Positions 1 through 39,195 of a stretch of DNA of 39,195 bases are shown in pieces. Each line of letters starts with the position of its first letter. The first letter of the stretch is position 1. A model generated the notes under the pieces. It worked only from the letters and a program-made list of their open reading frames with translations. It was not told the origin of the DNA and made no database searches. The position numbers and the translations under genes were made by a program. Source of the stretch: Microbispora sp. (GTDB lineage: Bacteria; Actinomycetota; Actinomycetes; Streptosporangiales; Streptosporangiaceae); NCBI GenBank assembly GCA_019689655.1, contig JADGHC010000003.1:1-39195 (forward strand), given 5' to 3'.

Positions 1-99
1 ACGCCGATCGCGCAGCAGACTGTGACAGGCGCTCGCGATGACGGCACGGCGTTGGCGAGTTTGCTGACGGCGCTCGCCAACCTCGGACTGATCGTCGAC
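1..99. repeat. 99-bp exact terminal direct repeat (copy 1), contig circularity overlap
   Basis: acgccgatcgcgcagcag...ctgatcgtcgac is identical to 39097-39195. Confidence 0.97.
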
Positions 100-117
100 G
101 ACTCGACGGCGACCTAA
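1..117 (+). CDS. 3' part of the junction-spanning head fibre-like gene
   Basis: In frame with 38977-39195 across the overlap; TAA at 115-117. Confidence 0.75.
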   Translation, partial: TPIAQQTVTGARDDGTALASLLTALANLGLIVDDSTAT

Positions 118-125
118 ACCCAATT

Positions 126-152
126 GAGGCGGGGGCTAGCCGCTCCCGCCTC
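126..152 (+). other. Intergenic hairpin after head-fibre gene
   Basis: GAGGCGGG (126-133) pairs with CCCGCCTC (145-152); no downstream T-tract. Confidence 0.55.
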
Positions 153-165
153 TCGGAGTACATCC

Positions 166-498
166 ATGCCATCGTCCGATATTGCCCGTGGCAACATTCT
201 CTATGACACGCTGCTCGCGGTGACGCTCAGTCCATCGGAGGTCGACGCGCTCACGACAGCTGAGCAAACATTCACGGTGCCAGGATTGCAGACCACTGAT
301 ATGGTCAGCGTCCAGAAACCGACTGCCCAAGCGGGGCTCGGCATTGTCGGGGCTCGTGTTAGCGCCCCCAATACCCTCGCGATCACATTCGTCAACGTCA
401 CCGAGAGTGGTATCACGCCCACGGCGTCGCAGACGTACATCGTACGCGTGACTCGGCCGTCGAATCCGGGTCAGCCATTGCCTCCGGCCTTGGTGTAG
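166..498 (+). CDS. Small virion structural protein
   Basis: MPSSDIARGNILYDTLLAVTLSPSEVDALTTAEQTFTVPGLQTTDMVSVQKP...; between head and tail genes. Confidence 0.7.
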   Translation: MPSSDIARGNILYDTLLAVTLSPSEVDALTTAEQTFTVPGLQTTDMVSVQKPTAQAGLGIVGARVSAPNTLAITFVNVTESGITPTASQTYIVRVTRPSNPGQPLPPALV

Positions 499-502
499 GC
501 CC

Positions 503-862
503 ATGACCGCACGCGTCTATAGATTTGTCACTGCCGCCTCCAACAACCTGCGGCGGCTGAGCGGCTCGCCTTGCAAGTTGGTTGGCGCGTCGCTCATCAA
601 CACAGTGGATGCGCCGTACTACGTCAAGCTGTGGTGGTCGTCGGCTGCACCGGTTGTGGGGACGACGCCGCCCGATCTCGTGATCGCGGCGCCCGCGCTC
701 GATCCCGCGGCGGGCGCAGATGGCTCGGTGTGCGTGTCATGGCCGAACGGTGTGGCTCAGGCGATGGCCGATCTATGGGTGGCGTGCGTCACGGGTGCGG
801 CGGACAACAACACCACCGCCGTGGCAGCGGGCCAGGGAGTCGTGAGTCTGCTACTGGAGTGA
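503..862 (+). CDS. Hypothetical virion protein
   Basis: 119 aa ORF, collinear in structural operon. Confidence 0.65.
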   Translation: MTARVYRFVTAASNNLRRLSGSPCKLVGASLINTVDAPYYVKLWWSSAAPVVGTTPPDLVIAAPALDPAAGADGSVCVSWPNGVAQAMADLWVACVTGAADNNTTAVAAGQGVVSLLLE

Positions 863-866
863 TCCT

Positions 867-1808
867 GTGACCACGGCTCAGGATCTCATCACGGGAGCGC
901 TCAAGTTCGCGAACATCTATGCGCCGGGCGAATCCCTGGACGCCGCAGATGCCGAAGATGCGCTCGCTACGCTCAACGATATGCTCGAGTCGTGGTCCAC
1001 GACGCCCGGCGCAATCTTCAAGAGCGCCGAGTACATCCTGACATTCACCCCCGGGAAGTATGAGTACACGGTCGGCAACTACGATGCAGGTCAGTTTGCC
1101 GGCGAGGTGACGAGCGGCAGCGACACGATCACCAATGCCATCGTGCCTCCCGACATGGTCGCAGGCGGCGATCTGAGCGGCACAGGGATCCCGGACGGCA
1201 CCACCATCGAGTCCTTCGATGCAGTTGCTGGCACGGTGACGATGTCTCGGATCGCGACGGCGTCTCCGGGCATACAGCAGATCGGCTACACCATTCCGGG
1301 CGACTTCAAGATCCCGCGCCCGATCCGTGTGCGGCAGAGTTTCACTCGCATCACGACGCAGGCGAGTGGCCTCGACTACACCATCACGCCGGTGGATGAG
1401 GACACGTACAACCGGATTGGATACAAGGGCATCGCCGCGCCGTGGCCGATCGTCATGTGGTACAACCCGACGTATCCGCTCGCCACGCTCAAGTTCTATC
1501 AGAATCCCTCGCAGGCGGGCGAGCTCCATCTCTTCACGGATACCGTGCTCCAGCGGTTCTCGGACCTCACCGAAGCGGTCGAGATGCCGCCCGGGTATGC
1601 TCGAGCGATCAAGCGCAATCTCGCGCGGGAACTCGCGCCGGAGTATGGCGCCATCTGGACGCCGCAGATGGAGCGGCTTGCCAAGGAATCATTCGACCAG
1701 ATCAAGGCGCTCAATCGGACCCCGGTCCCAGTGTCGACGTATGACGCCCAAATCGTCATGCCGAAAACGACGGATGCGGGATGGATCCTTTACGGGGGAT
1801 TCAGGTGA
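867..1808 (+). CDS. P22 gp4-like tail accessory/packaged DNA stabilisation protein with inserted beta-rich module
   Basis: MTTAQDLITGALKFANIYAPGESLDAADAEDALATLNDMLESW...; position before gp10-like gene; insert SGTGIPDGTTIESF...TVTMSRIATAS. Confidence 0.75.
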   Translation: MTTAQDLITGALKFANIYAPGESLDAADAEDALATLNDMLESWSTTPGAIFKSAEYILTFTPGKYEYTVGNYDAGQFAGEVTSGSDTITNAIVPPDMVAGGDLSGTGIPDGTTIESFDAVAGTVTMSRIATASPGIQQIGYTIPGDFKIPRPIRVRQSFTRITTQASGLDYTITPVDEDTYNRIGYKGIAAPWPIVMWYNPTYPLATLKFYQNPSQAGELHLFTDTVLQRFSDLTEAVEMPPGYARAIKRNLARELAPEYGAIWTPQMERLAKESFDQIKALNRTPVPVSTYDAQIVMPKTTDAGWILYGGFR

Positions 1809-1960
1809 TCGCGCTTTCCCACCGCATAGGCGATTTCCGCCACCAGGAACACGATCCCCAGGATCGGGTGGACCAAGAATGCCAGCGCTGTCCATATAAT
1901 GGCCTTGATCATGCCCTGAGTGTGCCACAGCTGGGCACCGGGCGGTGTGACAGGAGTCAT
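1790..1960 (-). CDS. Candidate antisense small membrane protein (56 aa)
   Basis: Manual translation: MTPVTPPGAQLWHTQGMIKAIIWTALAFLVHPILGIVFLVAEIAYAVGKRDHLNPP*; fills the gp4-gp10 gap; below ORF-track length cutoff; no clear SD. Confidence 0.4.
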   Translation of the reverse strand: MTPVTPPGAQLWHTQGMIKAIIWTALAFLVHPILGIVFLVAEIAYAVGKRDHLNPP

Positions 1961-1961
1961 A

Positions 1962-3671
1962 ATGCCGGGCGCTGACTTCGGCTTTGTCGGCCAGGCCTAT
2001 GCCCCGCCGAACGCAAACCAGGACGTGCAGCGGCTCGTCAATTGGTATCTGGAGGTGTCCGGAGACGGGCATTCAAAGATGCCGACCGCGCTGCTCGGGC
2101 GCCCGGGGCTGGATCCGGTCATCCAACTGGATGTTGGGGCCGTCCGTGGGGCCTGGGTGCTCCCGGGCGGCCAACAGGCGATCGCTGTCTCGGGCGATAC
2201 CGTCTACCTCATCACCTGCACAGTGCCGGCTACGCAGAGTTCCATCGCGCAGTTCTCGACGCGTGCGGTCGGGACGCTGAACACCAACAGCGGTCAGGTC
2301 CGCATACGAGACAACGGAGCCGGTGGGTATGCGGTGCTCGTCGATGGCCTGAATGGCTACTACGTCCGCATTGCTGGGCCCGGTACGACCACGTTCACCG
2401 GGACGCCGACCAACGGGAGCGCCACGCTGCCCTACGTCGGAGCGCTCAATACCGCGCTCGTCGTGGGCAGTGAGATCAGCGGCACGGGCATCGCGAGCGG
2501 CGCGAAGATCGAGAGCATCAACATCGACGCCGGCACGATCACGATGTCCGCCGCGGCGACGAGCACACCGGGCGATGTAACCATCACCGTCACGCTGGCG
2601 GAGTTCGGCGTGATCTCTGATCCCGGGTTCGAGCCGCCATCTCACATCGCATTCATCGATGGGTGGCTGATCGTCAATCGGGTAGGTACGCAGGCGTTCG
2701 CGACCTCTGGGCCCGTCCCGTATACGCTCATCTTCCCGCCGCTTTTCTTCGCGCTGAAGGATAGCCAGAGCGACAACCTCCAAGGGCTGCAGGAGCTCAA
2801 TCGCGAGTTGTGGCTTATCGGCGAGCGTGCTTCCGAAATCTGGTTCAACGCCGGCGGCGCTCAATTCGCGTTCCAGCGCATCCCGGGCGCGGCACCTCCG
2901 ATTGGCACGAGCGCTCCGCAGTCGATTACCCAAGTCGGTGACAGCCTGATGTGGCTGGGCAAGACCATCCAGGGCGAAAACATCGTCATCCAGACGCAGC
3001 AGTACAGCTGGAAGCGAGTCAGTCAGCATGGCGTCGAGACGGCGCTCTCGAGCTATCCGCTTGTCTCGGATGCGTTTGCTTACTCGTACGAGGAAGAGGG
3101 GCATCTCTTCTACGTGTTGACGTTCCCCACGGCGGACAAAACATGGGTGTTCGACAGCAACGGGACATGGCATGAGCGGCTGTCCTACGACGCCAGCACG
3201 GGGCAGTTCCATCGCGAGCGGCCCAACTGCTACATGAATTTCCAGAATCTCCGGCTGGTGGGCGACTACCAGTCCGGAGAGATTCACCAAATGAGCCGGA
3301 AATTCTTCACCGACGCCGGCGAGCCCATCGTTGCTGTCCGCCGCTGCCCGCACGTGTGGAGCGCGCAGGACCGCAAGCGCGTGATCAACACGGCGCTGCA
3401 GATCGAATTCACAGCGGGTGTCGGATCCCAGACCGGTCAAGGTGTGAATCCTCAAGCCATGTTGCGCTGGTCGAATGACGGCGGCCAGAGCTTCGGCAAC
3501 GAGCATTGGACCTCTATCGGTAAGGCGGGACGGACCAAGGATCGCGCCATCTGGCGTCGCCTGGGCCAAGCCTGGGACCGCGTGTATGAGGTGCGATTCA
3601 GCGATCCGGTCAAGCGTGACATCGTGGGCGCCACGCTGTTTCAGCTGCCGAGCGAGACGGGGCATCTATGA
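1962..3671 (+). CDS. P22 gp10-like tail hub/packaged DNA stabilisation protein
   Basis: MPGADFGFVGQAYAPPNANQDVQRLVNWYLEVS...; AGGAG at 1952 upstream of ATG; P22-like gene order. Confidence 0.75.
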   Translation: MPGADFGFVGQAYAPPNANQDVQRLVNWYLEVSGDGHSKMPTALLGRPGLDPVIQLDVGAVRGAWVLPGGQQAIAVSGDTVYLITCTVPATQSSIAQFSTRAVGTLNTNSGQVRIRDNGAGGYAVLVDGLNGYYVRIAGPGTTTFTGTPTNGSATLPYVGALNTALVVGSEISGTGIASGAKIESINIDAGTITMSAAATSTPGDVTITVTLAEFGVISDPGFEPPSHIAFIDGWLIVNRVGTQAFATSGPVPYTLIFPPLFFALKDSQSDNLQGLQELNRELWLIGERASEIWFNAGGAQFAFQRIPGAAPPIGTSAPQSITQVGDSLMWLGKTIQGENIVIQTQQYSWKRVSQHGVETALSSYPLVSDAFAYSYEEEGHLFYVLTFPTADKTWVFDSNGTWHERLSYDASTGQFHRERPNCYMNFQNLRLVGDYQSGEIHQMSRKFFTDAGEPIVAVRRCPHVWSAQDRKRVINTALQIEFTAGVGSQTGQGVNPQAMLRWSNDGGQSFGNEHWTSIGKAGRTKDRAIWRRLGQAWDRVYEVRFSDPVKRDIVGATLFQLPSETGHL

Positions 3672-4024
3672 GCCTGCTCGCGCGCTTTGCCATGACGCGC
3701 AATCAGACGCCGCTCGTCGCGGCAGGCGGCCTTGCGCAGAAGGATTGGTACATCTTCTTCTACAACCTCTATCTCGCAGTGACGGAGGGCCTCCCGCAGC
3801 AGGAAACAAGCATCACCGTGACCACGTCCCCGATGACCTATACCGCTGTCATTCGCGGTCAGGCGCACATTTCAGGGGGCGCTGTTTCTGTGATCGAGTT
3901 CAGCCGCGATGGAACGAATTGGTACGACACTGGCATAACTGCCGGCTTTGTGCAGATGGACAAGGGCGACCGATTGCGCGTGACGTATTCCTCGGCTCCG
4001 ATCATCACCTATTTCCCGATGTGA
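3668..4024 (+). CDS. Tail-module structural protein
   Basis: 118 aa, ATGA-coupled to gp10-like gene. Confidence 0.6.
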   Translation: MSLLARFAMTRNQTPLVAAGGLAQKDWYIFFYNLYLAVTEGLPQQETSITVTTSPMTYTAVIRGQAHISGGAVSVIEFSRDGTNWYDTGITAGFVQMDKGDRLRVTYSSAPIITYFPM

Positions 4025-4026
4025 CC

Positions 4027-4536
4027 ATGATTGAGTTCATGATCATTGCAGCGCCGCGCTCCGCGACCACCTGGGCCAGCAACTGGCTGACCACGGACGA
4101 GACGCTGTGCCTGCATGATCCGTTGATCAAATGGACGCGGGATGAGCTCGACGCCATCGAAACGCCGAAGATGCTGGGCATTGCCTGCACGGCCATCGCG
4201 CTGTTCCCGGAATGGGTCAATGCGCATCCGGCGCGCAAGGTCATCCTGCACAGAGATTTATCCGAGGTGGACGACTCGCTCGAGCGCATCGGGATGACGG
4301 GGTGCGGCTCCCAGTGGGCGGGCGTGCTCGATCGGATTGATGGCGTGCACATGCCTTGGGACGCTCTGTTTGACCCGGTCAGGGCCAAGGCCATCTACGA
4401 ATACCTGCTCGACCGTCCGTTCGACGCAGAGCGGTGGGCGGTGCTTCGTGAGATCAATGCTCAGCCGCACTTTCAAGGCGTCTCGATCAATCGGGAAGCA
4501 ACGGCCCGTTTCATGTCCGAGCTGAGGCCGCACTGA
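4027..4536 (+). CDS. Sulfotransferase-like P-loop protein
   Basis: MIEFMIIAAPRSATTWASNWL resembles the PAPS-binding loop PRSGTTWL; also HPARKVILHRDLSEVDDSLERIG. Confidence 0.6.
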   Translation: MIEFMIIAAPRSATTWASNWLTTDETLCLHDPLIKWTRDELDAIETPKMLGIACTAIALFPEWVNAHPARKVILHRDLSEVDDSLERIGMTGCGSQWAGVLDRIDGVHMPWDALFDPVRAKAIYEYLLDRPFDAERWAVLREINAQPHFQGVSINREATARFMSELRPH

Positions 4537-5096
4537 TGTTGCGCCTCATGCCATTCAAATTCGATGTGCGGACACTGCTCGAAGAGCTGGAGGCAGCTCC
4601 CGAGTTGTGGGATGACTTTGACCTCCGGACCAATCATCCGCAGTCCCCGCATCGGGAGATGAGCGACATCATCGTCCGCTACAACGCGCGCGAGAACTTC
4701 ACGGGTGACCGGGCGGCGTTCAATGAAGAGCACGAGGCGGTGTGGTGGGATGCCGTGAAGCGCCTGCCATCTGTGTTCCCTATCGTGTTCGATCTGATGC
4801 GGGCGGCACAGGGCGAGCGGCTGGGCATGGTGCTGATCACCAAGCAGCCGCCGGGCGCCACCTGCTATCCGCATGTCGATAACGGCTGGCATGCCCGTTA
4901 CTACGAAAAATTCGCTGTGCAGCTCGCGTCGAACGGAGGGCAGTCCTTCCACGTCGAGGACAGGTCGCTCGTGACGAACCCCGGCGATTGCTTCTGGTTC
5001 GATAACAGCCGGCCCCATTGGGTGCTGAACCCGACTGATGAGACGCGCATGACCATGATTGTTTGTATCCGCACTCGGTTCACGGGGAGGGTATAG
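4536..5096 (+). CDS. Aspartyl/asparaginyl beta-hydroxylase-like (2OG-Fe(II)) protein
   Basis: HVDNGW...GGQSFHVEDRSLVTNPGDCFWFDNSRPHWVLNPTDETRMTMIVCIRT: HxD...H...R pattern; start at 4536 (overlaps upstream stop) or 4549. Confidence 0.65.
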   Translation: MLRLMPFKFDVRTLLEELEAAPELWDDFDLRTNHPQSPHREMSDIIVRYNARENFTGDRAAFNEEHEAVWWDAVKRLPSVFPIVFDLMRAAQGERLGMVLITKQPPGATCYPHVDNGWHARYYEKFAVQLASNGGQSFHVEDRSLVTNPGDCFWFDNSRPHWVLNPTDETRMTMIVCIRTRFTGRV

Positions 5097-5098
5097 AG

Positions 5099-6037
5099 AT
5101 GCCCGTAGGTTGGGCCGCGGCTGGTGCCGCTGTAGCAGGACTCGCGGGCGCGGCGATGAGCTCATCCGCTGCGAAGAGCGCCGCGCGCACGCAGAAAGAC
5201 GCCGCTGCATATGCAGCCGATGTTCAGCGTGAGATGTTCGATATCTCGCGTGCCCAACAGGCGCCATTCATGCAATCGGGCTATAGCGCGAATGATGTCC
5301 TCTCGCGACTGCTGGGCCTTGCTCCAGGAGGCGGTGGCGTCAAGTTGCCCACTGCGCCTGGTGAAATCGATCAAGGTGCAGTCGGCATGCCGGACTGGCA
5401 GCAATACCTTCTCGATAATCCCGATGTCGCCGCCCATCCTGTTTTTAGCAAAAACCCACAGCTCCACTACGAGCGGCACGGCAAAAGCGAGGGCCGCAAA
5501 TTACCGACAATCCAGAAGCCCACCACCGCCGCAGGGGGTGGTGAACTGGATGAGCAGGGCTACGCAAAGGACAACACCGGCCTGCCGACCGGCTTTCTGA
5601 CGCAGCTGTTCACGCCGGAAGCCTTCAAGGCCGGCATGGATCCCGGCTACCAGTGGCGACTGCAACAGGGCGCGCAAGGCGTGATGAACACTGCGGCTGC
5701 GGGTTCCGGAGCGCTTTCTGGCCCCGCACTCAAGGCGCTCATGGACTACAACCAAGGTGCAGCGTCTCAGGAATACCAAGCTGCGTTCAATCGCTTCCAA
5801 ACACAGCAAGGCAACATCTTCCAGCGCCTCACGGCCATGGCGGGATTGGGCCAGAACGCCGCCGCGGGCGTGGGGAATCAGGCCGTCGCCACCGGTGGAA
5901 ACATCGGCGCAAACATCGTGGGTGGTGCAAACGCTGCCGCCGCCGGGCAGATCGGCGCTGCGAATGCGTGGGGCGGCGCGCTATCGGATCTTGGCGCTAT
6001 CGGCGCGTGGTACGCGATGAATAGGCAGGGAGGCTGA
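5099..6037 (+). CDS. DNA ejection/internal virion protein (P22 gp7-like position)
   Basis: MPVGWAAAGAAVAGLAGAAMSSSAAKSAARTQKDAAAYAAD...; Ala/Gly-rich with helix; gene order. Confidence 0.65.
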   Translation: MPVGWAAAGAAVAGLAGAAMSSSAAKSAARTQKDAAAYAADVQREMFDISRAQQAPFMQSGYSANDVLSRLLGLAPGGGGVKLPTAPGEIDQGAVGMPDWQQYLLDNPDVAAHPVFSKNPQLHYERHGKSEGRKLPTIQKPTTAAGGGELDEQGYAKDNTGLPTGFLTQLFTPEAFKAGMDPGYQWRLQQGAQGVMNTAAAGSGALSGPALKALMDYNQGAASQEYQAAFNRFQTQQGNIFQRLTAMAGLGQNAAAGVGNQAVATGGNIGANIVGGANAAAAGQIGAANAWGGALSDLGAIGAWYAMNRQGG

Positions 6038-6038
6038 C

Positions 6039-7499
6039 ATGGCCGAATACGGTCAGGTCGATGCGTCCATCCCCCTGTCGGCGCGCAAACCCGACACCAT
6101 GGGGAAGCTCTCCGATCTGCTCAACATGCAGAGAGCGGCGATCGCCGTCCAGGCCGACAGGACTGCGCTCGAGTCGGCGCAGCAGACTCAGCGTCAGCGC
6201 GCGGCGCTCGCGCAGTTCGATTGGTCCAAGTTGGTGGGCGATGACGGAACCATCGATTTGAACAAGATTATGGACAGCGGCCTCCGTGAGGCTGCGGGAG
6301 ACCAGTTCCCGCAAGCGCTCCAGCAGGCCGCACAAATCAAACAGCAGCAACTCGCGGCAAAACAGGCGCTCGTTGGTCTCACCGATGCGCAGCGCCAGTC
6401 ATTTGCCGAGATGGTCGGCGCGCTGCGATCCGATCCAGAGGTGGTGGCCGGGACGCCAGAAGGGCGACAGAAGATGACGCAGGCGATCGGGCAGTACGCG
6501 ATGATGTATGGCCCCGATGTGGAGAACGTCGTCAAAGCGTATGCAGCGCCGCTGATGAATGCCCCCGAGGGGCGCGTCGGTCAGGTGCTGCAGAACATTC
6601 AGCTGCAGGCGACCTCCGCGAGCGAGCAGGCCACGCGTCAGGCACCGCAGTACCAGAGCACCGGCGGCGAGCTGCGCAACGTCAATCCGTACGCGCAGAT
6701 CCAGCAGGCCCCCGCGACAATCCCGCTCACGATTGCACCGGGACAACAGTCGCAGGTCATGACGGACGTGCTCGGCAATCCGTACGAGCAGCGCCGCGAC
6801 CCGCGCGGCAACATTACTGCCGTGCGTCCGCTGGAAGGCCCACAGCATTTCACACCCGGCGAGCGCCAATCCCTGGAGCAGCAGGCGGAGGCCAACTTCC
6901 GCAACGTCGAGGCCAACCGAATTGCGGCATCGCTCGCGCCTCAGCAGCTAGACCAGATCGACAAGGCGCTCAAGATCAGCGAGAGCGTGAGCACTGGCGG
7001 CGGCAGCGAGTTCGCCAGGAAGCGCGCAAACATCGAGTCGGCCATTTCAGCCATCCTGCCGGGCTTCGACACCGCAGTTGATGACGCAACCAAGCTCCAG
7101 ATGCTGGACAAGTATCTTGAGCGTATCGCGGCCGACAGCGCCCGAGTGCTGGGCGCCAACGCCTCCACCGATGCTGCTCGAGAGTCGATCGCGCGGCAGA
7201 ACGCCTCCACCGGCTACACACGGGACGCCGTGCAGTCGGTGTTGGAGTATGCCAAGGCCCAGACCATGGCAATGGCAGCGAAGGGTGACGCTCAAGAAAA
7301 ATGGCTCAAGGAAAACAAGATCACCAATCACCACGAATTCGAGACCAAGTGGCGCCAGGCCTATGACCCCCTGTTGTTCCAGCTGAAGGCGGCCTCACCC
7401 GCCAAGCAAGAGAAGATGAGGAAGGCGCTCACTCCAGAGCAAAAGGCACGGCTGCGAGAAAAGCTCAAGCTGCTGCGTGAATTGGGGGCCATGGACTGA
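6039..7499 (+). CDS. DNA ejection protein (gp20/gp16-like position)
   Basis: 486 aa helical, Gln/Ala-rich, collinear with ejection genes. Confidence 0.6.
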   Translation: MAEYGQVDASIPLSARKPDTMGKLSDLLNMQRAAIAVQADRTALESAQQTQRQRAALAQFDWSKLVGDDGTIDLNKIMDSGLREAAGDQFPQALQQAAQIKQQQLAAKQALVGLTDAQRQSFAEMVGALRSDPEVVAGTPEGRQKMTQAIGQYAMMYGPDVENVVKAYAAPLMNAPEGRVGQVLQNIQLQATSASEQATRQAPQYQSTGGELRNVNPYAQIQQAPATIPLTIAPGQQSQVMTDVLGNPYEQRRDPRGNITAVRPLEGPQHFTPGERQSLEQQAEANFRNVEANRIAASLAPQQLDQIDKALKISESVSTGGGSEFARKRANIESAISAILPGFDTAVDDATKLQMLDKYLERIAADSARVLGANASTDAARESIARQNASTGYTRDAVQSVLEYAKAQTMAMAAKGDAQEKWLKENKITNHHEFETKWRQAYDPLLFQLKAASPAKQEKMRKALTPEQKARLREKLKLLRELGAMD

Positions 7500-9640
7500 T
7501 GGCTAGCCTCGACGAACTCTTGGCCGACGACGAGCCGCAGAAGGCGCCGCTCGACGACATCCTCGGCGACGAGCCTGACGCCGCGCCGAAGCCCGAGGAA
7601 AGCGTCTCATGGTGGCAGCGCGCCTTCGGCCAGGGATTGAAGGATACCCTCACCGGCCCCGGCCAGCTGATGCAGCACCTGAGCCCGGACGCCGCGATGA
7701 ATGTTGCGCGCAAGTCCATGGGCAGCATCGTGGGCTCGATTCCCGGCATGTCGGAGCGCGTCGCCGAAGATGTAGCGCGGCCGCGAACTACGGAAGAGTT
7801 CGACGAGATGGTCCGCCGCGACGAGCGGGCCTACCAAGCCGCTCGAAAGGAAGCGGGCCGCGAAGGAATGGACTGGTGGCGCACAGCTGGCGCACTGGCG
7901 AATCCTGTTGGGTGGCTGACGCCAGCGAGCAAGGGCCTCAAGCTCGTCGAGGCGATCAAAGCGGGCGCGAAGGCCGGCGCTTTCCAAGCACTGCTGCAGC
8001 CGGTGAACACCGAAGGCAATTTCATCTGGGACAAGTCAATGCAAGCCGCCTTGGGCGGCGCTACAGGCGGCTCGCTGAGCGGAGCAGTCAAGCTGCTCGA
8101 GCCAGCCATGCAGTATGCGACCAGCACCACGCGCAAAGTGCTGGGCCCGACCGCATCCGACAAGGCCGTCGATGCCGCGGCTGAGGACATCACGGATAAC
8201 ATCACGCGTGTGGCCGTGGGCGACGCCCAGATCAATCCAGATGTGTACTCAGCGATCAAGCAAGAGGTTGCCGATGCGCTGAAAGCCGGTGTGAGCCCGA
8301 GCGCTGAAGTGATCGCGCGTCGGGCGGATGCAGCGGCGCTCCCGGTCCCTGTCCATTTGACGCGGGCTCAGCTGACTCGCGACCCCATGCAGTGGGCATG
8401 GGAGCATCGCGTTTCTGGTCAACGCGGCGTCGGTGAGCCGCTGGCGGATCTTCTGTCAGCCCAGAACCGGGCGCTAATTGCCAACCTCAATGAGCTCGGC
8501 GCAGCTGCTGCGCCATCGCCATTCGATGCCTCTCAGCGCGTCATCTCGCACATCCAGAATCTGGACGACCAACTGCGCAACCAGATCAACGAGGCGTACT
8601 CGAAGGTGCGCAATTCCGCAGGCCGCTCCGCCAGCGTGAGCAATCAAGGATTCCTCGAGGGCGCTCGCAATCGATTGACGCAGGGGAAGCCGGAGCTCGC
8701 AGGCTTGACGAGCCTCGCGGATTACCTGCCCGAGACGATCAGGCGCCAATACAACGACATCGCCTCCGGGAAGCTTCCGCTCACGGTGGATACCATCCAG
8801 TTTTTGGACCGTGCATGGGGCGGCCTCCAGCGTGGCGCCAAGGACGACACCGAGCGTGCGGCGATTGGAGCGCTACGCAAAGCGCTCAACGATGCGCCGA
8901 TCGATGATGCGATCGGCAAGGAGTCGATGGACGCCTATAAGGCAGCGCGACAGATGGCGGCTCAGCGATTCCAGTTGATCGATCAAAACCCGGCGTACAA
9001 GGCGGTCGTGGAAGGCACCAAGCAAGCGGAGCCCGACAAGTTTTTTCAGACATTCATCGAAGGCGCGCCAGTCTCGCAAATCAAGGCGCTGAAGCAGCTG
9101 ATCGGTCCAGAAAACGTGGCCATGCTCCAGAACACCACCGTGGGCCAGCTGAAGCGTGCCGCGCTCAATAAGGCGAGCGACGAGGCCGGCAAATTCTCGC
9201 AAGCCGCCTATAACCGAATCCTGCAGGATCCCGTGCGTGGCCCGAGGATCCGGGAGCTGTTCGCGGACAACCCCAAGACGCTGGATCAACTGTATCGCGT
9301 CGGGCGAGTGGCAGAGAACCTGATCTCTATTCCGGCGGCGAGTCGCGTCAACACCTCGAACACGGCGGGTGAGATCGCAAACATCGTGCGCGATGTCGCT
9401 GCGAGCGAGACCGGGCAGGCGCTCACCTCCATGCTGCCCAATTGGGTCACCGGAGCGGGCCGCATCATTGGCAAGGCCGGCGAAGAGGTTCGACAAGCTC
9501 AAGCGGTACGCGATGCCGTGAACCCCGGCGTGACCGCCGCTCCGCTACCGAAGACGCGGCAGCCGAGCATGCGGCGGCTGAGCGATCTTCTTTCGCGCGG
9601 AGGTGCAGCCACAGCAACGGCGGATCAGCGAGAGGAATAG
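7499..9640 (+). CDS. Large DNA ejection/internal virion protein
   Basis: 713 aa, start overlaps upstream stop; position before tailspikes. Confidence 0.6.
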   Translation: MASLDELLADDEPQKAPLDDILGDEPDAAPKPEESVSWWQRAFGQGLKDTLTGPGQLMQHLSPDAAMNVARKSMGSIVGSIPGMSERVAEDVARPRTTEEFDEMVRRDERAYQAARKEAGREGMDWWRTAGALANPVGWLTPASKGLKLVEAIKAGAKAGAFQALLQPVNTEGNFIWDKSMQAALGGATGGSLSGAVKLLEPAMQYATSTTRKVLGPTASDKAVDAAAEDITDNITRVAVGDAQINPDVYSAIKQEVADALKAGVSPSAEVIARRADAAALPVPVHLTRAQLTRDPMQWAWEHRVSGQRGVGEPLADLLSAQNRALIANLNELGAAAAPSPFDASQRVISHIQNLDDQLRNQINEAYSKVRNSAGRSASVSNQGFLEGARNRLTQGKPELAGLTSLADYLPETIRRQYNDIASGKLPLTVDTIQFLDRAWGGLQRGAKDDTERAAIGALRKALNDAPIDDAIGKESMDAYKAARQMAAQRFQLIDQNPAYKAVVEGTKQAEPDKFFQTFIEGAPVSQIKALKQLIGPENVAMLQNTTVGQLKRAALNKASDEAGKFSQAAYNRILQDPVRGPRIRELFADNPKTLDQLYRVGRVAENLISIPAASRVNTSNTAGEIANIVRDVAASETGQALTSMLPNWVTGAGRIIGKAGEEVRQAQAVRDAVNPGVTAAPLPKTRQPSMRRLSDLLSRGGAATATADQREE

Positions 9641-9714
9641 CGGCCAAATGACCTCACGCACCACCGTCATGACCAGAATGATCACCATTAATCGATTGGC
9701 TGGGGAGTCCTTCA

Positions 9715-10965
9715 ATGGCTAACTCTCTCAGTCCTGTACTGCGCCAACAGTTCTTCGCGAACAACGGTAAGCCCGCGGCCGGCTACAAGATTTTCACCTA
9801 TCAGGCCGGCACGAATACGAAGTTGGATACGTATCAGTCGGCCAATGGGGCGGTGAATTCCAATCCTATCATCCTCGACTTCCGGGGCGAAGCGAACATT
9901 TGGCTGCCGCCCAATGTGGCCTACAAGTTTGTTTTTGCGCCGCCAAATGACACAGACCCGCCGTCCTCGCCCATCTGGACGGTGGACAACGTGGTGGATT
10001 CGCAGCTCGTCACCCTCTGGGGTGGCGTCGACACCGGCATTGCCAATGCCTACGTGCTGGACTTCACTGCGAACTTCACGAGCTACACCGACGGCATTGT
10101 CATCTACTGGCTTCCGTCGAACACCAACACCGGACCGAGCACGATCAACGTTAACGGTCTTGGTCCCGTGCCGATCACGAATCAGGACGGCTCGCCTCTC
10201 TACCTGGGACAGTTGCAGGCCAATCAAGTGGCGCTCATCGTCTACCGCAACACCGGCTTCACATTGGTGGCGACGGCGCTCCTGCCGCTGATCAATACTG
10301 AGAACGGCAACTACACCTTCCAACTGAGCGATGCAAACAACATCGTTCAGAACACCACGAATGACATTCTGACGCTCTACACCATTCCGACCAATGATGA
10401 TGTTCCTTTCCCTGTTGGGACGAGCATCGAGATCATTGCGAGCGGCGCTGCGGGCGTAGAAATCGTCCCGGCCGCCGGCGTGACGTTCTTCCCCTTCGGT
10501 ACTTTCGATGAAGGGTCGGTGCTCGTCACGGGCCATGCGAGCACGCGCATCACAAAGGTCGCTACCGATACTTGGGTCCAGTCCTCGCAGTCGAATCTTG
10601 CGCTAGTCACAGGATCATTCACGCCGGACTGGTTTGGCTTCACTAATGGCTCAGAGCCGAGCGGAGATCTCCAGTACTACAAGATTGGACGATTGGTCAC
10701 GCTCTACACGCCGACTGCGCTGACTGGCACCAGCAATGCCACCTCGATGTCAATTACGAATGTCCCTCTGCAGATCCGGCCTACTGCATTGAGAGTCCCT
10801 GTAATGGTCACTGATAACGGGAACATCGCCATGGGCATGATCGGCTTCAGCGGCATGTCCACGTTCGATTTCTACATCGGTACTGCGCCGCCGAATTCAT
10901 CCGGATTCACCAACTCTGGCACGAAAGGGTTGCCGGCTGGATTCATGGTTTCGTGGATCGCATAA
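9715..10965 (+). CDS. Tail fibre/tailspike-type protein 1
   Basis: N-term SPVLRQQFFANNGKPAAGYKIFTYQAGTNTKLDTYQSANGAVNSNPIILDFRGEANIWL resembles a P22 tailspike head-binding domain. Confidence 0.8.
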   Translation: MANSLSPVLRQQFFANNGKPAAGYKIFTYQAGTNTKLDTYQSANGAVNSNPIILDFRGEANIWLPPNVAYKFVFAPPNDTDPPSSPIWTVDNVVDSQLVTLWGGVDTGIANAYVLDFTANFTSYTDGIVIYWLPSNTNTGPSTINVNGLGPVPITNQDGSPLYLGQLQANQVALIVYRNTGFTLVATALLPLINTENGNYTFQLSDANNIVQNTTNDILTLYTIPTNDDVPFPVGTSIEIIASGAAGVEIVPAAGVTFFPFGTFDEGSVLVTGHASTRITKVATDTWVQSSQSNLALVTGSFTPDWFGFTNGSEPSGDLQYYKIGRLVTLYTPTALTGTSNATSMSITNVPLQIRPTALRVPVMVTDNGNIAMGMIGFSGMSTFDFYIGTAPPNSSGFTNSGTKGLPAGFMVSWIA

Positions 10966-13020
10966 ATGAACCTGTCTCCGCTGCCAATTCAGAAGTTCTT
11001 CGGTAACAACGGGCGCCCGCTCGCTGGCGGCCTGCTGTTTACTTACGAGGCGGGCACTTCCACAAAGGTTGCGACCTACACGGACGCTAGCGGCAGCATT
11101 CAGAACACGAACCCGATTGTTCTCGATTTCCGCGGCGAGTGTCGGCTGTGGCTCGATCCGAAGCAGTCCTACAAGTTTGTGCTGTCGCCACCGGGCGATA
11201 CCGATCCGCCGACGCGTCCAATCTGGACGGTCGATGACATCACGGTCGCGCCCCAGGCATTCGACAATGCCGCCGACGACATCGGATCGGTCAACAACAT
11301 TTCATTGATCATTCCGCAGATTAGCTCGCCTGTCGCCTTTACGCGGGTAGTATTCAAGGCCGCGCACACCAATACTGGCCCGACGACGATACAGATCAAT
11401 GGCGGGACGGCGCATGATCTGACGTGGCAGACATCTGATGCGTTCTCTGGCGGGGAGATTCAGCAGAACGGTGTCTACGTTGCGATTTTTGACGGCGCTC
11501 GGTGGCAGTTGCAAGGCCCGGCGCTGTTTCCTACGCAGGTGGTATCGGACGCTGAAGCGGACGCGGGTGTCGCTCCGGTCAATTTCTCGTACTCACATGA
11601 GTACATCAACGTCAAACGCTACGGAGCCAAGGGCGACGGCGTCACCAACGACACGGCGGCCATCGAGAAAGCGTTCGCAGTTGCGCGTGAGTATGGCGGC
11701 GCAGATATCGTGTTCGAACACGGTGACTTTTTGTGCGACACCGTGGTGTTTGATTTTCAAAGGGGAGCAATCATCGGCGATGGCGCAATTCTGCGCGCGA
11801 GTCCGTCGATCCCGACTAATGGCGCAATTCTGCTTTCGCTATCTGGCGATAGCACCAGCGGAGCATCCAATCAGTCCATATTGGACGGTATCTATGGCCC
11901 GGGCGTCGTCTCGGTCAGAACCGCAAACCCGAATTTCCTCGAGAATCTGCGGATTGTCGGGCTTCGTTTTGCTTCCAACGCCAACAACGTGCGCGGTATT
12001 TGGGCTACCGGCATAACTCGCGGTTGTGTGATCGAGAAATGCTTCTTTGAGGCATTCGAGAACAATTGCATCGCTCTCTCCGGCAGCTGGTCCTTCGCGC
12101 TGAAGAACAACTTCTGCAACGGACGCAATAACGGCGGCCGCCTCATCGAGCTGGGAACCGCATCTAACGGGGCGTACGCCGGGGCGGTTGTGTGCAATGC
12201 GATAGACGTGACCGGCAATTGGTGCGGACGCGGGGCGCGCGGATTTCATTGGGATCGCGGGCAGGGCGGCAATGTGAACGGCAATACGTTCGAGCACAAC
12301 CTCACGAACGTGGTGCTCGTGAATCCTCGTGCGTTCTCTTTCTGCGGCAACTACATGGAGGGCGAAACCAGCGCCAACATGCTCATTGGGGCCGAGAACG
12401 GGCTGGAGTTTGTCGGCGATGCGGTGATCAGTGGCAACCAGATCGCGACGAGCACGGGCATCGCGATCCAGCTGAACGCGATACACAACTCCATCATCGG
12501 GCCTAATCGCATGTCGGGAGCGGTGAGTCAGCAGTATTTCATCCTGACTGCCACACCTTCGACGCAGATCACGGGCAACTTCATCGAGATCGAGCAGCTC
12601 TCTTCGACGTACGTCAATAACACGACGAAGCTCGACATCGCGCTCAATAGAGACATTTACGAGCGTGCATTGTACCGACACAATTTCTCTGCAGTTGCGC
12701 GCCGGGCGCGAATCATCAAGAACGAGGACTACACATTCACAGCTGCGGACGCAGGTGCGAGCGTGCATCACTCGTCAGGGTCGGCTCACGCGTGGACGAT
12801 TCCTGCGGGCGGCGCAAGCATACCCAATGGCGCGAAGATCCGCTGCACCAATGGAGGTTCCGGTGTGGTCACACTCACACGAGACACCGGTGTAACGCTG
12901 AATCTTTATACCGGCTCCGGGGTATCGAACCAGAACGTTGCAATGGCTCAAGGCAGCTGGGCCGATCTCGAGAAGGTGTCGGCGAACACTTGGGACTGCA
13001 TCGGGCAGGGCCTGTCATGA
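10966..13020 (+). CDS. Tailspike protein 2 with pectate-lyase-like beta-helix
   Basis: Same N-terminal head-binding type (PIQKFFGNNGRPLAGGLLFTYEAGTSTKVATYTD) plus INVKRYGAKGDGVTNDTAAIEKAF beta-helix entry motif. Confidence 0.85.
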   Translation: MNLSPLPIQKFFGNNGRPLAGGLLFTYEAGTSTKVATYTDASGSIQNTNPIVLDFRGECRLWLDPKQSYKFVLSPPGDTDPPTRPIWTVDDITVAPQAFDNAADDIGSVNNISLIIPQISSPVAFTRVVFKAAHTNTGPTTIQINGGTAHDLTWQTSDAFSGGEIQQNGVYVAIFDGARWQLQGPALFPTQVVSDAEADAGVAPVNFSYSHEYINVKRYGAKGDGVTNDTAAIEKAFAVAREYGGADIVFEHGDFLCDTVVFDFQRGAIIGDGAILRASPSIPTNGAILLSLSGDSTSGASNQSILDGIYGPGVVSVRTANPNFLENLRIVGLRFASNANNVRGIWATGITRGCVIEKCFFEAFENNCIALSGSWSFALKNNFCNGRNNGGRLIELGTASNGAYAGAVVCNAIDVTGNWCGRGARGFHWDRGQGGNVNGNTFEHNLTNVVLVNPRAFSFCGNYMEGETSANMLIGAENGLEFVGDAVISGNQIATSTGIAIQLNAIHNSIIGPNRMSGAVSQQYFILTATPSTQITGNFIEIEQLSSTYVNNTTKLDIALNRDIYERALYRHNFSAVARRARIIKNEDYTFTAADAGASVHHSSGSAHAWTIPAGGASIPNGAKIRCTNGGSGVVTLTRDTGVTLNLYTGSGVSNQNVAMAQGSWADLEKVSANTWDCIGQGLS

Positions 13021-13223
13021 CAGACGTGCACCGTGATCTCGGCGCCCACGGCGAGGCCATCCGGACGCTACAGAAGGAAGTCACTGCGCTGCGCGGGGAT
13101 GTGGCCGAGATCAAGGCGATGATCGCGGCGAGCAAGGGCGGCCTGCGCATGCTGATGGCGGTGGGCGGCGTGGCTGCGGCGATCGGCTCGGTGGCGACGA
13201 AACTGTGGGAGCACCTGACGTGA
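13017..13223 (+). CDS. XhlA/holin-like small membrane protein
   Basis: MTDVHRDLGAHGEAIRTLQKEVTALRGDVAEIKAMIAASKGGLRMLMAVGGVAAAIGSVATKLWEHLT: coiled coil plus C-terminal TM. Confidence 0.65.
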   Translation: MTDVHRDLGAHGEAIRTLQKEVTALRGDVAEIKAMIAASKGGLRMLMAVGGVAAAIGSVATKLWEHLT

Positions 13224-13690
13224 TCGGCGAGCTCACGCGCTTCGCGTACCTGCGTTCTTGCACGCTCGGCATGTTGCGCTTCGGCGAACTGGAGCTCGCG
13301 ACCATCGAACGGCCGTGGATCCCGAACCCTGCCGGGCCAGGCGGTCGGCCGCGCGAGTCGTGCATTCCGGACGGTATGTACACCGTGCGGCCACACGCCT
13401 CGCAGCGATTCCCCAACACGTACGCGCTAATCAATCACGCGCTCGGCGTCTACTACCAGCCGGGCGATGTCCCGCCAGGGCAGCCGTGGGGCCGCACGGC
13501 GATCCTCATTCACGTCGGCAATAGTGTGCAGGACGTGATCGGCTGCATCGCCGTCGGCATGCACCACGCCGCCGAGCAGCTCATGGTGGTCGACAGCCGC
13601 ATCGCCATGGATCGGCTGCGCAACGTGCTCGGGCGAGACACGCATCAACTCATCATCCGGCCTGTGGCCGGCACACAGGAGAAAGCATGA
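13220..13690 (+). CDS. DUF5675-like protein, candidate lysis enzyme
   Basis: GTG start overlapping upstream stop; LRFGELELATIERPW...CIPDGMYTVRPH...AILIHVGNSVQDVIGCIAVG; lies in lysis cassette. Confidence 0.65.
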   Translation: MIGELTRFAYLRSCTLGMLRFGELELATIERPWIPNPAGPGGRPRESCIPDGMYTVRPHASQRFPNTYALINHALGVYYQPGDVPPGQPWGRTAILIHVGNSVQDVIGCIAVGMHHAAEQLMVVDSRIAMDRLRNVLGRDTHQLIIRPVAGTQEKA

Positions 13691-13923
13691 CTTTCCGCGA
13701 CCTGAAGATGCGATTGAGCGACCCGATCGTCCTGGGCGGCTTGCTGCTGCTCATCCTCGGCGAGGTACAGGCACAGTCCGATGTGCTGCTCTCGTGGCTC
13801 GGGCCCGAAGCAGCGGGCCGCGTGCTGTCGCTGATCGGCATTGCGGCGATGGTCATTCGATACATTCAGGCGCTGCCTGCGCCAAAGGAGCAAGATGATG
13901 GTTCGCAAGATTCTGGCGTGTAG
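13687..13923 (+). CDS. Small membrane protein, putative holin
   Basis: DPIVLGGLLLLILGEV...AAGRVLSLIGIAAMVIRYIQAL: two hydrophobic segments, lysis cassette. Confidence 0.65.
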   Translation: MTFRDLKMRLSDPIVLGGLLLLILGEVQAQSDVLLSWLGPEAAGRVLSLIGIAAMVIRYIQALPAPKEQDDGSQDSGV

Positions 13924-14260
13924 CCTTCTGCTGTTGCTGGCCGGGTGCGTGACAGTCCCAGCGCCAAAGACGTTCGGCGAGCGCATCGCTGCCGCGTATA
14001 CCGGCGTCAGCATCACGAACGACACCGCGACCATCTTGGTCAATGCAGGCGTCGTATCGAAGGAGGACGGCCGCGAGGTGCTCGAATACACCCGGTCGGC
14101 CCGCGAAATGGTTGATCTGGCCAGCACGCTATCCGGCCAGCTCGGCGAGGACAAACTGACGAATGCGCTCGACCTGCTGCGCGCCGCTCAGGATCTGCTG
14201 TGCGCCGACCGACCGGCCGAGCCCAACTGCGCCTACCTCATGCAACGGAGCCACCCATGA
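13895..14260 (+). CDS. Lipoprotein (spanin-like position)
   Basis: MMVRKILACSLLLLLAGCVTVPAP: signal peptide with lipobox LAGC. Confidence 0.7.
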   Translation: MMVRKILACSLLLLLAGCVTVPAPKTFGERIAAAYTGVSITNDTATILVNAGVVSKEDGREVLEYTRSAREMVDLASTLSGQLGEDKLTNALDLLRAAQDLLCADRPAEPNCAYLMQRSHP

Positions 14261-14436
14261 CTGCCGTCGACATTCTCGCGCTGATCGTCCAGGCGACGGC
14301 GCATATCAACACCCTGGCGCAGATCGTCCAGCGGATGCGAGCAGAGGGCCGAGAGACGCTGAATGAGGAAGAGACCGCGCAGGTGCGCGCTATGGCGCTG
14401 GCGTCCGAGGCTCGGCTGGAAGCGGCGACGCAATAA
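14257..14436 (+). CDS. Hypothetical small lysis-module protein
   Basis: ATGA overlap with upstream gene; 59 aa. Confidence 0.55.
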   Translation: MTAVDILALIVQATAHINTLAQIVQRMRAEGRETLNEEETAQVRAMALASEARLEAATQ

Positions 14437-14456
14437 AAACGCCGGCCATCAGCCCG
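14434..14456 (-). terminator. Rho-independent terminator for the minus-strand (integrase) operon
   Basis: Minus strand GCCGG-GCTGATGG-CCGGC-GTTTTTATT. Confidence 0.55.
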
Positions 14457-14459
14457 GCA

Positions 14460-14534
14460 CCAGTCCCATGTGAGCGCGCAAATCTCGCCGGCCCGCAGGC
14501 CGGAACAGTATTCGAGATGATCACGAGGTGTAAC
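14460..14534 (-). pseudogene. Possible relic of a second tyrosine recombinase (box I region)
   Basis: Minus-strand reading VTPRDHLEYCSGLRAGEICALTWDW resembles the catalytic-Arg box TGLRxGEIxxLxWxD; non-coding gap. Confidence 0.4.
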
Positions 14535-14583
14535 GTCGTCTGGGGCGCTGCGGGTCCCTGCAGGCTTCGGTTCATCCATTTTG

Positions 14584-14822
14584 AATAGTACACATCCTCT
14601 TCAATAGTACACAGGGTCGTGCGGGATGCGTGTAAGTGTTTGTATGGTGGTGCCGGCTGAGGGGCTCGAACCCCCGACCCCCTGATTACAAATAAGGCCG
14701 ACCACTTCATGATTTCGATTTCTGAATCAAGCAGATGCGCGCATCTCGTGTACTATTCCACGCCAGATTTCGGGCGAATTGCTTTCAATTTTCCCCGGTG
14801 TTGCTTGCGCCAATAGTACACA
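14584..14822. promoter_or_regulatory. attP: attP region with integrase arm-type repeats AATAGTACACA
   Basis: AATAGTACACA at 14584-14594, 14603-14613, 14812-14822 (+); inverted AATAGTACACG at 14747-14757; flank the tRNA fragment. Confidence 0.7.
14648..14695 (-). other. 3' fragment of tRNA-Thr(TGT), attP core
   Basis: Minus strand TTTGTAATCAGGGGGTCGGGGGTTCGAGCCCCTCAGCCGGCACCA: anticodon loop, T-arm, acceptor 3' strand, CCA; no 5' half. Confidence 0.75.
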
Positions 14823-14829
14823 CGCCGGC

Positions 14830-15966
14830 CTAGATCTTCCGTGCCAGCGGCCGGATCTTCTCGCCTCGACGACGGTAGTGCCGCCGCGTGACAGCAACGT
14901 CTGCGTGCCCCAATTGCCGGGCAGCGTCCACGTCGGTCTCGGCGTCGCTCCCGGTCTTGCCACGGATGTCGTGCTCAGTGAATCGCTTCGTGATCTTCGT
15001 CTCCTTCAGAAGCCGATTCATGAACCGCTGCCAGAGCTTGTCGAATCCAGATGGCTTGCCATCTTCGTCGACGTAGCATTTGCCATCCTTGTCGCAGAAC
15101 AGCCACGGTGAGATATCCACCGGGCGCGCACGCTTTGCCTCTTCGACCGCCGCTCGCAGCTCGTCCGTCCACAGGATAGTCTTGCTGTGGCCGGTAGTGC
15201 GCGCCGTCTTTCTGGGCTTGACGTAGATGCCCTGCTCGGTGAAATCGGCGGGACGCAGACGAAGCATGTCGGCGCGGCGCAGGCCAGTCAGGTACTTGAT
15301 GCGGATATACGCCTGGAGCATCCGCACCGAACCCCGCTTTCGCCGAGGCGGCAACCTCAGCGCCTCCTCGAGCTCCCAGTCCTCCACGTAGCGATCGCGC
15401 GGCTTTGAGTTCTCGTCGCCTTCGAATCGCACTTTGTCGACGAACGGGTGTTCGTTCAGCCCTGGTGCGCCCCACCGCAGCGCGTAGGTGAAGGCGTGCG
15501 AGAGCAGCGCGAATTCCAGCCTGGCTGACCGTCTCCCACCACCCTGTTTCACCCGCCAATCCACGTACGCATACGCGTGTCTCGCCTTGACCTGGACGAT
15601 GAGCGCCGGCGGCGGTCCGCTGAAGAACTTCCGCAGGTGGACCAAGTAGCGGACGTTGTCGGACTGCGTGCGCAACGCCTTCTTCGGGATCACCTCGCGC
15701 TCATAGCGATCGAGCAATTGCAGGACCGTCCGCAACTCTTCACTGCTGTCAGCGATGCCCTGGGCCGCCAGCGCTTGTTTCATGGCGTCGAGTCGCCGAC
15801 CGTACTCAAGGTGCGCGGCCGGGAGTGTCTTGCCCAGTTTGAATGTCCACTTTCCGTCGAAGAACGGCCGCTCGGCTTCGCGCACCTGGTAGTAATAGGC
15901 TCCGCGGGTGTGCCGCCACCGGAGCGGCAGACCTAGGTTCTGCTTCAGACGTTTTCTAGGTGCCAT
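14830..15966 (-). CDS. int: Tyrosine site-specific integrase
   Basis: TGLRRADMLRL, HDIRGKT, LGHADVAVTRRHY catalytic boxes; start MAPRKRLKQNLGLP. Confidence 0.9.
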   Translation of the reverse strand: MAPRKRLKQNLGLPLRWRHTRGAYYYQVREAERPFFDGKWTFKLGKTLPAAHLEYGRRLDAMKQALAAQGIADSSEELRTVLQLLDRYEREVIPKKALRTQSDNVRYLVHLRKFFSGPPPALIVQVKARHAYAYVDWRVKQGGGRRSARLEFALLSHAFTYALRWGAPGLNEHPFVDKVRFEGDENSKPRDRYVEDWELEEALRLPPRRKRGSVRMLQAYIRIKYLTGLRRADMLRLRPADFTEQGIYVKPRKTARTTGHSKTILWTDELRAAVEEAKRARPVDISPWLFCDKDGKCYVDEDGKPSGFDKLWQRFMNRLLKETKITKRFTEHDIRGKTGSDAETDVDAARQLGHADVAVTRRHYRRRGEKIRPLARKI

Positions 15967-16198
15967 GACGCAGGAATTGGAAATTGGGCTCCCACTCGCC
16001 GACAGGTTCTGTCGACCGGCCTGTCGTAGCTTGCACGCCTCCGAGCAAATGTTCCACGTGCGCGCGCAGCACGAACGGGGTGCCATCGGGTCGCATGCGG
16101 TGCTCGATGCCCATGGCTCGCAGGGCCCGGATCTGGGCCGCGCCCTGCCGCTTGCCGGTGATCTCAATCAACTCGTCAGGAGTGCAGGCGATTCTCAT
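15956..16198 (-). CDS. DUF4224-like/excisionase-type small protein
   Basis: MRIACTPDELIEITGKRQGAAQIRALRAMGIEHRMRPDGTPFVLRAHVEHLLG; immediately upstream of int. Confidence 0.65.
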   Translation of the reverse strand: MRIACTPDELIEITGKRQGAAQIRALRAMGIEHRMRPDGTPFVLRAHVEHLLGGVQATTGRSTEPVGEWEPNFQFLRHGT

Positions 16199-16842
16199 GA
16201 CAGCGCCTCCAGGCCCTGGTCGCGGGCACGGTTGATGCGGGCGGCGAGCTCGGTATCGCCGCCGCCACGGTCCGGGTGGTGTTTCATGATGAGTGAGCGG
16301 TGCGCCTGCTCGATCTGCTCGCGAGTGACGTTCGGGCTGGAGAGACCGAGAACCTGCCACCAGCTTTCCGGCGCCGGCAGCGCGGTGAATCCCTGGAACG
16401 CGCGGTCGAGAATTGTGGCACCACCATGGCGCTCGATCGCACGCATCGCTTCGATCGTGGCGGCGATCGCGGCCAGGTTGTCCTGCACGCGGTCGTAACG
16501 ATCGATGGCCATGCAGCGCGTGTCCTTCCCTTTGCGCCAATACACCGCGACGCCGGGATCGACGGCTGTGCGATCGCTGCGAGGCAATCCGTCCAGCCGC
16601 GTCGGAATGTTTGTGATGATCACCACGTCGTCGCGCGTGACACCCATGCGGCCGAGCTCCTCGAGCACGCGCTGCACGCCGTCGGCGACAGAGAGATCGC
16701 GCTTGCGCATGTAGCTGCCGGTGCCTGAGCTGAAGAAGTGCCGCTCGGTCTTGCCGAACTTCGCTCGCTCGCGCCGCCATTCTTCGGTGCGCCGCCAGCC
16801 GACCGGCCATTGCAACGGGAACGCTTGAATCGCTTCGCTCAT
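16195..16842 (-). CDS. J-domain (DnaJ-like) protein
   Basis: C-terminal SWWQVLGLSSPNVTREQIEQAHRSLIMKHHPDRGGGDTELAARINRARD with HPD motif. Confidence 0.8.
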   Translation of the reverse strand: MSEAIQAFPLQWPVGWRRTEEWRRERAKFGKTERHFFSSGTGSYMRKRDLSVADGVQRVLEELGRMGVTRDDVVIITNIPTRLDGLPRSDRTAVDPGVAVYWRKGKDTRCMAIDRYDRVQDNLAAIAATIEAMRAIERHGGATILDRAFQGFTALPAPESWWQVLGLSSPNVTREQIEQAHRSLIMKHHPDRGGGDTELAARINRARDQGLEALS

Positions 16843-16919
16843 GTTCCTCGACTCTCGAATGTTATTTCAGCAACCCGAGCAGCCCGCGACACCACGGCGC
16901 GCCGCTTCTCGGGCGGCAG

Positions 16920-17120
16920 TCAAAACCCAGTGCACCGCCGGTCCGGGTACGGCCCGTCGTCGTCGGGCTCGTCTGCCTGCTCTTGTTCTCTCAGCAATCG
17001 ATCGACCTCAGCCAATGATTCGCGCGCCCGCTCGGCCGCCCAATGCGTTGTATCAGCCAGCTGCGCGAGGGCGTCGTGTAGCCCGCGCAGGATCGCGAGC
17101 AGCGGATCACGATCACTCAT
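16920..17120 (-). CDS. Hypothetical early protein
   Basis: 66 aa ORF, overlaps neighbour by 8 nt. Confidence 0.5.
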   Translation of the reverse strand: MSDRDPLLAILRGLHDALAQLADTTHWAAERARESLAEVDRLLREQEQADEPDDDGPYPDRRCTGF

Positions 17121-17286
17121 CTCTGCGGTCCTCCGCTTTAGCGATGGCGGGCGCCACCCGGAAGTCGTCGGGGCGCATGTCCACGAACACGCACTTGTGC
17201 GTCGGGTCGTCCGGCATCCGGCCGCAATCGTCGGTCACTTCCCACTTCACGGACCGCAGCCTCTCGACCAAGTCGTTCACATTCAT
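17113..17286 (-). CDS. Hypothetical early protein (57 aa)
   Basis: Manual translation MNVNDLVERLRSVKWEVTDDCGRMPDDPTHKCVFVDMRPDDFRVAPAIAKAEDRRDE*; overlapping start/stops. Confidence 0.5.
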   Translation of the reverse strand: MNVNDLVERLRSVKWEVTDDCGRMPDDPTHKCVFVDMRPDDFRVAPAIAKAEDRRDE

Positions 17287-17471
17287 TCCCGACTCCTATT
17301 GCTCCACAAAACAAGTCCCCAGCACCAACCTCCGACGAAACACGCGGCGAAAACCGCGAACCAGACTCCACGATCCATCCCGGCAAACAAACCAGCGAAC
17401 GTCATGAAGGTCGCTACAGGAACCCCCGGGTGGTCTTTCAGGCGCTGCCAGTAAGTGCGGCGCTCGGTCAT
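17283..17471 (-). CDS. Small membrane protein
   Basis: PVATFMTFAGLFAGMDRGVWFAVFAACFVGGWCWGLVLW. Confidence 0.55.
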   Translation of the reverse strand: MTERRTYWQRLKDHPGVPVATFMTFAGLFAGMDRGVWFAVFAACFVGGWCWGLVLWSNRSRE

Positions 17472-17755
17472 GCTTTCGCCTCCCGCAGCCTCGCGTTCTC
17501 GGCGGCTAGTCGGTCGCGTTCGGCGAGCAGCTCGCGGATCGTGTCGGGGTCGCAGGCGGCGATCAGGGCGGCGTTGGCAAAGAGGTCGCCACCGTCCATC
17601 CTGAGGCCATAGGGCTGTGCAATAGGCACCAAGCGACCTTCATCAAACGACTTGGCCTGCACAACGTAATCGTGTCGGACGGACCACAGCCCCGGCGTCG
17701 GCCCCATCGCCAGCGCCTCGCGGATGCGTTCGTAGCGGTCAGTCATCGCTTTCAC
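17468..17755 (-). CDS. Ead/Ea22-like early protein
   Basis: GDLFANAALIAACDPDTIRELLAERDRLAAENARLREAKA. Confidence 0.6.
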   Translation of the reverse strand: MKAMTDRYERIREALAMGPTPGLWSVRHDYVVQAKSFDEGRLVPIAQPYGLRMDGGDLFANAALIAACDPDTIRELLAERDRLAAENARLREAKA

Positions 17756-18354
17756 GACTGCACCCCCTTCCCGCGCGCCTGGTCGATGGCGGCGTCCAGG
17801 TCATCGCCGTCGAGTTCGTCCGAGTACGTGCAAACAACCGCGCTCATTCCGTAGTCCATCGCTCCCAGGCCGCGCACAACCGCAACGTCCTCGACGGCTC
17901 CCTTGCGCAGCAGGCGATACCGCGCCGCATCCTCCCGCAGGCGCGCATTCTCGGTCCGCAGGCGCTCGATCTTCCTAACAGCGCACTTGTAATGCCCAGC
18001 CCCCCACGACCAGCAGTCGTCGGCGTGGGTGCTGGCTCGGGATTCGTAGATCGTGTGCTTGCTCTCACTCATCGTTGCGGCGGATTCGATTGCTCGCTCA
18101 TCACATCTTCTCCCGATCTCGTCGCTCACCTTTCTCCTCCGGTGCTGGTCGGCCTGCTTGCACGTGGAAAAGTGCGATACGTGCCGGCCGTACTCGAATG
18201 TCTCGTCGCCGGGCTCAACCGAGTCGGCGTCCACCGGCATGTTTTTGCCGGCCGCAGTCTTCAGCCAGACGATCCGCGCCTGGCACGTCCTGCAGCGCGT
18301 GATCCTGCGCTCGTGCTCGATGCTCAAGGAGTCCGAGGGAAGTTGCTCGTTCAT
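17752..18354 (-). CDS. Zinc-ribbon plus Ead-like early protein
   Basis: RCRTCQARIVWLKTAAGKNMPVDADSVEPGDETFEYGRHVSHFSTCKQAD...IERLRTENARLREDAARYRLLRKG. Confidence 0.6.
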   Translation of the reverse strand: MNEQLPSDSLSIEHERRITRCRTCQARIVWLKTAAGKNMPVDADSVEPGDETFEYGRHVSHFSTCKQADQHRRRKVSDEIGRRCDERAIESAATMSESKHTIYESRASTHADDCWSWGAGHYKCAVRKIERLRTENARLREDAARYRLLRKGAVEDVAVVRGLGAMDYGMSAVVCTYSDELDGDDLDAAIDQARGKGVQS

Positions 18355-18614
18355 TTGACTTTCCTCCAATCGACGCCAGCGACTGCATGGCGCAGCTGGG
18401 CGCGGGTCTTCGGCGGAGTCAGGCGGAGCTGGCTGATGTCTTCCGTGGCCACGCGCAGACGCCGCAATTCGTGCGCCAGGACCTTCAGCGCGATCTTGTG
18501 CATGTCGCCCGGATCGTAGACGGTCGAATCAGCCACAAGCATTGCGCCGGGAACGGTCAATGTTTCGACCAACTCGTCGGGTGATCCTTGCTCTCGGTTG
18601 CTGAAGTCACTCAT
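18351..18614 (-). CDS. Hypothetical early protein with MSNREQGSPxxLV-type N-terminus
   Basis: MSDFSNREQGSPDELVETLTVPG... Confidence 0.55.
   Translation of the reverse strand: MSDFSNREQGSPDELVETLTVPGAMLVADSTVYDPGDMHKIALKVLAHELRRLRVATEDISQLRLTPPKTRAQLRHAVAGVDWRKVK
18577..18602. repeat. 26-bp direct repeat at gene 5' end, copy 1
   Basis: TCGGGTGATCCTTGCTCTCGGTTGCT, identical at 18940-18965. Confidence 0.9.
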
Positions 18615-18699
18615 CGCGCTTGCCCTGCGATAAGGCTTTGCGGCGCTCGTCCTCGGCGATGATTTTTCGCGCGAGCGTGAGTCCGCCGACGCCTGGCAT
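18607..18699 (-). CDS. Very small ORF between early genes
   Basis: MPGVGGLTLARKIIAEDERRKALSQGKRDE*; overlaps next start. Confidence 0.3.
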   Translation of the reverse strand: MPGVGGLTLARKIIAEDERRKALSQGKRDE

Positions 18700-18968
18700 C
18701 ACTCTTTCTCCTCAAGCTTCCGCTCAAGCGCATTGATGTGTTTGCGCTGGCCTTCGATGCGCCGGCACAGGGCGTTGATCAGAGCCGTTGTATCCGCACC
18801 GTCGAAGCCTTCGGAAAGTTCGATCACCTTGGCTGGCGGCATGCGCAATTGCTCGATGCAGTCAGCCGCGCTCTCAAGCAACTTCGCGTACTTGGTCGGT
18901 ATGCCAACCACTCCGAGCCGCAAACGGTCGACTAGGTCCTCGGGTGATCCTTGCTCTCGGTTGCTCAT
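18699..18968 (-). CDS. Hypothetical early protein with MSNREQGSPEDLV N-terminus
   Basis: MSNREQGSPEDLVDRLRLGVVGIPTKYAKLLESAADCIEQLR... Confidence 0.55.
   Translation of the reverse strand: MSNREQGSPEDLVDRLRLGVVGIPTKYAKLLESAADCIEQLRMPPAKVIELSEGFDGADTTALINALCRRIEGQRKHINALERKLEEKE
18940..18965. repeat. 26-bp direct repeat at gene 5' end, copy 2
   Basis: Identical to 18577-18602. Confidence 0.9.
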
Positions 18969-19273
18969 GCTGCCAACCCTCCGGGAATGATGTACTCGCG
19001 CTCCCAACAGTACGCCAGCCATTGGCATAGCGCGCGGAGCGCTTCGGCGTCGAGTTGGGTGCGGGTGTAGCTCGATCGGTAACGGCCGTCGAAGATGCCG
19101 TGGCAACGCTCGCACGCCGGGAACGCCGCGGCGTCACAAGGTTTCTGACCGACGCCAGCAATGCCGCCTCGACGGATGTGGCACAGCACGGTCTGCTCAC
19201 GGTCGTGACTGCAGCCTTGCAAGCGCAGGTAGCACGGCTGGCCCGCAGCGAGTTGGCGGAGGTTACGCGGCAT
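18965..19273 (-). CDS. DUF1364-like putative nuclease
   Basis: GQPCYLRLQGCSHDREQTVLCHIRRGGIAGVGQKPCDAAAFPACERCHGIFDGR. Confidence 0.7.
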   Translation of the reverse strand: MPRNLRQLAAGQPCYLRLQGCSHDREQTVLCHIRRGGIAGVGQKPCDAAAFPACERCHGIFDGRYRSSYTRTQLDAEALRALCQWLAYCWEREYIIPGGLAA

Positions 19274-19640
19274 GCGGCACCTCCTCGTTCGGGTCCGGAA
19301 TGTACACGCCATGCTCAGCCATGCGTCGCTGGATGAAGGCGATGAAGTCCATGAACTCCGTCGTCTTCAGTTTCGAGCTGCGCCGAATTGGGCGCATGCG
19401 CTTTCGGCCGAAGCCTTCCAGGACTTCCCATCCGCTCCACTCGCCGAGGAAATATTCATGCAGGTCCTCAGCATCCCAGCCGGGCATGTGCTGGAGGATC
19501 GTCGCGTAGACGCATCCCCAGAGGTACCGATTCTGTTCATGGCTTCGGCGGCGGCCCTTGGGCTTCACGTCCTGGCCGCATGTGGGGCAGATGTTCACGC
19601 TCTGGACTCCAACGCTTTGAACCTCTTCCATCGACGCCAT
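19263..19640 (-). CDS. NinB-like recombination protein
   Basis: RRRSHEQNRYLWGCVYATILQHMPGWDAEDLHEYFLGEW...RRSSKLKTTEFMDFIAFIQRRMAEHGVYIPDPNE. Confidence 0.65.
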   Translation of the reverse strand: MASMEEVQSVGVQSVNICPTCGQDVKPKGRRRSHEQNRYLWGCVYATILQHMPGWDAEDLHEYFLGEWSGWEVLEGFGRKRMRPIRRSSKLKTTEFMDFIAFIQRRMAEHGVYIPDPNEEVPHAA

Positions 19641-19909
19641 GCGGCACGCTGCACTTCTTGGCCCCGCGGCGTCTTCGCGTAGGCCGCGCGTCGGGCTCGC
19701 TGATCCGGCCTGGCGTTGTAGCGCTTGGCCATCGCCTTGTACTGCTCCCGCTTCAGCTCGCGAATCTCGCGCATATAGGCGTCGTGGCAGACCTTGCACA
19801 CGTTCATGTAGCCGTCACGATTGCGTGCAGAGGTCCGATAGAAGTTGCATCGGGAAACAACCTTTTCCACTTTGCATTCACGGCAGCGCTTGCGACGGAT
19901 TACTCTCAT
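19595..19909 (-). CDS. Zinc-finger-like protein
   Basis: RCRECKVEKVVSRCNFYRTSARNRDGYMNVCKVCHDAYMRE. Confidence 0.6.
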   Translation of the reverse strand: MRVIRRKRCRECKVEKVVSRCNFYRTSARNRDGYMNVCKVCHDAYMREIRELKREQYKAMAKRYNARPDQRARRAAYAKTPRGQEVQRAAWRRWKRFKALESRA

Positions 19910-21012
19910 GCCGCGTCCTTCGGCTGCTCGGTCATCGGGACTTCCTCGTCGAACTTCTCGGGCGGCTGGACGCCGTAGGCATGACCGCGAGACTTCAGCC
20001 AGATCGTGTTCCGCGCCTCCTGGAGCTCGGCCAGGTGCTTTTTCTCGATGGCCGTCTTGGATCGCGTGCCGAAGACCTGCTCGATGTAGTCGCCTCGGGC
20101 CGCTTTCATGTCGGCACTCTGGCCAGGGAACATTCGGTCAAGCTCGGCCTGGATTTCCTCGAGCGCGATTTCCCGCTGTGTCTCGCGCGCCTTCCAGGCT
20201 GAATCGCCGTCCTCGGTGATCAGGTCGCCGTTGTCGCGTGTGGTGTCGATCGTCGGGCCAGCCCCGCCGATGTCGAGCGTCTTGATGTGCGGCAGGAAGT
20301 CCTTGAACGAAGGATTGCGGAGGATCTTGCCGTCCAGGAACGTCGAGCGGTCCTTCAGGACGTAACAGACGCGGTCGATGCTCTGGACCGAGCCGTCCTT
20401 CAATGTCTGCTCCTGCTCCATCTGCATCAGCAGGGAAGGTTCGAAACCGGTCTCGCCCTCGGCCTTCATCTTCACGCCGGTCTTCACCAGCTCTTTTTTG
20501 CCGGCGTCGTTGACCTGCATGTCATACTCGTATCCCTGCCGGCCGCACATCAGAATGTGCAACGGGGAATTGAGATACAGGTCGGTGAAGTTCTCGCGCC
20601 AGTCCTGCTTGACCGCGCGCCAGTCGGAGAACTCCAGCCCGCGCCTGCGGTTCTTCTTCGTGGCGTACTCGTCACAGAAGATCGTCCAGAAGTGCGTGAT
20701 GCTGTCGATGATCAGCGCGTCGGCGTTGGCCGTGGCCCACTTGATACCCTCGCGCAGATCCGACAGGGCACGGGTGCGGGCCACCATCAGCTCAATCCCG
20801 GCTTCCTTGAACCGGGGCATCACCCACGCCGCACCGTTCTCGGTATCGATGAACGCGACCGTGTTTTTGATCTGTACGCCTCGCTGCTTCATGTAGCCGA
20901 CGAGGCCGATGGCCACGCTACTCGCGGTATAGGTCTTGCCGCTGCCCGCCAAGCCCATGATGCCGGCCTTGAGGTGACTGTGACCTGTCATAGCTTTCTG
21001 AAAAATGCTCAT
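19906..21012 (-). CDS. AAA/RecA-like ATPase (Sak4/AAA_24 type)
   Basis: Walker A GLAGSGKTYTAS, Walker B-like ALIIDSITHFW. Confidence 0.8.
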   Translation of the reverse strand: MSIFQKAMTGHSHLKAGIMGLAGSGKTYTASSVAIGLVGYMKQRGVQIKNTVAFIDTENGAAWVMPRFKEAGIELMVARTRALSDLREGIKWATANADALIIDSITHFWTIFCDEYATKKNRRRGLEFSDWRAVKQDWRENFTDLYLNSPLHILMCGRQGYEYDMQVNDAGKKELVKTGVKMKAEGETGFEPSLLMQMEQEQTLKDGSVQSIDRVCYVLKDRSTFLDGKILRNPSFKDFLPHIKTLDIGGAGPTIDTTRDNGDLITEDGDSAWKARETQREIALEEIQAELDRMFPGQSADMKAARGDYIEQVFGTRSKTAIEKKHLAELQEARNTIWLKSRGHAYGVQPPEKFDEEVPMTEQPKDAA

Positions 21013-21101
21013 GTTTGATTACCTTTCGTTTCGGGCAGCACCCGTATTTGTTCCAGTGGGCGAGGTCGCTTTCCATCCGGCGGATGGTGCGCTCTAGCCA
21101 G

Positions 21102-21308
21102 TCATCCGGCGGCTCGGCGGCGTGCACGTTGCAGCCTCCATTGCGCCAAGTTCACGACGTGGTCGGGGTGCTGCCGGTGAAACTCGGCCAGCGACCGCTC
21201 GGCCCGCGCCGTCTTCGGATTCTTTGCGATGCGCGCCCGCCAAATGCGTTCCATGAGCACGCACCAGTCGAAATAGTGGTGATTGTTCACCCACCTGAAA
21301 AGCTTCAT
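21102..21308 (-). CDS. Hypothetical early protein
   Basis: MKLFRWVNNHHYFDWCVLMERIWRARIAKNPKTARAERSLAEFHRQHPDHVVNLAQWRLQ... Confidence 0.5.
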   Translation of the reverse strand: MKLFRWVNNHHYFDWCVLMERIWRARIAKNPKTARAERSLAEFHRQHPDHVVNLAQWRLQRARRRAAG

Positions 21309-21490
21309 TCGGCTACCCTCATGAGGAACTTCGCATTCATCTCGAAGAGCACCCGCAACGGGCCTTGATCTTTCGCGCATAGCTCTGCTCGCTCCTCGTT
21401 CATCTTGGCCAGTACCAGCGCCTGCCAACGATCGCTCGCGGTGATCGTCTTCGGGGCATCGACAAACTTGTCATCGTTGGCGGCGCTCAC
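21305..21490 (-). CDS. Hypothetical early protein
   Basis: 61 aa, overlapping stop/start with neighbour. Confidence 0.5.
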   Translation of the reverse strand: MSAANDDKFVDAPKTITASDRWQALVLAKMNEERAELCAKDQGPLRVLFEMNAKFLMRVAE

Positions 21491-21505
21491 ATCCTTTCTC
21501 CAGAC

Positions 21506-21811
21506 TTAGGCAGCCGGGTTGAACGCCAGCGCCAGGATCTTTCGGCGCGTGTCATCGATGGCGTTCAACTTCTGCTGCAACTCCTCGCGCGCCTTCTGCT
21601 CGGCTTTGTCGAGCTGCGCGAGCTGGGCGTTGATGACGTCGTCGCTGCCCAATGTCGGAAACTCGATCTCCAGCCACGGCGAGAGGCGGACGTATCCATC
21701 GGGAATGGTTTCGTCTGAATCTTCGTCAGATGTGCCAGCCTCAGAGGACCATGTGCACCGATGATCGACCCAGCCGATGCGCTGAAAGAGCGCGACTTTT
21801 CGCTTGTTCAT
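21506..21811 (-). CDS. Hypothetical early protein ending KILALAFNPAA
   Basis: 101 aa ORF on operon strand. Confidence 0.5.
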   Translation of the reverse strand: MNKRKVALFQRIGWVDHRCTWSSEAGTSDEDSDETIPDGYVRLSPWLEIEFPTLGSDDVINAQLAQLDKAEQKAREELQQKLNAIDDTRRKILALAFNPAA

Positions 21812-21851
21812 GTTTGTTTCCTAAAAGGTTCAACTTCGTTCGTGGACTTGG

Positions 21852-22001
21852 CTATCTGCCGCCAAGGGTTTCGCAGGTCTCAAGCGCTGCAAGCGCCTTC
21901 AGCAAGCAGGGGAGGTCTTCGTAGTCGAGCGACGCAAAACCGTCTTGCTCGATCTCCGCGACGATCTCGTCCAATTCCTGCTTCGCCTGTTTGATGTCCA
22001 T
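21852..22001 (-). CDS. Hypothetical early protein (49 aa)
   Basis: Manual translation MDIKQAKQELDEIVAEIEQDGFASLDYEDLPCLLKALAALETCETLGGR*. Confidence 0.45.
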   Translation of the reverse strand: MDIKQAKQELDEIVAEIEQDGFASLDYEDLPCLLKALAALETCETLGGR

Positions 22002-22012
22002 AGACCTGTTCT

Positions 22013-22038
22013 CGATCTGTTAGCGAAACTTCAGCGCC
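22013..22038. repeat. 26-bp direct repeat copy 1 (gene 3' end)
   Basis: cgatctgttagcgaaacttcagcgcc, also at 22758-22783. Confidence 0.9.
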
Positions 22039-22214
22039 CGCTCGCCAGCCTCCAGCCGCAGCCGAAACGGGCTGCCGGGCCTCCCCCAGGTCGGATACGA
22101 CTTGGCATGGTCGACGTATGCCTGGAGCGCGGCGCGAAGCTCGGCGATCCACTGCGCGGCCTCGTCCGGGTGGTCGAGGCAGTAGGCCACGAGTTGGTTG
22201 TGTTGCTGGTCCAT
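22020..22214 (-). CDS. Hypothetical early protein ending ERALKFR
   Basis: MDQQHNQLVAYCLDHPDEAAQWIAELRAALQAYVDHAKSYPTWGRPGSPFRLRLEAGERALKFR*. Confidence 0.5.
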   Translation of the reverse strand: MDQQHNQLVAYCLDHPDEAAQWIAELRAALQAYVDHAKSYPTWGRPGSPFRLRLEAGERALKFR

Positions 22215-22224
22215 CGGCCAGCCC

Positions 22225-22479
22225 TCAGCTGGATTGAACGACAGCGCCAAGATCCGTTTCCGCGGACTTGCAGACGGCGCACGAGTCGCCGAAGCGCTCG
22301 GCATCGCACTGCTCGTTGTAGGAGGCGACAAGCGCCTCCCCAGGCTGGCCGCGCCACACACGGACGTTGCGGTAAGGGAGAGAAGATGCGCAGTTGCGAG
22401 CCTTCCGCTCGCTCTCCCAGACACCCAGGGCCTGGACCTCGGAGAGGGTTTCGGGAGAGATGAAGGAGATGGTGTACAT
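22225..22479 (-). CDS. Hypothetical early protein
   Basis: MYTISFISPETLSEVQALGVWESERKARNCASSLPYRNVRVWRGQPGEALV...; AGGAG SD upstream. Confidence 0.55.
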   Translation of the reverse strand: MYTISFISPETLSEVQALGVWESERKARNCASSLPYRNVRVWRGQPGEALVASYNEQCDAERFGDSCAVCKSAETDLGAVVQSS

Positions 22480-22522
22480 GGGAGGCTCCTAGAAAGGGAC
22501 TATGGTTCATTTCCCGTTTCGT

Positions 22523-22559
22523 GCTATTATAGTAGCGTCGTTGCCACGATAATGTCAAC
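22523..22559. promoter_or_regulatory. Divergent control region with two near-palindromes
   Basis: GCTATTATAGTAGC (22523-22536) and GTTGCCACGATAATGTCAAC (22540-22559); minus strand has TTGACA and TATAAT-like elements. Confidence 0.5.
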
Positions 22560-22563
22560 ACCA

Positions 22564-22749
22564 ATGAGCATAGAAAAACGCATTGAAAAGGCCAGAGAAG
22601 ATGTGAAGTCCCGTGTTGGGCAGCATCGGGAGATCGCCAAGGCGCTTGGCGTGCACTACAACTGGGTGCGCCGGTTCGCCTCGGGAGCGCTGCAAGAGCC
22701 TGGCGCTATCAAGTTCGCGCATCTGGAGGAGTGGCTTGCCAAACATTGA
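22564..22749 (+). CDS. Small HTH DNA-binding regulator
   Basis: MSIEKRIEKAREDVKSRVGQHREIAKALGVHYNWVRRFASGALQEPGAIKFAHLEEWLAKH; alternative start 22552; divergent to surrounding operon. Confidence 0.65.
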   Translation: MSIEKRIEKAREDVKSRVGQHREIAKALGVHYNWVRRFASGALQEPGAIKFAHLEEWLAKH

Positions 22750-22757
22750 GCTGCTCC

Positions 22758-22783
22758 CGATCTGTTAGCGAAACTTCAGCGCC
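22758..22783. repeat. 26-bp direct repeat copy 2 (gene 3' end remnant)
   Basis: Identical to 22013-22038. Confidence 0.9.
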
Positions 22784-22803
22784 TTCTCAGCCGCCACCAG
22801 CCA

Positions 22804-23079
22804 TCACTCCGTCTCCGCTATTGGCCCACAGCTGCACCACTGAGCGCCCTTGGCTCCGCAGTGGCTGCAGTAGGGCGCGCCGTCGTAGTCGGAAGAGACG
22901 ACGCCTGCAGTCCCGGCGTCGTCAGTGGGGGATGAGCCTTCTAGCCGTGCGTCTATCACGTGCGACTTATCGGCGGTTGCTGCGGCTCGGGGATGCAACT
23001 GCTTTGCGACAGCCCGCACATCGCCAGACTGGATGGCATCCCAAAGGGTCATGTCGCAGGTGTCGTCGAGAAGGGTCAT
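22804..23079 (-). CDS. Hypothetical protein with C-terminal zinc-knuckle-like motif
   Basis: ...YCSHCGAKGAQWCSCGPIAETE*. Confidence 0.5.
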   Translation of the reverse strand: MTLLDDTCDMTLWDAIQSGDVRAVAKQLHPRAAATADKSHVIDARLEGSSPTDDAGTAGVVSSDYDGAPYCSHCGAKGAQWCSCGPIAETE

Positions 23080-23363
23080 GACTGTGGCTCCGTGGCTTTG
23101 GCGATGGCGGCGCGAGCGGCTTGTATCGCCGGATGCGTGGTTGCGCTCGGCAGTGCGTTCAGCAAGCCTTCCACTGCCGCCAGCAGTTCAGGGGCGGCGG
23201 CGATCAGGCGGGCGTTGGCGATACATTCGCTCGCGGTCGGAAGCTGACGATTCGTTGCGCTATGGCTGAACTTGCAGTCGGCAAGTGCGTGCCCGCGAGG
23301 CCCTATCACTAGGTTTTTTCGCTTCGCCGAAACATCCCACTTTCCAGGCGTGAACTTGTTCAC
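23076..23363 (-). CDS. Early phage protein (NARLIAAAPELL type)
   Basis: GTG start overlapping upstream TGA; NKFTPGKWDVSAKRKNLVIGPRGHALADCKF...ANARLIAAAPELLAAVEGLL. Confidence 0.6.
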   Translation of the reverse strand: MNKFTPGKWDVSAKRKNLVIGPRGHALADCKFSHSATNRQLPTASECIANARLIAAAPELLAAVEGLLNALPSATTHPAIQAARAAIAKATEPQS

Positions 23364-23539
23364 GGCGCCACCTCGCTCAGCAGCTCGGCCGCCATCGACG
23401 CCGGCACGTGGTACGTACGCTGCGCCGGGGTGGTTGCACCTTCGGTCTCCATCTCGCGCATCGCGGCCAGCCACTCGGCGGTCGCGCTGTCGGCGGCGTA
23501 GTGGAGCAGGGGGCGAACTTTCGTGTCGGCGGGAATCAT
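23360..23539 (-). CDS. Hypothetical early protein (59 aa)
   Basis: Manual translation MIPADTKVRPLLHYAADSATAEWLAAMREMETEGATTPAQRTYHVPASMAAELLSEVAP*. Confidence 0.5.
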   Translation of the reverse strand: MIPADTKVRPLLHYAADSATAEWLAAMREMETEGATTPAQRTYHVPASMAAELLSEVAP

Positions 23540-23551
23540 TTGCCGGACCTC

Positions 23552-23755
23552 TCAGTGCTTCACGCAGCGGATGAAGGCAGCCGAACTCGCGGCGCTCTCC
23601 TGCAAGCGAGCGATGCGATGCCACTCCTGGCGATCCTTGCGGGTCGACTGCGGCATGCTGTCCATGATTTCTCGGTACAAGGCGGCGGCACGCGCCCAGT
23701 GACCGGCCTCGTAGGCCGCATCGGCTTCGGCGGTCGCGATGGTGCTCTTGCTCAT
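23552..23755 (-). CDS. First gene of the leftward early operon, hypothetical
   Basis: MSKSTIATAEADAAYEAGHWARAAALYREIMDSMPQSTRKDRQEW... Confidence 0.55.
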   Translation of the reverse strand: MSKSTIATAEADAAYEAGHWARAAALYREIMDSMPQSTRKDRQEWHRIARLQESAASSAAFIRCVKH

Positions 23756-23802
23756 GCTGTCTCTCCGGTGCGCTTGGTGCGTCTCGATTAGCTGTTGCGG
23801 TA

Positions 23803-23842
23803 ACTCTACGGGATCCCGTAAGTCACGTCAACGGGGTTCCGT
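23803..23842 (-). promoter_or_regulatory. Leftward early promoter with operator pair (OL-like)
   Basis: Minus strand TTGACG-17 bp-TAGAGT; ACGGGATCCCGT (23808-23819) in spacer, ACGGGGTTCCGT (23831-23842). Confidence 0.7.
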
Positions 23843-23853
23843 AAGTTTCTCGC

Positions 23854-23884
23854 AAAAAAGAACCCGGAGGGTCACTCCGGGTTC
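23854..23884 (-). terminator. Rho-independent terminator after the repressor gene
   Basis: Minus strand GAACCCGGAG-TGACC-CTCCGGGTTC-TTTTTT: 10-bp perfect stem. Confidence 0.85.
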
Positions 23885-23900
23885 TATTTGACGATAATCC

Positions 23901-24314
23901 TCAGCTTACTTTGCGGGCTCTCTGGCGGGGCCGCTTGGCTCGTATTTCATCGACGATCTTCTGGAGCTTCAGGCCGACAAGCTCAAGCTCGACTTCGTCG
24001 AGATCCATAAGCTCTGAGCGGTCGATAGGGAAGGGCCAATCCGAGCTGTCACTTTCGGCCGGGCCTGAGGTCAAGTCTTCTGGATTGCCCTTACCCGTGG
24101 CCAGATAGTGAGCGTTGACCCTAAGCGCGCCTGCCAGCTGGGTGATCTTGGTCGTCGACTTCTGCTTGTTGCTCTCGATCTCGGCCAGGGTGGAATAGGG
24201 CACCTTGGCCAGACGTGCGAGCTGCGACCGAGTCATGCCCCGGCGCTCTCGCCAATAAACGATTCTGTCCCCGAGGAGGTCGAATCGCGGCAGGTCTGTG
24301 GGTCTGTTCGGCAT
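23901..24314 (-). CDS. CI-like XRE-family repressor
   Basis: LLGDRIVYWRERRGMTRSQLARLAKVPYSTLAEIESNKQKSTTKITQLAGALRVNAHYLATGKG; no LexA-type peptidase domain seen. Confidence 0.8.
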   Translation of the reverse strand: MPNRPTDLPRFDLLGDRIVYWRERRGMTRSQLARLAKVPYSTLAEIESNKQKSTTKITQLAGALRVNAHYLATGKGNPEDLTSGPAESDSSDWPFPIDRSELMDLDEVELELVGLKLQKIVDEIRAKRPRQRARKVS

Positions 24315-24326
24315 GAACAGAGTATC

Positions 24327-24380
24327 ACGGCTTTCCGTAACGGATGGCCGTTGCGTTCCGTCTACGGGATCCCGTAGACT
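24327..24380. promoter_or_regulatory. Rightward operator cluster (OR-like) with PR promoter
   Basis: ACGGCTTTCCGT (24327-24338), ACGGATGGCCGT (24340-24351), ACGGGATCCCGT (24364-24375); PR TTGCGT-18-TAGACT. Confidence 0.7.
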
Positions 24381-24387
24381 ATGACAC

Positions 24388-24594
24388 ATGAGCACATGGG
24401 CATCGCGCATCGCAGACCTTCGGTCTACCGGGATGACACTCGCCGAAATTGGCGCAGTCATTGGGCTGGCACCTTCATCTGTCAGCGACATCGAGCAGGG
24501 GCGCACGGCCGTGCCAAGCGGCGACGCGGCATTAAAGCTGTATGAACTGCACAAGTCGAAGTCATCTGATTTGATGAGCCGCAAGCGTGCGTGA
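24388..24594 (+). CDS. Cro-like HTH regulator
   Basis: MSTWASRIADLRSTGMTLAEIGAVIGLAPSSVSDIEQGRTAVPSGDAALKLYELHKSKS; divergent to CI-like gene. Confidence 0.75.
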   Translation: MSTWASRIADLRSTGMTLAEIGAVIGLAPSSVSDIEQGRTAVPSGDAALKLYELHKSKSSDLMSRKRA

Positions 24595-24909
24595 TTCTTC
24601 GTCACCTTCATCTCGTACTACCCCACTGAGTTTGTCACTCGGTGGAGTTTCCACGCTGAGCCACGTGACGCAACCTGAGCCGTTATCCCTGCGACTCAGT
24701 TCAGGGAATGACTCACGCATGCTCGTGAGGGTGGAGCCGAAACCGTGACGGGCGTCGCAAATATTAGATGCATATCGGCGAGGTCGTTGACGGCGCTTGC
24801 GCAATGCGATCTCGCATTTGTTGTCAAAACAACCGGTTGTCACAGAATGTGCAAAAGCGGGAGTGCTGTTTTGAGCATTCCCCCTATGCCAAATGGGCGA
24901 GGCTTCTAA

Positions 24910-25176
24910 ATGAGCCTCCCTCTCAAAGACCTCCGCACCAGCGTCGACGAGTCCACAGATATGTGGCTCGAAGTCGAAGCTGCCGTCCAGCGTAAGGACA
25001 AGGCCGCGATTTCTCGCGAGGTTCTGAGGGCTTGGGCGAAGCAAAAAGCGCATGCCTACAAGTTAGCAACTAAGAAGCTCCAAGCCCACGGAATCCAGCC
25101 GGAACTGTTCGGAGACGATACGGAAGACGACGGATCTCGGGCGGCAGATGCCGGAATGAGCCGGAGCCGTCGATAA
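24910..25176 (+). CDS. Hypothetical right-operon protein
   Basis: 88 aa ORF, operon strand. Confidence 0.5.
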   Translation: MSLPLKDLRTSVDESTDMWLEVEAAVQRKDKAAISREVLRAWAKQKAHAYKLATKKLQAHGIQPELFGDDTEDDGSRAADAGMSRSRR

Positions 25177-25198
25177 ATCAAACATTTAGGAGATAGCT

Positions 25199-25552
25199 AT
25201 GTCACGTCGCACTGATCCGATGTTTTACGAGTTCGATATCCGCGAGAACAGAACGAAGAAAGTTCATCGCGCTCGCGTGTTCTGTTGGTGGACTGGTGAA
25301 CATTCAATCCGGTCGCTGCACGCAATGTGCGACTGCCAGCTTGGCGCGTTCTTCAGCATGAAGCCCGAGGATTACAACACCTGGGCGAACTACACGAAGT
25401 ATGGGCCGGGCGGCGGCCAGATGGCCAACCGCCAGTACGACTACCTGAAGCACCACAGCTGCACTCACGAGCCATCTCGCAAGTACACCGTGATCGCCGC
25501 CTATCTGCCCGATGGCGATGTGATCGATCTGGAAGAAAAGGTAGCGGCCTGA
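25199..25552 (+). CDS. Hypothetical right-operon protein
   Basis: MSRRTDPMFYEFDIRENRTKKVHRARVFCWWTGEHSIRSLHAMCDCQLGAFFSMKPEDYN...; SD AGGAG upstream; ATG at about 25200. Confidence 0.55.
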   Translation: MSRRTDPMFYEFDIRENRTKKVHRARVFCWWTGEHSIRSLHAMCDCQLGAFFSMKPEDYNTWANYTKYGPGGGQMANRQYDYLKHHSCTHEPSRKYTVIAAYLPDGDVIDLEEKVAA

Positions 25553-25594
25553 TGATTTCGACCGCCGCGCTGTTATCCCCCCGTGCGGCCCTCA

Positions 25595-25627
25595 GCCGGC
25601 CGGTGCTCGTGACCGGCCCGGCGTTTT
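25595..25627 (+). terminator. Terminator-like hairpin inside the right early operon
   Basis: GCCGGCCGGT-gctcgtg-ACCGGCCCGGC-GTTTTAT. Confidence 0.55.
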
Positions 25628-25640
25628 ATGAGGTGACAGC

Positions 25641-25874
25641 ATGATCCGCTACATCGAAGACCAGATTCTGTCCTTCTTGCAGCGTCGCTGCGACCACCCC
25701 GGCGAGATGGTGGCAGCTGACATTCTTGAGGGATGCGCCGATGGAATCGAGGTGAAGTATTGCCGCCGCTGTGGATCCGTGAAAACGGAATGGCGCCCGA
25801 TGCCAGGCAACAGCCCGTATTCGCAGCTCGAACACTGGTGGCGTCGGCCGGATCCGAATCTCTGGAGAGGGTGA
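25641..25874 (+). CDS. Hypothetical protein with Cys pair
   Basis: MIRYIEDQILSFLQRRCDHPGEMVAADILEGCADGIEVKYCRRCGSVKTEWRPM... Confidence 0.55.
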   Translation: MIRYIEDQILSFLQRRCDHPGEMVAADILEGCADGIEVKYCRRCGSVKTEWRPMPGNSPYSQLEHWWRRPDPNLWRG

Positions 25875-25881
25875 CCAGATC

Positions 25882-26115
25882 ATGAGTTGTGACCAGCTAA
25901 CTCAGAACCAACGCCTGTTGGCCTACCTCAAGCGCCGCAAGTACATCACTCGCGCGCCGGCCTTCACCGAATTGGGCATCGCCAATCTCTGGCAGCGATG
26001 CAGAGAGCTTCGCGACATGGGCTATCGCATCGAGTCGCGATGGCACAAGACGCCCGATGGCGCCCACGTGAAGCAGTACTGGCTCGCTGAAGGGCGGCAG
26101 AAGAGGGCGGCGTGA
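25882..26115 (+). CDS. Winged-helix/HTH-like small protein
   Basis: LTQNQRLLAYLKRRKYITRAPAFTELGIANLWQRCRELRDMGYRIESRW. Confidence 0.6.
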   Translation: MSCDQLTQNQRLLAYLKRRKYITRAPAFTELGIANLWQRCRELRDMGYRIESRWHKTPDGAHVKQYWLAEGRQKRAA

Positions 26116-26300
26116 TAAGTCCCGAGGCACACGATACCGACGCCGAGCTCGAGCGCCGCATCGACTTCCAGGCCGGCCTGATCGCCACGGCGCTGACGCC
26201 TGCCGAGCAGCGGTCGGCATGGGAAGAACTGAAGCGACTGCATGGCATGCGGTCACCCGAGCGCATCGAGCAGATGGAACGCGAGAGGGGTTTGCGTTGA
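26112..26300 (+). CDS. Hypothetical protein
   Basis: Overlapping start/stop; 62 aa. Confidence 0.5.
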   Translation: MISPEAHDTDAELERRIDFQAGLIATALTPAEQRSAWEELKRLHGMRSPERIEQMERERGLR

Positions 26301-26803
26301 GCAGAAAGTCGATATCAGCCGCCGTGCGGTTTTCGATCATGCGCCGGGATGGGTTTCGCTGCCGGTATTGCGGCCGCTCTGCTGCCCATATTGAACTCGT
26401 GCTTGATCACGTCATTCCGTTCAGTCGCGGCGGTAGGTGCGATGAGACCAATCTCGTGACGGCCTGCATTGAATGCAATGCAGGCAAGTCAGCGACTCAG
26501 CTCACTGCGGAGGAAGCGGCTTATGTGCTGCCGCCTGCGGAGCACGTTCTGCGTGAATTATACGAGATTGCCACTCGGCGCTTTCCAAACATGGCGGAAA
26601 GCTTTGATAGCAAGGTCCTGCTTATGTTCATGCTGCGTGACGCCGAAATGAACGGCGTCCAGATGCATGAGCTACGTCGAGCGGTTGAACGCTGCGAGAA
26701 CTCATCCGTGTTTCTCGAGGTGATGAGCATGCTCTCGCCGGGGTGGGCGTCGTGGGCCCAGGCCGCTAAAGCCAATAGAGACATTTTCGCCACCGAGCAC
26801 TGA
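26297..26803 (+). CDS. HNH endonuclease-like protein
   Basis: TTG start; RDGFRCRYCGRSAAHIELVLDHVIPFSRGGRCDETNLVTACIECNAGKS. Confidence 0.8.
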   Translation: MSRKSISAAVRFSIMRRDGFRCRYCGRSAAHIELVLDHVIPFSRGGRCDETNLVTACIECNAGKSATQLTAEEAAYVLPPAEHVLRELYEIATRRFPNMAESFDSKVLLMFMLRDAEMNGVQMHELRRAVERCENSSVFLEVMSMLSPGWASWAQAAKANRDIFATEH

Positions 26804-27588
26804 TGCGCGCCAGAAACTTGAAACCCTCTCTCTTTAAAAACGAGCTGCTGGCAATAGCAGACCCGATTTACACAGTCGTGTTCGCAGGGCTGTGGTGTTT
26901 GGCGGATCGCCGCGGTCGATTGGAAGATCGGCCCGCCAAGATCCATTTCGATATCAATCCAGGTCGAGCGTTTGAAGGTACGTCCGTCTCGCTCAACTGG
27001 CTTGCAGAAAACGGATTCATTGCTCGATACGAGGTCAACGGGAAGCGGTACGTCCAGATCCTGAACTTCGAAAAGCATCAGAATCCGCATCATAAAGAGC
27101 CGGAATCGGTTATTCCGCCAATGCCTGGGGCAGAAGGCTCATGCATGGGCGGTAAGCCTGGGGCAGATGAGCCATGCTTGGAGCATGCATCGGCCTCTGA
27201 CCGTGCTGATTCCGGATTCCTGATTCCTGATTCCCCTTCCCTGATTGCGCAAGCCTCCGGCAGCGAAGGTTCGCCCGTCGCCGAACAAGGTTCGTCCGTG
27301 TTCGACCGGATACGCGCAGTGTTCCCAAAGCGCAGCGGAAGCCATCGCTGGCAGGACGCGTTGAATCACTTCCGGGCCCGCGTTCGCGAGGGCCATTCGC
27401 CGGAAGCAATTCTCGCCGGGGTTGAGCGTTACGCCGCGTATGTCCGCGCCGAGGGCAAAGAAGGTACGTCCTTCGTGCAACAGGCCGCGACGTTCCTGGG
27501 GACCAATCGGGGGTTTCTCGAAGACTGGAATCCGACGCCGAAGAAGGCCAACGGCGCCCACAAGGATCCGTACAAGGGGGCGATATGA
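26803..27588 (+). CDS. Replication initiator-like protein (lambda O-like position)
   Basis: N-terminal winged-helix-like region, disordered linker with DNA repeats, C-terminal domain; precedes helicase. Confidence 0.6.
   Translation: MRARNLKPSLFKNELLAIADPIYTVVFAGLWCLADRRGRLEDRPAKIHFDINPGRAFEGTSVSLNWLAENGFIARYEVNGKRYVQILNFEKHQNPHHKEPESVIPPMPGAEGSCMGGKPGADEPCLEHASASDRADSGFLIPDSPSLIAQASGSEGSPVAEQGSSVFDRIRAVFPKRSGSHRWQDALNHFRARVREGHSPEAILAGVERYAAYVRAEGKEGTSFVQQAATFLGTNRGFLEDWNPTPKKANGAHKDPYKGAI
27123..27299 (+). repeat. Iteron-like repeat cluster inside the replication gene
   Basis: GCCTGGGGCAGA x2 (27123, 27156); 7-bp period TGATTCC array 27207-27248; AAGGTTCG(C/T)CCGT x2 (27266, 27287). Confidence 0.6.
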
Positions 27589-27926
27589 CGCCATACGAAC
27601 TGCGACTCCTCGCGAAACTCCGGCAGCGCGGGCAGGCCCCCGAGCTCGCCGTGTTCATCACGGACAACTGGCCGAAGGCGGCGCAGCTCACCGAGGACGT
27701 GGGCGTGCTGGCGATTCGCGTCCGGAACGCACGGGATTTCGATCATGACTGGTCACCGCTCGCCGGCTTGTGGGCGTACCTGTGGCTACGCCGTGCGACG
27801 GGCCCGGAGCTGGCGGATTTCTCGGCGGCGATCCTTCGCGCCAACCCGGTGCGGCTGACGACGCGCGTGAGCGATATGCCATCGGTGCAGGTGTTCGATG
27901 CTGACGGCTGGGGGATGGTGGCATGA
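27585..27926 (+). CDS. Hypothetical replication-module protein
   Basis: 113 aa, overlapping starts/stops. Confidence 0.55.
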   Translation: MTPYELRLLAKLRQRGQAPELAVFITDNWPKAAQLTEDVGVLAIRVRNARDFDHDWSPLAGLWAYLWLRRATGPELADFSAAILRANPVRLTTRVSDMPSVQVFDADGWGMVA

Positions 27927-28840
27927 ACGCGCTGGCGAAAGTCCTGATTCGCGAAACGCCGATCGACTGGGATCGGTATGTGCTGACCGAAGAGGACACG
28001 CAGCGCTTCGTGGATCCGCGCACGCTGGTGGCCAGCATCAGCGACGTGCTGCACGGCCGCGGGGCGAGGCAGGGCGCCACGCTGCCGTGGAACGGGCTGA
28101 GCGACAAGGTGCGACTGCCGGGCGGCCACATGAGCATCTGGGCCGGCATCAACTTTCACGGCAAGTCCGGAATGCTCAAGCAACTCGCGTTGCATCTGGC
28201 TCGCAGCGGTGAGCGTGTCTGCGCGGCCTTCCTCGAAGAAACGCCCGAAGAGTCGATGGCGGATATCACACAGCTCGCCATCCCAGACACCGACGTGCGC
28301 GAGTCGGACGAGTACATCGACGTGGCCTGTAACTGGGCCAGCGGGAAAATCTGGCTCTACAACCAGACGCGGATGATGGACCCGCAGCGGGTGCTGGCGC
28401 TGATCGCTTACGCCGCCAAGGAGAAGGGCTGCACGCACTTCATCCTGGACAGCCTCATGCGTACCGGGCTGGCGCAGGACGATTACGAAGGCCAGCGCGT
28501 ATTCGCCAATCAGCTGACCAATTACGCGATGCAGCTGAACATCCACATTCACCTCGTGCATCACATCGTGAAGGTCGACGAGACGCAGGTGCCGGGCCGT
28601 GAATCGATCCGTGGCACCGGCGCGCTGACCGACCAGGCGCACCACGTGTTCATCGTGTGGCGCGACGTGAACGAAGACAAGGCGATCGACGCGCCGGACG
28701 GCTTGCTGGTCATCGCGAAGAACCGCGGCATTCGTCCGGCCAACTGGATCGGCAAGGTGCAGATGTACATGCACAAGAGCGGCCAGTTCCTGCGCGGCAA
28801 GTTTGATCCGCCGATGCTGTTCATCGGGAGCATGCAATGA
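27923..28840 (+). CDS. DnaB/gp4-like RecA-fold helicase domain protein
   Basis: MSIWAGINFHGKSGMLKQLALHLA (Walker A), THFILDSLMRTG (Walker B), HIHLVHHIVKVDE. Confidence 0.75.
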   Translation: MNALAKVLIRETPIDWDRYVLTEEDTQRFVDPRTLVASISDVLHGRGARQGATLPWNGLSDKVRLPGGHMSIWAGINFHGKSGMLKQLALHLARSGERVCAAFLEETPEESMADITQLAIPDTDVRESDEYIDVACNWASGKIWLYNQTRMMDPQRVLALIAYAAKEKGCTHFILDSLMRTGLAQDDYEGQRVFANQLTNYAMQLNIHIHLVHHIVKVDETQVPGRESIRGTGALTDQAHHVFIVWRDVNEDKAIDAPDGLLVIAKNRGIRPANWIGKVQMYMHKSGQFLRGKFDPPMLFIGSMQ

Positions 28841-29067
28841 GTTGGACCGCCGACCCCGCCAAGCGCGAAGCCCGCGACGAACACGGCTATCGCATCACCT
28901 GGGCCGATAACAAGCACGGCACTTGGTACAACGCCTACGCGCCTAGCGGCCGGCACATTGACGCCGGCTACGACAAAGAGATCGTGAAGGCGATGTGCGA
29001 GGTTCATCGGGAGAAGCTGGCGAAGGATCGCGCCGCGTACAGGCAAAAGAAACTGGAGCGAGCATGA
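28837..29067 (+). CDS. Hypothetical protein
   Basis: 76 aa, ATGA coupling. Confidence 0.55.
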   Translation: MSWTADPAKREARDEHGYRITWADNKHGTWYNAYAPSGRHIDAGYDKEIVKAMCEVHREKLAKDRAAYRQKKLERA

Positions 29068-30107
29068 GCGAGCAGGGCACGACAAAGGATCAGCTCTCTC
29101 GCATGCGCTATCTGAGCGTGTGCAGCGGGATTGAGGCTGCGACTGTGGCGTGGCATCCGCTCGGTTGGCGAGCTCTCTGGTACAGCGAGATTGATGCATT
29201 CCCGTCAGCCGTGCTCGCGCATCACTACCCCGGAACGCCCAACCTTGGCGACATGACCAAATTCAGAGAGTGGCCGGATGCAAACATCGATCTTCTCGTT
29301 GGCGGAACCCCTTGTCAGTCCTTCAGCGTTGCGGGATTCCGAAAGGGACTGGCTGACCCGCGTGGCAACCTCATGCTCACCTATCTTGCCATCGCTGCAC
29401 GCTATCGCCCCGACTGGCTGGTATGGGAGAACGTCCCCGGCGTCCTGTCTACCAACGAAGGACGAGATTTTGGAGCCTTTGTCTGGGCGTTGGGCAAACT
29501 CGGGTATGGGTGGGCCTACCGAAGCCTTGACGCTCAATACTTCAACCTGGCCCAGCAGCGCGAGCGTGTGTTCGTTGTCGCAAGTGCTCGAGGTTGGCCC
29601 AGTGCCGCAGCGGTACTTTTTGAGCGCGCGAGCCTGTCGGGGCATCCTGCGCCGAGCCGAGAAGCGGGGCAAGAAGCTGCCCTCCCGGTTACTACGCGCG
29701 TTGACCGAGGTGGCAGCAATCGAGAAGCCCAAGGCAACAACCTCGTCGCTCACTGTCTGAATGCCAAGGGCGGTTCTGGTCGCATCGACGCCGAAAGCGA
29801 AACGTTCATTGCGCACACGCTCACGGCCGAGATGTATAGATCAGGCGGCGCGACTGCTGGCAACAATCCCGGTGTTCGCAACTGCTTTCCGATGCAGACA
29901 GGCGTGCGTCGCCTGACGCCTCGAGAGTGCGAGCGGCTGCAAGGCTTCCCGGACGATTACACACTGATCCCGTACCGAGGCAAGCCAGCAAAGGACTCGC
30001 CGCGGTACAAGGCGCTAGGAAACTCCATGGCGGTGCCGATTATGCGATGGATCGGGCAGAGGATTGCAGCAGTGGATGCGATCGTCAGTCAGAGGGCGGC
30101 GGCATGA
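29064..30107 (+). CDS. DNA (cytosine-5) methyltransferase
   Basis: LSVCSGIEAATVAW, GGTPCQSFSVAG (PCQ), WENVPG, QRERVFVVA, GNSMAVPIMRWIG. Confidence 0.93.
   Translation: MSEQGTTKDQLSRMRYLSVCSGIEAATVAWHPLGWRALWYSEIDAFPSAVLAHHYPGTPNLGDMTKFREWPDANIDLLVGGTPCQSFSVAGFRKGLADPRGNLMLTYLAIAARYRPDWLVWENVPGVLSTNEGRDFGAFVWALGKLGYGWAYRSLDAQYFNLAQQRERVFVVASARGWPSAAAVLFERASLSGHPAPSREAGQEAALPVTTRVDRGGSNREAQGNNLVAHCLNAKGGSGRIDAESETFIAHTLTAEMYRSGGATAGNNPGVRNCFPMQTGVRRLTPRECERLQGFPDDYTLIPYRGKPAKDSPRYKALGNSMAVPIMRWIGQRIAAVDAIVSQRAAA
29074..29093. repeat. 20-bp direct repeat encoding GTTKDQ, copy 1
   Basis: AGGGCACGACAAAGGATCAG, identical at 30126-30145. Confidence 0.9.
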
Positions 30108-30421
30108 CCGACCATCTCCCGTCGAAGGGCACGACAAAGGATCAGGTCTCGCCGTTGGTTCAATGGGTAAATTCGTCCCCGGAGACAAAGCGCTGGTATC
30201 TGCGCGAGACGCTGAAGGTCGATACGTCGGAACTCATTTGGGCGCGCATGCAGGCCGCAGGAGTGTCGAAAGCTGAACTTGCAAAGCGCCTCGGGCGCAG
30301 CAAGGCGCACGTCACGCAGCTGCTGAATGGATCGCGCAACATGACGTTGCAGACGTTGCAAGACATCGCGATCGCGCTCGGCTGTCGAGCGGACGTGAAG
30401 CTGGTGGAGCTTCCCAAGTGA
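30104..30421 (+). CDS. XRE-family HTH protein
   Basis: MQAAGVSKAELAKRLGRSKAHVTQLLNGSRNMTLQTLQDIAIALG. Confidence 0.8.
   Translation: MTDHLPSKGTTKDQVSPLVQWVNSSPETKRWYLRETLKVDTSELIWARMQAAGVSKAELAKRLGRSKAHVTQLLNGSRNMTLQTLQDIAIALGCRADVKLVELPK
30126..30145. repeat. 20-bp direct repeat encoding GTTKDQ, copy 2
   Basis: Identical to 29074-29093. Confidence 0.9.
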
Positions 30422-30900
30422 CCGACCAACTCCCGACAAAGGATGTGAATGATGCACCTTGGCCTGTGTGGTGCGAGGCTGTGCAGGACGATATCTACTA
30501 CGCATCAGAGATCGACCCGTACATCCAGCACCTCCGGGACGAACTCGCCCGCGAAGTCGGCACCCGAGAGGCGAGGGTGGCTGAGAATGAGGAGCTACGC
30601 CGCGACCTGACCCGCACCGAGTCGGCCCATGCGGTGGTGATGGCGGAGAACGCGTACTACAAGCAGCTTGCCGCAGATCGCGAATCAGCACTGCGCAACT
30701 GCCTGCTGCTGGCGATGCGACAGGCGCGCAAAGATTCCGACTGGAAGCACATCATCCGATTCTGCCGCGAGGGCGGTGTTGAGCCGTCGCCGTTGAGGGA
30801 GCGAGCCGCCCAACCTCCGCCAGTTGCTCGCAATCCCGACTGGTGCCCCACATGCACGAAGCCCTACGCCGAGTGCCGGTGCAATGGGGTGGCGTGGTGA
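30418..30900 (+). CDS. Hypothetical protein with C-terminal CPTC...CRC motif
   Basis: GTG start; MTDQLPTKDVNDAPWPVW...CPTCTKPYAECRC. Confidence 0.55.
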   Translation: MTDQLPTKDVNDAPWPVWCEAVQDDIYYASEIDPYIQHLRDELAREVGTREARVAENEELRRDLTRTESAHAVVMAENAYYKQLAADRESALRNCLLLAMRQARKDSDWKHIIRFCREGGVEPSPLRERAAQPPPVARNPDWCPTCTKPYAECRCNGVAW

Positions 30901-31238
30901 GCTACAAGCGACGTTCCGACAAGCCCGACGCGCCGACGCAGAAGATCGTGGACGAACTGCGGGCGCTGCACTTTGAGGTGCACCACGTCGGCCGGCCTGT
31001 GGATCTGCTGGTGCGGGCGCCGACCTGGCCGCCGAACGTGTGGAGGCTGCTGGAGGTGAAGCGTCCAGCAAACCGCCGTGGCGATCCGCGCCTCGACAAG
31101 CGGCAACGCGAGCAGGCCGAATTCTGCGCGCGTCACCAAGTCCCCTATGTCACGAGCACCGAACAGGCCTTGGCGGCTCTGGGAGTGTTTCGTGGTCTGC
31201 CCGACGATTTCACTGTGTTACCAAGGAGACAACCATGA
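30897..31238 (+). CDS. PDDEXK/VRR-NUC-like nuclease
   Basis: GTG start overlapping TGA; ELRALHFEVHHVGRPVDLLVRAP...WRLLEVKRP (D...ExK). Confidence 0.65.
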   Translation: MSYKRRSDKPDAPTQKIVDELRALHFEVHHVGRPVDLLVRAPTWPPNVWRLLEVKRPANRRGDPRLDKRQREQAEFCARHQVPYVTSTEQALAALGVFRGLPDDFTVLPRRQP

Positions 31239-31621
31239 CCACCCGAGCCCAAAGCATCCTCTGGCGTGCAGCCGCGTACACACTGATCGCATGCCTGGCA
31301 GCGTTTGCGGTGAGCGTCTACGCGCAGGAGCGCACGGCTACGATCACCTTCAGCCGCCCCGTGCAGTACGTGGACGGCACGCCGATCTCGCCGGATACCG
31401 AGATCACCTATCGGCTTTACCAGGGCGTGCGTGGCGCCGAGAAGCAGCGCGTGGCCGAGTTCACGGGCACATCGACGAGCGTCAACAGCGGCCTGAAGCC
31501 CGGTGAGACGTGCTGGCAGGTGAGCGCGGTTGCGAACGGCAAGGAGTCCGAGCTGTCGAACGAAGGGTGCAAGACGTTCGAGTGGCCGGCGACTGAGGCC
31601 GTGACGATCACTATCACCTGA
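31235..31621 (+). CDS. Exported Fn3/Ig-like domain protein
   Basis: Signal peptide ...LIACLAAFAVSVYAQ, then TYRLYQGVRGAEKQRVAEFTGTSTSVNSGLKPGETCWQVSAVANGKESELSNEGCKTF. Confidence 0.65.
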   Translation: MTTRAQSILWRAAAYTLIACLAAFAVSVYAQERTATITFSRPVQYVDGTPISPDTEITYRLYQGVRGAEKQRVAEFTGTSTSVNSGLKPGETCWQVSAVANGKESELSNEGCKTFEWPATEAVTITIT

Positions 31622-31646
31622 GTGTGAACTTGATTGCAAAACTACG

Positions 31647-31847
31647 ATGAAACGACAGGCAAGCAATCGGAATTTCGCGCGGAAGAAATATGCTAGGTAT
31701 CCGCACATCGAGCATTCTGGAGTTGGTGTGCGTCCGCTAACCGACGCAGAAATCTCAGCATTCCATGCGCACGTTGAGCGCGTCCGAAGCGGTATCCGTG
31801 ATGTGAGGGCAGATGAACACCGGCGTTACATTCGCGAACTCAAGTGA
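31647..31847 (+). CDS. Hypothetical protein
   Basis: 66 aa; 35-nt overlap with GroES-like gene. Confidence 0.5.
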   Translation: MKRQASNRNFARKKYARYPHIEHSGVGVRPLTDAEISAFHAHVERVRSGIRDVRADEHRRYIRELK

Positions 31848-32223
31848 CATCCTCCCCGCAGGTACAAAGCTGCGCATGCTCCGGGATCGCATTCTCCTGC
31901 GCCCGCTCGACTGGAAGCCGAGCACGTTGATAGAGGTGGTACGTCAAGGGCGGCCTCTCCGCGGCGTCGTTGCCGCAGTCGGGCCCGGGCGCTTGTACCG
32001 ACGCTACAAGCCTCATCCAACCGACTCCCGCAAGCGCACCTACACCGAGAATGGCCATTTCATTCGCACCGAGGTCAAGGTGGGTGACGTGGTCGAGCTC
32101 GGCGGACTGAACGTCTACGACGGTCTCGGCTACAACTTCCCGCAAGTGACCATCGGTACCGAAACCTACCTCATCTGCCAAGAGCAGGACGTGGCGTTTG
32201 TCCACGACGCGGAGGCGGCATGA
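31813..32223 (+). CDS. GroES-like co-chaperonin (Cpn10 fold)
   Basis: LRMLRDRILLRPLDW...GVVAAVGPGR...EVKVGDVVELGG...YLICQEQDVAFV aligns by eye to GroES order. Confidence 0.75.
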   Translation: MNTGVTFANSSDILPAGTKLRMLRDRILLRPLDWKPSTLIEVVRQGRPLRGVVAAVGPGRLYRRYKPHPTDSRKRTYTENGHFIRTEVKVGDVVELGGLNVYDGLGYNFPQVTIGTETYLICQEQDVAFVHDAEAA

Positions 32224-32411
32224 CCTTCCTCATCCCTGACCGCCCCCCTCAGCTCAAGCCCGGCGACTACGTGACGCTGAGAAGCGCAGACACCGAAGCC
32301 GAACGCGCCGATTGCGAGGAGACCCTCCGCCGCCAAGGCTGCAAGTCCGTCCGATTTGAGCAACTCCCTGATGGGCGACTGCAGGCCCACGGGTATCTCG
32401 CGCAGCTGTAA
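32220..32411 (+). CDS. Hypothetical protein
   Basis: 63 aa, ATGA overlap. Confidence 0.5.
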   Translation: MTFLIPDRPPQLKPGDYVTLRSADTEAERADCEETLRRQGCKSVRFEQLPDGRLQAHGYLAQL

Positions 32412-32423
32412 TGAGGCGGACAG

Positions 32424-32795
32424 ATGGCTGACCGAACGGACAAAAGGACGCATGCACAACGCAGGCGGATGGAGTCGCAAGAGGCGATCCGCCGGAAGCT
32501 GCGTGCCGCGCAGTACATCCGTCGCCTGAGGGAGATCGCCGAGAAGGCGGAGCAGGCCGAAGCGTCGACCATCCCCGCGCTGCGCCTCCAGGCCGATATC
32601 TACTCGCGCCTGTTGGCCAAGTGCCTGCCCGACCTGAAGGCGATCGAGCATACCGGATCAATCACACGCGAGCCCACGAGAGACGAGCTGATTGAGCGCC
32701 TTACCCAACTTCACGCCCGAGCAATTGCAGGCACTCAGCAACGACGAGCTGATGGAGCTGGTGCAACTGACGGAGCAACTGAAGTACATCACTGA
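32424..32795 (+). CDS. Putative terminase small subunit
   Basis: Charged helical 123 aa protein directly upstream of and overlapping TerL. Confidence 0.55.
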   Translation: MADRTDKRTHAQRRRMESQEAIRRKLRAAQYIRRLREIAEKAEQAEASTIPALRLQADIYSRLLAKCLPDLKAIEHTGSITREPTRDELIERLTQLHARAIAGTQQRRADGAGATDGATEVHH

Positions 32796-34161
32796 GACGC
32801 ACCGGCTTGAGGACTACCGCCCATACCCGAAGCAGCGCGAGTTCCACGCGGCCGGCGCGACGCATCGCGAGCGACTGCTCATGGCCGGCAATCAGCTCGG
32901 CAAAACGCTGGCGGCGGCGATGGAGGTAGCGATGCACATGACGGGTCGCTACCCAGACTGGTGGGAGGGCTATCGATTTGATCGCCCGACGCGTGGTATC
33001 TGTGGATCGGAGTCGGTCGAACTCACGAAGAAGGGTGTCCAACGCCTCCTGCTCGGCAATCCAGAAACCCCGGAACAGTGGGGGACCGGCTCCATCCCCA
33101 AGGATTGCCTGATTGGCACATCACCGCGGCCGGGCGTGCCGAACGCAGTGAGCGCCATCGTGGTGAAGCACGTGAGCGGCGGCGAGAGCGTGCTGACGAC
33201 GGCCAGCTACGACCAAGGGCGGACTAAGTGGCAGGCCGACACGCTCGATTGGGCGTGGCTCGACGAAGAGTGCGACGAGGACATCTATTTCGAGGTGCTG
33301 ACGCGCACGAACGTGGCCATGGGGCCGGTGTTCATGACGTTCACGCCGCTGAAGGGCATGTCGAACGTCGTCCGGCGGTTTTATCCGCGCTCCACCGCGG
33401 CTCCAGGGACGCACGTGACGCACATGACCATCGACGACGCTGAGCACTACACGCCCGAGCAGCGGGCCGCGATCATCGCGAGCTACCCTGAGCATGAGCG
33501 CAAGGCTCGAGCGATGGGCCTTCCGGCGCTAGGCTCGGGCCGCGTGTTCCAAGTGGACCAGGACGAGATCACCTGCAATCCGTTCTCCATCCCGTCGCAC
33601 TGGCCGCAGATCTGCGGTCTCGATTTTGGCTGGGATCACCCGACGGCCGCTGCGCGGCTCGCATGGGATCGTGACAACGACATCTTGTACGTCACGCAGA
33701 CGTATCGCAGGCGTCAGGTGACGCCGCTGATCTTTGCGGCTGCCGTGAAGCCGTGGGGCGACTGGCTGCCGTGGGCATGGCCGCATGACGGTCTCCAGCA
33801 TGACAAGGGTTCAGGGGAGCAGTTGGCCAAGCAATATGCTGCGGCGGGGCTGAGGATGCTCGCGACGCGCGCGACGTTCGAGGACGGCACCAATGGCCTG
33901 GAGGCCGGCGTCCAAGAGATGAACGACCGCATGCTGACTGGGCGCCTCAAGGTGTTCGCGCACCTCGACGAATGGTTCGAGGAATTCAACACGTATCACC
34001 GCAAGGACGGGCTCATCGTGAAAGAGGCCGACGACATTCTCTCGGCCACGCGCTACGCGATGATGATGCGCCGTTTTGCGATCCCGCAGGCGAAGCCGGG
34101 CGTGCAGCGGCCGGTGCAAGTGCCGATGCCTGGGCGACATGGCAATGGGTGGATGGGATGA
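32692..34161 (+). CDS. terL: Terminase large subunit
   Basis: Walker A AGNQLGKT, Walker B-like LDWAWLDEECDED, nuclease-type GLDFGWDHPTAA; TTG start. Confidence 0.92.
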   Translation: MSALPNFTPEQLQALSNDELMELVQLTEQLKYITETHRLEDYRPYPKQREFHAAGATHRERLLMAGNQLGKTLAAAMEVAMHMTGRYPDWWEGYRFDRPTRGICGSESVELTKKGVQRLLLGNPETPEQWGTGSIPKDCLIGTSPRPGVPNAVSAIVVKHVSGGESVLTTASYDQGRTKWQADTLDWAWLDEECDEDIYFEVLTRTNVAMGPVFMTFTPLKGMSNVVRRFYPRSTAAPGTHVTHMTIDDAEHYTPEQRAAIIASYPEHERKARAMGLPALGSGRVFQVDQDEITCNPFSIPSHWPQICGLDFGWDHPTAAARLAWDRDNDILYVTQTYRRRQVTPLIFAAAVKPWGDWLPWAWPHDGLQHDKGSGEQLAKQYAAAGLRMLATRATFEDGTNGLEAGVQEMNDRMLTGRLKVFAHLDEWFEEFNTYHRKDGLIVKEADDILSATRYAMMMRRFAIPQAKPGVQRPVQVPMPGRHGNGWMG

Positions 34162-34379
34162 CGACCGAAACAGAGTCGAAGCCGCGCGGGCCGTACGCCC
34201 AGGCGCTGAAGCAGCTCGATGAGCTCAAGACATTGTGCGCGACGTGCGCGCTTGAGTTGGAGCGCGCCGCGAGCATCCGGGCAGGCCTGATGGACAGCGA
34301 GTCTCGGCAGCTCGAGGTGCAGCGTGAGCTGAGGGACGCCGCGGCCCGCGTGGCCAAGCGGCTGCGTGAGGTGCAGTGA
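34158..34379 (+). CDS. Hypothetical small coiled-coil protein
   Basis: MTTETESKPRGPYAQALKQLDELKTLCATCALELERAASIRAGLMDSESRQLEVQRELRD...; ATGA overlap. Confidence 0.6.
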   Translation: MTTETESKPRGPYAQALKQLDELKTLCATCALELERAASIRAGLMDSESRQLEVQRELRDAAARVAKRLREVQ

Positions 34380-36553
34380 TGGCCGCTACCCCGAAGGACT
34401 CGCTCGTCGATCGCGAGGCGACGACCGAGGAAGAAATCTTCCAGGAGGCCTGCGCGCGTCACAAGCTCGCTGAAGAAAACGAGAGCGACAACCGCACTCG
34501 GGGCCTCGAGGCGATCGCATTCCGGAATGGCCAGCAGTGGCCCGACGACATCTACAACCAGCGCGCGAACGTCGAGAAAAGGCCCACGCTGGTCATCAAC
34601 AAGACCAACACGTGGTGCGTGCGGCTAAAGAACCAGCTGCGCCAGCAGCGCCCGCGCATCAAATGCCATCCGGTTGGTGGTGGGTCGAGGGTGGAGGATG
34701 CCGAGGTCATTACGGGCCTGATCCGCCACATCGAGACGATCAGCAACGCCAGCGTGGCGTATGACATGGGTGTCGAGTCGGCTATCGACATCGGCTGGGG
34801 CTATTGGCGCATCGTGGCGGACTACGTTTCTCCCGACAGCTTCGACCAAGAGCTGCTGATCAAGCCAATCCAAAACACGTTCACGTGCTATGACGACCCG
34901 ATGTCGATCATGCCGGCCGGCGAGGACCGGAAATGGTTCCTCATCACCGAAGAAATGAGCCGCGCCGAGTACAAGCGCCGCTATCCGAACGCCGAAAACG
35001 TTGAATGGGATCCTGCCGGGCCCGGCGATCAGGCGAGCTACAGGTGGGAGTCGAAGTACAAGATTCGCCTCGCGGAGTACTACCGAATCCACGAAGTCGC
35101 GGATGAACTGGTACTGATGACCGATGGCCGCGGCTGGTACAAGTCGCGGATGCCATCCGAAGAGACGATGCTGGCCGCTGGATTCCGCCCGGTGGTGCAG
35201 TACCGGCTCAATGATGAGTCGAAACCCGAATGGGTGACGCGGCCCACGATGCGCCGACAAGTGCAGTGGTTCCGCATCAATGGCCGAAAGGTCGTCGACA
35301 AGCGCGACCTGCCGGGCAAATACATCCCGGTCATCCGCTGCGAGGGCAACAAGACGGTCCTGAATGGCCAGGTGTACCGCAAGGGCATGGTCGAGGATCT
35401 GATGGATCCGGCGCGGATGTTCAACTACTGGCGAAGCTCGGAAACAGAGCGCTATGCGTTGGCGCCCAAGGCTCCCTGGGTCATGGCAGAAGGCCAGGAC
35501 GAGGGTCACCCGGAATGGGATGACGCCAACACGCGCTCGTACTCGCGGCTCGTCTACAAGCCGGTCACGGATGCAGCCGGCAATGCGCTGCCGCCGCCGC
35601 AGAGACAGCCCGCGACGCCGATCGAGGCAGGGTTTGCGCAGGCTGCGCAATCCGCCGCGCTCGATCTGATGGAGGTCGCCGGCATGCAGCCGGAGAGTCC
35701 CGAGCTGCAGGCGAAGATCATCGGCGGCAACAAGTACCTGCAGCGCCGTCAGGGCATGATGGACCTGACGCACTACCAGTACTACGACAACCAGACCTAC
35801 TCGATCATGTGGACGGGCATCATCCTGCTCGACCTGATCCCGCACTACTACGACACGCATCGTATGCAGCGGATCATTGGCGAGGACGGCGTCCCGCGAA
35901 TGGTCGAGATCAATCCGCCGCCCGATCCGGATGTAGAGGATCCGACCGCCTCGGCCATCTATCGCATCAAGACCAACCTGGAGGTGGGTCGTTACGACGT
36001 GGTGATGGACACGGGTCCGGGCTATCAGACCAAGCGCGAAGAGAGCACCGAGGCGCTGATTGGCCTTCTATCGACGCCGCTCGGGCAGAAAATCTCGGAT
36101 CTGGCGTCCGATCTCGTCATCCGCGGCATGGATTTCTACGGAGCGGACGATGTGGCGGATCGTCTGGCGCCATCAACACCCGAAGGCATGCAGAAAGCCA
36201 TCGAAGGCCTGCCCAAGCAGGCAAAGGCCATTGTTGGCGCGCTCCAGATGCAGGTTCAGCAGCTCCAGCAGCTCACGCAGCAGCAGGCGCTCGAGATCAA
36301 GTACGGCATCACGAAGGAACAACTGCGCCAAGAGAGCGAGAGCAAGCGAGTTGCGGCCAGGATCGAGAGCGAGAACAACCGCGCCGAGCTCAAGGACCGC
36401 ACCGAACGTCACAAGGTCGAGGTGGACTCGGTCACCAAGCGCGATGTGGCCGAGATTCACGCGGCGGCGCAGCTGCTCAACTCGTACACCGAGTCACGCG
36501 AGGAAGAGGAAGCCGCCGACAAGCTCATCCAGAAGGGCATAGAGGATCGATAG
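34376..36553 (+). CDS. P22-like portal protein
   Basis: 725 aa; GLEAIAFRNGQQWPDDIYNQR...PTLVINKTNTWCVRLKNQLRQQRPRIKCHPVGGG; position after TerL. Confidence 0.88.
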   Translation: MMAATPKDSLVDREATTEEEIFQEACARHKLAEENESDNRTRGLEAIAFRNGQQWPDDIYNQRANVEKRPTLVINKTNTWCVRLKNQLRQQRPRIKCHPVGGGSRVEDAEVITGLIRHIETISNASVAYDMGVESAIDIGWGYWRIVADYVSPDSFDQELLIKPIQNTFTCYDDPMSIMPAGEDRKWFLITEEMSRAEYKRRYPNAENVEWDPAGPGDQASYRWESKYKIRLAEYYRIHEVADELVLMTDGRGWYKSRMPSEETMLAAGFRPVVQYRLNDESKPEWVTRPTMRRQVQWFRINGRKVVDKRDLPGKYIPVIRCEGNKTVLNGQVYRKGMVEDLMDPARMFNYWRSSETERYALAPKAPWVMAEGQDEGHPEWDDANTRSYSRLVYKPVTDAAGNALPPPQRQPATPIEAGFAQAAQSAALDLMEVAGMQPESPELQAKIIGGNKYLQRRQGMMDLTHYQYYDNQTYSIMWTGIILLDLIPHYYDTHRMQRIIGEDGVPRMVEINPPPDPDVEDPTASAIYRIKTNLEVGRYDVVMDTGPGYQTKREESTEALIGLLSTPLGQKISDLASDLVIRGMDFYGADDVADRLAPSTPEGMQKAIEGLPKQAKAIVGALQMQVQQLQQLTQQQALEIKYGITKEQLRQESESKRVAARIESENNRAELKDRTERHKVEVDSVTKRDVAEIHAAAQLLNSYTESREEEEAADKLIQKGIEDR

Positions 36554-36557
36554 CGTC

Positions 36558-37574
36558 ATGCCGCAAGTCGTCACCGCAGAAAATTTGATCGAGTTCACGC
36601 AGACGGGGAAGGCACCTGAATTCAAGCCGCCCGAGCCAGCCCAGGCGGATGCGGAGCCGAAGAAAGAAACGCCCGCAATTCCTGCACGCGATGAGGCCGG
36701 AAAGTTTACAAAGCAATCCGAGGATGCTAAAAGCGAACCTGCATCGGAGGCTCCCGCTTCTCCCAAGAAGAAGGAGATCGACGATGAGGATCTTCCCGAG
36801 GTGGTGCGCCGGAAGATTGACAAAAAGCACAGGCAAATGAAAGAGGCCGAAGAGTTCGCAAGGTCAGAAGCCCTGCGAGCGTTAGCGGCAGAGCGGCGGG
36901 CAGAGCAACTCGAGCGAGAACTCGAGGCATATCGCAAGAAGTCAGGGCCCGCGCCGGTTCAAACTGAGGCTCATTCCGAGCCCAAGCCGGAAGACTTCGC
37001 CACGGTCGCCGAATATACGGACGCATTGGTGCGATACCGCGTGGAGCAGACACTCCGCGAGGAACGAGCCAAAGCGGCGCATGAGGCGGCAGAGAGAGAG
37101 AAAGCCGAGCGTGCTCGGACTTTCGGCGAACGTCTCAACGCAGCCAAGTCCAAGTACGACGATTTCGAGGATGTGTTGACCTCAATTCGAGGTACAGATC
37201 TCGACCGCGTCCATGCGGACGTGACCGAGTACATCCAGGAGTCGGAACACGGCCCCGATCTGCTCTACCACCTCGCCAAGCATCCGGATGTTCTCGACCG
37301 ACTTCGCAAACTGTCGCCGCGTCGGTTTATCGCCGAGCTCGGCAAACTGGAAGCGAAGTGGGAGGAACAGACGCCGCCCGCGAAGGAAGAAACACCGACG
37401 CTGAGTGACGTTGCAACGCCCGCGAAGCGACCAGTCTCAAAGGCCCCTCCGCCGATCGCGCCGCTGGATACAGCGGGCATTGCGCCGGTGGCGAAGAAGC
37501 CCGAAGAGATGACTGTGGCAGAACTTCGGGAATTTCGCCGCCAGCAGGAGCGCGAGAAGCGCGCTCGCGCATGA
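36558..37574 (+). CDS. Scaffolding protein
   Basis: Charged, Glu/Lys/Ala-rich helical protein between portal and coat. Confidence 0.75.
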   Translation: MPQVVTAENLIEFTQTGKAPEFKPPEPAQADAEPKKETPAIPARDEAGKFTKQSEDAKSEPASEAPASPKKKEIDDEDLPEVVRRKIDKKHRQMKEAEEFARSEALRALAAERRAEQLERELEAYRKKSGPAPVQTEAHSEPKPEDFATVAEYTDALVRYRVEQTLREERAKAAHEAAEREKAERARTFGERLNAAKSKYDDFEDVLTSIRGTDLDRVHADVTEYIQESEHGPDLLYHLAKHPDVLDRLRKLSPRRFIAELGKLEAKWEEQTPPAKEETPTLSDVATPAKRPVSKAPPPIAPLDTAGIAPVAKKPEEMTVAELREFRRQQEREKRARA

Positions 37575-37620
37575 GCAGCCGGTGAGGGGGTTGGTGTGAA
37601 CCTCTTTCTGGAGCACTGCT

Positions 37621-38967
37621 GTGTCAAACAACCTGCTGACGATCAGCTACATCACAAATGAGGGGCTGGTCGTCCTCGAAAACGAACTCGTATTCACGGA
37701 CGGCGTCGACAAACAATACTCGTCCGAGTTTGCCGTGTCGGGCGCGAAGATCGGCGCGGTCTGCAACGTCCGCCGTCCGCCTCGCTACCTCGGTACGTTC
37801 GGTCCCGCGCTGAACGTCGAGGACACCAACGAGACCTACATTCCGGTCCCGTTGAACTATCAGTTCCACGTTGACGTGCAGTTCACGACGGCCGATCTGC
37901 TGCTGTCGATGGACCAGTTCCGCTCCCGCGTGCTGCAGCCGATCATGGCGACTGTCGCGAACCGCGTGGACTCGGACGGCCTGTACTTCGCGTATCAGCA
38001 GACCGCGCAGGCGGTGGGCACGTTCGGCACGCCGGCGGCGTCCTACCTCACCTACGCACTGGCGAACGCGCAGCTGGTCAACGAAGCGGTGCCAGCCGGT
38101 CCGCGTCGCGTGTGTATCGACCCGATCACCGCGGCGTATGCGGCCGATGGCGTTAAGGGGCTGTTCAACCCGCAGATCAACATCAGCGAGTTCTACCGCA
38201 AGGGCATGATCAACCGGGAGACGGCGGGTCTCGACTGGTATACCGATCAGAACGTCGTCTCGTTCCAGACGGGGCCGGGCGGTGGCTCGCCGACGCTGGC
38301 CAACGTCGCGCACAGCGGCATCATCTCGAGCGGCTGGGCGCAGCAGGGCTTCATCGAGACCACCGGCTGGACTGCTGCCGCAGCGCCTCGCGTGAAGGTC
38401 GGCGACATCATCCAGATCGCTGGCGTATACCCGGTCAACCCGCAGTCGCGCACCCGCTACGGCAACACGCTGAAGCAGTTCGTGGTGCTGCCGCCGGGCG
38501 GCTATCTGCCGAACCCTGTGGGCACCGCCACCCCGGGCCTGAAGTTTGCGCCGGCAACGCTGGCCAGCGGCACTTTCAACGAAGTCACTGGCGAGTACAG
38601 CTCAACCGCGGCCGGCGCTCTCTCGATCATGATCGGCGAGGTGGCGATCACCGGCGGGCAGTTCCAGAACTGCACCGCGCCGAGTTCGGCCACTGCGGCG
38701 ATCACGGTCAATGGGGGCGCGCCGGCTGGCACGGTGAGTCCGCAGGGCATCGCGTATCACCGAACCGCGTTCGCGCTGGCGTCGGCGGACCTGCCGCTGC
38801 CGCGTGGCGTGCAGGATGCGGCCCGCGCGAGCGATCCGGACATCGGCATGTCGATGCGCATGGTGACGCAGTACACCATCAACAACGACGCCATGCCGAC
38901 CCGCGTCGACATCCTCTACGGCTGGGCGAGCCTGTACCGCAACATGGCCGTCCGCGTCCTGAGCTAA
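37621..38967 (+). CDS. P22-type major coat protein (gp5-like)
   Basis: GTG start; MSNNLLTISYITNEGLVVLENELVFTDGVDKQYSSEFAVSGAKIGAVCNVRRPPRY. Confidence 0.85.
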   Translation: MSNNLLTISYITNEGLVVLENELVFTDGVDKQYSSEFAVSGAKIGAVCNVRRPPRYLGTFGPALNVEDTNETYIPVPLNYQFHVDVQFTTADLLLSMDQFRSRVLQPIMATVANRVDSDGLYFAYQQTAQAVGTFGTPAASYLTYALANAQLVNEAVPAGPRRVCIDPITAAYAADGVKGLFNPQINISEFYRKGMINRETAGLDWYTDQNVVSFQTGPGGGSPTLANVAHSGIISSGWAQQGFIETTGWTAAAAPRVKVGDIIQIAGVYPVNPQSRTRYGNTLKQFVVLPPGGYLPNPVGTATPGLKFAPATLASGTFNEVTGEYSSTAAGALSIMIGEVAITGGQFQNCTAPSSATAAITVNGGAPAGTVSPQGIAYHRTAFALASADLPLPRGVQDAARASDPDIGMSMRMVTQYTINNDAMPTRVDILYGWASLYRNMAVRVLS

Positions 38968-38976
38968 TCGGAGATC

Positions 38977-39195
38977 ATGCACATGTCATACACCAATCCC
39001 GGGCCCGCAGTGACTACGGGCAGCACAGTCGGCGGACTCAATAGCCCGGACACGATGGGCGCGTCGCCGGACAGTCTGATTTCGTTCCACGGCGCGACGC
39101 CGATCGCGCAGCAGACTGTGACAGGCGCTCGCGATGACGGCACGGCGTTGGCGAGTTTGCTGACGGCGCTCGCCAACCTCGGACTGATCGTCGAC
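38977..39195 (+). CDS. Head fibre/decoration-like protein, 5' part; continues at 1-117 after circularisation
   Basis: MHMSYTNPGPAVTTGSTVGGLNSPDTMGASPDSLISFHGATPIAQQTVTGARDDGTALASLLTALANLGLIVD, then DSTAT* at 100-117; directly follows coat. Confidence 0.75.
   Translation, partial: MHMSYTNPGPAVTTGSTVGGLNSPDTMGASPDSLISFHGATPIAQQTVTGARDDGTALASLLTALANLGLIVD
39097..39195. repeat. 99-bp exact terminal direct repeat (copy 2)
   Basis: Identical to 1-99. Confidence 0.97.

Follow-up and report, generated by a model that had tools for sequence, protein, structure and literature searches.

A sulfotransferase-like gene and an Asp/Asn-hydroxylase-type gene overlapping by one base upstream of the DNA ejection genes of a P22-like temperate podophage

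The phage genome and the gene pair

The window (the whole stretch of 39,195 nucleotides that was analysed) ends as it begins, as positions 1-99 and 39097-39195 are an identical 99 bp. Given this terminal overlap, the contig closes into a circular phage genome of 39,096 bp. It encodes an integrase, a repressor-like regulator, a terminase, a portal, a scaffold and a coat protein, and on this basis the window is a complete temperate podophage (short-tailed phage) with a P22-like gene order. The contig (C545) is part of a 6.3-Mb assembly and the presumed host of the phage is drawn solely from that assembly. Outside the late region described below, the genome carries a gene for a C-5 cytosine DNA methylase (28995-30107; PF00145, 4e-51), a gene on the minus strand beside the integrase with a weak C-terminal match to the DnaJ domain (16195-16842; 25.9 bits, slightly below the cut-off of 27.8) and, downstream of the tail spike, a DUF5675 gene (13205-13690; 1.3e-20), which by position is possibly lysis-related.

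The genes of the late region that surround the pair are listed in Table 1. The two open reading frames were recovered where the original prediction had placed them, between a gp10-like gene and the ejection genes, and they overlap in the way it described: the stop codon of the first (TGA, 4534-4536) and the start codon of the second (ATG, 4536-4538) share a single base, the A of TGATG. The GC content at third codon positions (GC3) is 0.79 in both genes, similar to that of the adjoining late genes. The prediction had passed over the small gene that intervenes between the head closure gene and the pair, the exact start of the ejection gene and the fact that the phage genome is complete and circular.

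Table 1. Late genes around the overlapping pair (positions in the window).
Feature	Position	Strand	Basis
Head-tail adaptor-like gene	867..1808	+	phrog_12985 (3e-41); phrog_637, head-tail adaptor Ad3 (4e-9)
P22 gp10-like head closure / tail nozzle protein	1962..3671	+	phrog_578, head closure Hc3 (1.6e-89)
Small late gene, 118 aa	3668..4024	+	ORF call
Putative minimal sulfotransferase-like protein, 169 aa (protein 1)	4027..4536	+	phrog_10855
Predicted Asp/Asn-hydroxylase-type 2OG-Fe(II) oxygenase, 186 aa (protein 2)	4536..5096	+	PF05118
DNA ejection protein A	5100..6037	+	phrog_598, DNA ejection (1e-25)
Second internal/ejection protein	6039..7499	+	Homologue of PBR31 internal protein B (1.5e-19)
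Third ejection protein, probable	7499..9640	+	ORF; assigned by position alone

The head closure ORF begins at 1920 (GTG), the start at 1962 (ATG) being an alternative, and its product is ~51-56% identical to the 'tail tubular protein B' of Xanthomonas phage PBR31. Ejection protein A is homologous to internal protein A of the same phage (2.7e-31) and to an internal virion protein of phage PfAn1 (2.7e-6). The 118-aa product gave no match in Pfam or PHROG, and searches of both yielded no convincing family match for the probable third ejection protein.

Identity of the two proteins

Protein 1 matches phrog_10855 over nearly its full length (3e-52, residues 1-166 of 169), and no Pfam or NCBIfam family was matched, even at an E-value of 1. 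In this it differs from the sulfotransferases of PF00685 (Sulfotransfer_1) and PF13469 (Sulfotransfer_3). Since no curated sulfotransferase model recognizes the protein, we term it 'sulfotransferase-like', a designation by remote similarity only. The similarity is concentrated in two elements. The stretch APRSATTWASNWL (residues 9-21) contains a 5'-PSB-like loop, P10-R-S-A-T-T-W16 (PRSATTW, thus PKSGTTW-like), which follows the first beta-strand, and a 3'-PB-like pair, R76 and S84, invariant and eight residues apart, likewise follows a beta-strand; H30-D31-P32 is conserved as well. These PAPS motifs are ordered as in PF00685 and PF13469, and the R-S spacing is mostly equal: the R-x7-S arrangement was found in 18 of the 23 sulfotransferases examined among the relatives of the source genome. 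What sets protein 1 apart is its size, 169 aa against ~180-265 aa for the matched Sulfotransfer domains, with a short region between the motifs.

To compare profiles, alignments of sulfotransferases and of P-loop kinases were built from the relatives of the source genome and compared using hhalign. Protein 1 reached 80.2% against the Sulfotransfer_3 set, 88.5% against the Sulfotransfer_1 set and 89.7% (local) or 96.3% (global) against the combined sulfotransferase set, and the two PAPS motifs aligned in the expected sequence; the AAA_33 kinase set gave 0.5%. Taken separately, the local matches fall on the two PAPS-binding motifs or span them, and the sulfotransferase scores (40-52) lie above the highest value obtained in 100 column shuffles (26.1). 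Searches of PDB sequences with protein 1 or its alignment returned no useful match. An AlphaFold2 (AF2) model computed from two sequences, those of the window and of a homologue on an Acidobacteria phage-like contig (L024, see below), had a pLDDT of 60.9 and a pTM of 0.63, and shows a strand at 4-8, a helix at 13-21 and a strand at 70-75, with a strand-loop-helix unit at both motifs; a model from the protein 1 sequence alone (pLDDT 42.6) was left out of the analysis. The best match of the two-sequence model in BFVD was a 156-aa phage protein of the 'sulfotransferase family' (E 4.4e-5, probability 1.00) and the third was a sulfotransferase of Xanthomonas phage FoX4 (E 0.02). The second, a Quinobequin-P09 protein, is itself a relative of protein 1 and thus provides no independent evidence. 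Within the PDB the best match was the plant steroid sulfotransferase 1q44, a weak match (E 0.09, TM 0.43) to a query model of pLDDT 60.9, and lower down other sulfotransferases were interspersed with unrelated folds.

Database labels suggest a different identity, namely another P-loop enzyme such as a nucleotide kinase or NTP hydrolase. Homologues of protein 1 have been deposited as 'putative nucleotide triphosphate hydrolase' or 'hydrolase', the PHROG label of phrog_10855 is hydrolase, and a length of merely 169 aa would suit such an enzyme. Nevertheless, the protein lacks the GxxxxGKS/T element, the phiH1 record of a homologue carries the remark 'similar to sulfotransferase', and the best fold matches, of which that in the PDB is weak (E 0.09), were to sulfotransferases. 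Considering also the contrast between the kinase and sulfotransferase profiles, we dropped the kinase/NTP-hydrolase reading, which appears improbable. The assignment of protein 1 as a minimal sulfotransferase-like protein, with sulfate transfer as its putative activity, agrees with the original prediction, which had started from the 5'-PAPS loop; the sulfotransferase likeness is well supported by motifs, profiles and the best viral fold match.

Protein 2 scored 36.2 bits against PF05118 (7e-9; curated cut-off 22.6) and contains HVD and NPGDCFWFDNSRPHWVLNPTDETRMTMIV, which supply the complete HxD...H...R set: H113, D115 and H161 as iron ligands and R171 as the 2-oxoglutarate (2OG)-binding residue, all of them conserved without exception in an alignment of four phage homologues. 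The best solved relatives of its profile were the L-proline cis-4-hydroxylase 4p7w (2e-7) and the proline hydroxylase 1e5r, followed by AspH (5apa). In the alignment with 4p7w the spacing between the histidines (48) and between histidine and arginine (10) is the same as in protein 2, which differs from 4p7w and the Asp/Asn beta-hydroxylase family PF05118 in being a stand-alone phage protein of 186 aa. The family match and the full ligand set support the earlier AspH-type call, and the protein would act as an Asp/Asn-type 2OG-Fe(II) oxygenase on a free amino acid, a peptide or a protein; from family membership the protein would adopt a double-stranded beta-helix fold. Altogether, neither a generic P-loop kinase nor a non-2OG cupin emerged from the comparisons, and the two enzyme identities of the original prediction are supported.

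Relatives and the interval before the ejection genes

Full-length homologues of protein 1 (38-45% identity) are present in at least 48 deposited records of phages of Pseudomonas, Stenotrophomonas, Xanthomonas and Variovorax. One further relative came from scanning bacterial genomes, on the phage-like contig JAKAKG010000227.1 (L024) of an Acidobacteria metagenome-assembled genome (MAG). In 300 genomes of the family and 398 of the phylum the protein 1 alignment retrieved the window's own copy alone, and no relative was found in plasmids. Outside the window phage, most of the relatives examined reside in long-tailed phages, within replication (early) or lysis regions. For example, the phrog_10855 members of Nipunavirus, Pamexvirus, Abidjanvirus and others (PaMx25, AAT-1, PaMx11 and ply2008005c) are 38-47% identical to protein 1 and share PRSxTTW and R-x7-S with it, but their genes lie amid replication, repair or lysis genes and no hydroxylase partner was found. 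This distribution speaks against a family role in which the substrate is part of the virion. Phage relatives of protein 2 are fewer, with four records found using the window protein as query; a search of 100 relatives of the source genome returned only the window's own copy and no relative was found in the collection of genome contigs. The hydroxylase relatives in Itty13 and S-SM2 are located within replication regions. Given that both families occur in replication or lysis regions elsewhere, neither requires a nearby ejection gene.

Each gene nevertheless recurs beside ejection genes. The hydroxylase gene lies upstream of the ejection gene, with zero to one genes between the two, in three podophages (the window, ctXG1253 and PfAn1) and the sulfotransferase-like gene lies beside ejection or ejection-like genes in two (the window and L024). 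In ctXG1253 the end of the hydroxylase gene is the start of the DNA-ejection gene, and in PfAn1 a GNAT gene separates the hydroxylase gene from that of the internal virion protein homologous to the ejection protein of the window. The two hydroxylases are 41% and 29% identical to protein 2, respectively, but where the window has the sulfotransferase-like gene their neighbours are a small gene (ctXG1253) and the GNAT acetyltransferase gene (PfAn1). A sulfotransferase in the interval of ctXG1253 was ruled out, as the neighbouring gene is unrelated. On L024, which lacks the hydroxylase, the protein 1 relative is located immediately upstream of a gene whose start was judged by eye to be ejection-protein-like; blastp detected no similarity between its product and the ejection proteins of the window. 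In the region 2393-6534 of L024 the sulfotransferase-like gene is immediately preceded by a gene for a 1203-aa protein with many carboxypeptidase-regulatory-like repeats.

A GNAT gene also follows the hydroxylase gene in Limnohabitans phage DC33 (PQ492659.1; L007 / L100), from which an Asp/Asn hydroxylase gene has been reported (PMC12195039), as it has from cyanophages (PMC3037559). The record of DC33 gives its taxonomy as Inoviridae, yet a large terminase gene is present and the virion is described in the DC33 paper as tailed, with an icosahedral head. In PBR31, the closest structural relative of the window phage, neither gene of the pair was found. The same interval there holds a gene annotated as acetyltransferase (L012, 8569-8940), which was discarded as a parallel case since no Pfam family matches it. 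Other relatives have short tail fibres, small genes or an acetylesterase (so labelled in the record) in this interval. The recurrence of each gene alone beside podophage ejection genes is what indicates an accessory-gene slot, and the interval before the ejection gene looks like a site that tolerates extra genes.

Independent enzymes or a joint pathway

Based on the above, we consider it probable that the pair consists of two accessory enzymes of the late operon, which were acquired separately by a temperate P22-like podophage in a variable slot upstream of the first DNA-ejection gene. The predicted reaction of protein 1 is the transfer of sulfate from PAPS onto a hydroxyl or amine acceptor, and that of protein 2 the hydroxylation of a side chain with 2-oxoglutarate, O2 and Fe(II). 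Through the overlap of stop and start codon, translation of the two genes is probably coupled. We infer that both enzymes are catalytically active and expressed late, together with the tail operon, and that they act independently. Given that the examined relatives of protein 1 are mostly found in the replication and lysis regions of long-tailed phages, its target is most likely a host component or a small molecule. In the case of protein 2, a target in the virion is a fair alternative.

The original prediction had instead proposed a virion- or host-surface-modifying cassette, for example one that hydroxylates and sulfates a tail/ejection protein or envelope glycans. As a working two-step pathway, the hydroxylase would create a hydroxyl on a residue of such a protein, or on a molecule of the host envelope, for the sulfotransferase to sulfate. 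The one-base overlap and the adjacency would also be expected of a working pair and as such count against independence; the pair sits immediately before the ejection genes, beside which each enzyme singly recurs in other podophages, and hydroxylation chemically yields an acceptor for sulfate. However, the pair was not kept together in the relatives searched. No record is shared between the protein 1 set (48 phage records and the phage of the MAG) and the protein 2 set, a direct search for PF05118 in five protein 1 phage records and in the L024 genome gave no match, and when both models were run on 22 records and genomes, the window's genome alone contained both genes. The absence of co-occurrence should be read in the light of the small sample on the hydroxylase side, four phage relatives of protein 2, and the pair may be commoner than the searched records show. 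Since the searches yielded no other phage carrying the two genes, and the examined relatives of protein 1 elsewhere lie away from tail genes, conservation of the pair, on which the cassette depended, was not observed and the proposal appears unlikely. The hydroxylate-then-sulfate pathway is attractive chemistry, but as it rests on adjacency in one genome it makes a weak case. Its most specific form, in which a tail or ejection protein receives the hydroxyl and is then sulfated by the minimal PAPS sulfotransferase to yield a sulfated virion component, is very unlikely. Another possibility is that the hydroxylase alone has a virion target, an ejection or tail protein, whereas the sulfotransferase-like gene came along as an unrelated passenger and is directed at the host. 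The position of the hydroxylase gene in the three podophages where an ejection gene was detected close by speaks for this, but the relatives in Itty13 and S-SM2 lie in replication regions, and the adjacency may only reflect a place where insertions are tolerated, given the different genes that other phages carry there. We regard it as rather unlikely, though somewhat less so than the cassette, and retain separate acquisition and independent action as the preferred reading.

Each of the two families is already known in other phages and, as far as searched, the two occur together only here. A search of the open-access literature on phage sulfotransferases, with or without an Asp hydroxylase, recovered no paper describing such a pair. 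A related case is that of the marine OM43 phages: according to the available text of PMC10580990, Sulfotransfer_3 and 2OG-Fe(II) oxygenase genes both occur in the group and the function of the phage sulfotransferases is unclear. These belong to other families (PF13469 and PF13640), and that part of the paper describes no coupled pair.

If the pair acted together it would constitute a new kind of virion modification, although this is not what the evidence favours. More generally, the recurrence of differing modifying enzymes beside podophage ejection genes raises the testable question of whether such phages carry chemical modifications on their ejection or tail proteins. Finally, phrog_10855, the members of which are mostly labelled 'hydrolase', would be better read as a family of minimal sulfotransferases, which makes a standard PAPS assay feasible in well-studied Pseudomonas phages.
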